The notes below the pieces were generated by a model. That model was not told the origin of the DNA and made no database searches. It saw only the letters and a program-made list of their open reading frames with translations. A stretch of 64,000 nucleotides of DNA from Luteimonas fraxinea (lineage in GTDB: Bacteria; Pseudomonadota; Gammaproteobacteria; Xanthomonadales; Xanthomonadaceae), in the NCBI RefSeq assembly GCF_021233355.1, contig NZ_CP089507.1:2791001-2855000 (forward strand), in the 5' to 3' direction. The position numbers and the translations under genes are program-made. Positions 1 to 64,000 of the stretch are shown piece after piece. Position 1 is the stretch's first letter, and every line of letters begins with the position of its first letter.

Positions 1-73
1 CTAGCGGGCTTCCATCCAGCACGGCCGTCGCCATGGCGGCCTGTGCGCCCGCGCTTTCGTGTCCGGAGTTCCC

Positions 74-1870
74 ATGCGTACCCATTTCTGCGGCCTGATC
101 GACGAATCGCTGATCGGCCAGACCGTCACCCTGTGCGGCTGGGCCGATGTCGCCCGCGACCTCGGCGGCGTCTGCTTCATCGACCTGCGTGACCACGAAG
201 GCATCGTGCAGGTGGTCGCCGAATCGTCGGACGCGGACGGCAATGCGGCCGTCGTCGCGACCGCCGAGAAGGTGGGTTACGAGGACTGCTTGCGCATCAC
301 CGGCACGGTGCGCGCGCGGCATTCGGTCAACGCGAAGATCCGCACCGGCCAGGTCGAGATCGTCGCCACGCAGATCGAAGTGTTGAACAAGGCCGAGCCG
401 CTGCCGTTCCACCATCACGAGAACCCGGGCGAAGAAACGCGCCTGAAGTATCGCTATCTCGATCTGCGCAGCCCCGACATGCAGCGCAAGATGCGCACGC
501 GCACCAAGCTGGTCAGCGCGCTGCGTCACTGGCTGGATGACAAGGGCTTCCAGGACATCGAAACGCCGATCCTGACGAAGGCGACGCCGGAAGGTGCGCG
601 CGACTTCCTGGTGCCGGCGCGCATGCATCCCGGCGAGTTCTACGCATTGCCGCAGTCGCCGCAGCTGTTCAAGCAGATCCTGATGATGGCGGGCTTCGAC
701 CGCTACTACCAGATCGCGCGCTGCTTCCGCGACGAAGCGTTGCGTGCCGATCGCCAGCTGGAATTCACCCAGCTCGACATGGAGTTCGCGTGGGTGTCGG
801 AGCGCGACGTACAGGATCTCGTCGAGGCGATGATCCGCGACGTGTTCCGCGATGTCGCCAACGTCGAGCTCGCCGCAGAATTCCCGCGCATGACCTACGC
901 CGAAGCGATGCGTCGCTACGGTTCGGACAAGCCGGACCTGCGCATCGCGCTGGAGCTGGTCGACGTTGCCGATCTGGTCAAGGACAGCCAGTTCGCGGTG
1001 TTCACCGGCCCGGCCAACGAAGCCGGCGGCCGCGTCTGCGCGCTGCGCATTCCGGGCGGCGCGAGTCTGAGCCGCAAGCAGATCGACGAGTACGCCGCGC
1101 ACGCTGCGAAGTACGGCGCGAAGGGCCTGGCGTACATCAAGATTTCGGAGGCGGGAGAAGTCTCGTCGCCGATCCAGAAGTTCTTCGACGAGGCCGCGTT
1201 CGCCGCGCTGGTGTCGCACGTCGGCGCCGGCAACGGCGACCTCGTGTTCTTCGGCGCCGGCAAGTATTCGACCGTCAGCGACTTCATGGGCGCGGTGCGC
1301 CTGAAGGCCGGCAAGGATTTCAGTCTGGTCGCCGACGGCTGGGCGCCGCTGTGGGTCACCGACTTCCCGATGTTCGAATGGGACGACGAGGCGCAGCGCT
1401 ACGTCGCCCTGCATCACCCCTTCACCGCGCCGTCGGTCGACGACGAGGCCGACCTGCGCGCGAACGCTGCGACGGCCGTGTCGCGCGGCTACGACATGGT
1501 GCTCAACGGCAACGAGATCGGCGGCGGTTCGATCCGTATCCACCGCTCCTCGATGCAGTCGGCGGTGTTCGAGCTGCTCGGCATCGGCGCCGAAGAAGCG
1601 CAGGCGAAGTTCGGCTTCCTGCTGGATGCGCTGAAGTACGGCGCGCCACCGCATGGCGGCATCGCGTTCGGCATCGACCGCATCGCCGCGCTGATGGCCG
1701 GTACGGAATCGATCCGCGACGTCATCGCATTCCCGAAGACCACCGGCGCGCAGTGCCTGATGACCGATGCACCGTCGCCGATCGCGGATGCGCAGCTGGC
1801 CGAAGTGCACATCCAGGTCCGGCCGAAGCCGGCGTCTGGTGTGCCGGCGACTCCCGCTGCGGAATCGTAG
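74..1870 (+). CDS. aspS: Aspartyl-tRNA synthetase
   Basis: Class IIb aminoacyl-tRNA synthetase that charges tRNA-Asp with aspartate in the cytoplasm; 598 residues, the bacterial-type length (E. coli about 590). An N-terminal OB-fold anticodon-binding domain covers roughly residues 1-105. The catalytic core includes motif 2 around the segment [18 protein letters not shown], an inserted bacterial GAD domain in the middle, and motif 3 near the C-terminus ([15 protein letters not shown]). The ATG at 74 is preferred over the upstream in-frame GTG at 59 because GGAG at 65-68 sits 5 nt before it and the protein then begins MRTHFCG, as in relatives. It stands alone on the plus strand; the next gene is 317 bases away. 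Confidence 0.97.
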
Positions 1871-1969
1871 TCGAACCGGTCTTCAGCGCGTCTCGCGGCC
1901 CATGCGTCATGTATCCAGGCTCGATGTGCGTCGGGGCTCGGCGGCGTTCGAGCAGGCCGGTACTCACCC

Positions 1970-2116
1970 CTTCTCCCGCGCGCGGGGGAAGGCTGGGAGG
2001 GGCGCAAACGCTCCGATCGAGGGGCGCATGGATGCAGGCGGCCTGTGCGCTCGAATCGAGATTTGCGTGCCCGGACGCTTCGCTCCCACCCAACCCTCCC
2101 CCGCAGGCGGAGGAGG
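1970..2116. repeat. Two short GC-rich palindromes in the aspS downstream gap
   Basis: The 317-base gap after aspS has no convincing gene. It holds two imperfect inverted repeats, 1970-1991 (11-bp arms around CTTCTCCCGCG) and 2095-2116 (10-bp arms around CCTCCCCCGC). They match the style of the palindrome at 25330-25352. Such REP-like palindromes are scattered between genes in Xanthomonadaceae. They lack a T-tract, so termination is not obvious. Confidence 0.55.
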
Positions 2117-2187
2117 GCTCGAAGGTGCCGTCGGCTGGGCCGACGTCAATCGACTTGCCGCGTGAATCAGTGCCAGAGGCGTTTTGA

Positions 2188-2736
2188 ATGAACGGATATC
2201 GGCTGGACATCTCTACGAGCACGCGGCCAACGCTCCGCCGCGCCACCGTCGACGACGCGCAGACGCTGTCCGCGCTGGCCGCGCGTACGTTCACCGAGAC
2301 CTTCGGTCATCTGTATCCGGCTGAGGATCTCGCGGCGTTTCTGGCCGACGCGTACGCGGTGGAGAAGCAGCGTACGATCCTTGCGCATCCCGATTACGCG
2401 GTCTGGCTGCTGGAACATGAGGGCGAGGCGATCGGCCATGTCGCGGCCGGCCCCTGCGGGCTGCCGCACGCCGATGTCGCCAAGGGCGATGGCGAACTCA
2501 AGCGGCTCTATCTCGTGCAGGGCCACCAGGGTGGCGGCAACGGCACGCGGATGATGGACGCCGCGATGGACTGGCTGCTGCGCGATGGCCCGCGCACGCT
2601 GTGGGTCGGCGTGTGGTCGGAGAACCTCGGCGCGCAACGCTTCTACGCGCGTTACGGTTTCGAGCAGGTCGGCGACTACATTTTCCCGGTCGGCTCGATC
2701 AACGATCTCGAGTTCATACTCAAACGACCGCGTTGA
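2188..2736 (+). CDS. GNAT-family N-acetyltransferase
   Basis: Predicted cytoplasmic acetyl-CoA-dependent acyltransferase, 182 residues and a single GNAT fold spanning about residues 15-180. The acetyl-CoA pyrophosphate-binding motif A is visible as LKRLYLVQGHQGGGNGTRMM, with the Q/GxGxG/T loop. Motif B follows as WSENLGAQRFYARYGFEQVG, a pattern typical of small-molecule or protein acetyltransferases of the RimI/YncA kind. The substrate cannot be told from the sequence. The ATG at 2188 is the first in the frame. A membrane protein gene starts 24 bases downstream on the same strand and may be cotranscribed. Confidence 0.85.
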   Translation: MNGYRLDISTSTRPTLRRATVDDAQTLSALAARTFTETFGHLYPAEDLAAFLADAYAVEKQRTILAHPDYAVWLLEHEGEAIGHVAAGPCGLPHADVAKGDGELKRLYLVQGHQGGGNGTRMMDAAMDWLLRDGPRTLWVGVWSENLGAQRFYARYGFEQVGDYIFPVGSINDLEFILKRPR

Positions 2737-2760
2737 ACCGCAAGGGCAGGGAGGCCTGGC

Positions 2761-3483
2761 ATGCGTCGTATGTTGCTGATCGTGTCTGCGGTTGGGGTCC
2801 TGCTGTTCGGCAGCCTGTTGGTCGTGTCGCTGGCGAAGCCGGAATGGATTGAAGCATCGGCGCGCACCTTGCTGCGTGCGGAGATCGAGCGCCGGGTCGG
2901 TGCAGAAATTGCGTTCGCGCAGGACGGCAGAATCGCCGGGGCCGCGCATCGCGCGCTGGCACAGTGGCCTTCTGAAAGGACGTCCGCCGTTCTGCCTACC
3001 CTGGTGGCCACCGCGCTCGCAGAGATGCGTGATGGCGATTGCGCCTGTCGTGCAGGCATTGGGCGCCGCGTACAGGACGTTGCCGGCGAACGGCTCGGGA
3101 AGCTTTCAACAGGCAGCGGGCACCTGAAGCAGTCGGTGCGTGCGGCTTATGTCGACACCGCAGGCAAGCTGCATCGCGAGCTGCGGATCTTCGCGGGCAG
3201 CAATACAGGCGTGTTCCTGTTGCTGGGCGTGGTCGTGTGGTGGCGCGATGCCAGAAGCGTACTGTTGCCTGCGCTCGTGCTGATCGGCGGCGCCGCGCTG
3301 ACTGGCGGCCTGTATCTGTTCGGTCAGAACTGGCTGCACACGATCGTGTTCGACAGCTATGTCGGGTACGGCTACATCGTCTGGCTCGGGCTTGCGGTCG
3401 GCTTTCTGGCGGATATCGCGTTCAACCGCGGCAGGGTCACACAGTGCATCACGAACGGCATCGGCTCTGCGCTGCCTTCCTGA
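2761..3483 (+). CDS. Hypothetical inner-membrane protein
   Basis: A 240-residue protein of unknown function. One N-terminal transmembrane helix (about residues 4-25) is followed by a largely helical periplasmic segment of about 130 residues containing DGDCACRAGIG. Three hydrophobic helices make up the C-terminal third, about residues 148-163, 167-188 and 203-222. A good ribosome binding site (GGAGG at 2749-2753) precedes the ATG by 7 bases. I recognise no family. The layout, with a periplasmic loop anchored at both ends, would fit an envelope or sensor protein, but that is a guess. Confidence 0.7.
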   Translation: MRRMLLIVSAVGVLLFGSLLVVSLAKPEWIEASARTLLRAEIERRVGAEIAFAQDGRIAGAAHRALAQWPSERTSAVLPTLVATALAEMRDGDCACRAGIGRRVQDVAGERLGKLSTGSGHLKQSVRAAYVDTAGKLHRELRIFAGSNTGVFLLLGVVVWWRDARSVLLPALVLIGGAALTGGLYLFGQNWLHTIVFDSYVGYGYIVWLGLAVGFLADIAFNRGRVTQCITNGIGSALPS

Positions 3484-3562
3484 GCACGCTGTTGCGCGAC
3501 TCCGAACCTGACAACTGATGCCTCGCCGGGAATGCAATCTGCATCCCCGGCATCGAGAGGAT

Positions 3563-3991
3563 TCAGTCGGCGATCGACAGCGTCACGTCGATGTTGCCGC
3601 GGGTCGCGTTCGAGTACGGGCACACGATGTGCGCGGCATCGACGAGGGTCTGCAACTGCTCGCGATCCACGCCCGGCGCCGAAATGCTGAGATCGGCCTG
3701 GATGCCGAAGCCGGTGGGAATCTTGCCGATACCGACCTGGCCGGTGACGGTGGTGTCGGCCGGCAGGGCGACCTTGTGCTGGCCGGCGACGAACTTCAAC
3801 GCGCCGAGGAAACAGGCCGAATAGCCGGCTGCGAACAGCTGCTCGGGATTCGTGCCGGGGCCGCCGGCGCCGCCGAGCTCGCGCGGGGTCGACAGGGTGA
3901 CGTCGAGGACATTGTCGGACGAGGTGGCGCGGCCTTCGCGGCCGCCGGTTGCACTGGCGGTGGCGGTGTAAAGCACGGTTTCGATGGACAT
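3563..3991 (-). CDS. ohr: Organic hydroperoxide resistance protein Ohr
   Basis: Thiol peroxidase of the OsmC/Ohr superfamily that reduces organic and fatty-acid hydroperoxides with lipoyl-linked electrons. It has 142 residues, the exact family size. The two redox cysteines are in their conserved contexts: Cys60 in [13 protein letters not shown] and Cys124 in [13 protein letters not shown]. The ATG at 3991 begins [10 protein letters not shown], the expected Ohr start. Divergent from it, 114 bases away, is an AraC-type regulator. The usual partner is OhrR (MarR family), which is not seen here. Confidence 0.94.
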
Positions 3992-4105
3992 CGGAAATCT
4001 CCTGTCGGACCGGTCACGGAATGCGCCGGCGAGGTGACCATCGTGCACGGTCTCTGGCGACGATTGGTGATACAAAGTCCATGAAACTTGTCCCGGAGTC
4101 CTGTC

Positions 4106-4906
4106 ATGGTGGATCGTCTCGCGGCATTGCTCGACCGCTTTCCCATTGCCGCGCGCGTCGATTCGCTCGGCGACGGGGCACCGGAAGCTGCACTGTGGCT
4201 GTTGCGCGATGGCGGACTCGCGCTGCCGGGCACGGGCACATGGACGGGGCCGGGCCTGCTGTTGCTGCCACGCATGGACGTCCGCGACGCGATCGTCCCT
4301 GAGGCGGGCGCGGCCTGGATGCGCGTGCGTCTGCTGTTCGAAGGCGGCGCCGACAGTCCGCTGGCGACGGCGTTGCCGGGCGTGCTGTGGGTCTCGCCGG
4401 ATGCGCTGCCGGGTTCGCAGGGCCTGCTTGCATTGCTGTTCGAAGAGGCCTTCGACGGACGTTGCGGTCGCACCGCGCTGATCGAGCGGCTGGTCGAAGC
4501 GCTGCTGGTGCAGGTGCTGCGCCAGCAGATGGAGGCGGGCGCGCTGCAGGGCGGATTGCTGGCCGGCATGGCGCATCCGCGTTTGCGGCGCGCGCTGGTC
4601 GCGATGCATGAGGCGCCGGCGCAGCCGTGGTCGCTGGAAACACTGGCGGACGCGGCCGGCATGTCGCGCAGCGCGTTCGCCGATGCGTTCCGCGAGGCGA
4701 TCGGGCAGACACCCGGCCAGTATCTGCAGGCCTGGCGCATCGGCCTCGCGCAACGCGCGCTGCGTCGCGGGCGGCCGCTGAAACTGATCGCCGACGAGGT
4801 CGGCTACGGCAGCGAGGCGGCGCTCTCGCGTGCGTTCAAGGCGCACAGCGGCGTGTCGCCGCGGGCCTGGCGGCAGGGCCGCGTGGCGAGCGGGGCTGTC
4901 GCATGA
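4106..4906 (+). CDS. AraC-family transcriptional regulator (cupin_6 type)
   Basis: Transcription factor of 266 residues. The N-terminal half is the cupin_6-like sensor arm typical of regulators placed beside oxidoreductase or hydrolase genes. The C-terminal ~100 residues form the double helix-turn-helix AraC domain, with [21 protein letters not shown] and the second [23 protein letters not shown]. The ATG at 4106 is chosen because GGAG at 4095-4098 lies 7 bases upstream; an in-frame TTG at 4088 has no such site. The gene is divergent from ohr and overlaps the downstream hydrolase by ATGA, so both neighbours are plausible targets. Confidence 0.88.
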
Positions 4907-5544
4907 GTGACGGGCCGACGCGCGTGCTGCTGCTGCACGGTATCTGGATGGTCGGCCTGACGATGCGCCGCTTCGCGCGTGGTCTCGCCGAGGCCGGCTT
5001 CGAGACCGAAATCATCGGATACCCCAGCATCGCCGGCGGTCCGGATGCGGCGGCCGAACGTCTGGCCGACGCACTCGCACAGGGCCCGGCCCACGTGGTC
5101 GGCCACAGTCTTGGCGGCCTGTCGGCGCTGCAGGCGGCGGGCTCAACGCCGGCGCTGCCGGTGGGCCGCATCGTCTGTCTGGGCTCGCCGGTCTGTGGCA
5201 GCGGCGCGGCGCATGCGTTGTCGGGGGTGCCGATGTCGCACCTGTACTTCGGCCGCAGCGCCGACATCCTGCATGCCGGCTGCGTCGAATGGCCGGCCGG
5301 CCTCGAGGTGGGCATGGTCGCCGGCTGCGTGCCCCGCGGACTGGGCGCATTGCTGGCGCGGTTCGACGGCCCGCACGACGGCACGGTGTCGGTCGAGGAG
5401 ACCCGCGCGCCGGCGCTGGCCGACCACATCGTGGTGCAGGCCAGCCACAGCGGCCTGCTGCTGTCGGCCGACGCGGTGCGCCAGACCGTCGGATTCCTCC
5501 GCCACGGCCGTTTCGAACACGCGCGGCCCGGGCATGCGGAGTAA
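4903..5544 (+). CDS. Alpha/beta hydrolase, lipase/esterase-like
   Basis: Predicted serine hydrolase of 213 residues. The nucleophile elbow GHSLGG is in [15 protein letters not shown]. The acid residue is probably in [13 protein letters not shown] and the catalytic histidine in [10 protein letters not shown], giving a Ser-Asp-His triad as in triacylglycerol-lipase-like or PGAP1-like hydrolases. It begins with HGIWM, the oxyanion-hole region. The ATG overlaps the stop of the AraC gene (ATGA at 4903-4906), so the two are translated together. No signal peptide is evident, so it is likely cytoplasmic. The substrate is unknown. Confidence 0.85.
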
Positions 5545-5580
5545 AATCGCCGGCTTCCAACGCCAACAGACCTGACACCC

Positions 5581-6297
5581 ATGGGACGAGGACCTTCGAT
5601 CGAGGCCCGCAAGAACGCGACCGACGCCAAGCGCGGCAAGATCTTCACCAAGATCATTCGCGAAATCGGTGTCGCGGCGCGTGCCGGCGGCGGTGATCCG
5701 TCGAACAACCCGCGCCTGCGCACGGCAATCGACAAGGGCATGGCCCAGAACATGACCAAGGACGTGGTCGAGCGCGCGATCAAGAAAGCGACCGGCGAGC
5801 TCGAAGGCGTCGAGTACGAAGAGATCCGCTACGAGGGCTACGCGCCTGGCGGGGTCGCCGTGATCGTCGATACGCTGACCGACAACCGCGTGCGCACCGT
5901 GGCCGAAGTCCGCCACGCGTTCGGCAAGTGCGGCGGCAACATGGGCACCGAAGGCTCGGTCGCCTTCATGTTCAAGCGTCTGGGTGTGCTGAGTTTCGAG
6001 GGTCTGGACGAGGACACGGTGACCGAGGCCGCGATCGACGCCGGCGCCGACGATGTCGTGGTGTATCCCGAGGACGGCGCGATCGACGTGGTCACGAGCG
6101 CCGACGCGTTCGAATCCGTGCGCGATGCGATGGCGGCCGCGGGCATCGTCGCCGGCCATGCCGAAGTGACGTTCCGCGCCGACAACGACATCGTCGTCGA
6201 CGGCGAGACCGCGGAGCAGGTGCGCAAGATGCTCGATCTGCTCGAAGATCTCGACGACGTGCAAGCGGTCTACTCGAACGCGCAGTTCGAGGGCTGA
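5581..6297 (+). CDS. yebC: YebC/PmpR-family regulator, translation-linked
   Basis: Conserved cytoplasmic protein of 238 residues in the YebC (TACO1) family. Members are described as DNA-binding regulators and, more recently, as helping ribosomes through polyproline stretches. The signature [20 protein letters not shown] and the [12 protein letters not shown] segment are present. The N-terminus is [12 protein letters not shown] rather than the MAGHSKWANI of E. coli YebC, a variant common in xanthomonads. It sits 8 bases upstream of ruvC, the usual yebC-ruvC order in proteobacteria. Confidence 0.93.
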
Positions 6298-6305
6298 AGA
6301 CCCCC

Positions 6306-6830
6306 GTGACCCGCATTCTCGGCATCGACCCCGGTTCCCAGCGCACCGGGGTCGGCATCATCGACGTGGATGCGGCCGGAAAGGTCACGCACGTGTTCCA
6401 TGCGCCGCTGGTGCTGGTGACCGCGGGCGAGTTTCCCGCGCGCCTGCGTCGCCTGCTCGACGGGCTGACCGCGTTGATCATCGAGCATCGGCCCGACGAA
6501 GTCGCGATCGAGAAAGTCTTCATGGCGCGCAATCCGGATTCGGCGCTCAAGCTCGGCCAGGCGCGCGGCGCCGCGATCGGCGCGGTGGTGCTGCGCGACC
6601 TGCCGGTGAGCGAATACGCGGCCACCGAGGTCAAGCTGGCGGTGGTCGGCCGTGGCAGCGCCGAGAAGGCGCAGATCCAGCACATGGTCGGGTTGATGCT
6701 CGGGCTGTCGGGCAAGCTGCAAGCCGACGCCGCCGATGCATTGGCGGTCGCGATCACGCACGCGCACGTCAGCGCCACCGCGAAGCGGCTCGGCGTCGGC
6801 GTGAAGCAGGCCTGGGGTCGGAAGGGATGA
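6306..6830 (+). CDS. ruvC: Holliday junction endonuclease RuvC
   Basis: Resolvase that nicks Holliday junctions after RuvAB branch migration. It has 174 residues (E. coli 173). The RNase H-like fold starts with [17 protein letters not shown], carrying the first catalytic aspartate. The catalytic glutamate lies in [20 protein letters not shown] and the late aspartates in [15 protein letters not shown]. The GTG at 6306 is the start, 8 bases after yebC, because the conserved N-terminus allows little else. ruvA follows after 115 bases, while ruvB lies 4.5 kb away, so the classical ruvCAB cluster is split. Confidence 0.96.
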
Positions 6831-6945
6831 ACGCTGCCTCGGTCGGAAATGCACACCGCGCCGGATCCGCTGTGTGCTGGCCCGTTGTTTGCGTGCCTGT
6901 CGCACTTCAACTCACACGTTCCATCCGCCCGGAGAGGCACAGCCG

Positions 6946-7536
6946 ATGATCGGAAGACTGCGCGGCACGCTGGCCCACAAGGCACCGCCCTGGCTGGTGA
7001 TCGACGTCAACGGTGTCGGCTACGAACTCGAAGCGCCGATGAGCACGTTCTACGACCTGCCCGAGGTCGGTCGCGAGGTCGCGCTGTTCACGCACTACGC
7101 GCAGAAGGAAGACAGCGTCTCGCTGTACGGCTTCCTGCACGAGTCCGAGCGGCGGCTGTTCCGCGACGTGCAGAAGGTCACCGGCATCGGCGCGAAGATC
7201 GCGCTGGCGATTCTGTCGGGTGTCAGCGTCGATACGTTCGCGCGGCTGGTGCAGACCGGCGACGTCGCGGCGCTGACCAAGATTCCCGGTATCGGCAAGA
7301 AGACCGCCGAGCGCATGGTCGTCGAGCTGCGTGACCGCGCGGCCGATCTGGCTGGCGCAGGCGGGGCGATCGGCGGTGTCCAGGTGCCGGCCGATCCGAT
7401 GTCGGAAGCGGTCGTGGCACTGCAGCAGCTGGGCTACAAACCGGCCGATGCGGTGCGGATGGCGAAGGCCGCAGCAAGTGAAGGCGACCCGCCCGAAATC
7501 ATCATCCGGAAAGCGCTACAGTCCGCGCTTCGCTGA
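6946..7536 (+). CDS. ruvA: Holliday junction DNA helicase subunit RuvA
   Basis: Tetrameric junction-binding subunit that loads RuvB; 196 residues. Domain I is the OB fold ([20 protein letters not shown]). Domain II carries the two helix-hairpin-helix motifs ([14 protein letters not shown] and [17 protein letters not shown]). Domain III, after a Gly/Ala-rich linker, is the UBA-like RuvB-binding region ([20 protein letters not shown]). The ATG at 6946 follows a strong GGAGAGG site 8 bases upstream. Kup follows 37 bases later on the same strand. Confidence 0.96.
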
Positions 7537-7573
7537 CCCCCACCCCCACATCCGTCGGCAAGGTCGACACTAC

Positions 7574-9499
7574 ATGTCACACGCCAGCAGCCAGCCCGGC
7601 ACGGGCCCGCGTACCCACGGTTCGGGACATGGCAAGGTGGGTCTCGCCGGGCTGATCGCCGGCGCGATCGGTGTCGTCTTCGGCGACATCGGCACCAGCC
7701 CGCTGTACACATTGCGCGAGGCGTTCTCGCCGCACTACGGGTTGGTCGCCAATCACGACACCGTGCTCGGCGTGCTGTCGATGATCTTCTGGTCGCTGAT
7801 GGTCGTGGTGACGCTCAAGTACGTCACGATCATCCTGCGCGCCGACAACGACGGCGAGGGCGGGATCATGGCGCTGATGGCGCTGGCCCAGCGCTGTCTC
7901 GCCAAGGGCGGCAAGTCCGCGTATCTGGTCGGCATCCTCGGTGTGTTCGGTGCGTCGCTGTTCTTCAGCGATGGCGTGATCACGCCCGCGATTTCGGTGC
8001 TGTCGGCGGTCGAGGGCCTGGAGGTTGTCGCGCCTGGACTGCACGCCTGGATCATTCCGATCACCGTCGTCGTCCTGACGGCGCTGTTCGCCACCCAGCG
8101 CTACGGCACCGCCAAGGTCGGCCGCGTGTTCGGCCCGATCACGATGTTGTGGTTTCTGTCGCTCGCGGCGCTCGGCGTGCTCAACATCCTGCACGAGCCG
8201 GAAGTGCTGCACGCGATCAACCCGCTGTGGGCGGCACGCTTCTTCTGGGAACACAGCTGGGGCGGCGTCTTCATTCTCGGCGCCGTGGTGCTGGCGGTGA
8301 CGGGCGGTGAGGCGATCTACACCGACATGGGCCACTTCGGCGCCAAGCCGATCCGCTACGCCTGGTATTTCTTCGTGCTGCCGTCGCTGATGCTCAACTA
8401 TCTGGGGCAGGGCGCGCTGGTGCTCGAAGACCCCGCCGCGATCCAGAATCCCTTCTACATCGGCGTGCCGCAGTGGGCGCGCTGGCCGATGATCGTGCTG
8501 GCGACCTGTGCCACCGTCATCGCGTCGCAGGCGGTGATCACCGGCGGCTTCTCGGTCGCGCGCCAGGCGATGCAGCTGGGCTACATCCCGCGCATGCATG
8601 TGCGGCACACCTCCAGCGACACCATCGGCCAGATCTACATCCCCGGTATCAACTGGGCGATGGCGATCGTGGTGATCGCGCTGGTGCTGACCTTCCAGAC
8701 GTCCTCCGCACTGGCGGCGGCCTACGGCATTTCGGTGTCGCTGACGATGCTGATCGACACGCTGCTGCTGATCGTCGTCGCCCGCGCGCTGTGGCCCCGC
8801 TGGCGCCGCTGGGTGCTGCCGTGCTGCGCGGTCTTCATCTTCATCGACGTGGCGTTCGTGGTCGCCAACGGCGCCAAGGTACTGCAGGGCGCCTGGTTCC
8901 CGCTGGTGCTCGGCATCACGCTGTTCACCCTGCTGCGCACCTGGCGCCGCGGCCGCCAGCTGCTGCACGCGGAGATCCAGAAGGACGGCATCCGCCTCGA
9001 GACGTTCCTGCCGGGCCTGATGCTCGCCCCGCCGGTGCGCGTGCCCGGTACCGCGGTGTTCCTGACCAGCGACCGCGGCATCGTGCCGCACGCGCTGATG
9101 CACAACCTCAAGCACAACAAAGTGCTGCACGAGCGCAATGTGTTCCTGACCGTCGAGACCCTGACGCTGCCGTACGCCGCGCCGGACCGGCGCCTGAAAA
9201 TGGAGTCGATCGGCGACGATTTCCACCGCGTCACGATCCGCTTCGGCTTCATGGAAACGCCCGACGTTCCGATGGCGCTGATGCGCTGCGGCGACATCGA
9301 AGGCGGCATCGTCATCGACCCGATGGACACGACCTACTTCACCAGTCGCGAGACGGTGGTGGCGAGTCCGCGGCGCGGCATGCCGGTGTGGCGCGACAAG
9401 CTGTTCGCTTTCATGCACCGCAATGCGGCGCCGGCGACGGTGTTCTTCCGGATTCCGGGGAATCGGCTGGTGGAGTTGGGGTCGCAGGTGCAGATCTGA
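7574..9499 (+). CDS. kup: Potassium uptake protein Kup
   Basis: Low-affinity K+/H+ symporter of the KUP/HAK/KT family in the inner membrane; 641 residues. The diagnostic N-terminus [17 protein letters not shown] is present. About twelve transmembrane helices run to roughly residue 450, then a hydrophilic C-terminal cytoplasmic domain with the family motif [20 protein letters not shown]. The ATG at 7574 gives MSHASSQPG and a short Gly/His-rich leader before the first helix. The gene separates ruvA from ruvB. Confidence 0.96.
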
Positions 9500-10282
9500 T
9501 TTGGCTCTGTTTTTCGCGTCAGCGCTTCGATGCGCGAAGAAAATGCTGCGCTTGCTTTTGATTTGCCTCCATTAGGCGTAACGCCGTCTTGCAAAGCGCA
9601 GACCCATAGGGCGCCGCCCAGGGATGGGCGGTGTTTTCCGACCGAGGCAGGATGCCGAGTCGGAAAATCCCTGCGCACTACGAGCCGCGGGCTTCGGACT
9701 TGTCGGGGAGACGTTTTTCTTTGGTTCCGTTTCTTTTGGGGTCAACCAAAAGAAATGAACTCGGCCGCGTCAGCGGACGAAAGCGTTTGACGTTGCTATT
9801 CCGCTTCGCTCTCACGGCGAGAAGCAAGATCAAACGCTTCCACTCGCCTTGCGGCGAGCGGGTTCATTTCTTTTGCTGGCCCAAAAGAAACGGAACCAAA
9901 GAAAAGGGCCAGCCCCGACGAAGCTCACCCGGCGTGTCATTCGTTCCGGGATTTTTCGACTCGCCATCCTGGCTCGGTCGAAAAACGCCGCACGTCCATG
10001 TGCGGCGCCCTACGGGTCTACGTGCTTTGCCCGCTCGTCAGCGCCGCGAGAAATCCGGAGCAAAAGCCGCTGCGGCTCATTGCCTCTTGGACGAGTGCTC
10101 GGAGTTGCTGGACCGTACGCTGCGATCGCGTAGATGGCGGGGCGCAATGCCAGCGGTCACGCGGCCGCACCGCGGCGAAGGGCATTCGCAAAAGCCGATC
10201 TGGAACAGAGCACCCCACCGCCCACGCTGGTGTTCCCGTCCGGCCGCCCCAAGGTCGGGGGCACCCCCCAAGATGTCCCGCC
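9500..10282. other. 783-base gene-poor gap after kup
   Basis: Several short open frames exist on both strands, but none has a ribosome binding site plus recognisable protein character. They read through a large inverted repeat (9714-9906) and low-complexity flanking sequence. Frames of the type [15 protein letters not shown] in such repeats are often annotated as small hypothetical proteins in this family; I regard them as translations of the repeat. Confidence 0.6.
9714..9906. repeat. Large imperfect inverted repeat, about 45-bp arms
   Basis: The left arm at 9714-9760 (TTTCTTTGGTTCCGTTTC and onward to AGAAATGAAC) is nearly the reverse complement of the right arm at 9862-9906 (GTTCATTTCTTTTGC and onward to CCAAAGAAAAG). 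A core of about 100 bases between them can itself fold. If transcribed it would make a very long hairpin. It resembles dispersed repeats between genes in Xanthomonas, Stenotrophomonas and Lysobacter. Confidence 0.7.
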
Positions 10283-11266
<984 letters not shown>

Positions 11267-11344
11267 TCCAGTTGCGGGCGCGCTTCCGGGCGCGTTCCGC
11301 GGCACGCGCCGCGCGTCACCGGCGGGGCGTGCGATCATGCGCGA

Positions 11345-12376
11345 ATGACCGCAGACCGCATCATCGCCGCCGACGCCACCCGCGAGGACGACGCCATCGA
11401 GGCGAGCATCCGGCCGCAGCGGCTGGACGATTACCTCGGCCAGCAGCCGGTCCGCGAGCAGATGTCGATCTTCATCGAGGCCGCGAAGCAGCGGCGCGAG
11501 GCGCTCGATCATGTGCTGATCTTCGGGCCGCCGGGGCTGGGCAAGACCACGCTGAGCCACGTGATCGCCAACGAACTCGGCGTCGCGCTGCGCGTGACGT
11601 CGGGGCCGGTGATCGAGAAGGCCGGCGATCTCGCCGCGCTGCTGACCAATCTGCAGCCGCACGATGTGCTCTTCATCGACGAGATCCACCGCCTGTCGCC
11701 GGTCGTGGAAGAAGTGCTGTATCCGGCGATGGAAGATTTCCAGCTCGACATCATGATCGGCGAGGGCCCCGCGGCGCGTTCGATCAAGATCGACCTGCCG
11801 CCCTTCACCCTGATTGGCGCAACCACGCGCGCAGGCCTGCTGACCGCGCCGCTGCGCGACCGCTTCGGCATCGTGCAACGGCTGGAGTTCTACAGCACCG
11901 AGGAACTGACCCGGATCGTGCGCCGTTCGGCGCAGATTCTCGGCCTGTCCTGTGAACCCGATGGCGCCGCCGAAATTGCGAAGCGCGCACGTGGCACGCC
12001 GCGTATCGCCAACCGTCTGCTGCGCCGTGTGCGTGATTACGCGCAGGTGCGCGCCGGTGGCCGCATCGATCGCGACGTGGCCAATGCCGCGATGCTGATG
12101 CTCAAGGTCGATCCGGAAGGCTTCGACGAACTCGATCGCCGCCTGCTGCATCTGATCATCGAGAACTTCGATGGCGGCCCGGTCGGCGTCGAGTCGATGG
12201 CGGCCGCGCTCAGCGAGGAACGCGGCACGCTGGAAGACGTCATCGAGCCGTATCTGATCCAGCAGGGCTATCTCGTGCGCACCGCGCGCGGGCGCATGGC
12301 GACGGTCAAGGCCTGGCGCCATCTGGGCCTGGAGCCGCGCCGCGACGCCACCGCGACCCCCGGCCACCTGTTCTGA
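11345..12376 (+). CDS. ruvB: Holliday junction branch-migration helicase RuvB
   Basis: AAA+ motor of branch migration, 343 residues. Walker [10 protein letters not shown] is at residues 61-69 and Walker B DEIH at 112-115. The sensor region [17 protein letters not shown] and the C-terminal winged helix ([17 protein letters not shown]) are all present. The start ATG at 11345 is the first in the frame. It opens a co-directional run with ybgC, tolQ, tolR, tolA, tolB, pal and cpoB, the common gammaproteobacterial ruvB-tol arrangement. Confidence 0.97.
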
Positions 12377-12395
12377 TCTCCTGCGAGGTGCGGCT

Positions 12396-12845
12396 TTGAC
12401 AGCGATTTCCAGCCCTGGGGCCGGTCCGACCGGTCTATTCAGTTGGCCGACACGCGTCTATTGGGAAGATACCGACGCAGGTGGCGTCGTCTATCACGCG
12501 CAGTACGTGGCTTTCATGGAGCGCGCGCGCAGCGAGTGGTTGCGGGCGCATGGCTACGGACAGCAGATGTTGCGCGATACGCACGGCACGTTGTTCGCGG
12601 TCCGTGCGATGCGGATCGATTTCCGCAGTCCGGCGCGGCTCGACGATGCGCTGGAGGTCAGCGTGGCGCTGCGGCAGTGCCGGCGTGCGAGCGCGGTGTT
12701 CGTGCAGGAGGTGCGCCGCGATGGCGATCTGCTGCTCGATGCCGAGGTCCGTGTCGCGGCATTGTCGTCATCCGATTTCAGGCCGCGTGCCATTCCGGAC
12801 GCGCTCTACACACAACTCAAGTCACTCGAAACGTCAGCGGAGTAA
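12396..12845 (+). CDS. ybgC: Tol-Pal associated acyl-CoA thioesterase YbgC
   Basis: Hot-dog fold acyl-CoA thioesterase, 149 residues. The catalytic segment VYWEDTDAGGVVYHAQYVAF is a textbook YbgC active site with the nucleophilic Asp in DTDAGG. No ATG precedes this motif. The TTG at 12396 is taken as start because GAGGTG at 12385-12390 lies 5 bases upstream. It is linked to the Tol-Pal operon, whose products keep the outer membrane invaginating at division. tolQ starts 6 bases after the stop. Confidence 0.93.
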   Translation: MTAISSPGAGPTGLFSWPTRVYWEDTDAGGVVYHAQYVAFMERARSEWLRAHGYGQQMLRDTHGTLFAVRAMRIDFRSPARLDDALEVSVALRQCRRASAVFVQEVRRDGDLLLDAEVRVAALSSSDFRPRAIPDALYTQLKSLETSAE

Positions 12846-12851
12846 TCCTGG

Positions 12852-13649
12852 ATGAGCCTCATGCCCGTGCTGTTGCAGTCCGCCGCCCAGGTGCAGGCGT
12901 TGCCCGAAGAGGCCGCCGCCGGCGCGACCGAACTCGCGAACGCGGGCGCCGCTGCGGCTGCCACCGCGCCGATGGCCAACGAACTCAGCATTCTCGAGCT
13001 GATCCTGCACGCATCGATTCCGGTGCAGCTGGTGATGCTGCTGCTGCTGTTTGCGTCGGTGTCGTCGTGGGTGATCATCTTCCGCAAGAAGCGCCTGCTG
13101 GACCGCGCCGAGAAGGAGGCCGACCGCTTCGAAGAGCGTTTCTGGTCTGGCGCCGAGATCAGCAAGCTCTACGCCTCGGCGACCGAGCGCAACCGTGAGA
13201 TCGAGGGCCTGGAGGCCATCTTCGAGGCGGGGTATCGCGAGTACTCGCGTCAGCGGCAGCGTCGCGGCGTCGATGCGCGCACGCATCTCGAAGGTGCACA
13301 GCGCGGCATGCGCGTCGCCGGCGCACGCGAACTCGACGGGCTGGAGAGCAATCTCGAATACCTCGCCAACGTCGGCTCGATCGCGCCCTACGTCGGCCTG
13401 CTCGGCACCGTGTGGGGCATCATGATTTCGTTCCACGGCCTGGCCAGCGTCAAGGAGGCGACCATCGCCACGGTCGCGCCGGGCATCTCGGAAGCGCTGA
13501 TCGCGACAGCGATGGGTCTGTTCGCCGCGATCCCGGCGGTGTGGGCCTACAACCGCTTCGCGACGAAGGTCGAGCGCGTCGCCACGCGCTTCGAGGCTTT
13601 CTCCGACGAGTTCTCCTCGATCCTCGAACGTCAGACCGGCACCGAGTGA
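12852..13649 (+). CDS. tolQ: Tol-Pal system proton channel subunit TolQ
   Basis: Inner-membrane component of the TolQR stator that uses proton motive force to energise TolA; 265 residues. The first helix (VQLVMLLLLFASVSSWVIIF) is followed by a long cytoplasmic loop. Helices 2 and 3 carry the MotA/TolQ/ExbB signature GTVWGIMISFHGLASVK and GISEALIATAMGLFAAIPAV. Compared with E. coli TolQ it has an extra Ala-rich N-terminal stretch of about 25 residues. It is followed by tolR after 66 bases. Confidence 0.96.
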   Translation: MSLMPVLLQSAAQVQALPEEAAAGATELANAGAAAAATAPMANELSILELILHASIPVQLVMLLLLFASVSSWVIIFRKKRLLDRAEKEADRFEERFWSGAEISKLYASATERNREIEGLEAIFEAGYREYSRQRQRRGVDARTHLEGAQRGMRVAGARELDGLESNLEYLANVGSIAPYVGLLGTVWGIMISFHGLASVKEATIATVAPGISEALIATAMGLFAAIPAVWAYNRFATKVERVATRFEAFSDEFSSILERQTGTE

Positions 13650-13715
13650 TTTCCGCGGCGCGCCGAGGCGCGCCGGCCCAGCCGCGTTCGACCGTCCCCG
13701 CATCCGGATTCCGCC

Positions 13716-14153
13716 ATGTCGTCGATCTCCCTTCGCCGTTCCAAGCGGCGCAAGCTCAAGAACGAAATCAACGTCGTGCCCTACATCGACGTGATGCTGG
13801 TGCTGCTGATCATTTTCATGGTCACCACGCCGCTGATGAATCTGGGCACCGACATCAACCTGCCGGATTCGCGCGCGATGTCGCTCGGCTCGCCGCAGGA
13901 TCCGGTCGTGGTCAGCGTATATCCCGACGGGCAGCTCGCGTTGATGGTGGAACGCCAGAACACCTCGGTCACGCGTGAGGATCTCGTCGCGCGCCTGCGC
14001 GGCATCCACACGCAAAACCCGGATGCGACCATCCTCGTCAGCGGCGATGGCGCGGCCAGCTATCAGCGGATCATGAACGCCATCGACCTCATCAACGAGG
14101 CCGGCATCACCAAGGTCAGCCTGATCAGCCGTCCGGCGGAAAGCGCGAACTGA
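13716..14153 (+). CDS. tolR: Tol-Pal system stator subunit TolR
   Basis: ExbD/TolR-family protein, 145 residues. A short cytoplasmic basic N-terminus (RRSKRRKLKNEINVVPYID) leads into the single transmembrane helix VMLVLLIIFMVTTPLM, whose leading Asp is the proton-carrying residue. The rest is periplasmic. It works with TolQ to drive TolA. tolA starts one base after its stop, so expression is tightly linked. Confidence 0.96.
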   Translation: MSSISLRRSKRRKLKNEINVVPYIDVMLVLLIIFMVTTPLMNLGTDINLPDSRAMSLGSPQDPVVVSVYPDGQLALMVERQNTSVTREDLVARLRGIHTQNPDATILVSGDGAASYQRIMNAIDLINEAGITKVSLISRPAESAN

Positions 14154-14154
14154 G

Positions 14155-15132
14155 ATGCGCGAGTCGCGTTCCGACAATGTAGTGGCGATCGGACTGTCGA
14201 TCCTGGTCCATGTGCTGCTGTTCGGCCTGATCATTCTCGGCGCGCTGTGGAGCGCGTCGTCGCGGCCCGAATCGGCGATGGGCTCGCCAGTCTCGGCCGA
14301 CATCATCGATCCCAATGCGCTGAGCGCCGCTGACCGGCGCGCGCTGGCCAGCAAGCCCGAGCCGTTGCCTGATCCGGAGCCCGCGCCCGAGCCGGTGCCC
14401 GATCCCGTTCCGGAACCGGTGCCCGAGCCGGTCGAAGAGCCCGCGTCCGCACCGCCGCAGCCGTTGCCCGAACCGCGACCCGAGGACGCCGTCGAGCAGC
14501 GCCAGCCGCAGCTGCAGGAAGTCGTGCCCGAGCCCGATACCGTCTCGCAGGCCGCCGTGCGCCGCGATGCGCTGGCTGCCGAGCAGCGCGAGAAGGAGCG
14601 GGAAGAGAAGCGCCGTCAGGCGCAGGTCGAACTCGCCGAGCAGCAGAAGCAGCAGGAAGCCGAAGAGAAGCGCCGCCTCGCGCGCCAGGAACTCGAGAAG
14701 CTGCGTGCCGAACGCGAGAAGACCCAGCGCGAAGCGCAGCTGTCGGAGCAGCGTCTGAAGCAGATCGCCGAGCGCAATGCGCAGCAGGCGTCCGAGCAGC
14801 GCGCCGCCGCGTCCGCCGCGAGCCCGCCGCCGGGTCGTCCCGATGGCGACAGCGGTCTGGCTGCGAAGTACGCCGCCGCGTTGCAGGAGGCGATCCGCCG
14901 CAACTGGCGTCGTCCGGACAACGTGCCGCTGGGCCAGCGCTGCCGCCTCTACATCACCCAGTTGCCGGGTGGCGAGGTGTTGAACGTCGAGTTCGATGCG
15001 TCCTGTCCGTATGACGCGCAGGGCCGTCGCTCGGTCGAAGCCGCGGTGCGCGCGGCCGAGCCGCTGCCGTACGAAGGCTTCCAGTCGGTCTTCAACCGCA
15101 GGCTCAACCTCAACTTCACGGCGCAGGATTGA
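14155..15132 (+). CDS. tolA: Tol-Pal system protein TolA
   Basis: Inner-membrane anchored periplasm-spanning protein, 325 residues. One N-terminal transmembrane helix (about residues 11-33) is followed by a Pro/Glu-rich stretch of PEP-type repeats (about 64-110). Next is a long charged Glu/Gln/Arg/Lys coiled coil (about 145-225), then the C-terminal TolB/Pal-binding TonB-like domain (YAAALQEAIRRNWRRPDN onward). The PEP-rich segment takes the place of part of the Lys/Ala helix of E. coli TolA, as is usual in xanthomonads. Confidence 0.95.
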   Translation: MRESRSDNVVAIGLSILVHVLLFGLIILGALWSASSRPESAMGSPVSADIIDPNALSAADRRALASKPEPLPDPEPAPEPVPDPVPEPVPEPVEEPASAPPQPLPEPRPEDAVEQRQPQLQEVVPEPDTVSQAAVRRDALAAEQREKEREEKRRQAQVELAEQQKQQEAEEKRRLARQELEKLRAEREKTQREAQLSEQRLKQIAERNAQQASEQRAAASAASPPPGRPDGDSGLAAKYAAALQEAIRRNWRRPDNVPLGQRCRLYITQLPGGEVLNVEFDASCPYDAQGRRSVEAAVRAAEPLPYEGFQSVFNRRLNLNFTAQD

Positions 15133-15348
15133 TGCCGGCGCGCCGAGTCGCGCGCCCTTCGATCATGGTGTCATGCGCTCCGTGTCCGGCTGCCGCGCCG
15201 TCGCCCTGTGCCGGCGTCGCGCCGGCGTTCCCGCGCCGCCTCACCATCCCGTTCACCTGCGCGGCGCGATGATTGCGCTGGTATTCATCCTGTTCCCCGG
15301 TCCAGCGGCCAAGCTGCCCGGGCTCACTCTCTTCAAACCGGTAAGCCG

Positions 15349-16671
15349 ATGAAACCCATTCTGATCCGTTGCTTGTTGGCTCTGTTCGCACTCGGCCTGC
15401 CCATGCTCGCCAGTGCGCAGCAGCAGGGCCTCGAGATCGACATCACCGGCGGCAGCGCCCAGGCGATGCCGATCGCGGTCGTGCCGATGCCCTACCAGGG
15501 CAGTGGCGCCGCGCCCGATACCGATGTCGCCGCCGTGGTGCGCGCCGACCTCGACCGCTCCGGCCAGTTCCGCTCGCTGCCCGAGCGCGACATCGTCGAG
15601 CGCCCGACGCGCGGCAGCGAGGTCCAGTACCCGACGTGGCGCGCGCTGCGTCAGGACTTCCTCGTCGTCGGCCGCGTCGTCGACGCCGGCGGCGGCAGCT
15701 ACCGGGTCGAGTACGAACTGTTCGACGTCGCCAAGCAGGAGCGCGTGCTCGGCCTGGCGATGACCGCGCGTCCGAATGCGATGCGTGATGTCGCGCACCA
15801 GATGGCCGACGCGATCTACGAGAAGATCACCGGCGTGCGTGGCGCGTTCTGGACCCGGGTCGCGTACATCACCCAGACCGGCGTCGGCCCGAGCGCGCGT
15901 TATGCGTTGATCGTCGCCGACTCCGACGGCCACAACCCGCAGACGGTCGTGCGCTCGAACGAGCCGCTGATGTCGCCGAGCTGGAGCCCGGACGGCCGCC
16001 GCGTCGCCTACGTCAGCTTCGAGAGCGGCAACTCGGCGATCTACATCCAGGACATCACCAGCGGCGGTCGTGAACTGGTTTCGAGCTTCCGCGGCATCAA
16101 CGGCGCCCCGGCGTTCTCGCCCGACGGCCGTCGTCTGGCGCTGTCGCTGTCGCGCAGCGGCAACCCCGAGATCTACGTGATGGACCTCGGCAGCAAGGCG
16201 CTGACCCAGGTCACCAACCACTTCGCCATCGACACCTCGCCCTCCTGGGCGGCCGACGGCGGCAGCCTGTACTTCATCTCCGACCGCGGCGGGCGGCCGC
16301 AGGTCTACCAGGCGCCGGTGTCCGGCGGCAGCGCGACCCGCGTGACCTTCGAGGGCAGCTACAACGCCGACCCGTCGGTGTCCTTCGATGGCAAGAAAAT
16401 CGTCGTGGCGCAAGGTTCAGGCAACGTGTACCGTATTGCACTGCTGGATCGCAGCCTGGGGTCGCCCCGCTGGTCTACGCTGTCGCCAGGGTCGCTCGAC
16501 GAATCGCCGAGCTTTGCCCCGAACGCCGGCATGGTCCTGTACGCGGCGCGTGAGGGGCGCAGGGGTGTGTTGTATGCGGTGTCCTCGGATGGCCGTGTGC
16601 GTCAGCGCCTCGTCCTCGCCGATGGCGATGTGCGCGAGCCGGCTTGGGGTCCGTACCGGGAACAGCGCTGA
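15349..16671 (+). CDS. tolB: Tol-Pal system periplasmic beta-propeller TolB
   Basis: Periplasmic protein of 440 residues with a cleavable signal peptide ending LASAQQQ. An N-terminal domain is followed by a six-bladed WD40-like (PD40) propeller, whose repeats read MSPSWSPDGRRVAYVSFESG, PAFSPDGRRLALSLSRSGNP and so on. It binds Pal and TolA. The ATG at 15349 directly precedes the basic-hydrophobic signal sequence. The 216 bases between tolA and tolB hold no obvious gene. Confidence 0.96.
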   Translation: MKPILIRCLLALFALGLPMLASAQQQGLEIDITGGSAQAMPIAVVPMPYQGSGAAPDTDVAAVVRADLDRSGQFRSLPERDIVERPTRGSEVQYPTWRALRQDFLVVGRVVDAGGGSYRVEYELFDVAKQERVLGLAMTARPNAMRDVAHQMADAIYEKITGVRGAFWTRVAYITQTGVGPSARYALIVADSDGHNPQTVVRSNEPLMSPSWSPDGRRVAYVSFESGNSAIYIQDITSGGRELVSSFRGINGAPAFSPDGRRLALSLSRSGNPEIYVMDLGSKALTQVTNHFAIDTSPSWAADGGSLYFISDRGGRPQVYQAPVSGGSATRVTFEGSYNADPSVSFDGKKIVVAQGSGNVYRIALLDRSLGSPRWSTLSPGSLDESPSFAPNAGMVLYAAREGRRGVLYAVSSDGRVRQRLVLADGDVREPAWGPYREQR

Positions 16672-16736
16672 CGCTGCCTGCACGCCCCGACCAATAACAA
16701 TTGCCCTGTTGCCATAGAAAACCAAGGATCGACGAG

Positions 16737-17249
16737 ATGAAGATGACCACCCGTTTGATGCTGGCCGCGATGCTCTGCACCGCTGCCGTTGCGTGTTCCA
16801 AGAAGGTCAAGGAAGAGGCACCGGTCGATACCGGTCCGTCGACCGGCACCGTGGCTCCGACTGGCCCGACCGCGGGTGCTTACACCCCGGCCGACCTCGA
16901 CAGCGATGCATGCCTGCGTCAGCGCGTCGTCTACTTCGATCTCGATCAGGACAACCTGCGTCCCGAGTTCCAGGCTGTAATGGCCTGCCATGCCAAGTAC
17001 CTGCGTGACCGCAGCGCTGCGCGCATCTCGCTGGAAGGCCACGCCGACGAGCGCGGCAGCCGCGAGTACAACCAGGGTCTGGGCGAGCGTCGTGGCAATG
17101 GCGTGTCCTCGGCACTGCAGGCCAACGGTGGTTCGGCTGCCCAGCTGGCTGTCGTCAGCTACGGCGAAGAGCGTCCGGTCTGCAATGACTCGAACGAAGA
17201 TTGCTGGGCCCGCAATCGTCGCGTCGAGATCATTTACACCGCTCGCTGA
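16737..17249 (+). CDS. pal: Peptidoglycan-associated lipoprotein Pal
   Basis: Outer-membrane lipoprotein of 170 residues that binds peptidoglycan through an OmpA-like domain. The lipobox ends at Cys20 (TAAVACSKK). A Pro/Thr/Gly linker is followed by the OmpA domain with LEGHADERGSREYNQGLGERR, the diaminopimelate-binding signature. The ATG at 16737 has AAGGA 8 bases upstream and is preferred to an earlier in-frame start. Two extra cysteines (VCNDSNEDCW) near the C-terminus are typical of xanthomonad Pal. Confidence 0.96.
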   Translation: MKMTTRLMLAAMLCTAAVACSKKVKEEAPVDTGPSTGTVAPTGPTAGAYTPADLDSDACLRQRVVYFDLDQDNLRPEFQAVMACHAKYLRDRSAARISLEGHADERGSREYNQGLGERRGNGVSSALQANGGSAAQLAVVSYGEERPVCNDSNEDCWARNRRVEIIYTAR

Positions 17250-18076
17250 TGCGTTCGATGCGTCATTGGCTGGTACTCCCAGTAGCGTTCGCGGCGACCC
17301 TCGTGGTCGCCGCGCCCGCATGGGCGCAACGGGCGAGCCTCGCGGACCGCGTGGCCTCGCTCGAAGCGCGCGCGGGTGATACCAGCGCCAACGTCGATCT
17401 GCTCAACCAGCTCAATCAGCTGCGGCAGGAGATCGTGTCCCTGCGCTCGCAGGTGGAAGAACTCCAGCAGCAGAACGAGCAGCTCAAGTCCAGCAACCGC
17501 AGCCAGTATCTCGACATCGACGGCCGGCTCAACCGGCTCGAGAGCGGGCAGGGCGGCGGTGGCGGTGGTCTTGAACTGCCCGATCCCACCGGCGCTGCAA
17601 CGCCGGCACCCGCGGCAGGCGCAAATGCGCAGGCCGCGCGTGGTTCTGCGACGAGCGCTGCGCCCGTCTCAACGCAGGCCGCACCTGCCGACGAACGCGC
17701 CGCTTACGAGCAGGCGTTCGATGCATTGAAGAATGCGCGTTACGACGAATCCGCCACGCTGTTCCAGGGCTTCCTGCAGCAGCACCCGCAGGGCAGCTAC
17801 GCGCCGAACGCGCTGTACTGGCTTGGCGAGAGCTATTACGTCACCCAGAATTACGCACTGGCGCAGGAGCAGTTCCTGTCGCTGTTGCAGCGCTATCCGC
17901 AGAGCGACAAGGCCCCGGGCGCGATGCTCAAGGTCGGTCTTTCGCAGTACGGGCTGAAAGACCTCGACGGCGCCGAGACGACGCTCGCCGATGTCGGCAA
18001 GCAGTATCCCGGCACCGACGCGGCACGCACCGCCGCCGACCGGCTCCGCGCAATCCAGCTCTCGCGCCTGCGCTGA
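17249..18076 (+). CDS. cpoB: Cell division coordinator CpoB (YbgF)
   Basis: Periplasmic protein of 275 residues that couples Tol-Pal action to PBP1b in peptidoglycan synthesis. A signal peptide ends PAWAQRAS. It is followed by the trimerising coiled coil (VDLLNQLNQLRQEIVSLRSQ and neighbours), an Ala/Pro-rich linker, and a C-terminal TPR domain (YEQAFDALKNARYDESATLF, GQQHPQGSYAPNALYWLGES-type repeats). The ATG overlaps the pal stop as TGATG at 17247-17251. queE begins 3 bases after it. Confidence 0.94.
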   Translation: MRSMRHWLVLPVAFAATLVVAAPAWAQRASLADRVASLEARAGDTSANVDLLNQLNQLRQEIVSLRSQVEELQQQNEQLKSSNRSQYLDIDGRLNRLESGQGGGGGGLELPDPTGAATPAPAAGANAQAARGSATSAAPVSTQAAPADERAAYEQAFDALKNARYDESATLFQGFLQQHPQGSYAPNALYWLGESYYVTQNYALAQEQFLSLLQRYPQSDKAPGAMLKVGLSQYGLKDLDGAETTLADVGKQYPGTDAARTAADRLRAIQLSRLR

Positions 18077-18079
18077 TCC

Positions 18080-18760
18080 ATGACCGCCGTCGCGCCCGAT
18101 GCGGTCGCCGCATCCGCGGCCGACCGGCTCAAGCTCACCGAAGTCTTCCTGTCCTTGCAGGGCGAAGCCCGCGATGCCGGCTGGCCGACGGTGTTCGTCC
18201 GTCTGACCGGCTGCCCGCTGCGCTGCACCTACTGCGACACCGCGTACGCCTTCCACGGCGGCCAGTGGTGGACGATCGACGACATCCTCGCGGAAGTTGC
18301 GAAGCATGGCGTGAGGCACGTCTGCGTGACCGGTGGAGAACCACTGGCGCAGAAGCGCTGCATCGGCCTGTTGCGTCGCCTGTGCGATGCCGGCTACCAG
18401 GTGTCGCTGGAAACCTCGGGCGCGCTGGACATCAGCGACGTCGATCCGCGCGTGAGCCGCGTGCTCGACATCAAGACGCCTGCCTCCAACGAAGCGCATC
18501 GCAACCGCTGGGAGAATCTCCCGCTGCTGACCGCGCACGACCAGATCAAGTTCGTCGTCTGCTCGCGCGCCGATTACGAGTGGGCACGCGACGTCGTGCT
18601 GACCAAGGGGCTGCCGCATCGCTGCGACGTGCTGTTCTCGCCGAGCAAGGGCGAGATCACCGGTCGCGAGCTGGCCGACTGGATCGTCGCGGATCGCCTG
18701 CCGGTGAAGTTCCAGATGCAGCTGCACAAGCTGCTGTGGGATGACGAACCGGGGCGCTGA
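18080..18760 (+). CDS. queE: 7-carboxy-7-deazaguanine synthase QueE
   Basis: Radical-SAM enzyme that rearranges 6-carboxytetrahydropterin to 7-carboxy-7-deazaguanine on the way to queuosine; 226 residues. The [4Fe-4S] binding cysteines form Cx3Cx2C in [16 protein letters not shown]. The start of the fold reads [20 protein letters not shown] and the GGEP motif is in VTGGEPLAQ. It is immediately followed by queC, a common pairing, and is carried on the same strand as the tol genes. Confidence 0.95.
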
Positions 18761-18836
18761 GCCCGGCATCTGCCCGAAGGCTGCGCTAGCCTGTCGCGCG
18801 ACATTCCGAATTTCCGTACCGCATCCAGATCGCCTC

Positions 18837-19514
18837 ATGAAAAAAGCCGTCGTCCTGTTGTCCGGAGGCATGGACTCCGCCGCCGTCATCGCCATCGCCC
18901 AGGAACAGGGCTTCGATGTGCATGCGCTGAGCGTGCGCTACGGCCAGCGCCACACCTCCGAACTCGATGCCGCCGCGCGCGTCGCGGCCGCGATGGGCGT
19001 CACCGTGCACAAGACCGTCGACGTCGACCTGCGCAGCATCGGCGGCTCGGCATTGACCGACGACATCGACGTGCCGGAAGCGGGCGGCGCAGGCATTCCG
19101 GTGACCTACGTGCCCGCGCGCAACACGATCATGCTGTCGCTCGCCCTCGGCTGGGCCGAAGTGCTCGGCGCAGCCGACATCTTCTGCGGCGTCAACGCGG
19201 TCGACTATTCCGGCTATCCGGATTGCCGTCCCGAATTCGTCGATGCTTTCGAGCGTCTGGCCAATCTCGCGACCAAGGCGGGCGTCGAAGGCGCCGGCAT
19301 CCGCGTGCACGCCCCGCTGCAGCGCATGGGCAAGGGCGACATCGTGCGCGAAGGCGTACGTCTGGGCGTCGACTTCGGCCTGACCGTGTCCTGCTACAAC
19401 GCCGATGCCCAAGGTATGGCCTGCGGCCACTGCGACGCGTGCCGTCTGCGCGCGGACGGATTCGACGCCGCGGGCGTGCCTGATCCCACGCGGTACGTAC
19501 AGACGACGGCCTGA
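18837..19514 (+). CDS. queC: 7-cyano-7-deazaguanine synthase QueC
   Basis: ATP-dependent ligase that converts 7-carboxy-7-deazaguanine with ammonia to preQ0; 225 residues. The PP-loop [18 protein letters not shown] lies at the N-terminus. The zinc-binding cysteine cluster [14 protein letters not shown] is at the C-terminus, with an earlier Cys in SCYNAD. The ATG at 18837 begins [12 protein letters not shown] tRNA-Lys gene follows; lysine tRNA is not a queuosine target, so the linkage is probably incidental. Confidence 0.96.
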
Positions 19515-19586
19515 GGCCGACGCGCGGTCCACATTGCGCTAGAATGCGCCCCCTGCGCCGGCCACTGCTGCCGGCGACTGTCTTCC

Positions 19587-19662
19587 GGGTCGTTAGCTCA
19601 GTCGGTAGAGCATCGGACTTTTAATCCGCTGGTCGATGGTTCGAATCCATCACGACCCACCA
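19587..19662 (+). tRNA. tRNA-Lys (anticodon TTT)
   Basis: A 76-nt cloverleaf. Acceptor arms GGGTCGT at 19587-19593 and ACGACCC at 19652-19658 pair perfectly. The D arm is GCTC...GAGC, the anticodon loop CTTTTAA gives TTT, and the T arm is GATGGTTCGAATCCATC. The 3' CCA is encoded at 19660-19662. It lies on the plus strand after queC. No integrase or displaced element is attached to it in this window. Confidence 0.98.
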
Positions 19663-19825
19663 GCTTCCAGGGCATCGGCGCGGCGGCTTCGCGATTACGC
19701 TCGCCGCACCGCGCGTTGTGCATGCCGCAGCAGGACCGCACGCGCTGACGTGATGACGCTATTCGGACTTGGCGACCGTCTGTTGATGCGATTACCGCTC
19801 CAGACCGACAGACGGCACGCGTCGG

Positions 19826-21658
19826 TCAATCCGCGTCGAGCACCGTTTCCAGCACGGCATCGCCATAGCGTTCCAGCTTGCCTGCACCAACGCCGCCGAT
19901 GCCGCCGAGCTGGCCATGGCTGATCGGGCGCAGGCGTGCGATCTCGCGCAAGGTCGCGTCGTGGAAGATCACGTAGGCAGGCACGTTCTGCTCGCGCGCC
20001 AGGCGTCCGCGTAGCGCGCGCAGCGATTCGAACAGCGGCCGGTCGGCCGGTGCCAGATCGATGTCGGCACCGGTCGCGACGCGTGTGGTGCGCGTGCGCT
20101 CCTTCGTGTTCGTTGGTTTGCGCAGCATCACCTGCGTCTCGCCCTTGAGCACGCCGCGGCTGGCTTCGGTCAGTCGCAGGCCGCCGTAACCTTCTGCGTC
20201 GACATCGAGCAGGCCCTGCGCGACGAGCTGGCGCAGCACGCTCTTCCACACGCGCGCATCGACATCGGTGCCGACGCCGTAGGTGCTGAGCTGGTCGTGG
20301 CCGAACTGGCGGATGCGTTCGCTCTCGCTGCCACGCAGGATGTCGATGACGTGCGCGGCGCCGAAACGCTGGCCGCTGCGATACACGCAGCTGAGCGCTT
20401 TCTGCGCGGGCACGGTGGCATCCCACGCGGCGGGCGGGTCGAGGCAGTTGTCGCAGTTGCCGCAGGGCTGGCCCGCGCCCTTGGCCGCATAGTCCTCGCC
20501 GAAGTTCGCCAGCAGCACTTGGCGACGGCAACGCATCGTCTCGCAGTAACCGACCAGCGAATCGAGCTTGCGGTGTTCGAGCCGCTTGCGCTCGTCGCCG
20601 GACTCGGACTGTTCGATCATCTGCCGCAGCAGCACCAGATCGCCGAGGCCGTAGCACATCCACGCATCGGCGGGCTCGCCGTCGCGGCCGCCGCGGCCGG
20701 TTTCCTGGTAGTAGCCCTCGATCGATTTCGGCAGGTCGGTATGGGCGACGAAGCGCACGTCCGGCTTGTCGATGCCCATGCCGAACGCGATCGTCGCCAC
20801 GACCACCACACCATCACTGCGCAGGAAGCGCCGCTGGTTGGCCGCGCGCAACTCCGCGTCCATGCCGGCGTGGTACGGAATCGCATCGATGCCCTGGCCA
20901 GCGAGATATTCGGCCGTTTCTTCGACCTTGCGCCGCGACAGGCAGTAGACGATGCCGGCTTCGCCACGATGCGACTGCACGAAATCGAGCAGCTGGCGCT
21001 TGGCGTTTTCCTTCTGCACCACCGTGTAGCGGATGTTGGGCCGGTCGAACGAACTGACGAAGCGGCGCGCGTCTTCCAGCTGCAGGCGCTCGGCGATCTC
21101 GCGCTGGGTCGGCGGATCGGCGGTCGCGGTCAGTGCGATGCGCGGCACGTGCGGCCAGCGCTCGTGCAGGATCGTCAGCTCGCGGTATTCGCGGCGGAAG
21201 TCATGGCCCCATTGCGACACGCAATGCGCCTCGTCGATCGCGAACAGCGCCAGCGGTGCGCGGTCGAGCAGCGACAGGAAGCGTGGCGTCAGCAGGCGCT
21301 CGGGCGCGACGTAGAGCAGGTCAAGTTCGCCGGCCAGCAGCTCGCGCTCCACGCGCTGCGCGGTTTCGCCATCGAGCGTGGAATTGAGAAACGCCGCGCG
21401 CACGCCCGACTGCAGCAACGCGTCCACCTGGTCCTGCATCAGCGCGATCAATGGCGACACCACGATGGCGACGCCCTCGCGCAACAGCGCGGGCACCTGG
21501 AAGCACATGGACTTGCCGCCGCCGGTGGGCATCAGCACCAGCGCATCCTGGCCGGCGGCAACATGCGAGACGATCGCGGCCTGTTCGCCGCGGAATGCGG
21601 CATGGCCGAACACGCGCTGCAGAACCTCGAGCGCGGCGGCATCTGGAGAAGAAGACAT
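19826..21658 (-). CDS. recQ: ATP-dependent DNA helicase RecQ
   Basis: 3'-5' superfamily 2 helicase of 610 residues, used in RecF-type recombination and replication restart. Motif I is [20 protein letters not shown] and motif II DEAH is in [20 protein letters not shown]. The helicase C domain carries [12 protein letters not shown]. The zinc-binding RQC region follows (CGNCDNC), then a winged helix, and the HRDC domain is at the C-terminus. The start at 21658 ([10 protein letters not shown]) is chosen because the extra in-frame upstream residues are Arg-rich and unlike the family. Confidence 0.96.
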
Positions 21659-21768
21659 CGCACAAGGATACCGGCTGCGGCCGGCGCGCCGGCATCGCCA
21701 CCTCACGCACCAAAGTGTCGTCCGGACGGCGTTTGTTAAGCTGCCCGGTCTTCCCGCAGGACGACCGC

Positions 21769-23121
21769 ATGACCTCGACGCCCGGATCCGGCGGCATGCC
21801 GCTTCATACCAAGATGCTGATCGGCTTCCTCATCGGCGCGATCGCCGGCCTGGCGATCAACCTGCTGACCGGCCATCTGACCGTCGATGGCGTCCCGCCT
21901 GCGTTCTCCGGATGGGTCGAGGGCCTGATCCAGTACGTCACCGAACCGGTCGGCCAACTGTTCCTGCGTCTGTTGTTCATGCTGGTGGTGCCGCTGGTGT
22001 TCTCGGCGCTGATCCTGGGCGTGGTGGAGATCGGCGATCCGCGCGCGCTCGGCCGTCTCGGCGGCAAGACGCTGGTGTGGGTGTTCGGCACGACCTTCAT
22101 CGCGGTGATCATCGGTCTGGTGGTGGTGTCGATCATCCAGCCGGGCGCGGGCATCGATCCGGCGCTGCGCGACGCGATGCTGTCCGATTCGGTCGCCGCG
22201 GGCGCCACGATCGCCGAGCCGGCGAAGATCGGCCTCGTCGACATGCTGCTCAACATGGTGCCGCGCAACCCGATCGCCGCGGCCGCCGCAACCGATCTGA
22301 TCGCGGTGATGGTGTTCGCGCTGCTGTTCGGCATCGCCGCGACGGTGGTCAATTCGCCGGGCACGCGCAGCTTCGTCGGCGCCGTGCAGGGCATCTACGA
22401 CATCAGCCTGAAGCTGATCGACTGGGTGATCCGTCTGGCGCCGTACGCCGTGGCCGCGCTGCTGTTCACGCTGACCGCGCGCATGGGCCTGGGCCTCATG
22501 GTGCAGCTCGGCTGGTTCGTGCTGACCGCGGTGCTGGCGCTGGCGTTGCACTTCTTCGGCACGTTCTCGCTGCTGATTGCGGTGCTCGGCCGGCGCTCGC
22601 CGCTGGAGGTGTTCAAGAAGTCGCAGCCGGCGTTGCTGACCGCGTTTTCCACCTCGTCGAGCGCGGCCACGCTGCCGACCTCGCTGAAGACCGCGGAGGA
22701 AAACCTCGGCGTGCCGCGACGCGTGGCGCGCTTCGTCTGCACGCTCGGCGCAACGGTCAACATGAACGGCACGGCGCTCTACGAGGGCGTGACCGTGCTG
22801 TTTCTCGCCCAGCTGTTCGGCATCGAACTCACGTTGCTGCAGCAGGCGATGATCCTGGTGATGTGCATCATGGGCGGCATCGGCGCGGCCAGCGTGCCAG
22901 GCGGCTCGCTGCCGGTGATCGCGACGATCCTGGTGATGTTCGGCATTCCGCCCGAAGGCATCGGCATCATCCTCGGCGTCGACCGCTTCCTCGACATGTG
23001 CCGCACGACGGTCAACATCGGCGGCGACATGGTCGGTTCGGTGGTCATCGGCCGCGGCGAAGCGGACGAGGACGACGACGCCGAACCGGTGACCGACCAG
23101 GCGCTGCCGCGCCCGGCTTAA
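21769..23121 (+). CDS. Dicarboxylate/amino acid:cation symporter (DAACS family)
   Basis: Inner-membrane sodium- or proton-coupled carrier of C4-dicarboxylates or acidic amino acids (GltP/DctA/GltT type); 450 residues. The DAACS hallmarks are present: the serine-rich hairpin [16 protein letters not shown], the [14 protein letters not shown] motif ([20 protein letters not shown]), and the C-terminal substrate motif [16 protein letters not shown]. Eight transmembrane helices and two re-entrant loops are expected. The ATG at 21769 has AGGA 7 bases upstream. It ends in an acidic tail ([10 protein letters not shown]). Confidence 0.93.
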
Positions 23122-23219
23122 GGCCGCATCACGCCGCTGCCGGGACATCACCCGGGCAGCGGCGCGGCGCTCGTGGGACAATTGGCGGCTCCCGCCCGCT
23201 GCCGCCCGTCTCCGAGCCC

Positions 23220-25208
23220 ATGACCACGTCGAACCGTCGCGAACTCGCCAACGCCATCCGTTTCCTCGCCATCGACGCCGTCGATGCCGCCAAGTCCGGC
23301 CATCCCGGCATGCCGATGGGCATGGCCGACATCGCCGAAGTGCTGTGGAACGACCACCTCAGCCACAACCCGGCGAATCCGCAGTGGTTCAACCGCGACC
23401 GCTTCGTGCTGTCGAACGGCCACGGCTCGATGCTGCATTACGCGCTGCTGCACCTGTCGGGTTACGACCTGCCGCTGGAAGAGCTGAAGAACTTCCGCCA
23501 GCTGCACAGCAAGACCGCCGGTCACCCGGAGCGCCACGAGACGCCCGGCGTCGAGACCACCACCGGTCCGCTGGGCCAGGGCTTCGCGAACGCCGTCGGC
23601 TTCGCGCTCGCCGAGCGCCTGCTCGCGCAGCGCTTCAACCGCCCTGAATTCGCCGTCGTCGATCACCGCACCTGGGTGTTCATGGGCGACGGCTGCCTGA
23701 TGGAAGGCATCTCGCACGAGGCCGCCTCGCTCGCCGGCACGCTGGGCCTGGGCAAGCTGGTCGCGTTCTGGGACGACAACCGCATCTCGATCGACGGCAA
23801 TACCGAAGGCTGGTTCACCGACGACACCCCGGCGCGTTTCGAGGCCTACGGCTGGCGCGTGATCCGCGACGTCGATGGCCATGACGCCGATGCGATCTCG
23901 CGTGCGATCGAAGCCGCCACCGCCGAAGACGACAAGCCGGTGCTGGTGTGCTGCCGCACGACGATCGGCTTCGGTTCGCCCAACCGCGCCGGCAAGGAGT
24001 CGTCGCACGGCGCGCCGCTGGGCAAGGACGAATCCGACGCCACGCGCGTAGCGCTCGGCTGGAACCACGGTCCTTTCGACGTGCCGCAGGCACTGCGCGA
24101 CGGCTGGCGCGCGGTCGAAGCCGGCCAGGTGCGCGAGTCGGAATGGAACCAGCAGTTCGACGCCTACCAGGCGAAGTACCCCGATCTCGCCGCCGAACTC
24201 GTGCGCCGCTCGCACGGCGCCCTGCCGGACGGCTTCGTCGAAGCGGCCGATGCCTTCATCGCCAAGCTGCAGAGCGACGGCCCGACGATTGCCTCGCGCA
24301 AGGCCTCGCAGATGGCGATCGAAGCCTTCGCGCCGCTGCTGCCGGAAATCATCGGCGGCTCGGCCGACCTCGCGCATTCCAACCTGACCCTGTGGAAGGG
24401 CAGCACGTCCGCGGCCAGCACCGATGCCAACGCGAACTACGTCTATTACGGCGTGCGCGAGTTTGGCATGAGCGCGATCGCGAACGGTCTGGCGCTGCAT
24501 GGCGGCTTCATCCCGTTCGACGCGACGTTCCTGGTCTTCAGCGATTACGCACGCAACGCCGTGCGCATGAGCGCGCTGATTCCCGCGCACGCCATCCACG
24601 TCTACACGCACGATTCGATCGGCCTGGGCGAAGACGGCCCGACCCATCAGCCGGTCGAGCATCTGGCGAGCCTGCGCTATATCCCGAACAACGACGTGTG
24701 GCGCCCGTGCGACGCGGTTGAATCGGCGGTGGCCTGGAAGTCGGCGATCACGCGTCGGGACGGCCCTAGCTGCCTGATCTTCTCGCGCCAGAACCTGCCG
24801 CACCAGGCACGCGACACCGCGCAGGTGGCCGACATCGCGCGCGGTGGCTACGTGCTGAAGGATTCGGTCGGCACGCCGGAGATCATCCTGATTGCGACTG
24901 GTTCGGAGATCGGTCTGGCGACCCAGGCGGCCGAACAGCTGGGCGATAACGTGCGCGTCGTGTCGATGCCCTCGACCGACGTGTTCGATCGTCAGGACGC
25001 GGCGTATCGCGAATCCGTGCTCCCGAACGCCGTGCGCAAGCGCGTCGCGATCGAAGCCGGCGTCACCCCGTTCTGGCGCGCCTACGTGGGTCTCGACGGC
25101 GCCGTGATCGGCATCGACACCTTCGGCGCCTCGGCCCCGGCCGACAAGCTGTTCCAGCACTTCGGCATCACGGTCGAGAAGATCGTCGAGGCGGCGAAGG
25201 CGCTCTGA
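23220..25208 (+). CDS. tkt: Transketolase
   Basis: Thiamine-diphosphate enzyme of the pentose phosphate pathway, 662 residues. The N-terminal signature [20 protein letters not shown], the ThDP/Mg segment [20 protein letters not shown], the second-domain motif [18 protein letters not shown] and the C-terminal domain are all intact. The ATG at 23220 starts MTTSNRREL. It is separated from the symporter by 98 bases and is followed by a clear intrinsic terminator at 25238-25266, so it ends its own transcript. Confidence 0.97.
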
Positions 25209-25237
25209 TCGGGACGCACGATCTGCAGCAGTGAACG

Positions 25238-25266
25238 AAAAAGCCCGCGCAAGCGGGCTTTTTTTT
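25238..25266 (+). terminator. Rho-independent terminator after tkt
   Basis: Stem AAGCCCGC / GCGGGCTT with a GCAA-type tetraloop, preceded by an A run and followed by a run of T residues to 25266. It lies 30 bases after the transketolase stop. Confidence 0.95.
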
Positions 25267-25329
25267 AGGTGATTCTTCGCGAGCGTCATGCGTTCGAGTT
25301 CACGTCGACCTTGAGCACACCGCATTGAG

Positions 25330-25352
25330 CCCCTCTCCCGCCGGGAGAGGGG
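25330..25352. repeat. REP-like palindrome
   Basis: Perfect 11-bp arms (CCCCTCTCCCG and its complement) around a single C. The flanking text GGTTGGGGTGAGGG is typical of this family's dispersed intergenic palindromes. It sits between tkt and bolA. Confidence 0.65.
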
Positions 25353-25455
25353 TTGGGGTGAGGGACGAACGCTCGCAATAAACAGATCGGAGTTCGAACC
25401 CTTCTCCACAGCGATGAGTTTCGCCGCGCTCTACCAATCCTACGAGAGGCTGGCC

Positions 25456-25773
25456 TCAGCCCGCCGGCTTGTCGTGCTTGCTCCCACCCCGGCAATGCGG
25501 CGAATCCGGCACCTGCACTTCCGCGGCCCATTCCTCGGGCGTGAACGTATGCAGCGCCAGCGCGTGGATCTGCTGCATCTGCGGGCCGAGCGCGCGGTAC
25601 ACCGCCTGGTGCCGCTGGAGCGCACGCTTGCCGTCGAACGCCGCGCTGACCACGACCGCCTTGAAATGCGTCTCCAGCCCGCGGCTGTGCATGTGGCTCT
25701 CGTCCTCGACATCGAGGTGCGTGGGCAAAAGTGCTGCGAGGGCGTCGCGGAGCTGGTCGGCGCGGGTGGTCAT
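25456..25773 (-). CDS. bolA: BolA-family protein
   Basis: Small cytoplasmic protein of 105 residues with the BolA/KH-like fold. Family members pair with monothiol glutaredoxins in iron-sulfur trafficking, or act as regulators. The conserved core is DVEDESHMHSRGLETHFKAV, with the signature histidine, and the RHQ-VY helix appears as RALQRHQAVYRALG. The start at 25773 (MTTRADQLRD) removes an unlike N-terminal extension. It is followed on the same strand, upstream, by the acetyl-CoA hydrolase gene. Confidence 0.92.
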   Translation of the reverse strand: MTTRADQLRDALAALLPTHLDVEDESHMHSRGLETHFKAVVVSAAFDGKRALQRHQAVYRALGPQMQQIHALALHTFTPEEWAAEVQVPDSPHCRGGSKHDKPAG

Positions 25774-25837
25774 GGTCTGGTCCTGCACGGGTGTCGTCGA
25801 ACGAGATGGAGGCGAGGCATGCGATCGCAACCGCGTC

Positions 25838-27826
25838 TCAGACAGCTGATGTCGGCGCGATCACATCCTGGGGCGCACTGGGACGCGCGGTGCGCCGCAG
25901 GCCGAGCGACACCAGCCGCGCCATCAGGTGTTCATTGAGGCCGCTGGGCGCCTGCAGCTGCATGCGCGCGAGTGCCGGCGTGTCGTCACCGATTCCCTCG
26001 CGCAGCGCGTCAAACACCGTGGCGAGCTTGCCGCGTCGCGTCGCGGTCTGCGTGCGCAGCCAGGCCAGCGCACGCAGCAGGCGCTGCTCGACGACATCGA
26101 AATCGCTGCCCAGCGGATAGTCGGGCAGGCTGCCGTCGGCGCGCAGCGGTGCAAGCGACGTGCGCAGGCTGTCCGGCGTGTTGCGTTGCCACGGCTCGGG
26201 AACGACGAAGCGCGCATCGAGCTTGCCTGCTGCCTGCGCACGCTGTACGAGTCCGGCCTGATGCGGGGCTTCGGCGACGCGCACCATCGCGCGCGTGCAG
26301 TCCTCGTCGGTCGCCCCGCGGATGTCGGCGATGCCGTACTCGGTGATGTAGACGTCGCGAAGATGCCGCGGGATCGTCGTGTGGCCGTAGTGCCAGCGGA
26401 TGTTGGCCTCGCGCCCGCCGCCGGCATCGCGCGCGGCGCGCAGCAGCAGCACCGAGCGCGCGTCGGGCAGCGCGTGGCCCATCGCGACGAAGTTGTACTG
26501 GCCGCCGACGCCGGACACCACGCGGCCGTCTTCCAGTCCATCCGACACCGCCGCGCCCAGCGCGGTCGCCATCATGCAGCTGTTGAAGAAACGCGCATCG
26601 CGTCGCTGCAGGCGCTCGAGGCCTTCGTCGAGGCCGTAGAGCTCGTTGACCTCGCCGACGCGCTTCATGCCGATACCGCGACGGGTTTCGTCGTCGAGTC
26701 CGCGCAGCCAGGCGTAGAAATCCGGCGAGCCGAGATAGAACGCGCCGTGCAGGAACTCGCCGTTGCGCTCAAGCAGATCGAGATCCAGCGCGCTCGCGGT
26801 GCCGTCGTTGACGCGTCGCATCATGCTGGCCTTGTCGACGACGCGGCGCTTGATCACGCCCACTTCGACCAGACGCTTGAAGCCCTCGTTGATCATCTCG
26901 CTGCAGCCGTAGAGGCCGGTCTTGAACGGATCGAGTCCACCGACGGCCTGCACCGTGCGATGTGTGGCGAGATCGGGATCGAGCGCGTGCAGCACGCGCC
27001 GGTACGCCGCGTTATCGGTATGGCGCAGCGCCAGTGCATGGCACAGCGCATCAGCGAGCGCACCGATGCCGATCTGCAGCGTGCCGCCATCGCGCACCAG
27101 CGTGCTGGCATAGAAACCGATCGCGTAATCGGCATCCGACACCGGCTGGCGCGGCAGGCCGAACAGGCGCGGGTAGGGCGGTGGCGGCGCGATCACGACA
27201 TCGAAGAACGCGGCATCCACCGCTGCTGTGCCGTCGAGCCATGGCAGCGCAGGATCGACTTCGCCGACGACCAGCGGACGCGGATGACCGGCTTTGAGCA
27301 GCGCATCGATCGCGTCGAAGGTCAGATCGGTGTTCGAAGACAGCGAGAAGCGCGTGCCGTCGTCATTGGCCGCGACCTTCTGCACCAGCACATTGACGCC
27401 GCGATCCGCGAGCGCGCGCGCCACGTGCGTGTAATTGAGGCTGGCGTAGCGCCGCTGCGCCTGCGACGAGCCCAGCATCGCGCCGGACTGCATGTAGAAC
27501 TCTTCGACCTCGACGTGCGGCGGCAGCGCGTTGCGCCGCAGCGCATCCACGTACTTCAGACGCACGAAGTCCTCGCCGAAATGCCGCTTCGCGAACGGGC
27601 CGATGAAGCGGCCCTCGAGATCGTCGCCGCCTTTCGGCGGATCCAGCGACAGCGCGGTGTACAGCGTGAACGGTCGCGCGGGATCTGCAATCGCGGCATC
27701 GAACAACGCATTGAGCAGACGGTGCGGCTTGCCGATGCCGAGCGGCGCACCGATGTGGAGGGCACCGTCGACATGCGCATGGATGCGGCTGACGGCGTCT
27801 TCGATGGAGTCGACGTAGGCGGTCAT
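25838..27826 (-). CDS. Acetyl-CoA hydrolase/transferase family protein
   Basis: CoA-transferase fold enzyme of 662 residues, longer than the ~500 residues of ACH1/Cat1 relatives. It matches a beta- and gammaproteobacterial subfamily seen in xanthomonads. Two NagB/RpiA-like halves are visible. The C-terminal catalytic half has SGVGGQYNFVAMGHALPDAR, RWHYGHTTIPRHLRDVYITEYG and DIRGATDEDC. The likely reaction is CoA transfer between acetate/propionate and succinate or thioester hydrolysis. The ATG at 27826 begins MTAYVDSIED. It is 65 bases upstream of bolA on the same strand. Confidence 0.87.
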   Translation of the reverse strand: MTAYVDSIEDAVSRIHAHVDGALHIGAPLGIGKPHRLLNALFDAAIADPARPFTLYTALSLDPPKGGDDLEGRFIGPFAKRHFGEDFVRLKYVDALRRNALPPHVEVEEFYMQSGAMLGSSQAQRRYASLNYTHVARALADRGVNVLVQKVAANDDGTRFSLSSNTDLTFDAIDALLKAGHPRPLVVGEVDPALPWLDGTAAVDAAFFDVVIAPPPPYPRLFGLPRQPVSDADYAIGFYASTLVRDGGTLQIGIGALADALCHALALRHTDNAAYRRVLHALDPDLATHRTVQAVGGLDPFKTGLYGCSEMINEGFKRLVEVGVIKRRVVDKASMMRRVNDGTASALDLDLLERNGEFLHGAFYLGSPDFYAWLRGLDDETRRGIGMKRVGEVNELYGLDEGLERLQRRDARFFNSCMMATALGAAVSDGLEDGRVVSGVGGQYNFVAMGHALPDARSVLLLRAARDAGGGREANIRWHYGHTTIPRHLRDVYITEYGIADIRGATDEDCTRAMVRVAEAPHQAGLVQRAQAAGKLDARFVVPEPWQRNTPDSLRTSLAPLRADGSLPDYPLGSDFDVVEQRLLRALAWLRTQTATRRGKLATVFDALREGIGDDTPALARMQLQAPSGLNEHLMARLVSLGLRRTARPSAPQDVIAPTSAV

Positions 27827-28046
27827 GGCGAGAGGATACGCAGGCGCACGTGAATAGGCGGCCGCTCCATCGCACCGCCTGATCGCGACGAAGTCGCATG
27901 GACGCGACCTGCATTGCGGACACGCGTATCGCCGCGTCCAGGATCCCGGACCGGTGCAATGCAGGTCTCGCGTCGAGGCACATCGCGCCCGCTGCCCAAT
28001 TGGATCTGCGGCGCGATTTTCAGGTCAGACGCGTCCATGTCACGTG

Positions 28047-28101
28047 TTGACAGATCAACTCGATTACATGTGTAATCCTATCAACGATTACGTGCGTAAA
28101 C
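28047..28101 (+). promoter_or_regulatory. Sigma70 promoter with two BlaI-type operators
   Basis: A -35 TTGACA (28047-28052) and a -10 TGTAAT (28071-28076) are 18 bases apart. The -10 lies inside a perfect palindrome GATTACA-TG-TGTAATC (28062-28077). A second near-copy GATTACG-TG-CGTAAAC (28086-28101) sits 24 bp on and just before the ATG of the BlaI gene. This matches the TACA-N-TGTA dyads bound by BlaI/MecI repressors and predicts autorepression. Confidence 0.85.
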
Positions 28102-28104
28102 GAA

Positions 28105-28476
28105 ATGCATATCAGCGAAGCCGAAGCCGAAGTGATGGACGTACTCTGGGCCCGCAGCCCGCGGGGCGCCGAGGAGGTCGTGGCCGCGCTGGCAGGTCGC
28201 CAGGCGTGGGCGGAGGCGACGGTCAAGACGCTGCTCAACCGGCTGCTGACCAAGGGTGCCATCAGCGCCGGACGTGATGGGCGGCGGTATCTCTACAGCC
28301 CGGTGCTGCAACGAGAGGAGTGGCTGGCGCAGCAGAGCGATGGTCTGCTGGACCGCCTGTTCGGTGGCCGGGTCGCGCCGCTGGTGGCGCATTTCGGTGA
28401 GCGACAGAAGCTGTCGAAGGCCGATATCGATGAATTGCGCGCCCTGATCGAGACGCTCGAAGATGGACGCGGCTGA
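28105..28476 (+). CDS. BlaI/MecI-family transcriptional repressor
   Basis: Winged-helix repressor of 123 residues. ISEAEAEVMDVLWARSPRGAEEVV begins the family fold and ATVKTLLNRLLTKGAISAGRDGRRYLYSP is the recognition helix and wing. In the family, repression is lifted when a partner membrane metalloprotease cleaves or inactivates it. That partner follows here, overlapping by 14 bases. Two operators lie directly upstream. There is no beta-lactamase gene nearby. Confidence 0.93.
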   Translation: MHISEAEAEVMDVLWARSPRGAEEVVAALAGRQAWAEATVKTLLNRLLTKGAISAGRDGRRYLYSPVLQREEWLAQQSDGLLDRLFGGRVAPLVAHFGERQKLSKADIDELRALIETLEDGRG

Positions 28477-29947
28477 CGTTCTGCGCCTTCTGGTCGCCAC
28501 ATCGGTGGCGGGCAGTGTTTCGGCGCTACTGGTCGCTGCGTGTGCGCGTCCGTTGCGCCGCTGGGCGGGCGCCGGCTGTGCGTATCGCGCCTGGTGGGCC
28601 GTGCCGCTGGCAATGTGCGCCGCCTCGTTGCCCGCGCGTGAAGTGACGGTTGCAGCGGCGCCCGCTGAAGCGGTGGGGATGCTGTCGGCAAATGCCGGTC
28701 AGACGACTGACGCGCTTGCAACGCAGATGCTGTCGTCCGGTCTCGATTGGCAGGTCGCGCTGCTGTCGATCTGGGGACTCGGTATTGCCGTGGTGCTGAT
28801 CGCACAGGTCGTCGGGCATCGCCGCTTTGCAGCCGGACTGGGTCGTCTGCGCCGTCGTCGTGATGGGCTGTTTGGTGCCGAAACCAGCGAGGGTTTGCCT
28901 GCGGTCGTGGGATTGCGCGCGCGCATCGTGCTGCCGGCGGATTTCGAGACGCGCTATTCGCCGGACGAACAGGCGCTGGTGCTGGCGCACGAGCGCGTGC
29001 ATGTCCGCCGCCGCGATGTCTGGTGGAACCTGCTGGCGACCCTGTTGTGTGCGGCGCACTGGTTCAATCCGGTCGGGTGGTGGGCGTTGCGGCGCCTGCG
29101 TCTCGATCAGGAACTCGCCTGCGATGCAGCGGTGCTGGCGGCGCGTCCGGACAGCCGGCGCCGGTATGCGGAAGCGTTGCTCAAGTCCGGCACATGTCTG
29201 CAGTCACGCACGCTCGCCTGCCAATGGCCGGCGACCCATCCCTTGAAGGAGAGAATCGAAATGCTTGGACAGATCATTCCGGGTCGCCGTCGGCGTGCAG
29301 CCGGTACGGCCGTGGTCATGGTGGTGGGTTCGATGCTGACGGTGGGCGTCTGGGCGGCCCAGCCGCCGCGAACCGTGGCTGCCGACGCCGTGCACGTGGA
29401 GACCAAGAACGTGGGCCCGATGGCGCCGATCGATCCCGCACCGTTGTCCGGCCGCGCCGCCGCCGAACGTGCGGCCGCGGCGGCAGGCCTGCGCCTGCGC
29501 GATGCCGATGCACTCGATGGCGCACCCACGCGGCCCTGGCTGGAACGCGAGACACCGGCGCGCGCGATCATCATGGCAGTCGCCGCGTCGCGGGGATTGG
29601 ACGTGGTGCCCGACGGCGACGGCCTGCGCCTGGTGGCGCAAGGGCCGACACGTGTGGAGTACGACGCTGGAAGCCGCACGCTGGAGCTGCAGCTGAAGGA
29701 CGTGCCGGTCGGCGAAGCGCTGCGTCGGATCGCGGATGCCACCGGACGTCGTTTCGAGGCCGCCAATGGTGTCTCGTTGACGCAGCCGGTGTCGATGCGC
29801 ATGCAGTCGGTGCCGCTGGCGACCGTGGAAGCGCTGATCGATGGCGAACTCGACGGTGCACGCCTCGAATCGGAGGCCGCTGCGCTGCGTGTCGTCGCAG
29901 CGCCGGAAAAGCGGGGCCGCGCGCCCCGCAAGCCGCCGCTGCGTTGA
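28463..29947 (+). CDS. BlaR1-like M56 metallopeptidase with C-terminal STN-like domain
   Basis: Integral-membrane zinc protease of 494 residues. N-terminal transmembrane helices lie near residues 8-27 and 98-117. The HExxH zinc motif HERVH is at 176-180, followed by the membrane segment after it and the conserved ELACDAAVLA (about 217-226). Another transmembrane helix follows at about 282-299. The periplasmic C-terminus is not the penicillin-binding sensor of BlaR1. Residues about 398-478 read like a secretin/TonB short N-terminal (STN) domain, with LELQLKDVPVGEALRRIADA and VSMRMQSVPLATVEALID. It overlaps the BlaI gene and should be its signal-sensing antirepressor. Confidence 0.87.
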   Translation: MDAADVLRLLVATSVAGSVSALLVAACARPLRRWAGAGCAYRAWWAVPLAMCAASLPAREVTVAAAPAEAVGMLSANAGQTTDALATQMLSSGLDWQVALLSIWGLGIAVVLIAQVVGHRRFAAGLGRLRRRRDGLFGAETSEGLPAVVGLRARIVLPADFETRYSPDEQALVLAHERVHVRRRDVWWNLLATLLCAAHWFNPVGWWALRRLRLDQELACDAAVLAARPDSRRRYAEALLKSGTCLQSRTLACQWPATHPLKERIEMLGQIIPGRRRRAAGTAVVMVVGSMLTVGVWAAQPPRTVAADAVHVETKNVGPMAPIDPAPLSGRAAAERAAAAAGLRLRDADALDGAPTRPWLERETPARAIIMAVAASRGLDVVPDGDGLRLVAQGPTRVEYDAGSRTLELQLKDVPVGEALRRIADATGRRFEAANGVSLTQPVSMRMQSVPLATVEALIDGELDGARLESEAAALRVVAAPEKRGRAPRKPPLR

Positions 29948-29969
29948 GTCGGCGGCCGCGCGTTCGCGG

Positions 29970-30521
29970 TTACGACTCCAGCATCTCCGGCTTGAACAGC
30001 GCCCGCCGCGAACGTTCGTCGCCGCTGACCATGAATTGCCCGTCGCCGCGGTAGTGCACGGTACGCGGCCATTTCGGGCGTTCTGCGGCGTGCGCGGCAA
30101 CGACGCGCCAGACGAACAGCGGGTAGTCGGCGGTGATGCGGGTTTCGTGCAGGCGACATTCGAAACGTGCGTGGCATTCGCCGATGCCGGGGGCGTCGAC
30201 GTCGCTGCTGTCGACCGCGGTCAGGCCGAAGCGTTCGAACTTGTCTGCGTCGGCGCTGCTGCTGTTGCCGATGCGCACGACGGTGTCGAGCATGTCCGCG
30301 GTCGGCAGATTGATGACGCATTCGCGGCTGGCGCGCGCGAGGGCGTGGCTGCGGTTGGCCGACCAGATGTAGGTGCCGACGAGGTCGTAGCCCAGCATCA
30401 TGTGCCAGCCCAGCGTCATGATGCCGCGTTCGCCCTTGTGGGCGGTCGACAGCAGCACGACGGGGCCGGGTTCGAGAAAGCGACGCGTCTGATCGGGCGG
30501 AATCGCGTGGGTGCGGGGCAT
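29970..30521 (-). CDS. Flavin reductase-like FMN-binding protein
   Basis: Split-barrel FMN-binding protein of 183 residues in the flavin reductase-like (DIM6/NTAB) family. The start ATG at 30521 gives MPRTHAIPPD. Family marks are PGPVVLLSTAHKGERGIMTL, the FMN-phosphate region WSANRSHALARASRECVINLP, and a C-terminal FVWRVVAAHA segment. It probably supplies reduced flavin or has a related NAD(P)H oxidoreductase role. It lies convergent to the BlaR1-like gene, 22 bases away. Confidence 0.82.
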   Translation of the reverse strand: MPRTHAIPPDQTRRFLEPGPVVLLSTAHKGERGIMTLGWHMMLGYDLVGTYIWSANRSHALARASRECVINLPTADMLDTVVRIGNSSSADADKFERFGLTAVDSSDVDAPGIGECHARFECRLHETRITADYPLFVWRVVAAHAAERPKWPRTVHYRGDGQFMVSGDERSRRALFKPEMLES

Positions 30522-30584
30522 GACGCGGACCTGCAGGCGGGCCTGCGATTGCCGCAGGTTGGCGGTGAACGCCGCGTCGCCTGC

Positions 30585-31199
30585 TCAGGCCAGCGTGTGC
30601 ACCGCGTCGGCCAGACGCCGCACGTCGTCGCTGGTGTGGCTGACGTAGAGCATCGGCAGACGCACCTCGTCGCGTACGCGCTGCAGCCATGGAATCAGCT
30701 CTTCGCGCCGCGCTTCGTCGAGCGCCGACAGCGGCTCATCGAACAACAGCACCGCCGGCTGCGACAGCAGCGCACGACCGATCGCCACGCGTTGTGCTTC
30801 GCCGCCGGAGAGATTCGCCGGCTGGCGCTGCAGCAGCGCGCCGATACCGAGCAGTTCGACCACCTGATCGAGTTCGAAGGTGTCGGCGCCGGCGTGATGG
30901 CGGCCGTATCGCAGGTTGCGCAGCACATCGAGGTGCGGGAACAGGCGCGCGTCCTGGAAGACGTAGCCAACACGCCGGCGATGCGCGGGCACGTCGATGC
31001 GCGCGGTACTGTCGAACAGCACGCGGCCGTCGATCTCGATGCGGCCCGCACGCGGGCGCACGAGACCGGCGATCGCATTGAGCACGCTGGTCTTGCCGGC
31101 GCCCGACGGCCCGGTCAGCGCGAGCACGCGCTGCGTGGCGTCGATGCGGATGTGGCGCGCGAAACTGCCGCGGCGCAGGTCGATGTCGACGTGCAGCAT
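30585..31199 (-). CDS. modC: Molybdate ABC transporter ATP-binding protein, short form
   Basis: ABC ATPase of 204 residues. Walker A TGPSGAGKTSVLNAIAG, signature LSGGEAQRVAIGRAL, Walker B VLLFDEPLSALD and H-loop YVSHTSDDV are all intact. It lacks the ~140-residue C-terminal MOP/TOBE molybdate-sensing domain of E. coli ModC (~350 residues). Its ATG (31199) overlaps the modB stop as TGATG, so the pair is translationally coupled. It is the last gene of modA-modB-modC. Confidence 0.9.
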   Translation of the reverse strand: MLHVDIDLRRGSFARHIRIDATQRVLALTGPSGAGKTSVLNAIAGLVRPRAGRIEIDGRVLFDSTARIDVPAHRRRVGYVFQDARLFPHLDVLRNLRYGRHHAGADTFELDQVVELLGIGALLQRQPANLSGGEAQRVAIGRALLSQPAVLLFDEPLSALDEARREELIPWLQRVRDEVRLPMLYVSHTSDDVRRLADAVHTLA

Positions 31200-31909
31200 C
31201 AGTCGTGCACCTCGCCGCGCTGGCGCCGTACCAGCCATTCGGAGGCGAGCAGCGCAGCCAGCGAGATCGCCACCGACACCGCGGCCAGACGCCAGATGCC
31301 GGCTTCGCCGTCGGGCACCTGCATCAGCCCGTAGATCGCCGACGACACCGTCTGCGTCTCGCCGGGGATGTTGGAGACGAAGGTGATCGTCGCGCCGAAT
31401 TCGCCCAGCGCTTTCGCGAACGCGAGCACGGCGCCTGCGATCACGCCCGGCGACGCCAGCGGCAGGGTGATCGTGAAGAACACGCGCCAGGGACTCGCCC
31501 CCAGCGTGGCTGCGGCCTGTTCGAGGCGGCGGTCGACGTTCTCGATCGACAGCCGGATCGTGCGCACCAGCAGCGGGAATCCCATGATCGCGCTCGCCAG
31601 CGCGGCGCCGGTCCAGCGGAATGCGAACGTGATCCCGAGCGTCTCTTCGAGCCAGCGGCCGATCATGCCGTTGCCGCCCAGCAGCACCAGCAGCGCGTAG
31701 CCGACGACCACCGGCGGCAGCACCAGCGGCAGATGCACCAGCGCATCGAGCAGCGACTTGCCGAAGAAACGCCGGCGCGCCAGCAGCCATGCGATCGCGA
31801 TGCCGAATGGCAGGCTGCACAACGCGGCAGCGGCCGCGACCTTCAGGCTGAGCCGGATCGCGACGAGTTCATCGGGCCCGAAGCCCAGCAGCGTGCCCGG
31901 GTCCGCCAT
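31199..31909 (-). CDS. modB: Molybdate ABC transporter permease
   Basis: Inner-membrane permease of 236 residues with five or six transmembrane helices. The binding-protein-dependent transport EAA loop reads EQAAATLGASPWRVFFTITL, the cytoplasmic coupling helix to ModC. FPLLVRTIRLSIENVDRR and ALGEFGATITFVSNIPGETQ match ModB/CysT permeases. It lies 3 bases after modA and overlaps modC. Confidence 0.95.
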   Translation of the reverse strand: MADPGTLLGFGPDELVAIRLSLKVAAAAALCSLPFGIAIAWLLARRRFFGKSLLDALVHLPLVLPPVVVGYALLVLLGGNGMIGRWLEETLGITFAFRWTGAALASAIMGFPLLVRTIRLSIENVDRRLEQAAATLGASPWRVFFTITLPLASPGVIAGAVLAFAKALGEFGATITFVSNIPGETQTVSSAIYGLMQVPDGEAGIWRLAAVSVAISLAALLASEWLVRRQRGEVHD

Positions 31910-31912
31910 CGA

Positions 31913-32713
31913 TCAGCGGATCGAGAAGCCGTGTTCGCGGAAGATCGCCGACGCGGCCTCGCCGTCGAGCCAGCGCACGAAGGCATCGGCCTGGCGGTTG
32001 CGGCTGGCAGCGATGCGTGCGACCGGGTAGACGATCGCCGGATGGCTGTCGGCCGGGAACGTCGCCAGCACCTTGACCCGCGGTTCGGCCTGGGCATCGC
32101 TGCCGTAGACCACGCCCAGCGGCGCCTCGCCGCGCGCGACGAGCGTGAGCGCCGAGCGCACGCTGTCGGACTCGGCCACGCGCAGCTGCAGGGCAGACCA
32201 CTGGCCCAGCGATTCGAACGCCGCCTTGGCGTACTTGCCGGCCGGCACGCTCGCGGTCAGCGCCAGCGACAGACGACCGCGTGCGCCGAGCAGCGGCAGC
32301 AGGTCGGTGCCGCGCGCGAGCGTCAGCGGCTGCGCGGCGCTGTCGGCCGGCGCGACCAGCACCAGAGTGTTGCCGAGCAGCACGCGGCGCGAGGCGGTAT
32401 CGATAAGGTTGCGCTCTTGCAGCCAGTCCATCCATTCCAGATCGGCGGACACGAACACGTCGGCCGGCGCGCGCTGTTCGATCTGCCGCGCGAGCGCGGA
32501 GCTGGCGGCGTATGAGACGCGTACCGGCTGGCCGGTGTCCTGCTGATAGCGCGCGGCCGCGGCGTCCATCGATTCCTTGAGGCTGGCGGCGGCGAAGACC
32601 GTGATCGGCGCGCGTTCCTGGGCGAACGCCGGCAGGACGGCGAGCGCAGTGAAGACGGTGAGCAGCAGGGCGGCGGACGTGCGCAGCCAGCGGGGGGAGC
32701 GAAGCATGTGCAT
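31913..32713 (-). CDS. modA: Molybdate-binding periplasmic protein
   Basis: Periplasmic solute-binding protein of 266 residues that delivers molybdate or tungstate to ModBC. The signal peptide ends LPAFAQERA. The oxyanion-binding motif [12 protein letters not shown] and the second-lobe [22 protein letters not shown] are canonical. A tandem in-frame ATG occurs at 32713 and 32707; the first is given. It heads the mod operon on the minus strand. Confidence 0.95.
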
Positions 32714-32740
32714 GGCGATTCCAGTAGGAGGGCGACGGGA

Positions 32741-33250
32741 TCAGGGCGCGGCGATGACGGTGATGCGTTCGACCTGACGCACGCCGCGCGCCGGACGCGT
32801 GTCGTCGGGGACCAGCAGGCGCAACGGACCGCTGTCGGCGTCGAGCGGGGCGCCGTCGCAGCGATCGACCAGATAGACGCCGCGGTTGCCGAGCGTCGCG
32901 TCGAGCTCGCCGAGCGAGAACACCGCGCGGTAGCCGTCACGCGCGCGGACCAGCACGTAGCGATCGAGATGCGCGCCGCGCAACGGTGCGTCCGGCATCG
33001 CGCCGCTGGATTGCAGCAGGGCTGCCAGCGACACGCCTTCGCAGCGCAGCGTGTGGCCGTAGGCGCTGGCCTCGACCGTGTGGCGGGTCAGCGTGGCGCG
33101 TGCGGCGGCGTCCAGCGGCACCACGACCGGCGACGGATCGGCCGGCGTCGCGGCGCGCTGGTGCGCGGCATGGTCATGTGTCTCGGGCGCTTGCGCGTGG
33201 ACCGCGGTGGCCCACAGGAGCAGCGCGGACAGATGCAGACCACGGACCAT
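32741..33250 (-). CDS. Molybdopterin-dependent oxidoreductase-like periplasmic protein
   Basis: A 169-residue secreted protein with signal peptide ending AVHAQAPE and a His-rich stretch (THDHAAHQ). The body resembles the oxidoreductase molybdopterin-binding fold of the SUOX/YedY group: SLAALLQSSGAMPDAPLRGA, DGYRAVFSLGELD, GPLRLLVPDDTRPARGVRQV. It is about a single domain in length and may lack full cofactor ligands. It lies 27 bases upstream of modA on the same strand, which supports a molybdenum link. Confidence 0.72.
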   Translation of the reverse strand: MVRGLHLSALLLWATAVHAQAPETHDHAAHQRAATPADPSPVVVPLDAAARATLTRHTVEASAYGHTLRCEGVSLAALLQSSGAMPDAPLRGAHLDRYVLVRARDGYRAVFSLGELDATLGNRGVYLVDRCDGAPLDADSGPLRLLVPDDTRPARGVRQVERITVIAAP

Positions 33251-33312
33251 GGCGGCTTCCCTCGTTATGAACGCACGAGCATAACGGCCGGCCGCACCGG
33301 CGACAACGCGCC

Positions 33313-34179
33313 TCAGACCGTGTCGATCGGAAGCTTCAGATACCGCACGCCGTTGGCATCGGCCTCGGGCAGGGCTCCAGCGCGGATGTTGGTCTGTACG
33401 GACGGCAGCAGCAGCGCCGGCATCGGCAGCGTTGCGTCGCGGGCCTCGCGCAGGGCGACGAAGGTGGCCGCGTCGATGTGGTGGCCGACGTGGATGTTCT
33501 CGCGCTTCTGCGCGCCGATCGTGGTCTCGCAGGCCACCGCGCGGCCGCCGGGGCCATAGTCGTGGCAGACGAATACGCGGGTGGCGTCGGGCAGTTCGAA
33601 CATGCGCTGGATCGAGCGGTACAGCGTGGCCGCATCGCCGCCAGGGAAATCGCAGCGGGCGGTGCCGCCGTCAGGCATGAACAGCGAGTCGCCCGTGAAC
33701 AGCGCATCGCCGATCAGGTAGGCATTGCTGTCGCTGGTATGGCCGGGCACCGGAATCGTGCGGCCTTCGAGCGCGCCGATCGCGAACGTGGCATCGGCTG
33801 CGAACAGCCGGTCGAACTGCGAGCCGTCGACCGGAAAATGCTCACCCAGATTGAAGATCGGCCGGAAGGTCTTCTGCACCGTGCGGATGCCGTCGCCGAT
33901 CGCCAGGCGCGCGTCGGGCAGTTGCTGGCGCAGCCAGTCGCCGGCCGACAGGTGATCGGCGTGGGCGTGTGTCTCGAGGATCCACTGCACGTCGAGGCCG
34001 TGCGCCTGCACGTGTTCGAGCAGCAGCATCGCCGAGGCCGATGACGTGCGCGCCGAGGCCATGTCGAAGTCCAGCACCGGATCGACGATCGCCGCCGCGT
34101 TCGATGACGGGTCGCGCACGATGTAGCTCCACGTGCCGCTGCCAGCGTGGTGGAACGGGGTGACCTGCGGTGGCGGCAT
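33313..34179 (-). CDS. MBL-fold persulfide dioxygenase-like hydrolase
   Basis: Metallo-beta-lactamase fold protein of 288 residues, ETHE1/Blh-like. The metal motif ETHAHADHLSAG is present, as are PVPGHTSDSNAYLIGDALFTGDSLFMPDGGTARCDFPGGDA-type segments (given in pieces) and VFVCHDYGPGG. The family uses a mononuclear iron to oxidise glutathione persulfide, or acts as a glyoxalase II-like hydrolase. The ATG at 34179 has GGAGG 5 bases upstream. Downstream residues KRENIHVGHHID match persulfide dioxygenase-type proteins. Confidence 0.86.
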   Translation of the reverse strand: MPPPQVTPFHHAGSGTWSYIVRDPSSNAAAIVDPVLDFDMASARTSSASAMLLLEHVQAHGLDVQWILETHAHADHLSAGDWLRQQLPDARLAIGDGIRTVQKTFRPIFNLGEHFPVDGSQFDRLFAADATFAIGALEGRTIPVPGHTSDSNAYLIGDALFTGDSLFMPDGGTARCDFPGGDAATLYRSIQRMFELPDATRVFVCHDYGPGGRAVACETTIGAQKRENIHVGHHIDAATFVALREARDATLPMPALLLPSVQTNIRAGALPEADANGVRYLKLPIDTV

Positions 34180-34284
34180 CGCGATCCTCCTGGGAGCGTG
34201 GGCGGCGCACGCCGTCCGGACGGCGTGTACTCCGCGACCGATGCTAGTCCACGCGGCCCGCGCGGACGTTGCGATTGCGTAATG

Positions 34285-35106
34285 TCAGCGTTGCGCGGGC
34301 GGCGCGAGCGCGGTGTTCAGCAGTGCACCGAGACGGGCGCCCGCATCGCGCAGTTCCTGTTCGGCCTGCGGCAGGTGCGCGGTCACGTAGGCCTCGTTGA
34401 CGCGTGCGCGGCGCGGATAGACACCCGGCGCCAACGCGATGCGGCAGGCCGCTTCGGCCCAGTCGGCGGCCGGCGGTGGCAGGCGCACTGGACCGCTGGG
34501 ATTGGCCGATGGCGCACGCGCGCCGATCCGCGCCAGCCAGGCATCGCCGGACAGGTTCTGGCTGTTGAGCATCCCGCTGTCCCAGAACGCGTGCAGGTTG
34601 GTGCCGCGGCCGCGGAAATTGATCTGTTGGTCGTTGCCGCCGCGGTCGTGGCCGTAGCCGGCATGCATCGGTTGGTGCGCATCGCCGGTGAAATGCACGA
34701 CGAACTTCAGCGCCTGCGCCCGCTCGGCGCGCGGACGGGTGCGGTCGGCGAGGATCGCGGTCTGCGTCTTGATTGCTTCGACCACACAATTGCCGTCCGG
34801 ACAGTCGCGTCGCGCCTCGTATCGGCAGTTCGACTCGCCGATGTTGACGTAGTGCCAGGGCGCCGAGCGCTTGCCCAGATCCGGGTCGTGCTCACGCAGA
34901 TCGTCGGCCCAGCTGGCGATGCCGGGCAGGGTGGGATCGGGCTCGCCGGCCAGCAGCCGGGACACCTCGGCGCGCGCGGCCGGCGTCAGATCGCGCTCGG
35001 CGATCTGCGCCACCAGACGGTGACCAAGCTTGCCCCAGGCGAGGGCGGATGAAGGGAGGGCGAAGGCGGCCAGCAGGCCACCGCATAGAAGAATTCGAAG
35101 CAGCAT
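34285..35106 (-). CDS. S1/P1-type nuclease
   Basis: Secreted zinc-dependent nuclease of 273 residues. The signal peptide ends SSALA, leaving Trp as the mature N-terminus (WGKLGHRLVAQIAE). That Trp is a zinc ligand in S1/P1 nucleases. Other ligands are visible in ASWADDLREHDPDLG, WHYVNIGE, KFVVHFTGDAHQPMHAG and GRGTNLHAFWDSGM. It degrades single-stranded DNA or RNA in the periplasm or outside. It is the last typical high-GC core gene before the composition change near 35.2 kb. Confidence 0.92.
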   Translation of the reverse strand: MLLRILLCGGLLAAFALPSSALAWGKLGHRLVAQIAERDLTPAARAEVSRLLAGEPDPTLPGIASWADDLREHDPDLGKRSAPWHYVNIGESNCRYEARRDCPDGNCVVEAIKTQTAILADRTRPRAERAQALKFVVHFTGDAHQPMHAGYGHDRGGNDQQINFRGRGTNLHAFWDSGMLNSQNLSGDAWLARIGARAPSANPSGPVRLPPPAADWAEAACRIALAPGVYPRRARVNEAYVTAHLPQAEQELRDAGARLGALLNTALAPPAQR

Positions 35107-35282
35107 GGGCGAAGTTTAACCGGCCGGAATACCTACCATGCACATAGGAGAAGCCCGATGGCGTTGGGAAGGTGAGCATCAGTCGTCATCAGCGCTCTTG
35201 ATGTCTCCTTACGAGCCCCATCCGCCTAGCACGGCTTCGACCAAATGAGGGAAAATGCCGGATCGCTTAAGACAGAGCCATC

Positions 35283-35489
35283 ATGTCCGTCATGGGCCCA
35301 GCCAAGCGCAAGCAGATCAGGAATCAGCGCGAAGCAATCCGATCGCTCAACATCGCCAGCGCTGTGGATAAGGATATTTTTCATGCAGCAGTGCGCGACG
35401 GAATTGCAGCCGCCAATCGCGGTGAATTCGCGAGTCGCGACGAGATCAAAGCGATGTTTGCCAAGTGGGGCGTAGACGGCGTGGCCTGA
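35283..35489 (+). CDS. Small antitoxin-like protein, no toxin partner seen
   Basis: A 68-residue basic protein. Its C-terminal half, VRDGIAAANRGEFASRDEIK followed by AMFAKWG, resembles the C-terminal region of ParD/RelB-type antitoxins (the G-x-A-x-A-x-G-x-x-x-S-x-x-E pattern). No toxin-sized plus-strand ORF follows; the next 500 bases hold a broken minus-strand gene. The ribosome binding site is weak. It may be an orphan remnant or a solitary regulator. Confidence 0.5.
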   Translation: MSVMGPAKRKQIRNQREAIRSLNIASAVDKDIFHAAVRDGIAAANRGEFASRDEIKAMFAKWGVDGVA

Positions 35490-36016
35490 GCGCCTTGAAC
35501 CTGTGCCGCGAAGTCAACCTTCGTCTGGGGCGCGAAAATTTGAATCAACGAGATTTTCGTTGAGCGCGTAAGCGGAGGTTGAACCAAGCCTACGCGCCGT
35601 GCGGCTCGAATCGGATCTCCCAATCGATTCCGGCTGGCAGCAGCACTCGCACTTGTTCGCCCTGTTGCACTGCCTCCCTCCGCGAGCGCGTGAGCAGCAC
35701 ATATGGCGCCCAACTGGCCTTCGAAGGCCTCGTGATGACGGCCGGGCGCTTCCACCTCAAAGCGCCCAGCGCCGAGCTCGCTTACCTTGATGTTGATCAT
35801 GACCTTCTCCCTTTAGGCACTGAGGAGATGCTTGTGTCTCTCACAAGACTGCGTCTGTAAGAAATCGCCGCAGCTGGGTGTCGCCGCTTCTTGCTCAATG
35901 CCAAGAGGTCGATGATCGCCGTCTGTTGGACGGTAGGCAGCAAGGTCAAGCTCGCAAAGCTTTGATCGCAATGATCAGGCTATCCGCACAACTACCGAAA
36001 GGGCAGCCCCGCTGTT
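35490..36016. other. Gap between the antitoxin-like gene and the XRE gene
   Basis: Apart from the frameshifted gene at 35590-35800, I see no supported gene, repeat or terminator in these 527 bases. Confidence 0.5.
35590..35800 (-). pseudogene. Small gene broken by an apparent one-base frameshift
   Basis: A strong Shine-Dalgarno (GGGAGAAGG) precedes the ATG at 35800. The frame opens MINIKVSELGAGRFEVEAPG and runs to ICAAHALA. It then loses sense, while the +1 frame continues well as REAVQQGEQVRVLLPAGIDW to a TAG at 35590-35592. Removing one G in the GCGGAGGGAGG run near 35680 would join them into one protein of about 69 residues. It could be a true pseudogene or a base-call error. The function is unknown. 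Confidence 0.55.
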
Positions 36017-36301
36017 CTAACGTTTTGCATTCGCCCGCCCTTTGAAGCTAGAGATCAACTCAGCGAGGTCGTCATCCTCAGCGTAGAAGTAGGCAGTAGG
36101 AAGTTTGAGCACTTCCGCAATTCGCTGCAGAGTCTGAAGATCGGGCTGATGAACGCCGGTCTCGTAGCGATTGACTCTAGTACTGGCGACAAACTCGTCT
36201 AGACCTGCCTGGATACCCAATGCGCGTTGAGAGATGCCCTGCGCATCTCTTGCCTCTCTCAGCCTTCGGCTATAGACGGGCAGTGGCCCCCGATCAGCCA
36301 T
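36017..36301 (-). CDS. XRE-family transcriptional regulator, short paralogue
   Basis: A DNA-binding protein of 94 residues made of a single Cro/CI helix-turn-helix (about residues 10-66): SRRLREARDAQGISQRALGI, then VNRYETGVHQPDLQTLQRIA, then LPTAYFYAEDDDLAELISSF. It is closely similar along its whole length to the XRE protein encoded at 36412-36867, so the two are tandem paralogues. A perfect palindrome (36362-36378) lies 60 bases upstream of its ATG and is a candidate operator. Confidence 0.9.
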   Translation of the reverse strand: MADRGPLPVYSRRLREARDAQGISQRALGIQAGLDEFVASTRVNRYETGVHQPDLQTLQRIAEVLKLPTAYFYAEDDDLAELISSFKGRANAKR

Positions 36302-36361
36302 GCTCGCGTACGTTCGGTGCTTCCATGCAATGAAGCTTCCGGGTACGCACGCCTGGGCGAT

Positions 36362-36378
36362 ACTACGTTTAACGTAGT
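36362..36378. promoter_or_regulatory. Palindrome 1, putative XRE operator
   Basis: ACTACGTT-T-AACGTAGT, with perfect 8-bp arms. It lies upstream of the short XRE gene. On the minus strand it is followed by TATCG, so it would overlap a TAGTAT -10-like hexamer. The same arms recur at 36924 and 36951. Confidence 0.75.
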
Positions 36379-36411
36379 AGAACGCCGGCGTTGCGCTCCA
36401 CTCGACTCTCG

Positions 36412-36867
<456 letters not shown>

Positions 36868-36923
36868 GTGTCCATTTCCGTTTCAGACACAACAAAGACT
36901 CTGCCGAGCGGCTTGACATCGAT

Positions 36924-36940
36924 ACTACGTAATACGTAGT
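36924..36940. promoter_or_regulatory. Palindrome 2, putative XRE operator
   Basis: ACTACGTA-A-TACGTAGT, with perfect 8-bp arms. It lies between the divergent tailed XRE gene and the TonB receptor gene. A TTGACA hexamer (36913-36918) abuts it on the plus strand. Confidence 0.75.
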
Positions 36941-36950
36941 GTCTCCATTG

Positions 36951-36965
36951 CTACGTTTAACGTAG
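36951..36965. promoter_or_regulatory. Palindrome 3, putative XRE operator
   Basis: CTACGTT-T-AACGTAG, the same core as palindrome 1. It is 26 bp centre-to-centre from palindrome 2 and 114 bases before the TonB receptor start. Confidence 0.72.
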
Positions 36966-37079
36966 TAACGGAGGGTTTGCTTTGCGCACCGCCGAGGCAG
37001 CAGCACGCCGCTGCGCTTGTAGATGAATTACGCAGAGCAATACGAACTTGGGCCGGCAGCGAACGAAGGAGAGATATCT

Positions 37080-39503
37080 ATGGAATGCACAGGAAGTGGA
37101 AGGCACATGCCAATGATCGAGCGAATCTCAAAAGGATCGTTTGTTCTTGCGCTATTGATGACGAGCGCCGCGATAGCGCAAGACTCGCGGGAAGCAGTAG
37201 AAGCGAGTGAAGCTCGAGAAGACGCTACGAGGCCGTCAGCCGGACCTGTGCCGCCAATGGCGAGAGTTCAGGGATCTGATGCGACGGAACTCGACGCAGT
37301 AACGGTCACCGGCACCCGCATCCGTGGCGGCAACACGCCTTCGCCGGTAATCACCCTCGGCAGCGAGCGCATCCGCGAAGAGGGCTTCTCGGATCTCGGC
37401 GAAGTGATCCGCAGCGTGCCGCAGAACTTCAGCGGCGGGCAGAACCCCGGCGTGCTCAGCGGCAACATTTCAGGTGCTGGCAATGCCAACCAGAACATGA
37501 CGGGTGGATCGGGCCTCAACCTCCGCGGTCTGGGCGCTGACGCCACACTGACGTTGCTCAACGGCCGGCGCATGGCCTACGGCGGTTTTACGCAGTCGGT
37601 GGACATCAGCGCGATTCCGGTCGAGGCGGTGGAGCGCATCGAGATCGTCGCTGACGGGGCATCGGCCATCTATGGCTCTGATGCGGTCGGCGGCGTGGGC
37701 AATGTAGTGCTCAAGCGCGACTACGATGGCGTGGGCATTGGTGCGCGCTTGGGCGCGGCCACGCAGGGCGGGTTGTCCACGCGCGAGTACACGGTTACGA
37801 CAGGCGCTACGTGGTCGGGTGGCGGGATGATCGCCACGTACAAGGATGCATCCGTCGATCCGATCTACAGCGATAGGCGTGGCTACACCGAGCAATTGGT
37901 GGACCCCTCGACGCTGTATCCCGGCAGCGATCTGCGCAGTGGCCTGTTGAGCGCCCACCAGTCGCTGGGCGACGCAGTAGAACTGCGGGTGGATGCACTG
38001 CGCACCGAGCGCGATCAACTGCACCACTACAACTGGGCCGGGCGGCACAGCGTGGTCACGCCGCACACGATGACGACGCTGGTGGCCCCGAGCGCCGAGG
38101 TGTGGTTGCCCAATGACTGGAGTCTGTCGGTCAGCGGCGCATTTGGCCGAGGCACTCACGATCAGGTGCGCCGCGAGACGATCACCACCACCGGCGTCAC
38201 CAGCATTTCTGACGTGTGCTACTGCAACGAAAGCCGCAGTCATGAGATTGGCGCCGAGGGCCCGCTCTTCGCGCTACCGGCGGGGGACGCGCGTGTGGCA
38301 ACTGGCCTGGGCCAGCGCCGAAACACGTTTCGAAGTACCAATCACGTCACGGGCATTAACACTGTTGACGGTAGCGAGAGCGCGCGATTCGCTTATGCCG
38401 AGATCGATGTGCCGCTGGTCGCGCCGGCGCAGGGAAGGGCGGGGATTGAGCGCCTGTCGGTGACCGCGGCCGCGCGCGCCGAGGACTACAGCAGCTTTGG
38501 ACAGGTCACCACGCCGAAGCTCGGCCTGATCTATGGCCCCAGTCCCGACATGACGTTGAAGGCGTCATGGGGCAGATCGTTCAAGGCGCCCACGCTGTTC
38601 GAGCGGTATGCATCCGCCGACGCCTGGCTGTACCACCCCAGCAGCTTTGGGGGTACGGGTTATGCAGCCGATGCTGCCGTGCTGGCAGTGACCGGCGGCA
38701 ACCGCGATCTCGACCCCGAGCGCGCGACCACCCGGTCTGTGTCCCTGGCTTGGCATCCCAGCGCGTTGCCGGGGCTGGAAGCAGAACTGACATGGTTCCA
38801 GGTGGCCTACACCAGCCGGGTCATCCAGCCTATCGCAAACCCCACCCAAGCGCTGAGCAGCGCGCTGTATGCACCCTTCGTGGATTTGTCGCCACCACTG
38901 ACGGCACAACAGGCGTTGCTAGACCGGGCCGATACGTTTCGCAGCGCGACTGGTATGCCTTATGACCCAGACAAGATCGCAGCCCTCGTGTATCTGCAAT
39001 ACGTCAATGTGGCGCGCCAGGACATCCGGGGTGTCGATGTGTCCGGAACCTATCGCACCGATCTGGCGCTGGGCTCGCTAACGCTTCGGGGCTCGGCAAG
39101 CTGGCTGGATAGCAGCCAGCAGACGATCCCCGGGCAGGCGGCGTATGACTTGTCGGGCACGTTGTTCAGTCCGGCCAAGCTCAACGCGCGGCTAGGTGGC
39201 GTGTGGAAGCGGGGAGGCTTCTCGGGGTCCACATTCTTCAACCACAGCAGCGGCGTGACGAACCGGTTGGATGCGGTGAAGTCCGCGTCCTTCACCACGA
39301 TGGATCTATCGCTTCGCTACGCGACCGACCGGCAAGGCGGCGTGCTCGCCGGCTCGGAGGTCGCGCTTGCAGTAGACAACGTGTTGAACCGCGATCCGCC
39401 CCAGTACCAGGTGACGGCGCCGCTCTACGTGGCCCCCTACGACTCGTCGAACTACTCGCCGATCGGTCGTTTTGTCTCCCTGTCTGTCGCCAAGCACTGG
39501 TGA
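37080..39503 (+). CDS. TonB-dependent outer-membrane receptor of the lasso peptide locus
   Basis: Outer-membrane active-transport receptor of 807 residues. A signal peptide ends AAIAQDSR. It is followed by a TonB-box-like segment (ELDAVTVTGTR), a plug domain (NTPSPVITLGSERIREEGFS, LNLRGLGADATLTLLNGRRM, VERIEIVADGASAIYGSDAV) and a 22-strand barrel. The C-terminus ends in the aromatic RFVSLSVAKHW. The ATG at 37080 is chosen because AAGGAG (37066-37071) lies 8 bases before it; an ATG at 37023 has no such site. Directly downstream is the isopeptidase gene. In proteobacterial lasso clusters such receptors are thought to re-import the peptide or a derivative. Confidence 0.93.
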   Translation: MECTGSGRHMPMIERISKGSFVLALLMTSAAIAQDSREAVEASEAREDATRPSAGPVPPMARVQGSDATELDAVTVTGTRIRGGNTPSPVITLGSERIREEGFSDLGEVIRSVPQNFSGGQNPGVLSGNISGAGNANQNMTGGSGLNLRGLGADATLTLLNGRRMAYGGFTQSVDISAIPVEAVERIEIVADGASAIYGSDAVGGVGNVVLKRDYDGVGIGARLGAATQGGLSTREYTVTTGATWSGGGMIATYKDASVDPIYSDRRGYTEQLVDPSTLYPGSDLRSGLLSAHQSLGDAVELRVDALRTERDQLHHYNWAGRHSVVTPHTMTTLVAPSAEVWLPNDWSLSVSGAFGRGTHDQVRRETITTTGVTSISDVCYCNESRSHEIGAEGPLFALPAGDARVATGLGQRRNTFRSTNHVTGINTVDGSESARFAYAEIDVPLVAPAQGRAGIERLSVTAAARAEDYSSFGQVTTPKLGLIYGPSPDMTLKASWGRSFKAPTLFERYASADAWLYHPSSFGGTGYAADAAVLAVTGGNRDLDPERATTRSVSLAWHPSALPGLEAELTWFQVAYTSRVIQPIANPTQALSSALYAPFVDLSPPLTAQQALLDRADTFRSATGMPYDPDKIAALVYLQYVNVARQDIRGVDVSGTYRTDLALGSLTLRGSASWLDSSQQTIPGQAAYDLSGTLFSPAKLNARLGGVWKRGGFSGSTFFNHSSGVTNRLDAVKSASFTTMDLSLRYATDRQGGVLAGSEVALAVDNVLNRDPPQYQVTAPLYVAPYDSSNYSPIGRFVSLSVAKHW

Positions 39504-39544
39504 CGTGCGCCGGCAATGCTGGTGACGAGGTCGAGGAAATTCCA

Positions 39545-41626
39545 ATGACGAATGATCGAACACGCGGCCTCACGGCTGGCGTTCTGATGTGCGTGCTCGC
39601 CGCCCCGTCGGTTGCCAGCGCGGTTGCTCCGCGGCAACTGTTGGAGATCGTGGACATCGCGAATCCCGTGATGTCGCCGGACGGCAGCCGCGTGGCGTTT
39701 CGCACGGAGCAGGCCTCGATCGAGCGCAACACTTACGACACGATTTGGTACGTGCAGGGGCGGGAGGACCTCGCGCCGCGCCGCGTTGCCGAAGGCGGCG
39801 TGCCGCTACGGGATTCGGCTGGCGTGGCGTTGCCCGCCAGTGCCGTGTGGTCGCCCGACGGTCGTTGGTTGTATTACCGCGCGTTGATCGATGCGCGCAT
39901 CGGAATCTGGCGTGCGGCCGGAGACGGCACCGGCGCTGCGCCGGTGACAGACGAAGCGGGGGAAGTGCAAGAGGTCCGGCTCGGCGACGATGGGCGACAC
40001 CTGCACTACAGCGTGGGCGCTGCGCGCGAGGCTGTCGCGATGGCGGAAACGGGCGAATACTACCGAGGCATTCGTATCGAGCCGGACGTGCCGATCGGTC
40101 AGAGCTTGTTCCGTTCGGGCAATGTCGAAGGGCGTATGGCGACGCAGCGGTTCGCGGAGATCTGGTTCAGCCGCCGGAACCTGATGTCGGATACGCCGGT
40201 TCGTTGGTATGCAATCGACCTGGCGACCGGTCTGTCCGCGCCGCTCCACGATGCGCGCCGCGCAGATGGGCAAACCACGCCATCGGTGCCGGACGGCGTT
40301 GAGGGCGAGTTGTGGAAGTCGATCGCGCAGCCGGACGGGGAGGGCGTCGCGCTGCTCACCCGCACTGGTGAGACGGACGGCCAACAGCAGAGACCAAGCA
40401 TCGTGCTGTCGGCAACGGCTGATGCGCGTAGGGGACAGCTTGCCAAGTGCCTAGCCGAGGCATGCACCGGACGCTCGATCACTGACGTCCAGTGGCGCCC
40501 GCTACTTCGCGAAGTGCTGTTCACGTCTCGCGATCCTTCCGAAGGCTGGGCGCAGTCGGTCCATCGCTGGCACATCGAGACGGGAGATGTGCTTCCGGTG
40601 GTGCAGTCGCAAGGCTTGGTAAACGGTGGCGGCCGCGACCCAGCTACAGGCTGTGCAGTCTCGTCCAATGCCATGGCATGCGTCACGGCAGATCCGATGC
40701 AGCCGCCAAGACTGGAGTGGATCGAGATCGACACCGGTGACAGCCGTGTGTTGTTCGACCCCAACCGAGGGCTGGCCCAGGACATGTCGCGTCTGCCTGC
40801 AGTGCAAAGACTGCACTGGACCGATGAGAAGGGCCGCGGATTTTCAGGCCTGCTGTATCCGGCGCGACACGAGGATGACGTGGCGCCGCCGTTGTTCGTG
40901 ACCTACTACAACTGTCCAGGCTTCGTGCGGGGTGGCGTGGGGGACGAGTGGCCCCTCGCCTCACTGGCAGGCGCCGGGATTTCGGCGCTCTGCATCAATC
41001 GCCTGCCCAACTACACAATGGACGCGGTCGAGCGTCACGGCGAGGGGCTGGAGGCCGTGCGCAGCGTCATCGAGCTTCTGGCGGGCCAGGGCGCGATCGA
41101 CCCGACACGCGTGGGCATGGGCGGGCTGAGCCTGGGCGGTGCGATTACGCTGTGGACCGTCGCCGAATCAGACTTGATCGCGGCTGCGTCGATCGCCAAT
41201 CCCGTCGTCTCGCCGCTGTACTACCTGATCGGCAGCATGAAGGGCGACATGTTCTTCGATGGCCTGCGCGACATGTGGGGACTGGAATCCCCGGAACAGA
41301 CGCCCGAGCGCTGGCAGGCCATCTCACCGGCTTTCAAGCTCGACAGGATGAAGGCGCCAATCCTGTTCCAGCACTCCGAGCAGGAATACATGTACGCGCT
41401 GGATTACGTGATTCCATTGCTAAGACGGAGTCAGGCAGATCTCTACGTGTTCCCCAATGAGCCCCACCAGAAATTCCAGCCACGTCACAAGCTCACCGCC
41501 TATGAGCGGAATCTGGACTGGTTTCGGTTCTGGCTACAGGGCTTTGAGCATGCCGATCCAGCAAGGCAAGGCGAGTACGACCGCTGGCGACGGATGCGCG
41601 AGGCGTCGGCGGCATGGCCGCGATAG
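39545..41626 (+). CDS. Lasso peptide isopeptidase (S9 family, AtxE-like)
   Basis: Secreted serine peptidase of 693 residues. A signal peptide ends PSVASAVAPR. An N-terminal beta-propeller (PD40-like VMSPDGSRVAF, AVWSPDGRWLYYRAL) is followed by a C-terminal alpha/beta hydrolase domain. The likely triad is Ser529 (GLSLGG), Glu612 (HSEQEY) and His641 (NEPHQKF). A Glu as acid residue, rather than Asp, is the mark of characterised lasso isopeptidases such as AtxE2, with nearly the same numbering. The enzyme opens the macrolactam bond, linearising a lasso peptide. The ATG at 39545 has GAGG upstream; longer in-frame starts overlap the receptor gene. Confidence 0.93.
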   Translation: MTNDRTRGLTAGVLMCVLAAPSVASAVAPRQLLEIVDIANPVMSPDGSRVAFRTEQASIERNTYDTIWYVQGREDLAPRRVAEGGVPLRDSAGVALPASAVWSPDGRWLYYRALIDARIGIWRAAGDGTGAAPVTDEAGEVQEVRLGDDGRHLHYSVGAAREAVAMAETGEYYRGIRIEPDVPIGQSLFRSGNVEGRMATQRFAEIWFSRRNLMSDTPVRWYAIDLATGLSAPLHDARRADGQTTPSVPDGVEGELWKSIAQPDGEGVALLTRTGETDGQQQRPSIVLSATADARRGQLAKCLAEACTGRSITDVQWRPLLREVLFTSRDPSEGWAQSVHRWHIETGDVLPVVQSQGLVNGGGRDPATGCAVSSNAMACVTADPMQPPRLEWIEIDTGDSRVLFDPNRGLAQDMSRLPAVQRLHWTDEKGRGFSGLLYPARHEDDVAPPLFVTYYNCPGFVRGGVGDEWPLASLAGAGISALCINRLPNYTMDAVERHGEGLEAVRSVIELLAGQGAIDPTRVGMGGLSLGGAITLWTVAESDLIAAASIANPVVSPLYYLIGSMKGDMFFDGLRDMWGLESPEQTPERWQAISPAFKLDRMKAPILFQHSEQEYMYALDYVIPLLRRSQADLYVFPNEPHQKFQPRHKLTAYERNLDWFRFWLQGFEHADPARQGEYDRWRRMREASAAWPR

Positions 41627-41638
41627 ACCGCACGCGCC

Positions 41639-43363
41639 TCAAGTCTGATGACGTACCCAGTTCTCGATGGCGCACAGGTCGAAGATGCGCATGAAACCAT
41701 CGTCCAGATCGTCGTGTCGGCGATCGAAGAAGCGCTGCAGGGCGGTGGCATCCAGCAGACCATGGCCCTCCAGCGATCCCTGCAGGAGGTAGTCCCGCAG
41801 GAGCGGCTTATTCCGCCGATAGACGGCGCCCGAGTAGTTCATGAAAGTGCCCTTGCTCCGGCGATGCAGGATCTTCGCGGGCAAATCATCCGCAAACGCA
41901 GACCGGGCAACGGAGCGGTTGTAACCGCCCTCGATCCACATCCAGCTCGGCACCTTGAGGCAGGCCTCTACCACGGGCTGGGACAGCAAGGGCATACGCA
42001 GGTGAGATGTCGTCGCGCGAGCAACGCCATCCCGGAAGATCTGCGCGCCCGCGAGATCGAAGATGCGCTCCCGGTCGCCAGGCAGCGAGTCGGGAGGCGA
42101 GGCGAACCATGGGTGGAGACTGATCGCGCTGCGGTGGGCGGTGTCACGGACGAATGACAAGTCAGGAACACGGGGTGGCTTCGGAGGGGAGAGCAGCTTC
42201 TTTATGGTTAGCCGGCACGCTTTCCAGAAAGTGCATTGATGCAGCTCCGCCAGGTCGCGAGCTGCGCATGCGGCAGCCAGCAAGCCGCGCTCCCGGTACG
42301 CGTCGGCCGCAGGGGCAGCGGTTTTGATGTAACCAAACGCCGTGTCACCGCCACCGCCCGAAAAGAAGCTGCGTATGCCTTGCTCTTGCCCAATGGCTTC
42401 CTTCAACGTGTTCGCAGCGTTCTGAAGGAACCAGGTGCTGGGGGCGACGGCATTCGCCGGGGGCGGGAAGTCGAATGCGGCGTCTTCGACGCGCAACGTT
42501 CTGACATGAAGATATTGGCCGAGCACGCCGGACATCGCGGTCGCATAGTCGCGTTCGTCAGCACCAGGCACTGCCGTGACCAGATTGCAGCAAGTGACGC
42601 GGGCCGTTGAGTGGCGCAGGCAGGCCGCGACGATCGACGAATCCAGGCCGCCCGACAGCTCAAGCAAGACGTCGCCGTCGGCTGCAGCCCAAGACTCAAC
42701 GGCGGCGGTGACGCTCGATCGAACAGCTGCGGCTGCTTCAGGCGCACTGCGATAACGCTGGTCACGGGTTGCGAACGTCCATGGGGTCCACAGTTCGTCC
42801 GTAGTCGCGGCGTCGCCGGAAATCCGCAGTCGATGGCCCGGAAGAAGCTCGCTCACGTCCAACAGACCTGTCGATCCGGTTTTAAGGTGCGGGTAGATCA
42901 GATTTTCCTTGATGAAGCTCCAGTCCACAGCGCGGCGAATCACGCCTGCGTCGACCATCGCCGATACGTCTGAAGTCACGCACCCAGAGGCGATGGAGTA
43001 CACGCAGGCCACGCCGCCTGAGGGATCTCGTATCGTGTCGAACTGCGCCCAGTCGTCAGCGGGAAATTCAAGGACGATGTAGTCACCCCAACACTGTTCG
43101 ATCAGGTAGCGGGTTAGTTTGATGTCCGCAGGGATTTCGGAGTGAGTCGAACCTGTCAGCGGTGTGCCGTCTGCGCGCCGAAAGGCATGACCGACCAGAA
43201 GTGCCCGCGCATGAAGTCGAGTGACAGGCGTGTCGGCCGAGACATATAGAGAAAAGCGTGCGTGCGTCAGCACATCAGTGAGTCCAGCGGCGCGAAGCGA
43301 CTCGCCGATCTGGTTTTCGTTTGCAGTCAGAGAATCACCGAAAAGGGCAGCGAATCGGTACAT
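41639..43363 (-). CDS. Lasso peptide macrolactam synthetase (C protein)
   Basis: Asparagine-synthetase-like enzyme of 574 residues that adenylates the ring Glu/Asp side chain of the core and closes the isopeptide bond to Gly1. An N-terminal glutaminase-like domain lacks the catalytic Cys2 of true class II amidotransferases (it begins MYRFAALFGD). The synthetase domain carries the PP-loop SGGLDSS at residues 237-243. FSGGGGDTAFGY follows and RSKGTFMNYSGAVYRRNKPL lies near the C-terminus. Its ATG overlaps the stop of the protease gene as TGATG. It converges on the isopeptidase gene, 12 bases apart. Confidence 0.94.
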   Translation of the reverse strand: MYRFAALFGDSLTANENQIGESLRAAGLTDVLTHARFSLYVSADTPVTRLHARALLVGHAFRRADGTPLTGSTHSEIPADIKLTRYLIEQCWGDYIVLEFPADDWAQFDTIRDPSGGVACVYSIASGCVTSDVSAMVDAGVIRRAVDWSFIKENLIYPHLKTGSTGLLDVSELLPGHRLRISGDAATTDELWTPWTFATRDQRYRSAPEAAAAVRSSVTAAVESWAAADGDVLLELSGGLDSSIVAACLRHSTARVTCCNLVTAVPGADERDYATAMSGVLGQYLHVRTLRVEDAAFDFPPPANAVAPSTWFLQNAANTLKEAIGQEQGIRSFFSGGGGDTAFGYIKTAAPAADAYRERGLLAAACAARDLAELHQCTFWKACRLTIKKLLSPPKPPRVPDLSFVRDTAHRSAISLHPWFASPPDSLPGDRERIFDLAGAQIFRDGVARATTSHLRMPLLSQPVVEACLKVPSWMWIEGGYNRSVARSAFADDLPAKILHRRSKGTFMNYSGAVYRRNKPLLRDYLLQGSLEGHGLLDATALQRFFDRRHDDLDDGFMRIFDLCAIENWVRHQT

Positions 43364-44037
43364 CAGACGCTCCTGATCGCTGTGTGGCAGCGGACGTTTC
43401 CGACTGTATCGTTCAGGACGAGGTCGCGTGCCTGCACCCAGCAATGCGCAGAGAATGGATCCAGCGCGACGCCGAACACGAGCCGCGTCCGGAGACGTCG
43501 TCTCCGAAGAAAGCGGGTCAGTGCAATGGAGTCGACAAGGCAGCGCATCTTCACCGGAACGAATAAACGCGCGCGCCGAAAAGCGGCGGATGTAGTCAGA
43601 AGTTGCGCGGTGCTTTCCATCGAGCAGCGCGCAGGCGTGCCGGCGATCTCTTCGCTGCGAACGTAGTCGTCGAGAACGCTCTCGAGTGTGGTCATCCGAA
43701 GTCGAATCCGCGTGTGAATCACGAGCAAGAACACTTCAAGGAACTCCACGACGTGGGTGCGCGTGCCTATCTCGGCCATCTCCATCGCACTCTGGGAAGG
43801 TAGCGGTGCAAGGGGCCGCCTTTCGGTGGACGAGCCAAATTTCTCCGCGAGCACGCCCTTCTGGATCAACTGTCCAACGCAAGTCTCGTCGGGTGCGCCG
43901 CCCGAAAAATAAGCAAGAAGTGCTGTCTCCAGATCCTTCCCGAGTCGGAAATAGCGATCTCGGCTAATGTCCAGGAATACAAGTCGACTACCGACTTGGC
44001 AGTACGAAATCTGATGTGCGAGGACGTATCGAGTCAC
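43363..44037 (-). CDS. Fused RRE and lasso peptide leader protease (B protein)
   Basis: Bifunctional B protein of 224 residues. Its N-terminal ~85 residues form a PqqD-like RiPP recognition element (YCQVGSRLVFLDISRDRYFR) that binds the leader. The C-terminal ~130 residues form a transglutaminase-like cysteine protease (Transglut_core3). The Cys-His-Asp triad is Cys166 (MRCLVDS), His198 (SAHCWV) and Asp210 (LNDTVG). It cuts the leader after the conserved Thr-Lys. GGGAGG is only 1 base from the ATG at 44043 but 7 from the GTG at 44037, so GTG is preferred. A hairpin separates it from the precursors. Confidence 0.92.
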   Translation of the reverse strand: MTRYVLAHQISYCQVGSRLVFLDISRDRYFRLGKDLETALLAYFSGGAPDETCVGQLIQKGVLAEKFGSSTERRPLAPLPSQSAMEMAEIGTRTHVVEFLEVFLLVIHTRIRLRMTTLESVLDDYVRSEEIAGTPARCSMESTAQLLTTSAAFRRARLFVPVKMRCLVDSIALTRFLRRRRLRTRLVFGVALDPFSAHCWVQARDLVLNDTVGNVRCHTAIRSV

Positions 44038-44060
44038 GCGCATGCCTCCCTTCAGCAGCA

Positions 44061-44088
44061 AAAGGGGCGCGCCGTTGTGGCGCGCCCC
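44061..44088 (-). terminator. Intergenic hairpin between precursor A2 and the B gene
   Basis: Read on the minus strand, GGGGCGCGCC-ACAAC-GGCGCGCCCC is followed by TTTT: a perfect 10-bp GC stem with a short U tract. It starts 8 bases after the A2 stop and ends just before the B ribosome binding site. It probably works as a leaky terminator, making precursor transcript more abundant than BC transcript. Confidence 0.85.
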
Positions 44089-44096
44089 CTTACTTC

Positions 44097-44246
44097 CTAG
44101 TCCTCGGCGATTCCGGGCATGGTCGTGTTGCCCATGTCCTCGCCGAGAAGTGCGCCGCCCTTGGTGTCGACACTTGCGACACCAATCAGGATCTCGTCTT
44201 CGCTTGGCGCACCAGCGACACGAGTTGCTTCTTCTGTGGTCTTCAT
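44097..44246 (-). CDS. Lasso peptide precursor A2, xanthomonin-like
   Basis: A 49-residue RiPP precursor. Residues 1-29 are the leader, starting MKTTEEATRVAG and ending VASVDTK, with the required Thr at position -2. The predicted 20-residue core is GGALLGEDMGNTTMPGIAED. Gly1 and Glu7 would form a seven-residue macrolactam as in xanthomonins (GGPLAGE-type rings); Asp8 is the alternative acceptor. Bulky Met9 or later residues may act as plugs, and the C-terminal tail may be trimmed. GGAG lies 8 bases before the ATG. It is the second of two precursor genes and is followed by the hairpin. Confidence 0.92.
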   Translation of the reverse strand: MKTTEEATRVAGAPSEDEILIGVASVDTKGGALLGEDMGNTTMPGIAED

Positions 44247-44295
44247 GATCGAGTCTCCGAGTTGCGGGAAGCAGAAGCTTTCTCTGCCTGTCCAG

Positions 44296-44436
44296 TCAGC
44301 TTTCGGAAATCCCGGGAATGAAGGGATCGCCGATGTCTTCGCCGACAAGAGCGCCACCCTTCGTCTCGACGCTCGCGACGCCGAGCTCGATCACCTCGTC
44401 CCGCACGTCGGCGGGGATGTTGTCGTTGGTCTTCAT
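44296..44436 (-). CDS. Lasso peptide precursor A1, xanthomonin-like
   Basis: A 46-residue precursor, too short for usual gene calling. The leader MKTNDNIPADVRDE...VASVETK is 26 residues long and ends Thr-Lys. The predicted core is GGALVGEDIGDPFIPGISES. It shares GGAL(L/V)GED(M/I)G and (M/I)PGI with A2, plus the leader end GVASV(D/E)TK. Glu7 is the expected ring acceptor. AGGAG lies 6 bases before the ATG. Being first in the operon, it should be the most strongly transcribed. The A2 start is 49 bases downstream. Confidence 0.92.
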   Translation of the reverse strand: MKTNDNIPADVRDEVIELGVASVETKGGALVGEDIGDPFIPGISES

Positions 44437-44497
44437 TGCCGTCTCCTACGGTTGTGTCATGGGAGGATTCCATGACGAAGCGAGCGTAGGCACCACG

Positions 44498-44546
44498 AAA
44501 AATAATTCTCAAATGACTATTGTTTGACTACGGAATAATTAAATCC
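44498..44546 (-). promoter_or_regulatory. AT-rich promoter region of the lasso operon
   Basis: About 50 AT-rich bases in an otherwise GC-rich region, upstream of A1. On the minus strand they include TTGAGAATTATTTTTC, which looks like a half of a Fur-type or iron-stress box, and nearby CAAACAATAGTC. No -35/-10 pair is clear. The GntR regulator gene lies just upstream. Confidence 0.45.
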
Positions 44547-44617
44547 GAAGTGTGATCGGATGCTCTGTGCTGCAGTTCTAGGTTGGACGGTGCTGCGCAG
44601 TCAGCTGACTGATCAAG

Positions 44618-45247
44618 TCAGTGCAGGTGCTCGCTCTGCTCGATGAGCAGCGCGACAATCTTCGGTACAAGCTGTTTGCGCCGATCGTGGTAAGCACTGA
44701 TACCTGTCTTCAGTGCGGTAACGTCTCGGTCTCGCCAAGCTGTGTGCAAGTCGGCAAACTCGGCATGTACGTTGTCGATCAAACTTTCCTTAGCGCGACG
44801 CACAGGCGCGAGCTGATCATTGATGCGTCGTACCGCGTCGTGAAGCGACCGCTTGCCGGTTTCCTCGGCTATGGCATCGAACAGCTTCCATGTGGCCTTC
44901 GCTAGATCGCTGTCGTCTCCCAGTGTCAGCAGCTTCCGGTGACGGTGCGGAGTCTCGCTCCAGCCGATCTCACAGGCCACCAATAAGAGACGCTCCATCC
45001 ACTCGTAGCGGTCACGCAACATTAGATCGCTAAGCAGCGGCACGAAGAGACCGCCGCGCGCGTGGTCCGAGATCATGCCTTCGCCGATAAGCCGATATAG
45101 CGCGAGGCGAACGGGCGTCTGGCTGGTCTTGAATTCCCGGGCCATTGCAGCCGGCTCGATTCGTTGGCCTGGCACGTACCGACCAGCCTGCAGAGCGCGA
45201 CGGATGCGCTCATAAAGAAACGTGCTCTTGGTGTGGATCGCGTTCAT
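44618..45247 (-). CDS. GntR-family transcriptional regulator
   Basis: Regulator of 209 residues. The N-terminal winged helix has STFLYERIRRALQAGRYVPG, the recognition part SQTPVRLALYRLIGEGMISD and wing ARGGLFVP. The C-terminal all-helical region is FCD-like (about residues 80-205) and would bind a small effector. The ATG at 45247 has GGAG 7 bases upstream; earlier in-frame sequence is not GntR-like. It is the gene upstream of the lasso precursors on the same strand, with 181 bases between, and is the likely local regulator of that operon. Confidence 0.88.
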   Translation of the reverse strand: MNAIHTKSTFLYERIRRALQAGRYVPGQRIEPAAMAREFKTSQTPVRLALYRLIGEGMISDHARGGLFVPLLSDLMLRDRYEWMERLLLVACEIGWSETPHRHRKLLTLGDDSDLAKATWKLFDAIAEETGKRSLHDAVRRINDQLAPVRRAKESLIDNVHAEFADLHTAWRDRDVTALKTGISAYHDRRKQLVPKIVALLIEQSEHLH

Positions 45248-45705
45248 CGCGGAACTCCGTGTCGGCGTAAAGCGTCGTCCTGTGACGAAATTACTACAGC
45301 TCTGCCTTGCGTGCGATTCCATGCGCGCTATCACGAAAGCCCCGCTAGAGGCGTCTCCAAGAACTTCCGCTTTCGGCCGATAGCGGAAATCGAAGCTGCG
45401 CGTCGACCAACAGCGGCCCATATTCATCGGAATGATGTCGCGTCGATGATGCGAAACAGGGTGAACGCCGCAACTATCCACATAGCGCTCCGCGCTTTCG
45501 GCAATGCGAGACATGCAAGGGAGAATGCGAGGAACTCGTCAACCACACTGGCAGACGCATCTCCGCCGCCGAGCAGCGACAAAGTGTCTGCGCAGATTGA
45601 TAAAAATTGAACTTGCTCATGCCATTTGAAGGCAAAAAGCGTCCGGTGAGCTGAGACTTAAGGGGCGTGGTGGAATGGGGCGGCGCTTCTTCAGGAACCG
45701 CGTGC
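45248..45705. other. Gap between lasso locus and effector module
   Basis: These 458 bases hold the short palindrome and no supported gene. Reading frames crossing it lack ribosome binding sites and protein character. Confidence 0.5.
45365..45388. repeat. Short dispersed-type palindrome
   Basis: TTCCGCT-(TTCGGCCGAT)-AGCGGAA, 7-bp arms. CGCTTTCGG...AGCGGA elements of this type are scattered in many proteobacterial genomes. It lies in the gap between the GntR gene and the effector gene. Confidence 0.6.
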
Positions 45706-46971
45706 TTAGGCGCGCTCGAAGCCTCGATGCGCCTCAACCGCATGCTCCGCATGCTGGCCTAAGATGGCGAGTTGAGCGGTCTGAGCATCCCTAAAGATCG
45801 AAGAACTCTCGCTTTGAGGCGGGATAGGCGCTGTCAGGTCGACGTGCGCCACCTGCGCCGGGTGGTTGCCGCGGATCGTCACGCTGTCCCTCCCGATATC
45901 CACGCGGAGGGAGGCATGGTCCCCAATCCGAGCGATTTTTGCCGCAGCAGTGAACTGCGCGAGTCGGTCATCTGAGATTGCCGCGCCTTCGGGCATTCGC
46001 TCAGCAAGGGCGCGCCGGACGTTCTGAGCAAGCGGCCGCGAATTGATGTCAGTTGCAGCGACCGCCGTTTCCGCATCGCGCGTGACTGAGGGCGCCTCGG
46101 CGAGAGTGAATGGACTCTTCGCGATCGTGCGATAGGGGTCAGCGGGATGTCGCTCATCGCGACTGGCGATCCTCTCTTGCCGAAGCGCCCGCGTATCGTT
46201 GAGTTCGGCGATCAAGCGTTCGTCCCGGACCGTGGAGATACGAGGTGGCATGGGCACGGGGCTGCCTGCATGCTGCTGCACCTCTGCCCAGCTTTGATCG
46301 CGCTGGGAATAGATGTAGCTGTGGCTCACCGAGCCGATCATGTTGGGGTCGGTGTTCGGAAGCGCGGAATTCGCCGCCATGCGCGCTGCGGTCATGTCAG
46401 CGACATACTGGCCCGCGCGCGCAATGCTGCTGAGCGAAGAGAAGTCAGTGTGCGTCCTGACCTCGTCGAGGGTGGATACGCCGCGGTAGATGCCGAGCTT
46501 TTGGTTGTCGAGCATGCCCGACCAGATCTCCTCCATCGCGGCAGGGCCACCCTTGCGCTTGGCCATCTCCATAAGTTTGCGGGGCGTCCAAGCCTCTTTG
46601 GCGATTCCCGCGTTCTCGAATGACCGGTCGTGCACACGCGTCACGTCGACTGCAGAGAGATTGAGCGCGCGCACTGGCTCGTTCTTACGCCTAGCCTCCT
46701 GACGCTCGGCTAGATCCCGCCGCATCAGGTCGACGCCAAAATTCTCCCAGTCCCGTTCGGTCATGCTGGGGCGGCTCGCCCGCACCGCGGACTGCGCAAA
46801 GTAGTTGGCGACTTGTCCGGGCACGTTGTCGTTCCGAACAACGCCAAGCGCAAGGAGGCCATAGCCATCATTGCCTGACTTCTGCGCGAGGTAATTCCAG
46901 TAAAGTTCGCGATTGCCGTTCTCAGCATAAAAGCTGAGGATCTCCACGTCCTTGTTGTTCAAGCCACTCAC
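45706..46971 (-). CDS. Putative X-T4SS effector with XVIPCD-like C-terminus
   Basis: A 421-residue protein. The N-terminal part begins LNNKDVEILSFYAENGNREL and contains GNDGYGLLALGVVRNDN; I recognise no enzymatic motif, so the toxic activity is unknown. The last ~110 residues match the Xanthomonas VirD4-interacting (XVIPCD) pattern: PLAQNVRRALAERMPEGAAI, RLAQFTAAAKIARIGDHASL, VTIRGNHPAQVAHVDL. The GTG at 46971 has GGGGAG about 7 bases upstream. It follows the lipoprotein gene on the same strand by 17 bases, consistent with an effector-immunity pair. Confidence 0.75.
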   Translation of the reverse strand: MSGLNNKDVEILSFYAENGNRELYWNYLAQKSGNDGYGLLALGVVRNDNVPGQVANYFAQSAVRASRPSMTERDWENFGVDLMRRDLAERQEARRKNEPVRALNLSAVDVTRVHDRSFENAGIAKEAWTPRKLMEMAKRKGGPAAMEEIWSGMLDNQKLGIYRGVSTLDEVRTHTDFSSLSSIARAGQYVADMTAARMAANSALPNTDPNMIGSVSHSYIYSQRDQSWAEVQQHAGSPVPMPPRISTVRDERLIAELNDTRALRQERIASRDERHPADPYRTIAKSPFTLAEAPSVTRDAETAVAATDINSRPLAQNVRRALAERMPEGAAISDDRLAQFTAAAKIARIGDHASLRVDIGRDSVTIRGNHPAQVAHVDLTAPIPPQSESSSIFRDAQTAQLAILGQHAEHAVEAHRGFERA

Positions 46972-46988
46972 GCTCTATCTCCCCGTGA

Positions 46989-48023
46989 TCAGGAACCCGT
47001 GGGACGAAGGAGCGCTTCGATACGCTGCTCGATCCGGCTCCAGTCCAGCAGGAACGCGCGTGGGTAGCTCATCTCGACCACCATCCCAAGGGCCGGCAGC
47101 GCATAGAGATGGTCGCATGAGGCTCTGCGCTGCACGCCTGGATCATCCTTTACGAGCGAGCCTTCGATCTGTAGCCCGTCAGGAATCTCCCGGTTATCGC
47201 ACTTGATAACGCTCAGCGTAGCGGCGTCAGTGCTGCGCCTGATATACCAGTCCTTCGCGATTTGCAACGCATTCTCACGGCTATGCGCCCGCACATTACC
47301 TGGATGCCGGCCGCGCAAGTAGCGCTGAACTGCGCCGATGTCTGCGTAGTAGGGAACAAGCCGGCCATGCGCGATGTCGCCTTGCAGTCGCATGTCGAGG
47401 CTTTCAAGCGGATTGGAACGCTGCGCGGGACTTCTCGGGTCGAGTGGAAGCAATGCGCGCTGCATCGCAACCGGCACTGTGATGCGCTCAGGATCCAGGT
47501 AGCGAGCGGTGATCAGAATTGCGCGCATCGATGCGTCGTCGTCTTCCGCGAAGTTGTAGCCTTGGGGTAAGGGCTCCAGGCAAGGCCACTGGAGGCTGAG
47601 ACTGACAGTGCCGTCGCTTGGCACGGCGCTCGGCGCATTCTGGAAGTAAAAGAAGTTGCGATGCAGTGCGAAAGTGTTCGGGCCGAGCTTGAACGGAACA
47701 GGCTGCGTGCTGGCTTGACGCGCCTGGTGCTCGGGATCGATCGCAATGTTCTGATCGGCAATAAGCCGGTCGACGGCCCGCTCGACCGCAGCGTCTTGGC
47801 TGACGTGCGCCTGGGCTCTGGCAGGTGAAATCGAGATCGCCGGGCAGCGGTAGCGCAGCGGGACGTGCTGTTGATCAGGCTCAATTACGAGCGCCAGATC
47901 CTCCTTCAGTTCGCTAGGTTCCGCAGCACAGGCGCTGAGGAGCGCGCAGAAAAGCATGAGCGGAGCAGCACCGAACCAAGTGCGTGTCTGGCGGCTATGG
48001 GGCGTCAAGCGATGAGAAATCAC
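46989..48023 (-). CDS. Lipoprotein, candidate periplasmic immunity protein
   Basis: A secreted lipoprotein of about 345 residues. The lipobox LLSAC (in LMLFCALLSACAAEPSE) is clear. The start is uncertain: a GTG at 48023 gives a 31-residue leader, while a TTG at 48059 would overlap the upstream effector stop. Mature segments include RYRCPAISISPARAQ and CDHLYALPALGMVVEMSYPR at the C-terminus. It sits between two XVIPCD-type effector genes. Known immunity proteins of this secretion system are often periplasmic lipoproteins, so immunity is inferred from position and topology, not from a recognised domain. Confidence 0.7.
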   Translation of the reverse strand: MISHRLTPHSRQTRTWFGAAPLMLFCALLSACAAEPSELKEDLALVIEPDQQHVPLRYRCPAISISPARAQAHVSQDAAVERAVDRLIADQNIAIDPEHQARQASTQPVPFKLGPNTFALHRNFFYFQNAPSAVPSDGTVSLSLQWPCLEPLPQGYNFAEDDDASMRAILITARYLDPERITVPVAMQRALLPLDPRSPAQRSNPLESLDMRLQGDIAHGRLVPYYADIGAVQRYLRGRHPGNVRAHSRENALQIAKDWYIRRSTDAATLSVIKCDNREIPDGLQIEGSLVKDDPGVQRRASCDHLYALPALGMVVEMSYPRAFLLDWSRIEQRIEALLRPTGS

Positions 48024-48055
48024 GAGATTGATCGTGCGCGCAGTCAGACATCTTC

Positions 48056-50473
48056 TCAAAGGTGCATAGCCTGGGCTTGAGGCATTTCGCGTGCTCCGTC
48101 GATCTGTGCGCGTAGAGACTGCTCCTGCGCGCGCAGGGCGCTTTCATCAACAGAGGGCGGCGGCGTGCTGATATTGACGTCAACTCGCGGCCACCCGCTG
48201 GCGGTTGCAAAGGCCGCGCGCTCTCCCGCGATCTCAATCGATGCCAGAGAGCGGGCTCCGATGCCGCTGCGTTGGCACTCAGAAGTGAACTGCGCAAGTC
48301 GACGCTCGGACGTCCCCTCAGGAAGATTGTCTTTCAGCAGCGCATAGAGCGCATGCTGAGGATGACTACTAGCCGCGAACGGCGACGCAGACGTCTCCTT
48401 TGCCGAAGTCTCGCCCAGTGGGATGCCGAGTGGCCCAGGGGTTTGATCAGACGCGGGTTGATCGGTCGGTGGAGCCTTCGCTCGCGGCTCAGTAGAAGGC
48501 TCACGATGCGTCGTCTGATCGTCCCGTGCGCGCTGGATATCCTCCGCCGTTGTGGTGGCGGCGACGCGCACGACGCCCTCGTGCCTGACAAGGTGATCAA
48601 TCGGCGAGTGAATCGAGTAGCGCCCATCGCTGTCGGGTTGAGGAGAGAGTGATGTGGTAGAGCGATCCAGGCCGTGCGCGGCGCGAGTTCGCGCCACCGC
48701 GATCAAAGTCGCATCCAAGCTCTCACGGCTCGGAGCAACCCCGTAATCGGCGTAAGTTGACGTCAGGTTGGATCGATCCTGCGCCTCGGGAGATGGTGCG
48801 GCTCGAACGGAGACGTGGCGCATCGCTTCTGCATGCTGCGCCAGCGCGGGCATGAGCGCTTCACGCGTGAGTTCGAGCTCACTCGCCAGGTTGCCTGACG
48901 CGACTGCGTCTTCGTGCCGCCAAGTGGCATCTGGACCGCGAATGTAAGCGCGGCCGTTGGACGCCGTCAGGGTATCGGCACCTGATAGCGCTTTCACCAC
49001 TTGGGTAGGCATCGGCCCATGACGATCCCAGCCTTCCGAGCGATACACAGCCTCGTAGCGTGCGGCAGTTGCCGAGGGGCTATTCGCAATGTTCGACGCG
49101 ATGGTCCGTGTTGACTCAGCGTCGAGCGCTTCCGCGCGCGCGGGCGAGGCGATCTCTCGCCCGAATACCGGTATGTCCGGCGCCTCTACGCGGCTCACAA
49201 TGTCTCGATACCATCCATCCCCCCGCGTATCCCGCTGCCAGTCGGCGCGCTGCAAGCTGGCACGATCTTCGGCACCCGCCGCAAGTTTGAACGGGTTGGC
49301 AGGCGAGGGCTGATCGCGCGAGGTTAGATCAACCGCAGCGTTTGTGGCCCGATAGTTCAGTTCACTTGTCTTCTCAGGTAGCGCAGAAAAGCTGCGGCGC
49401 TGCGGCTGGGTTGCGGCGTCCTGCGTTAGATCAGCGAGTTCCTGTCGCTCCCATTGCTTGCCAGCGAGGCGCCACTGCACGCCGTCTTTGTCGATCTGAC
49501 TGTAGATCTTCTTGGCGTCCTCCCGGTCGGCGATCCGCTCACCCGCGACCGAGCCGATCACGCCACCTACGACGCCGCCGATGACGGCTGTCTGCGGCGT
49601 TCTGCCAAAAGTTGCCAGACCAAGTTCGGCGCCGGCCGCAGCGCCGGCCCAGCCCCCGATGTTCCGTCCTGCAAAGTGATTGAGCTCAGATTGAGCCGCA
49701 AGCACACTGCCTTGATCACGAAGTGCGTCAGAACGGGCACTACTGGTCAGAGCATCATGAGCGGTTAGGAACAATCCGGCCGCGCCGACGGTCTTCGCAA
49801 GCCCACTTCCCCCGTTGGTTAGCGCACCGCTCTCTACTGGCGCAGTGATTGAAGCGCCTATGCTTCTGCCAGCGCTCAATCCTTCGTGTAATGAGAGATC
49901 GTTTCCAAGACTTGAAACCCGCACAGCCTCGCTAAAAAGGTTGCGGTTGGGCACCAGGTACTGGGTTGCTCCGCCAGTTCGAGCGACAGCCCCTCCTAGT
50001 TCAGACGTGGGAGCAACCGTGCTCATGAACACTTCGGTCGGCGCCTTAGGCACAATTCTGTAGAGGTCGTAGACAGGCGCTTCGCTTGCGATTGGAAGAC
50101 CGAAGCGCTCGTTGATGCTGCCGCCTGACGCGACCTCACGGAGGAAATCGGATTCTTTCCCGAAAAAAGGAGTATAGGGCGTCGGTTGCGTGCCACTTGG
50201 CACCGCCTTGACTAAGGGTTCGCTGATGGACACCAAGCGCGGCAGCTCTTGCCCCGACATGGTTTGAAGAACTGCGCGCTCTCGGATGACCTGAGCGGAC
50301 GCGGTGGGATCAGCCTCTATCAGTCGCTGCTGATAGAGCAGACCTTCATCAGTGCGCAGGAACTCCTTTGCGGCCTGTTCGCTGACGCCATGCGTTTTAA
50401 ACGAGCGACCAAGTGCGATGGCGTCCGCATGCTGAGATCTGATCTCCTCGCTCAGAAGGCGGTGATCGCTCAT
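48056..50473 (-). CDS. Large putative X-T4SS effector with XVIPCD-like C-terminus
   Basis: An 805-residue protein. Residues about 130-200 (PVYDLYRIVPKAPTEVFMST, GGATQYLVPNRN) faintly resemble ADP-ribosyltransferase-type toxin folds. A glycine-zipper hydrophobic stretch follows around 280-325 (NIGGWAGAAAGAELGLATFG, VIGGVVGGVIGSVAGERIAD), common in this effector class. The last ~105 residues are XVIPCD-like: HPQHALYALLKDNLPEG, RRLAQFTSECQRSGIG, LASIEIAGERAAF. The long middle is Ala/Ser/Asp-rich. Its ATG overlaps the preceding 110-residue ORF as ATGA. Delivered by VirD4-VirB, it would act on rival bacteria. Confidence 0.78.
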   Translation of the reverse strand: MSDHRLLSEEIRSQHADAIALGRSFKTHGVSEQAAKEFLRTDEGLLYQQRLIEADPTASAQVIRERAVLQTMSGQELPRLVSISEPLVKAVPSGTQPTPYTPFFGKESDFLREVASGGSINERFGLPIASEAPVYDLYRIVPKAPTEVFMSTVAPTSELGGAVARTGGATQYLVPNRNLFSEAVRVSSLGNDLSLHEGLSAGRSIGASITAPVESGALTNGGSGLAKTVGAAGLFLTAHDALTSSARSDALRDQGSVLAAQSELNHFAGRNIGGWAGAAAGAELGLATFGRTPQTAVIGGVVGGVIGSVAGERIADREDAKKIYSQIDKDGVQWRLAGKQWERQELADLTQDAATQPQRRSFSALPEKTSELNYRATNAAVDLTSRDQPSPANPFKLAAGAEDRASLQRADWQRDTRGDGWYRDIVSRVEAPDIPVFGREIASPARAEALDAESTRTIASNIANSPSATAARYEAVYRSEGWDRHGPMPTQVVKALSGADTLTASNGRAYIRGPDATWRHEDAVASGNLASELELTREALMPALAQHAEAMRHVSVRAAPSPEAQDRSNLTSTYADYGVAPSRESLDATLIAVARTRAAHGLDRSTTSLSPQPDSDGRYSIHSPIDHLVRHEGVVRVAATTTAEDIQRARDDQTTHREPSTEPRAKAPPTDQPASDQTPGPLGIPLGETSAKETSASPFAASSHPQHALYALLKDNLPEGTSERRLAQFTSECQRSGIGARSLASIEIAGERAAFATASGWPRVDVNISTPPPSVDESALRAQEQSLRAQIDGAREMPQAQAMHL

Positions 50474-50802
50474 CGCCTTACCTGCGCACGCAATTGCTCA
50501 AGCTTTTCTAGATCACGGCGGTCTTCGTCCGAGAGACCACCCTTGAGCTCGATGGAGAAGGCGACATATGCTTCATCAACGCTCGGGTCGGTGAGTTCGG
50601 TAAAGACCCCCTCGGCGAACGCGCGTTCACAAGGCACCCCGTCCAGTGGCTTTGAAATCTGACGGGCCTTTGCGGCGAGGATCAGATCGCCAAGCTCCAT
50701 CAGTAGGGCCCGCGCTGCTGGATCATCCTTGTGATGATGCAGCACCCGCTCCAAGTGTTCTGCCGTTGTCCCGAGCTTGATTCGATCAATGGTCTTCGTC
50801 AT
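50470..50802 (-). CDS. Small acidic protein coupled to the effector gene
   Basis: A 110-residue soluble protein with no signal peptide, helical and charged (MTKTIDRIKLGTTAEHLERV at the start; LKGGLSDEDRRDLEKLEQLR near the end). AAGGA lies 5 bases before the ATG. Its stop overlaps the effector ATG (ATGA), so the two are made together. I recognise no family. The tight coupling would fit an effector chaperone or adaptor, or a cytoplasmic immunity protein. Confidence 0.7.
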   Translation of the reverse strand: MTKTIDRIKLGTTAEHLERVLHHHKDDPAARALLMELGDLILAAKARQISKPLDGVPCERAFAEGVFTELTDPSVDEAYVAFSIELKGGLSDEDRRDLEKLEQLRAQVRR

Positions 50803-50918
50803 AGAATTCCTTCTCTGTTAGAACTTCGATTGCGCAATCAATTCGCCTGCAATCGCTTGAAAAGATACTGCTGACCGGTCTTGTCGAGCCTCAGCCAGCG
50901 TGGTCAGGCCGCACGGCA

Positions 50919-52667
50919 CTACAAGCCGAGTGCGTTCAACGTTGTCGAATCCTGCGACACGCTTACCTTGATGCCCGCGGCACTCGTGGCTCTTGACTCC
51001 AAGTTGAGCGGCCTGACCTCAACCGCGGGCATTAGGCGCTTCGTAAAATAGCTGTCCTTGTAATAGCGGATCTTCTTGCAAAGCACGGGGTGCGCGAGCC
51101 CCTCGTAGATTACGATCTCCTTCTCAGGCCCCATCGCTTTGAGCTCTTGGGGGAGCATCAGCGCGCGCTTCTCCAAGACCTCGTTATCCGACACGGAGCG
51201 CCCCTGACCATGTGAGCGCGTGCGCGCCCGGCGGCGCACCGTCGTGTAGCCCAGCATCTCGGAATAGTCGTTCGCATCCTGCTGCTCACGCGGGGCATAG
51301 ATGATCTGCAGCGCATGATTCGTGATGATCGTGCGCGAGAGTTCTTTGCCATACACCGCGTCGAGCTGCGCCATCGACTGGATGATTGGTAGGAGCCTGA
51401 GGTTGTAGCCGGCCATGTAGGCAACGGCCTTGGAGATGATGTCGACCCTACCGATCGACGTGAACTCATCCATCAGCAGCAAGCACTGGTGCTTCAACGA
51501 TTTGTCGTTTTGCGGCAGCGTCTTGGTGTTGACATTGATGAGCTGGCTGAAAAAGAGGTTCACGATCAGGCGGCTCTCGGCCAGCTTATTGGGCTGGATC
51601 CCAACGTAGATCGTCATGCGCTTCCGGCGCACGTCGTCAAGCCGGAAGTCGTCGCCGCTCGTTGCGGCATCCAGGACGGGATTAAGGAACGCGTTGAGGG
51701 GCTCTCTGAACGTGCCGATGATCGAGGCGAAGGTGACGTCTGCCTGGGACAGGAGACCAGCGAAGGCCGTCCTTGTCTGCCCACTCAGGAAATGGGCCTC
51801 CGCGAGTTTTTGGATGTAGGGCCTCAGCTCGGTGCCGTCGCCAGACGCGAGGCGCAAAACCTCGCCAAGCGTTGGCGTGGGAGCGACCGGTATCGCTTCT
51901 GCTTGTTCAAACAGGTAGAGCGTGAAGCCGAGGAAGGTATTTCGGGCTTGGCTTGTCCAGAACTTGTCCTTGTCGTCGCCGTCCGGATAGAGCATCGCGG
52001 CGATCGCCTGGAGATCGGACACGCGGAACGATGGATCGCTCGACACATAGGTCAGCGGGTTCCACCGGTGCGAGCGACGATCCTCCGCAAACGGGTTGAA
52101 CAGGTAGATCTCGTGGCCAATCGAGCGGCGCCAACCCGAGGTCAAGTCGAAGTTCTCTTGCTTGATATCGAGCACGACCGCGGATTCGCGGTAGTCAAGG
52201 AGATTTGGGATCACAACCCCGACGCCCTTGCCTGAGCGGGTAGGCGCGGCGAGTATCACGAACTGCTGACCCGAGAGGCGCAGCAGCTTGCCGTTCTGCT
52301 GGCCGACGACGATGCCGTCATCCTTCTGCTTCAAAAATCCCTTGTTGGCGAGATCGAGCATGCCGGCAAAGCGCGCACGGCCATGGATATTCCGATCGCT
52401 TCGAAGCTTGTAGAGCATGACGAGGAGCGATGCCCACACCAACAGCATCAGACCACCACCAATGCCGCCGGCGGTCCATATGCGCCAGGCGTAGGGCTGC
52501 ACCTGCGGATGATCGATGTTCTTGAAGTATTGGTAGTAGGTGCCAAACCCGAGTTGCCCCGTGTCGAGTCCGAGGAATATCAGGGTCAGGTAGCCAGAGA
52601 GGTAGACAGCAGCGACGCCGAAAAGAACGGTGAGGACAAGCGCCGCGATCAATCGAAAGTTGTTCAA
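50919..52667 (-). CDS. virD4: T4SS coupling protein VirD4
   Basis: Inner-membrane hexameric ATPase that selects effectors for the T4SS; 582 residues. Two N-terminal transmembrane helices (about 5-32 and 66-87) precede the TraG/VirD4 domain, with Walker A APTRSGKG at 141-148 and Walker B CLLLMDEFTSIGRVD. FWTSQARNTFLGFTLYLFEQ marks the all-alpha region that binds XVIPCD domains in Xanthomonas. The start is TTG at 52667, backed by AAAGGA 6 bases upstream; no better ATG exists before the first helix. Transcribed away from virB7, toward the effector genes. Confidence 0.94.
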   Translation of the reverse strand: MNNFRLIAALVLTVLFGVAAVYLSGYLTLIFLGLDTGQLGFGTYYQYFKNIDHPQVQPYAWRIWTAGGIGGGLMLLVWASLLVMLYKLRSDRNIHGRARFAGMLDLANKGFLKQKDDGIVVGQQNGKLLRLSGQQFVILAAPTRSGKGVGVVIPNLLDYRESAVVLDIKQENFDLTSGWRRSIGHEIYLFNPFAEDRRSHRWNPLTYVSSDPSFRVSDLQAIAAMLYPDGDDKDKFWTSQARNTFLGFTLYLFEQAEAIPVAPTPTLGEVLRLASGDGTELRPYIQKLAEAHFLSGQTRTAFAGLLSQADVTFASIIGTFREPLNAFLNPVLDAATSGDDFRLDDVRRKRMTIYVGIQPNKLAESRLIVNLFFSQLINVNTKTLPQNDKSLKHQCLLLMDEFTSIGRVDIISKAVAYMAGYNLRLLPIIQSMAQLDAVYGKELSRTIITNHALQIIYAPREQQDANDYSEMLGYTTVRRRARTRSHGQGRSVSDNEVLEKRALMLPQELKAMGPEKEIVIYEGLAHPVLCKKIRYYKDSYFTKRLMPAVEVRPLNLESRATSAAGIKVSVSQDSTTLNALGL

Positions 52668-52739
52668 AGCGATTCCTTTGACTCAGAACTGGCAATAGGT
52701 TTGAAGCACCTGAGCGAACGGCGACATCAGGGCGGGCGG

Positions 52740-53321
52740 TCAGGGCACCGGTGCGCCTTCGGCTGCGCTGGTGTCGACAAGAATGTAGTCGTCGTTTTTC
52801 GTCCATCGCGCCTGACCGTCCGAGAGCTTGACGCAAGGCTGGCCATCGCAGGACGTAATCGAAACGCTTCGCAGCGCCTCTAGAATCTCGGCATCAACAC
52901 TTGCGCTCGCGGCGCGCGCGAGATTGTTCGACGCTATATAACCGGTCACCCCGATTAACAGCGCCGAAGCGAGCAAAAGCGCGCCCAGCGCTTTCCATCC
53001 GAGCTTGCGCATGTGCGCGCCAGCTACGGCCTGATCTCGCGCAAGCTGCTCTGTAATGCGAGTCAGGCGGTCGCCCGCCTGTGCGATAGCTTCAACCGCA
53101 GCAGGGATTTCCTGCGAGAGCACCTCACGCACCGCGCTCTTTGCGTTATGAGTGATTTCGGCCTTCCCGGCAAGGACCTCCTTCCTGACTTCCGCCGCAG
53201 TGCCGCGCAAATCTGCAGCGGCAGACGCCTGACTTGCCGCTGCTTTCTCGCACTGGTGCACGAGCTGCCCTGATAAAAGCGCAGCGTTGGCGATGAAATC
53301 CTCCATGCTCGATCGATCCAC
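52740..53321 (-). CDS. Coiled-coil single-span membrane protein upstream of virD4
   Basis: A 193-residue protein. The N-terminal ~105 residues are Ala/Glu-rich and helical (EKAAASQASAAADLRGTAAE, AITEQL-type heptads), likely coiled coil. One transmembrane helix lies at about 108-130 (GALLLASALLIGVTGYIASN). A short periplasmic C-terminus has two Cys (SCDGQPC). The GTG at 53321 has AGGTGA a few bases upstream. It lies 72 bases before virD4 on the same strand, facing away from virB7. The role is unknown; position suggests a T4SS accessory. Confidence 0.72.
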   Translation of the reverse strand: MDRSSMEDFIANAALLSGQLVHQCEKAAASQASAAADLRGTAAEVRKEVLAGKAEITHNAKSAVREVLSQEIPAAVEAIAQAGDRLTRITEQLARDQAVAGAHMRKLGWKALGALLLASALLIGVTGYIASNNLARAASASVDAEILEALRSVSITSCDGQPCVKLSDGQARWTKNDDYILVDTSAAEGAPVP

Positions 53322-53912
53322 ATCTCACCTGTCTGGTAGATGCCCCCCTGGGCTTGCTCGCATGGTGCCAGAGACTTCACAGTCTTCGTCAATGACGGGT
53401 TACATGAAGACGACCGTCACGCGTTTCTGACGATGATCCGCGCGGCAAACGAGTTTCGGCGAGGCGTGCAGCATGACCCGCGCAAGCCGTAGATCGCGGT
53501 GTGACTTCCGTCACAAGTTCAAGCGAGCGATGTATTGGATTGTCTTGAGTTTGAAACACGAGCGGGCGTCGTAAGCGCGGTTTAAATGAACAATGCGTGC
53601 ATTGCATAGGACTGCTTGACGCTCTGTTGCAAGTTCAAATATGTTCAGCGAAAGATCAGGTTGGCGAAGCGCGCTCGGGCGTGGTCGTCATGGGGCAGGA
53701 AGGGTCAAAAAAGGGAGTTTCAGAACAGGGGGCGATTCGTAGGCAATGCCTGCGCGCTGTATCGACAAGAAAGAAAAGCTGTTTGGTGCGGGGCGTCGAT
53801 GCTGCGTGTCTGAATCGTTAGAATTTTTTTGAATGCAGCGACGTAGGTCTGCGCAGCACCCACACGGGCTGGCGCGGCCAAGCCGTGGCTGATTCTTGCC
53901 GATGGTGATTGC
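53322..53912. other. Divergent regulatory gap between virD4-side and virB operons
   Basis: These 591 bases separate two divergent operons and must hold their promoters. No gene with a ribosome binding site is seen. A TAGAAT (53819-53824) is a -10-like element toward virB7 but has no matching -35. A T-rich run follows it. Confidence 0.5.
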
Positions 53913-54383
53913 GTGACTCGTAACCTGCCGTTTCGAAAGGCCTCAGGCCTTCTGTGCGTGGCCGCTGCTCTCTCCTTGATTGGCTGCGCAACTCCCTCCG
54001 CGCCAGATCCGCGCGGTAAGTGGATGCCAGTCAATCGTATGGCCGATGCGCCGCAGGCCATCCCGCTCAATCAGGTCTATGTTTTTCAGGCGTCTCCCGC
54101 AGACGGCACCTTGAAGAGCATGTTGACGCGTTGGGCACGCGATCAGCGAATGACGCTGTCGTATCTCCATCCGAACGACTACACGCTTTACGGCCCGGTA
54201 GGCAGCATTCGCACGCCAAGCCTTGTCGAGGCAGCGTCGGCCCTGAATGCCGCTTATGCATCGCAACATCTTGTGGTGGGGGTGGACCGACAGACAATCG
54301 TCGTGAGCCTGGCCACGCAGCGCGACGACTCGCTCCCCGCAACAAGCGGCGGAGAGACCTCTGCGGCTGGCGCCGGACAATAA
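53913..54383 (+). CDS. virB7: VirB7 lipoprotein with C-terminal N0-like domain
   Basis: Outer-membrane lipoprotein of 156 residues, unlike the ~50-residue VirB7 of Agrobacterium. The lipobox SLIGC ends at Cys25. A linker of about 40 residues is followed by a secretin N0/STN-like domain at about 66-135 (GTLKSMLTRWARDQRMTLSY, LVEAASALNAAYASQHLVVG). This extra domain defines the Xanthomonadales T4SS, where it forms an outer ring around the core complex. The GTG at 53913 is the start. It opens the virB operon. Confidence 0.92.
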   Translation: MTRNLPFRKASGLLCVAAALSLIGCATPSAPDPRGKWMPVNRMADAPQAIPLNQVYVFQASPADGTLKSMLTRWARDQRMTLSYLHPNDYTLYGPVGSIRTPSLVEAASALNAAYASQHLVVGVDRQTIVVSLATQRDDSLPATSGGETSAAGAGQ

Positions 54384-54395
54384 GGGGCGCTATCG

Positions 54396-55304
54396 ATGTT
54401 TGGTAAAAAAAATACTGATACGCCTGCGGTTGAGCGCGTTGTTGCGCAGGGCGTGAGCTTTGAATTGACGCTTGCCGAGCGCGCAAAGCGCAGCGAGAAG
54501 CGCGCGTGGCTTGTGGCGTGGAGCGCCGTTCTCATGTCGCTGATTCTGGCCGGCGGCTATTTCCTCTTTCTGCCTCTGAAAGAGAAGGTGCCGTATCTCG
54601 TCATGGCCGATCCCTATACCGGGACGGCCTCGGTTGCCCGTCTGGTCGGCGATTTTGAGAACCGGGACGTAACGGCCACTGAGGCGATCAACAAAAGCAA
54701 CGTCGCCAACTTCATCCTGGCTCGCGAGTCCTACGACTCGGGGCTGATCGGGCAACGGAACTGGCGCACGGCTCTCTCAATGGCCGGCCCGGCGGTGTCT
54801 CCGGCCTATATCGCACTCCACTCCGAGAGCAATCCTGATCGCCCGTTTCGGGTCTACGGTTCAGGCAAGGCGCTCCACGTGCGGATCCTCAGCATTGTGC
54901 TGATTGGTGGTGGTGATGGAAGCCGTCCGTCAGGCGCAACGGTGCGGTTTCAGCGCAATGTGTATGACAAGGGGACCGGTCGCTCGGAGCCGCTCGATAA
55001 CAAGATTGCCACGATGGAGTTTGCTTACGACCAGGATCTGCGGCTGAACGATGAAGACCGTTTGCTCAATCCTCTTGGCTTCCGGGTCGTGAACTATCGA
55101 GTCGACAACGATTTTGCGCCGTCAGCAGCTTCGCCTGGGGTGGCTGAGATGGTGCCGGCAATGCAGCAGCCCCAGATGGCTGCGGCACCGATGGATCCAA
55201 ACATGACGGCCATGGGACAGCAGGGGACGACGCCAGGAGCGCCCCTGCCGACGATGCCCGCGGAACAAATGGAAGGCGTCGGCGGACAAGGGGAGAGGGA
55301 GTGA
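54396..55304 (+). CDS. virB8: T4SS inner-membrane protein VirB8
   Basis: Bitopic inner-membrane protein of 302 residues. A cytoplasmic N-terminus leads to one transmembrane helix at about 49-67 (LMSLILAGGYFLFLPL). The NTF2-like periplasmic VirB8 domain follows (VPYLVMADPYTGTASVARLV, SYDSGLIGQRNWRTALSMAG, DRLLNPLGFRVVNYRVD). A Pro/Met/Gln/Gly-rich tail of about 60 residues extends past the usual VirB8 end. It overlaps virB9 by TGATG. Confidence 0.94.
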   Translation: MFGKKNTDTPAVERVVAQGVSFELTLAERAKRSEKRAWLVAWSAVLMSLILAGGYFLFLPLKEKVPYLVMADPYTGTASVARLVGDFENRDVTATEAINKSNVANFILARESYDSGLIGQRNWRTALSMAGPAVSPAYIALHSESNPDRPFRVYGSGKALHVRILSIVLIGGGDGSRPSGATVRFQRNVYDKGTGRSEPLDNKIATMEFAYDQDLRLNDEDRLLNPLGFRVVNYRVDNDFAPSAASPGVAEMVPAMQQPQMAAAPMDPNMTAMGQQGTTPGAPLPTMPAEQMEGVGGQGERE

Positions 55305-56074
55305 TGGGGCGTGTGATCCAAGTATGTTTACAGCTAGGGTTCGCAGCGTTGCTTGCGGCCTTGGCTGCACCTGCCGGTGCGCAGGTGGTAGAGGAGTATG
55401 CGTATGAAGCCGACAGGGTCTATCAGGTGCGGACCGGCCTTGGTATCACAACGCAGATCGAGCTAAGTCCGCATGAAGAAATTCTTGATTACAGCTCGGG
55501 TTTCAGTGGGGGCTGGGATATCAGCCGTCGTGACAACGTGTTCTACCTAAAACCGAAGAACGTCGATGTCGATACGAACCTTCTGATCCGCACCGCGGCG
55601 CACTCCTATATTTTCGAGCTCAAGGTGGTCGCGACCAACTGGCGCGCGCTTGACCAGGCGAAAGCATCGGGCGTGCAGTACAAGGTGCGCTTCGTCTACC
55701 CGACGGATACGAAGTTCGCAGCAGAGTCGACGCCAGAAGGCGAGCCGGTGGCCGAGCTCAGCACGACGATCGAGCCTACTCGCGATTACTACTTCGCCTA
55801 TGAGTATTCGTATCACAAGCGCCAACCAAGCTGGCTCGTGCCCTCGACGGTCTATGACGACCGACGATTCACCTACATCCGAATGGGCGATCGCACGCGC
55901 TTTCCAAGCGGAAATTTCCCGGCCGTCTTCGCCCGCGAAAGCGAGGATGGGGAAGAGTTCATCGTCAATTCCACTGTCGAGGGCGACACCATCGTCGTGC
56001 ACGGTACATATGCCTTCCTCGTTGTCCGCCATGGAAATAACGCGATCGGCCTGCGCAGGAGACCGGAACTGTGA
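55304..56074 (+). CDS. virB9: T4SS outer-membrane core protein VirB9
   Basis: Periplasmic/outer-membrane core-complex protein of 256 residues. The signal peptide ends PAGAQVVEE. The N-terminal domain includes VYQVRTGLGITTQIELSPHE and the C-terminal VirB9/TrbG domain has PSTVYDDRRFTYIRMGD and VVHGTYAFLVVRHGNNAIGL. A GTG directly before the ATG (55301) is a possible alternative. Its stop overlaps the virB10 GTG. Confidence 0.95.
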   Translation: MGRVIQVCLQLGFAALLAALAAPAGAQVVEEYAYEADRVYQVRTGLGITTQIELSPHEEILDYSSGFSGGWDISRRDNVFYLKPKNVDVDTNLLIRTAAHSYIFELKVVATNWRALDQAKASGVQYKVRFVYPTDTKFAAESTPEGEPVAELSTTIEPTRDYYFAYEYSYHKRQPSWLVPSTVYDDRRFTYIRMGDRTRFPSGNFPAVFARESEDGEEFIVNSTVEGDTIVVHGTYAFLVVRHGNNAIGLRRRPEL

Positions 56075-57276
56075 ATCAAATTCCGCCCAATGAGCATGAT
56101 GCTCACGACGCTGATCGTCGTCAGGCGCCAAATCCTTATGCACGCCGAGAGTATGCAGGCGACGCGAACCTCGACGGAGAAGCGCCTTACCTCCAGGCAG
56201 AAGATGTCCAGCGCCTTAATCGCAAGGCGCTCGTGTTCCTTGCTGCGATCGTTGTTGCACTGATCGCAATTGCCGCCTGGCTGATCTTTGGGGACTCGGC
56301 AGATGACGCGGTGGCGACGCGTCCCGCGAGTGAGGAGGTCATCATTCCCGCTGCGCCGCGCGATCTGCCCGAACTCCCGCCTGAGCGCGCAGTAGCGCAG
56401 GTGCCGGCTGCCGAAGAACTGCCACCGCTTCCAGTCATCGATGACAATCGCACGTCTCAGTCCTCCAACATGCCAAGCATGGATTCGCTTCGCAGCCAGG
56501 CGCCTTCTTTACTCGAGCGGCGAATGGAAGATGCGGGCGGCGGCGGCATGATGGGCGGCGGCGCGCCGGAGGGCGGCCAGCAAGGCGGCCTCAATCCGCA
56601 GGATTACGCGGCGATGTTGACCGGGCAGGGTCAGCAGTCCTCTGTTCGCTCAGGCCCGGCGGAGGGTCTCACCAGTGCCCAGCCCCTTTACAAGCCCGAC
56701 ACACTGCTGCTGCGCGGTACATACATCCGATGCGTGCTCCAGTCGCGGGTGATCTCCGACTATCCGGGCTACACCTCGTGCATTGTTACCGAGCCTGTTT
56801 ACTCAGTGAACGGCAAGCGTCTGCTGCTGCCGCGGGGCTCGAAGGTGCAGGGGAGCTACGGGCGCGACGAGCTCATTGGCGAGCGCGTCAACGTGGCATG
56901 GGATCGCGTGACCACGCCGAACGGACTCGATATCAACATGACTAGTCCGGGCGTGGACGTCTTGGGGTCGGCTGGCCACCCGGGCCACTACACGGCGCAC
57001 TGGGGTCAGCGGATCACTTCGGCGCTTTTGATCAGCATTCTGAGCGACGCCTTCAAGTATGCGGCAGCGGAGAACGGTCCCCCCCAGACATCTGTCGTCA
57101 ACGGCGCGATCGTGCAAAACCCGTATGAGAGCTCGACGGCGCGGACGATGGAGCGGATGGCCAACATGGCATTGGACCGAAACATGAGCCGCCCGCCGAC
57201 CGTTACCATCAATCAAGGTACCGTCGTTGCGATCTATGTGTCCCGCGACGTCGATTTTTCTTCTGTGATCCGCTGA
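56071..57276 (+). CDS. virB10: T4SS core scaffold protein VirB10
   Basis: A 401-residue protein spanning both membranes. One inner-membrane helix lies at about 50-68 (ALVFLAAIVVALIAIAAWLI). A Pro-rich periplasmic linker and a Gly/Met-rich segment (GGGGMMGGGAPEGGQQGG) follow. The C-terminal TrbI/VirB10 barrel forms the outer-membrane pore (TLLLRGTYIRCVLQSRVISD, LPRGSKVQGSYG, VVAIYVSRDVDFSSVI). The start is GTG at 56071, preceded by AGGAG 9 bases upstream, and overlaps the virB9 stop. Confidence 0.95.
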   Translation: MNQIPPNEHDAHDADRRQAPNPYARREYAGDANLDGEAPYLQAEDVQRLNRKALVFLAAIVVALIAIAAWLIFGDSADDAVATRPASEEVIIPAAPRDLPELPPERAVAQVPAAEELPPLPVIDDNRTSQSSNMPSMDSLRSQAPSLLERRMEDAGGGGMMGGGAPEGGQQGGLNPQDYAAMLTGQGQQSSVRSGPAEGLTSAQPLYKPDTLLLRGTYIRCVLQSRVISDYPGYTSCIVTEPVYSVNGKRLLLPRGSKVQGSYGRDELIGERVNVAWDRVTTPNGLDINMTSPGVDVLGSAGHPGHYTAHWGQRITSALLISILSDAFKYAAAENGPPQTSVVNGAIVQNPYESSTARTMERMANMALDRNMSRPPTVTINQGTVVAIYVSRDVDFSSVIR

Positions 57277-57290
57277 TCGACGCTACGCAG

Positions 57291-58325
57291 ATGAATGCCG
57301 AGACCGCCATCCTCGCCAAAGTGTCGAACGAGTTTCTCGACTATCAGTACGAGATCCTCGGCATTGGCGAGCATATGCACTCGACAGACGTCACTGAGAT
57401 CTGCATCAACCAGCCCGGCGAGCTTTATCTGGAGACGCGTTCGGGCTGGAACCGCGTCGAAGTGCCCTCGCTTACCTTTGAGCGGGCACGCCAGTTCTGC
57501 ACGGCAGTGGTCAACGAAAGCAACACCGGCCAGCGTATTACGGATGCCGATCCGATGGTCTCGTTGACGTTTCCAACCGGTCAGCGTGCTCAGTTCGTGA
57601 TACCGCCCGCATGCGACGCGGGAAAGGTGTCGATCACGATTCGCCTCCCGGCGCGATTTGGGAAGACGCTCGAAGAGTATGCGCGGGACGGTTTTTTTGA
57701 CGAGGTCGTCGAGCAAGAACACACCGTCAGTGATTACGATCAGGAGCTCTTGGAGCTTCGGCGTCAGCGCAACTATGCCGTATTTTTTCAAAAAGCCGTC
57801 CAGTATCACAAGAACATCGTGGTCTCCGGCGCGACTGGCAGCGGCAAGACGACCTTCATGAAGTCGCTCGTAAACCACATCTCACATCAGGAGCGGTTGG
57901 TCACGATCGAGGACGCGCGCGAGCTTTTCTTGTCTCAGCCCAATGTCGTGCACTTGCTCTATTCCAAGGGCGGACAAAGTGCGAGCAACATCTCGGCGAA
58001 GACCTGCATGGAGGCATGTCTGCGTATGAAGCCCGATCGCATCATCCTGGCGGAGCTCCGGGGTGACGAGTCTTTCTATTTCATCCGCAACTGCGCCTCC
58101 GGCCACCCAGGCTCGATCACGAGCTGCCATGCCGGCAGCACGTCGCAGACGTGGGATCAACTCGCTTTGATGGTCAAAGCGTCGGCAGAGGGCGCGGGGC
58201 TTGAGTTCGAAGTGATCAAGCGTCTCTTGAAGCTGACGATCGACATCGTGGTGCACATCAAGGCGCACGCAGGGCGCCGCTTCATCACGGGTATCGATTT
58301 CGATCCCACGCGAGGCCTGGCATGA
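57291..58325 (+). CDS. virB11: T4SS traffic ATPase VirB11
   Basis: Cytoplasmic hexameric ATPase of 344 residues. The N-terminal domain (TDVTEICINQPGELYLETRS) is followed by the RecA-like C-terminal domain with Walker A GATGSGKTT at 180-188, VTIEDARELFL, the His box GHPGSITSCHAGS and arginine fingers in MKPDRIILAELRGDE. It energises pilus assembly and effector transfer together with VirB4 and VirD4. It is followed by a tiny ORF overlapping its stop. Confidence 0.95.
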   Translation: MNAETAILAKVSNEFLDYQYEILGIGEHMHSTDVTEICINQPGELYLETRSGWNRVEVPSLTFERARQFCTAVVNESNTGQRITDADPMVSLTFPTGQRAQFVIPPACDAGKVSITIRLPARFGKTLEEYARDGFFDEVVEQEHTVSDYDQELLELRRQRNYAVFFQKAVQYHKNIVVSGATGSGKTTFMKSLVNHISHQERLVTIEDARELFLSQPNVVHLLYSKGGQSASNISAKTCMEACLRMKPDRIILAELRGDESFYFIRNCASGHPGSITSCHAGSTSQTWDQLALMVKASAEGAGLEFEVIKRLLKLTIDIVVHIKAHAGRRFITGIDFDPTRGLA

Positions 58326-58402
58326 GCGCCTGGAATTGCGTTGCATTTGGCGCTGCGTGCACGGCGCTCGCGCGCCGCGCCATGGGCGGGGAGGTGCGGT
58401 AA
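58322..58402 (+). CDS. 26-residue ORF bridging virB11 and virB1
   Basis: A small frame MSAWNCVAFGAACTALARRA (26 residues in all). It overlaps the virB11 stop as ATGA (58322-58325) and the virB1 start as TAATG (58400-58404). The double overlap suggests a translational relay that carries ribosomes from virB11 to virB1; the peptide itself need not have a role. Confidence 0.45.
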   Translation: MSAWNCVAFGAACTALARRAMGGEVR

Positions 58403-59244
58403 TGCTGCCAGGGATCGAGATGATGGCCTGCGCGGATCTCGCGGTTCCAGCCGAGGTGATGCATCACGTCGCCAAGGTCGAATCGTCGTTCAATCCGTTC
58501 GCGATCGGCGTTGTAGGCGGACGGCTCGCTAGGCAGCCTCGGAGCCTTGGCGAGGCCCTTTCGACTGCGCGCATGCTCGAACAGGAAGGCTACAACTTTT
58601 CCCTCGGCATCGCGCAGGTGAACCGCTACAACCTCGATAAGCAGGGGCTCGACAGCTACGAGAAAGCGTTTGATATCTGCCCCAATGTGCAGGCCGGCTC
58701 GCGGATCCTCGCCGAGTGCTACGGTCGCTCGGGTCAAGACTGGGGCAAGGCGTTTAGCTGCTACTACTCCGGCAACTTCACGACCGGCTTTCGTCATGGA
58801 TACGTCCAGAAGGTGGTTGCGTCTTGGCAGGGCGCGGTCGCAAGCGGCGCGCAAGCGGCCGCTATCCCGGTCATCCGGTCTCAGCCAAGCACCCCGCGTC
58901 CGGCGCGCGCCGCAGCCGTGAGCGCCGTTGAAAGCTTGATCGCGCGTCGCGTCGCGGAAGCTGCAGCCTCGAGCGCTCGCCAAGATGCGACCCAGGAGAC
59001 GTCTCGCCTGCAGCCCGCGCCTGTGGACGCGATCACCGCCGCCGCCCCCGCGGCCGTGCGGCGCGACGGCGCGGGTGCAGGCGCTTCTCCCGCCGCCGAG
59101 GACGGACCAGTGGTGGTGCAACTGGTTGGCGCGCCGAGGCCATCTGCGCCCCCTCCCCAGGGCATGGGGGCGCCGGCGCCGAGCACTCAGCCGGCTGCGG
59201 TGCACCAAGCGCCGCCCGCGAGGGATTCCGCATTTGTCTTCTAG
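58402..59244 (+). CDS. virB1: T4SS lytic transglycosylase VirB1
   Basis: Peptidoglycan lytic transglycosylase of 280 residues that opens the cell wall for the T4SS. The SLT-like domain has the catalytic Glu in HHVAKVESSFNPFAIGVVGG, then NFSLGIAQVNRYN and CYYSGNFTTGF. A long Ala/Pro/Arg-rich tail of about 110 residues follows. The ATG at 58402 has GGAGG 8 bases upstream. No classical signal peptide is visible, so export is unexplained; secretion in relatives can be atypical. Confidence 0.9.
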   Translation: MLPGIEMMACADLAVPAEVMHHVAKVESSFNPFAIGVVGGRLARQPRSLGEALSTARMLEQEGYNFSLGIAQVNRYNLDKQGLDSYEKAFDICPNVQAGSRILAECYGRSGQDWGKAFSCYYSGNFTTGFRHGYVQKVVASWQGAVASGAQAAAIPVIRSQPSTPRPARAAAVSAVESLIARRVAEAAASSARQDATQETSRLQPAPVDAITAAAPAAVRRDGAGAGASPAAEDGPVVVQLVGAPRPSAPPPQGMGAPAPSTQPAAVHQAPPARDSAFVF

Positions 59245-59321
59245 ATCACGCTTCATCTGACCGAGGGACCGGTCGCGCTACACCCAGCACATTTCAACTC
59301 ACCACTAAGAAGGGGCAACTC

Positions 59322-59696
59322 ATGAAGAAAGCAGATTCGATCATCTCGACCGCTCGCGCCGCCCGTGCAGCCGCTCTGGCCGCGTGCGCGAGCGTTGCGA
59401 CATTTCCGCTCATTGCGATGGCGCAAGACGTCAGCGGCGCGACTAGCCGCGTCAATAGTTTTTTCAACAACATCAACGCGCTTCTCAACGTCGCGTCGAT
59501 CGCGATCGTGACGATCGCGGTGATCTTCGCGGGCTATCAGATCGCGTTCAACCACAAGCGCATCGGCGACGTCGCGCCTGTTCTGATTGGCGGATTTCTG
59601 ATCGGTGCGGCTGCGCAGATTGCCAAGATGTTGCTCCCCGCAGACGTCACGAAGACCGCGATGGTTGTCGTGCAGCTTCTGCCGGTCTATGCGTAA
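59322..59696 (+). CDS. virB2: T4SS major pilin VirB2
   Basis: A 124-residue pilin precursor. A long signal peptide ends IAMAQDVSG. Two hydrophobic helices follow: NVASIAIVTIAVIFAGYQIA and PVLIGGFLIGAAAQIAKMLL, separated by a short basic loop (FNHKRIGDVA). Length and two-helix layout match TrbC/VirB2 pilins. Its stop overlaps the virB3 start by 8 bases. Confidence 0.92.
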   Translation: MKKADSIISTARAARAAALAACASVATFPLIAMAQDVSGATSRVNSFFNNINALLNVASIAIVTIAVIFAGYQIAFNHKRIGDVAPVLIGGFLIGAAAQIAKMLLPADVTKTAMVVVQLLPVYA

Positions 59697-60000
59697 AGAC
59701 GTTCTTTTTCGGGGCTGCACGCGTCCGGCGATGTTCCTTGGGGTTCCGTATCTGCCCTTTGCGATCGCCGCTGGCGCGTGCCTGCTGCTGACGTTTTACA
59801 TCGACATGTTCTTCCTGCTGCTGCTCCCTTTCGTGGTGATGATCATGCGACAGATGGCGCGGCGGGACGAGATGATCTTTCGTCTGCTTGGCCTGAGGCT
59901 GCAGTTCCGCACGAAGGTCAAAAATTTGAAGCATCACAACGGCATGTGGGTGCTTTCGCCCAACAGCTATCGCAAGACATTCGAACAGCCGAAGGACTAG
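59689..60000 (+). CDS. virB3: T4SS inner-membrane protein VirB3
   Basis: A 103-residue protein with N-terminal MRKDVLFRGCTRPAMFLGVP, the conserved TRPAMF-like VirB3 motif. Two adjacent membrane helices (about 20-55) are followed by a cytoplasmic segment. The ATG at 59689 overlaps virB2 by 8 bases. virB4 starts 4 bases after its stop. VirB3 stabilises VirB4 and the pilin machinery. Confidence 0.92.
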   Translation: MRKDVLFRGCTRPAMFLGVPYLPFAIAAGACLLLTFYIDMFFLLLLPFVVMIMRQMARRDEMIFRLLGLRLQFRTKVKNLKHHNGMWVLSPNSYRKTFEQPKD

Positions 60001-60004
60001 CGTC

Positions 60005-62473
60005 ATGCTCGCGCCCGACACCGCCATCTCCGAGTTCGTACCGCTCTCCGCCCACGTGTCTGCGCATGTGGTCAAGACAACGGGCGGAGACTTTTTCATT
60101 ACCTGGCGGCTTGACGGGTTGCCGTTCGTGGGCCGAGAGGAGTGGGAGCTCGAACACAGGCACAACACCTTCAACCGGATGCTCCAAACCCTTCGTGCGC
60201 CAGACTTTGTCAATGTCGCATTTTGGGTTCACGACGTTCGGCGGCGCGGCCGCATCGATGTCGAGAGCCGCTTCGATCAGCCCTTCAATCAGCAGATGTC
60301 AGACGAGTACTTTGAGCGTCTTTCGTCGCAAAAGATCATGCAAAACGAGCTCTACTTGACGATGATCTACCGGCCCATTGTGACCGGTAAGAAGTTCATC
60401 GAAAAGTCGGCCGATACAAGCCGACTTCAGGCCGAGCAGGACCAGGCGGTAGGTAAGACGATGGAGCTCGCTGGCAACGTCGAGGCCGTGCTCAAAGATT
60501 ACGCGCCAGTGCGCCTTGGCCTGTATGAGGCGGACAATGGCGTTGTGTTCTCAGAGACGCTGAGCTTCTTTGGTTACTTGCTCAACCGGCTCGAAGAGCC
60601 GGTCCCCGTGCTTCGCGCTCCTATCTATGACTACCTGCCAGTGGCGCGCCACATGTTCTCCGCAAAGTCCGGCGACTTCGTCGTCAGTGCGCCCGGGGGG
60701 AAAAATCAGTTCGGCGCGATCCTCAACATCAAGGAGTTCACAGACGGTACGTATCCCGGCATCCTGAACAACTTGAAGTATCTGGACTTTGAATACGTCA
60801 TCACGCATTCGTTCAGCCCAATGGGCCGTCAGGATGCCTTGAAGATCCTCGACCGCACCAAGGGCATGATGATCTCTTCGGGAGACAAGGCCGTCAGCCA
60901 GGTGATCGAGATGGATCACGCAATGGATCAGGTAGCGTCCGGCAACTTTGTGCTTGGCGAGTACCACTTCATGATGGCGCTCTACGCCGATGATCAGAAG
61001 CTGCTCTCGCAGAATATCGCGACAACGCGAGCCGAGCTTTCGAACGCGGGGTTTGTGTCTGTCAAAGAGGATCTTGCTGTCTGCTCGGCGTTTTACTCCC
61101 AGCTTCCGGGCAACTGGAAGTTCCGCACGCGTCTTGCCAATGTCAGCTCGCTGAACTTCCTCGGCCTCTCGCCGCTCCACAACTTTGCGACTGGTAAGAA
61201 GGACAACAACCCGTGGGGTCAGTGCCTGACCGTCCTGCAGACCACAAACGGACAGCCTTACTACTTCAACTTCCACGCAACGCATCCGGCGGAGAATTCG
61301 CTCGGTGAGAAGGCGATCGGCAACACGATGGTGATCGGCAAGTCCGGCACCGGCAAGACTGCGCTGATCAACTTCCTGCTCAGCCAGGTCCAGAAATACG
61401 ATCCTGCGCCGACCATTTTCTTTTTCGACAAGGACCGCGGCGCAGAGATCTTCGTGCGTGCCTGTGGTGGCAACTATCTTGCGCTTGATAACGGGCAACC
61501 CACCGGCTTCAATCCCTTTCAATGCGAGCGCACGGAAGCAAACGTGCAGTTCCTTGGCAATTTGATGAAGGTGCTCGCGGGTAAGGTCAGCTACACCGCG
61601 CGTGAGGATGAGGACGTCTTCCGCGCGGTGGAGAGCATGCTCGACATGCCCAAGCATCTGCGTTCGATGACGAACTTTCAGAAGAGCCTTCCGAACATGG
61701 GCGACGACGGACTGTTCGCGCGCCTTCGCAAATGGACCGCCGGAAATACGCTCGGCTGGGTTTTTGACAACCCGGTCGACATCATTGACCTGGACCGCGC
61801 GAACATCATCGGGTTTGACTACACGGACGTCATCGACAACGCCGAAGTGCGCGTGCCGGTGATCAATTACTTGCTGCACCGCCTGGAAGACCTGATCGAT
61901 GGTCGTCCGCTCATCTACGTGATGGATGAGTTCTGGAAGATCCTCGACGGCGGCGGCGCGCTCAAAGACTTCGCCAAGAACAAGCAAAAGACCATCCGAA
62001 AGCAGAATGGCCTTGGGATCTTTGCGACGCAAAGTCCCGAGGATGCGCTTGCGAGCGACATCTCGGCAGCGCTGATCGAGCAGACGGCAACGCTCATTCT
62101 TCTTCCCAATCCGAATGCCTCGCGCGCGGATTACATGGAGGGCTTGAAGCTCACGGAAGCGGAGTTCGAAGTGGTGGCGAACCTGGACGAGCGCTCACGC
62201 TCGTTCCTGGTCAAGCAGGGACATGGTTCGACCGTGTGCCAGCTCAACCTGCGCGGCATGGACGATGCGCTGGCTGTGATCTCGGCAAGCACAGACAACA
62301 TTGAAGTGATGGACCAGATCGTTCGGGAGGAGTCCGAGCGACTTGGCGTGGATCGCTCGGAGCTCACGCCCGAGCAATGGCTGGAAGCGTTCTATGAAAA
62401 CCGGAAGGGATCGGGGCGCGCGGCCAAGGGGCAGGTGGAGCGGGGCAGTAGTCGGCGCGCTGCAAACAGCTGA
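60005..62473 (+). CDS. virB4: T4SS ATPase VirB4
   Basis: The largest and most conserved T4SS ATPase, 822 residues. An N-terminal CagE/TrbE-VirB4 domain (AYISEFVP-type start, then SFSPMGRQDALKILDRTKGM) is followed by the RecA-like domain. Walker A GKSGTGKT is at 445-452 and Walker B lies in RPLIYVMDEFWKILDGGG, with FATQSPEDALAS after it. It powers extraction of VirB2 from the membrane. A 55-base gap separates it from the VirB5-like gene. Confidence 0.95.
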   Translation: MLAPDTAISEFVPLSAHVSAHVVKTTGGDFFITWRLDGLPFVGREEWELEHRHNTFNRMLQTLRAPDFVNVAFWVHDVRRRGRIDVESRFDQPFNQQMSDEYFERLSSQKIMQNELYLTMIYRPIVTGKKFIEKSADTSRLQAEQDQAVGKTMELAGNVEAVLKDYAPVRLGLYEADNGVVFSETLSFFGYLLNRLEEPVPVLRAPIYDYLPVARHMFSAKSGDFVVSAPGGKNQFGAILNIKEFTDGTYPGILNNLKYLDFEYVITHSFSPMGRQDALKILDRTKGMMISSGDKAVSQVIEMDHAMDQVASGNFVLGEYHFMMALYADDQKLLSQNIATTRAELSNAGFVSVKEDLAVCSAFYSQLPGNWKFRTRLANVSSLNFLGLSPLHNFATGKKDNNPWGQCLTVLQTTNGQPYYFNFHATHPAENSLGEKAIGNTMVIGKSGTGKTALINFLLSQVQKYDPAPTIFFFDKDRGAEIFVRACGGNYLALDNGQPTGFNPFQCERTEANVQFLGNLMKVLAGKVSYTAREDEDVFRAVESMLDMPKHLRSMTNFQKSLPNMGDDGLFARLRKWTAGNTLGWVFDNPVDIIDLDRANIIGFDYTDVIDNAEVRVPVINYLLHRLEDLIDGRPLIYVMDEFWKILDGGGALKDFAKNKQKTIRKQNGLGIFATQSPEDALASDISAALIEQTATLILLPNPNASRADYMEGLKLTEAEFEVVANLDERSRSFLVKQGHGSTVCQLNLRGMDDALAVISASTDNIEVMDQIVREESERLGVDRSELTPEQWLEAFYENRKGSGRAAKGQVERGSSRRAANS

Positions 62474-62528
62474 CGCCGCCGCCTGTGAAGCTTAGACGCA
62501 TTGATCGAAGACTTCGGGAGAAGGGCAT

Positions 62529-63266
62529 ATGACATCGACCATACAACGCGGCCATGGCTTTGCTGCCGCATGGGCCAGGACTTTCGGGACGACGCCTGAT
62601 CTGCCAAAGGCCAGCCGCGGCCTGACGGCCACGCTCGCGGTCATCGCGCTGCTCGGAACCGGGGCGGCTGCGGCAGCGTGGCAGGTGAACGACACGAAGA
62701 CGCAGCAGGAAATCAAAGAGCTGCAAAACCGCATCGGCAAGAACGGAAACGTCATTGACAAGCTCAACGACGTCAATCGGAAGCTTCGGGTCAACCCCCG
62801 TGGCGGCACGACGCCAGAGATGATCGCCACGCCTACAGGAGACGAGGCGCTTAATGCGACGCAGCCAACGGCGAGTGCAGTCGGGATCGACCAGCTCTGT
62901 ACGTCCGGCGCGGCCACAGGCCTTGGAAGCAGTCAGCAACAGCTCTGCAAAGACCTCGCCAACACTGAGCTCGCCCAGTACCGCTTTTCGATGCGTATGT
63001 TCGAGCGCTCAAAAGAGAACTATGACCGGTTGAAGCAGATCGAAGACCATCGCAGGACTCTCGGCGCTGATGACTACGCGAACATTCAGCAAAACACGAA
63101 TGAACTCCTCGCACTTACTGCGCTTATGGACAACGATCGCGACCGCTACAACACCTACATGTCCGCTTACGAGGCGCGAATCGCGCACATTCGTAATTCG
63201 CAGGCGGCGCTAACTCGAAACGCGCTCAAAGGCAGTGGCTCTCTCTCGATGCCGATCATCAAATAA
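62529..63266 (+). CDS. virB5: VirB5-like periplasmic protein
   Basis: A 245-residue protein. A hydrophobic N-terminal segment at about 30-50 (LTATLAVIALLGTGAAAAAW) may be an uncleaved anchor or signal. A long helical body follows (KTQQEIKELQNRIGKNGNVI, YDRLKQIEDHRRTLGADDYA, YNTYMSAYEARIAHIRN). Helical character, size and the position between virB4 and virB6 fit VirB5 or minor pilin-tip protein, but direct motifs are few, so the call is moderate. Confidence 0.7.
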   Translation: MTSTIQRGHGFAAAWARTFGTTPDLPKASRGLTATLAVIALLGTGAAAAAWQVNDTKTQQEIKELQNRIGKNGNVIDKLNDVNRKLRVNPRGGTTPEMIATPTGDEALNATQPTASAVGIDQLCTSGAATGLGSSQQQLCKDLANTELAQYRFSMRMFERSKENYDRLKQIEDHRRTLGADDYANIQQNTNELLALTALMDNDRDRYNTYMSAYEARIAHIRNSQAALTRNALKGSGSLSMPIIK

Positions 63267-63278
63267 GGCGTTCGCATC

Positions 63279-64000
63279 ATGGAATTTCTGCCAGATAGTG
63301 TTGCGATGTTTAACCCGAGTGGGTTTGCGTCATGGGCGTTTTTCAAGTTCATCTTCGGGGTTGTGAATTCTGACATCGCCGCGTTTCAGAACGCGCTTTT
63401 GGGGCGAACGACGCGGTTCGTTAGCGGGATCGTTTTCACGCTTCTGGTGCTTTGGGTTCTCATTCAGGGCTTTCTGATCGTAACGGGCCGGAGCCGTGAG
63501 TCGTTGATGGGCCTAGTCGTGGGATCACTTCGCGCTTTTCTGATCGTGATCGCTGCGACCTCCATGTCGTTTTTCGGCAACAATTTGACGACGTTTTTCA
63601 CCAGTGATTTGCCGACATCGATCCATCAGGTCGTGTCGGGCAACGACAGCAAAGTGGAAGACGCGATCGACAAGAATCTCCAAACGATGGGCCTGATTTT
63701 TGCCCTCGTCGATGCTCTCCCGACTCAGGGCAGCGATGCGAACACGCGAGACCAGAAGGCGGTGACCAATTTGACCGGTATTGGCATCGCCGGACCCTCA
63801 GTCATCGGCGGCGCGATGCTGCTTCTCTACAAGATTGCGCTCGTTCTCTTCGTGGGCTTTGGCCCGCTTTTCATCCTGGCTCTGCTATTCGATCAGACAA
63901 AAGACCTCTTCAAGCGCTGGCTTCTTTACGGCATAGGCACAATGTTTGCGATGGCGGTGCTCGCGGTGATGGTCTCCATCGCGACCAAAGTCGTTGCGAT
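63279..64000 (+). CDS. virB6: T4SS polytopic membrane protein VirB6, cut by window end
   Basis: The ATG at 63279 opens MEFLPDSVAMFNPSGFASWA and the frame stays open to the window end (240 codons, partial). Transmembrane helices include SGIVFTLLVLWVLIQGFLIV, LRAFLIVIAATSMSFFG, IGGAMLLLYKIALVLFVGFG and GPLFILALLFD. This is the TrbL/VirB6 pattern. It starts 12 bases after the VirB5-like stop and closes the known virB order. Confidence 0.88.
   Translation, partial: MEFLPDSVAMFNPSGFASWAFFKFIFGVVNSDIAAFQNALLGRTTRFVSGIVFTLLVLWVLIQGFLIVTGRSRESLMGLVVGSLRAFLIVIAATSMSFFGNNLTTFFTSDLPTSIHQVVSGNDSKVEDAIDKNLQTMGLIFALVDALPTQGSDANTRDQKAVTNLTGIGIAGPSVIGGAMLLLYKIALVLFVGFGPLFILALLFDQTKDLFKRWLLYGIGTMFAMAVLAVMVSIATKVVA

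Follow-up and report, generated by a model that had tools for sequence, protein, structure and literature searches.

A probable xanthomonin-type lasso peptide locus of Luteimonas fraxinea and the conserved hairpin ahead of its precursor genes

The segment 37080-45247 of the window (the whole stretch of 64,000 nucleotides of Luteimonas fraxinea DNA that was analysed) is most probably, at about 0.85, a xanthomonin-type class II lasso peptide cassette for the production and re-uptake of two related peptides. Its gene set is ordinary for bacteria, with two lasso peptides that would be made, taken up again and opened. The less ordinary part is a hairpin in the leader of the precursors, which looks like a control element of this bacterial group for its lasso peptides.

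The first-pass annotation had described a complete locus, and all the parts that it named were recovered (TonB receptor, Atxe2-type isopeptidase, cyclase C, RRE-protease B and two precursors), together with a GntR regulator:

37080..39503, plus strand: TonB-dependent receptor, plug and barrel (PF00593 121 bits, PF07715 65 bits), in a frame open from 37023
39545..41626, plus strand: lasso isopeptidase (NF033523 'Atxe2 family lasso peptide isopeptidase', 598 bits, cut-off 400)
41639..43363, minus strand: lasso cyclase C, asparagine-synthetase-like (Asn_synthase PF00733 105.8 bits; SGGLDS motif at residue 237)
43363..44037, minus strand: protease B with N-terminal RRE (NF033537, transglutaminase-like cysteine protease B2, 72.5 bits, cut-off 33)
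44097..44246, minus strand: precursor A2, 49 aa, core GGALLGEDMGNTTMPGIAED (core 2)
44296..44436, minus strand: precursor A1, 46 aa, core GGALVGEDIGDPFIPGISES (core 1)
44618..45247, minus strand: GntR/FCD regulator (PF00392 43 bits over 27; FCD 22.8 bits, below the cut-off of 24.3)

The receptor, isopeptidase and cyclase had been proposed beforehand, in agreement with the plug and barrel, NF033523 and PF00733 matches, although C passed only the PF00733 cut-off and did not reach the narrower NCBIfam cyclase models. Position 37080 was preferred as the start of the receptor because a Shine-Dalgarno-like AAGGAGAG lies directly ahead of it. The N-terminus of the isopeptidase is signal-like by eye, and the protein matched the AtxE2 structures 5txc and 5txe (E 2e-52 and 6e-52), aligning at GLSLGG, QHSEQEY and NEPHQK, where its Ser, Glu and His fall on what we take to be the places of the AtxE2 active-site triad.

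The start of B was set at GTG 44037, shorter than its open frame, because the protein is 224-225 aa long in many relatives among the matches listed. When 42 B sequences were aligned, C166 and H198 were invariant and D210 was kept in at least 90%. The RRE of B was matched by no Pfam or NCBIfam model, and a PDB search with B gave no match. With an AlphaFold model of B (mean pLDDT 86), the top four Foldseek matches were the lasso B1 RREs 5v1v, 5v1u (two chains) and 6jx3, with probabilities of 0.94-0.98 and E-values of just 0.18-0.47, none below 0.001. The proposed fusion of RRE and protease is supported by NF033537 for the B2 part and by these top matches for the RRE. Among the ten genes scanned for Pfam domains at the locus, no exporter was found.

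Both precursors lie where they had been placed in the earlier reading, with Thr at leader position -2 and Glu at core position 7 as it had said, and both also carry Asp at core position 8, which it had left out. A1 scored above the cut-offs of Pfam Subterisin PF24178 (47.5 bits, cut-off 27) and NCBIfam benenodin NF033522 (44.3 bits, cut-off 33), and A2 remained below both (21.5 and 30.5 bits, respectively); a PDB search with A1 returned chance matches only (E at least 0.62). The leaders contain LGVASVETK in A1 and IGVASVDTK in A2, and the cores have no cysteine and therefore no disulfide. By sequence, the locus matches a class II lasso system in its precursors (Thr(-2), Gly1 and Glu or Asp at 7-9), its RRE, B2 protease and cyclase, and its Cys-free cores.

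Thr(-2) was present in 85/85 precursors of the family survey. Among 120 database precursors, automated cutting of the cores went wrong in 14, of which 13 were left uncalled and P0061 was called rightly by accident. Read by eye, all 120 have Glu7, and P0092 has Ser instead of Thr at -2. The cores had been thought new, which is true in part only. Core 2 proved to be present exactly, behind other leaders, in the database proteins P0066 and P0091, and differs by one residue from P0037, whereas core 1 is separated by its last residue alone from P0009, P0022, P0034 and P0036. A literature search that covered mostly titles and abstracts and few subscription papers, the xanthomonin paper lying outside it, found no description of either core; in the same, mostly title and abstract, scope, multi-core lasso precursors were not found.

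Relatives of the locus were collected by similarity to the window cyclase, so that very different lasso systems are under-counted (e.g. L073, with C 29% identical). Seven duplicate loci were dropped, all counts omit L072b (the second piece of a broken C), the tree omits L072, and L091 and the first C of L063, for which the script gave no precursor, were left out of the counts. The gene order, as read in the 67 loci compared, was conserved, and its recurrence in relatives from two families shows an arrangement beyond chance. A GntR gene was present upstream of B-C in 62/65 testable loci and absent from three. At the first C of L063, a precursor lies at -337, with Glu8 and a hairpin, and stays uncounted.

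The elements around the precursor message are the following:

44061..44091, minus strand: GC-rich hairpin in the gap between A2 and B, with a 13-bp stem and a T run at its end
44442..44447, minus strand: Shine-Dalgarno AGGAGA of A1
44456..44476, minus strand: conserved leader hairpin GTCATGG-N7-CCATGAC (consensus GUCAUGG-loop-CCAUGAC)
44483..44488, minus strand: -10-like box TACGCT, 6 nt ahead of the hairpin
44507..44512, minus strand: -35-like box TTGAGA, 18 nt from the -10 box

Of 62 distinct leaders, 61 carry the leader hairpin just in front of the first precursor's Shine-Dalgarno; L058, the remaining one, is doubtful. In 61/62, 6 nt separate the hairpin from the -10-like box. Stems of at least 7 bp were found in 59/62 leaders compared to 153/1240 shuffled ones, and double-changed cells in the stem numbered 36 against 16.7 after shuffling (0/500 shuffles as high). 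RNAalifold gave a covariation term of only -0.46 for the leaders, with double changes in 2/6 pairs, and the three outer stem pairs were unpaired in 17 to 32 of the 62. The MFE z-scores of six leaders, five of which had been cut one base short of the stem, were modest (-0.7 to -2.3), and L045 folded differently. The hairpin between A2 and B had a stem of at least 8 in 54/64 loci.

A covariance model of the leader hairpin matched only the three lasso loci in this genome, with the next hit at E 3.5, and when run on 369 further genomes drawn from across the class it gave no hit at E 0.001. In a second family, 26/26 of the places that it found precede a lasso precursor, 21 of them outside the training set. 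Two leaders escape the model: that of L058, which lacks a promoter and hairpin of this kind, and that of L063b, in which the hairpin has diverged. These comparisons show a hairpin that is both conserved and specific. Rfam gave no match at E up to 1 for the window leader or for those of L106, L114 and L123, and its sole match across 36800-45400 was a sub-threshold CRISPR repeat model in the isopeptidase gene (22.5 of 42 bits). The literature search, mostly of titles and abstracts with few subscription papers, did not find the hairpin described.

We lean, at slightly better than even odds, towards an undescribed cis-acting 'lasso RNA' at the very 5' terminus of the mRNA, fixed 6 nt from the -10 box, common to lasso precursors of two families (the Xanthomonas/Luteimonas and Rhodanobacter/Dyella lineages), that would set the lifetime or translation of the precursor mRNA and be specific enough to find precursors.

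The strong conservation of the primary sequence of both arms, the distance to the -10-like box (fixed in 61/62) and the GntR gene that adjoins 62/65 loci would suit a DNA operator over the transcription start, bound by GntR or another regulator, instead of an RNA. This possibility deserves attention but seems unlikely: the arms stand 1 to 7 nt apart, depending on the leader, so that half-sites would turn round the helix; 6/7 of the non-Watson-Crick cells of the 6-bp stem are G-U (three of them from sister Xanthomonas, which makes them weak); and the element is retained at L040, L070 and two orphan precursor loci where no GntR gene was found.

Still more doubtful is a CsrA/RsmA double site, in which the GGA at the top of the hairpin and the AGGA of the Shine-Dalgarno would together repress precursor translation. 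A GGA lies within the hairpin in 54/62 leaders, AGGAG follows downstream in 57/62 and the genome carries a CsrA gene. However, in a CsrA site the GGA is expected in an open loop, whereas the GG of the consensus stem is paired with CC; moreover, eight leaders have no GGA, and AGGAG is simply a good Shine-Dalgarno.

Two other candidates were rejected. In L035, an upstream CTCCTACGG pairs with CCGTAGGAG as an anti-Shine-Dalgarno would, but the stretch fits the -10 box better (TANNNT in 51/62). By eye, the AUG of the 3' arm is in frame with the precursor in several loci (MTQPKETEM...), but a UAG stop in the window and in L035, and a different frame in Xanthomonas, argue against a conserved upstream reading frame.

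If the 'lasso RNA' reading is true, the hairpin would find lasso precursors without a protein query, even orphans that have no adjoining B or C. The specific leader hairpin could control isopeptidase-type lasso loci and serve to find orphan precursors.

Known systems place the locus further. The loci of xanthomonins I and II (Xanthomonas L036, L075-L079, L081-L085) agree with the window in the order of their two precursors, B, C and isopeptidase and in a GG-x-L-x-G-E core, and their cyclases share one clade with that of the window. They differ in having GGPLAGEE where the window has GGAL(V/L)GED with the tails IGDPFIPGISES and MGNTTMPGIAED, and in a C about 57% identical. GGPLAGEEIGGFNVPGISEE, the core of P0044 ('lasso peptide xanthomonin 1' in NCBI naming), also occurs in relatives whose locus is of the same kind. 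In Lysobacteraceae bacterium NML93-0399 (L035), the gene order is the same, C is 80% and the isopeptidase 84% identical, the cores GGALVGEDIGDPFIPGISEG and GGALLGEDMGNTTLPGIAED are one residue off in each, and the alignable DNA forms a single block, 37281-45298.

A lasso peptide with a seven-residue ring, according to its authors, was predicted in 2015 for Stenotrophomonas acidaminiphila (PMC4675943); its leader is of the same kind as in the window, whereas its core is GILQGNEPMGGEPVPGISEE and one precursor only was reported. In the AtxE2-type lasso loci of Asticcacaulis and Sphingomonas, as in the window, the isopeptidase and TonB receptor are divergent, and a related lasso cluster of Sphingomonas has no ABC transporter (PMC11006600). 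Their hosts, unlike that of the window, are Alphaproteobacteria. For expression of related clusters, PMC7549694 describes an artificial ribosome site placed between precursor and B.

Some relatives look damaged: B and isopeptidase matches are split by long gaps in L040, C has a stop in L072, and the isopeptidase and receptor matches of L068 are in two frames or pieces. That the window locus is itself decayed or silent and yields no product is nevertheless very unlikely, as all seven of its genes are open, the ATG of C overlaps the stop codon of B, and L035 keeps the order with its closely similar C.

The window cyclase falls within a 21-row clade that contains the Xanthomonas xanthomonin loci (SH-aLRT 99, in a quick tree without bootstrap), and on its sequence the locus is a xanthomonin orthologue. 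The earlier assignment to the xanthomonin type is supported by the G-G-x-L ring pattern, Glu7 and the common cyclase clade, with a seven-residue ring predicted. The window peptides would then be two more orthologues of an already known family. Glu7 was found in 23/23 unique cores of this clade, of which it is the invariant acidic residue, and is likely the ring acceptor of the window cores. An ordinary eight-residue ring closed on Asp8, present in both cores, is highly improbable even though Glu8 is the predicted acceptor in 12/60 family loci, since position 8 of the clade varies (E, D, V or F, with V or F in five cores), equal acceptor positions lie together on the cyclase tree, and cores with D7 and E8 group with E8 cyclases, away from the window clade.

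The lasso rings of Asticcacaulis and Sphingomonas are larger. The ring size had been called rare, which is not supported in this lineage, where Glu7 is the majority prediction (45/60 family loci, and 3/3 loci of this genome, which has two more besides that of the window). The acceptor position required 5 changes on the cyclase tree against a shuffled mean of 14.1 (0/200 as low), a signal to which near-copies add. Seven-residue rings are predicted more often than any other in the lineage loci examined and cluster in this way, so that cyclase swaps could test what determines ring size. Columns 328, 348, 457 and 509 of C differ between Glu7 and Glu8 rows; no claim was made for them as ring-size residues because there are about three Glu8 lineages only and the columns have exceptions.

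For the chemistry, export, import and hairpin function we infer the following course. A sigma70-like promoter would fire, with the mRNA beginning at or beside the conserved hairpin, and the hairpins ahead of A1 and behind A2 would flank the precursor part of the message and tip production towards precursor rather than enzyme. The RRE of B would bind the leader at the A1 or A2 motif given above, B would cleave behind the residue that follows Thr(-2), and C would link Gly1 to the side chain of Glu7 with the tail threaded. Once cyclised, core 1 would have a calculated [M+2H]2+ of 956.470 at full length and 748.375 for residues 1-16, and core 2 of 965.930 and 751.834, respectively. The lasso peptide would leave the cell, be re-imported by the receptor and have its ring opened by the isopeptidase. 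The GntR protein and, where present, an Xre-type protein acting on CTACGTNNNACGTAG sites may adjust the biosynthetic and uptake sides.

On the receptor side, the following features were found:

36017..36301, minus strand: second Xre-type HTH protein (PF01381 41.4 bits)
36363..36377, no strand: palindrome CTACGTTTAACGTAG, upstream of the second HTH gene
36412..36867, minus strand: Xre-type HTH protein with a Lys-rich repeat tail, divergent from the receptor (PF01381 39.8 bits)
36925..36939, no strand: palindrome CTACGTAATACGTAG, between HTH gene and receptor
36951..36965, no strand: palindrome CTACGTTTAACGTAG, between HTH gene and receptor

L035 has neither the Xre gene nor the palindromes of the window. 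GntR was considered as the reader of the receptor palindrome and set aside, because palindrome and Xre gene appear together in the sequences, a co-occurrence that favours the Xre protein instead.

Every part that the first-pass annotation had named for a complete lasso peptide locus with two precursors was found again in the window, which lies in a genome of 4,008,183 bases in a single contig.

37080-39503, plus strand: receptor gene, facing the minus-strand genes
39545-41626, plus strand: isopeptidase gene, facing the minus-strand genes
41639-43363, minus strand: lasso cyclase C, its ATG overlapping the stop codon of B
43363-44037, minus strand: protease B, with an N-terminal RRE
44097-44246, minus strand: precursor A2, carrying core 2
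44296-44436, minus strand: precursor A1, carrying core 1
44456-44476: leader hairpin
44618-45247, minus strand: GntR regulator gene

A2 scored under the curated precursor cut-offs, and the RRE of B was detected through its fold only (E 0.18-0.47). The locus is real and complete, and adds a member to the xanthomonin kind. A search with C revealed two further lasso loci elsewhere in this genome. Their cores are GPAGINEFVGTLMGSGISDE and GGVIATEGFGGLPMPGISED, each with Glu at position 7 (Glu7), and at both loci B, C, isopeptidase, receptor and GntR all have matches in place.

L004, G000:C1 3934000-3953000: lasso locus, predicted seven-residue ring
L005, G000:C1 1520000-1539000: lasso locus, predicted seven-residue ring

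The nearest named relatives of the cyclase were from Lysobacteraceae bacterium NML93-0399, Luteimonas, Xanthomonas, Rhodanobacter and Dyella. Searches for C covered 52 genomes of the genus, genome_contigs (12 loci) and 395 family genomes, of which 47 gave a match reaching E 1e-60. Within the genus, few lasso loci are likely to have been missed, since below the lasso cyclases the scores fell sharply, to E 3e-44 (L073, one divergent locus) and then to 2e-10. Of 67 loci checked for gene order, 65 had B and 65 an isopeptidase facing C, GntR was upstream in 62 of the 65 testable loci, and the receptor lay behind the isopeptidase in 31/31 loci long enough, 36 being too short for this test. Three loci had a decayed look: in L040 the B and isopeptidase matches are interrupted by gaps, in L068 those to isopeptidase and receptor are fragmented, and in L072 a stop lies within C; all three retain the leader hairpin.

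In a quick tree without bootstrap, the window cyclase fell together with the xanthomonin cyclases of Xanthomonas in a 21-row clade (SH-aLRT 99). The Xanthomonas loci carry cores GGPLAGEEIGGFNVPGISEE and second cores of the GGPLAGEEMGG type, and the NCBI name of a protein with core GGPLAGEEIGGFNVPGISEE (P0044) is 'lasso peptide xanthomonin 1'. Where loci of the clade have two precursors, core position 9, read by eye, was I/V in the distal gene and M in the proximal one, with L037 (V) as the sole exception. As this difference recurs across loci, the A1/A2-type pair looks like an old duplication maintained as a pair.

The 21.7-kb stretch of the closest relative, L035, aligned with window positions 28001-60000 only over 37281-45298, as if the cassette moved as a unit. 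Over 36000-64000, a stretch that begins just before the cassette, the G+C content is about 60%, down from about 67%, which would fit acquired DNA. Beside the GntR gene, 45706-46971 encodes a protein like the Smlt3024 family of type IV secretion effectors (252 bits, under the cut-off of 800).

The Glu described by the first-pass annotation at core position 7 was present in both window cores, followed by Asp8. Among the 23 unique cores from the 21 clade rows, which share 53% or more identity in C with the window, position 7 was Glu in 23/23, and position 8 was E in 10, D in 8, V in 4 and F in 1. On the tree of 64 cyclases, acceptor position required 5 changes against a shuffled mean of 14.1 (0/200 as low), a clustering inflated by near-copies such as the 11 Xanthomonas rows; the three D7+E8 cores sit among Glu8 cyclases. 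The invariance of position 7 and this clustering support Glu7 as the ring acceptor in the window's peptides, and suggest that ring size goes with C or with something co-inherited with it. The columns of C differing most between Glu7 and Glu8 loci were residues 328, 348, 457 and 509, some of them near the GGGGD and KGTF stretches; they are candidate determinants of ring size, though they do not represent phylogenetically independent cases.

A precursor was found for 65 of the 67 C rows. The seven-residue ring had been taken as rare, but among 60 loci of the window's family, drawn by likeness to its cyclase, the predicted acceptor was Glu7 in 45, Glu8 in 12 and D7+E8 in 3, so that it is not unusual in this lineage. 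Such a ring was already predicted in 2015 for a Stenotrophomonas lasso peptide (PMC4675943). The idea of rarity probably reflects which peptides were characterised, ring sizes here being predictions.

The protein search gave 717 precursors, and cores were compared on the best 120 of them. The exact window precursors were confined, among these 120, to the window's own clusters P0006 and P0061 (three contigs each). Of the two cores previously considered new, core 1 is set apart from P0009, P0022, P0034 and P0036 by its last residue alone. Core 2 differed by one residue from P0037 and occurred exactly, behind other leader peptides, in P0066 and P0091. An identical core elsewhere, which the first-pass annotation had named as grounds for refutation, thus exists for core 2 among sequence records, not as a described peptide. 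Because identical or near-identical cores recur in this way, the window peptides are, by their sequences, ordinary members of a large family.

The part deserving specialist attention is the leader hairpin, an inverted repeat directly before the first precursor, found while regulatory sequence was sought. When 62 distinct 58-base leaders were scanned against 1240 shuffled ones, a stem of at least 6 was present in 62/62 versus 426/1240, of at least 7 in 59/62 versus 153/1240, and of at least 8 in 45/62 versus 51/1240. Between the hairpin's end and the start codon lie 14-23 nt. Upstream of the hairpin, a TANNNT -10 box was found in 51/62 leaders and TTGAAA or TTGAGA, 18 nt from the -10 box, in 33 leaders, and the first G of the hairpin lay 6 nt past the -10 box in 61/62, about where transcription would be expected to start. 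One doubtful leader, L058, was without the promoter pattern and without the GG/CC part of the stem.

The named stem was paired in 86.3% of alignment cells, against 19-49% when it was slid. With shuffles that leave the relatedness of the leaders in place, cells changed on both sides numbered 36 versus 16.7 (0/500 as high), pairs with double changes 6 versus 4.1 (8/500) and further pair types 15 versus 12.5 (30/500); one stem pair was UA in 45, CG in 14 and UG in 3. Unconstrained RNAalifold gave a stem of 6 pairs, for which the covariation term was just -0.46. The window leader through codon 5 folded at -14.2 kcal/mol (z -2.3), and those of five relatives had z of -0.7 to -1.9, L045 among them folding differently.

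A covariance model was built from the lasso leaders; training loci match it by construction, which does not apply to its absence elsewhere. In the window's genome it recovered each of the three lasso loci, at E between 4e-9 and 1.5e-8, and the rest of that genome gave nothing better than E 3.5. Searches of more than 40 genomes used stricter filters, with weak matches lost; in the 52 genus genomes, matches at E 1e-4 or better occurred in 17, the same 17 with a full lasso cyclase, and in none of the other 35. Three matches at E 0.03-0.05 lay outside lasso loci in these genomes, and L058, L063b (a divergent hairpin) and the distant L073 were genus lasso loci without a match. To test it beyond the training family, the model was run on 397 genomes of the order. 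There, 25 genomes belonging to a second family held matches, at 26 places, besides one overlapping match on the reverse strand. Each of these 26 places directly precedes a lasso precursor (that of L125 identified by reading the sequence), and 21 have leaders outside the training set. In a class sample of 370 genomes only the window's genome matched at E 0.001, and Rfam gave no match in the leaders tested. The existence and specificity of the hairpin are well supported at the sequence level.

Two additional matches in Luteimonas granuli (G014) stood before precursors with cores GLAGDGEPYGAIVLPGIAED and GGGGATNEPYGRLIVPGIVEE.

L144, about 6400-6610, minus strand: orphan precursor, found by the leader hairpin model only
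L144, about 12020-12230, minus strand: orphan precursor, found by the leader hairpin model only

Each faces a receptor gene, with one isopeptidase gene between the two, and no match to B, C or GntR was found in the 13-kb stretch that holds them. Their enzymes may be supplied by the adjoining complete locus, L052.

The element could be a DNA operator, which is a live alternative. An RNA element is favoured because the spacing between the arms varies from 1 to 7 nt, the hairpin is retained at loci where no GntR gene was found, and 6 of 7 non-Watson-Crick pairs were G-U, partly from sister strains. A CsrA site is likewise a live alternative. 5'-terminal hairpins can stabilise mRNA, and the hairpin of astexin-1 is located between A and B. 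For that peptide, Table 2 of PMC7549694 includes a hairpin whose removal helps expression. The preferred function here is a 5'-terminal hairpin protecting the message, with the GC hairpin that follows the precursor stop codon as its counterpart; the latter had a stem of at least 8 in 54/64 loci, most exceptions being from Xanthomonas, which has a hairpin in the A1-A2 gap instead.

Exact CTACGTNNNACGTAG, a palindrome, occurred in 3 copies genome-wide, all within the window, between and before two Xre-type genes and the receptor. Its placement is remarkable, whereas its copy number alone is not, since with one mismatch allowed it gave 4 matches against 4 for the backward control pattern, and 8/100 window shuffles reached three matches at two mismatches. 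Across 57 testable loci, palindrome and divergent Xre-type gene were both present in 29 and both absent in 25, with the palindrome alone in 1 (L040) and the gene alone in 2 (L066, L090); Fisher's test on these counts gave 8.6e-13, uncorrected for relatedness. The closest relative, L035, has neither. In the 8 loci with CTACA half-sites the Xre protein was the more distant from that of the window, at 48-53% identity; in the 21 with CTACG, the window among them, it was nearer (60-100%). This co-occurrence, and the tracking of half-site type with Xre identity, points to the Xre protein as the putative reader of the palindrome. The Xre-type protein at 36412-36867, adjoining the receptor, has a long Lys/Ala, Lys/Thr repeat tail at its C-terminal end.

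Several lasso cores within one chain were seen in a Luteimonas lumbrici precursor and in proteins P0241-P0254.

L042:8983-9267 (Luteimonas lumbrici): multi-core lasso precursor, standing before B and C

No mention of multi-core lasso precursors was found in the titles and abstracts of the literature searched. Among the 14 database relatives, six carry three cores and the other eight carry two. Each core is preceded by its own leader motif of the (L/I)G-x-AS-x-ET-x type, has an 11-residue start ending in E-PLG, EF(I/L)G or similar, and carries Glu at position 8.
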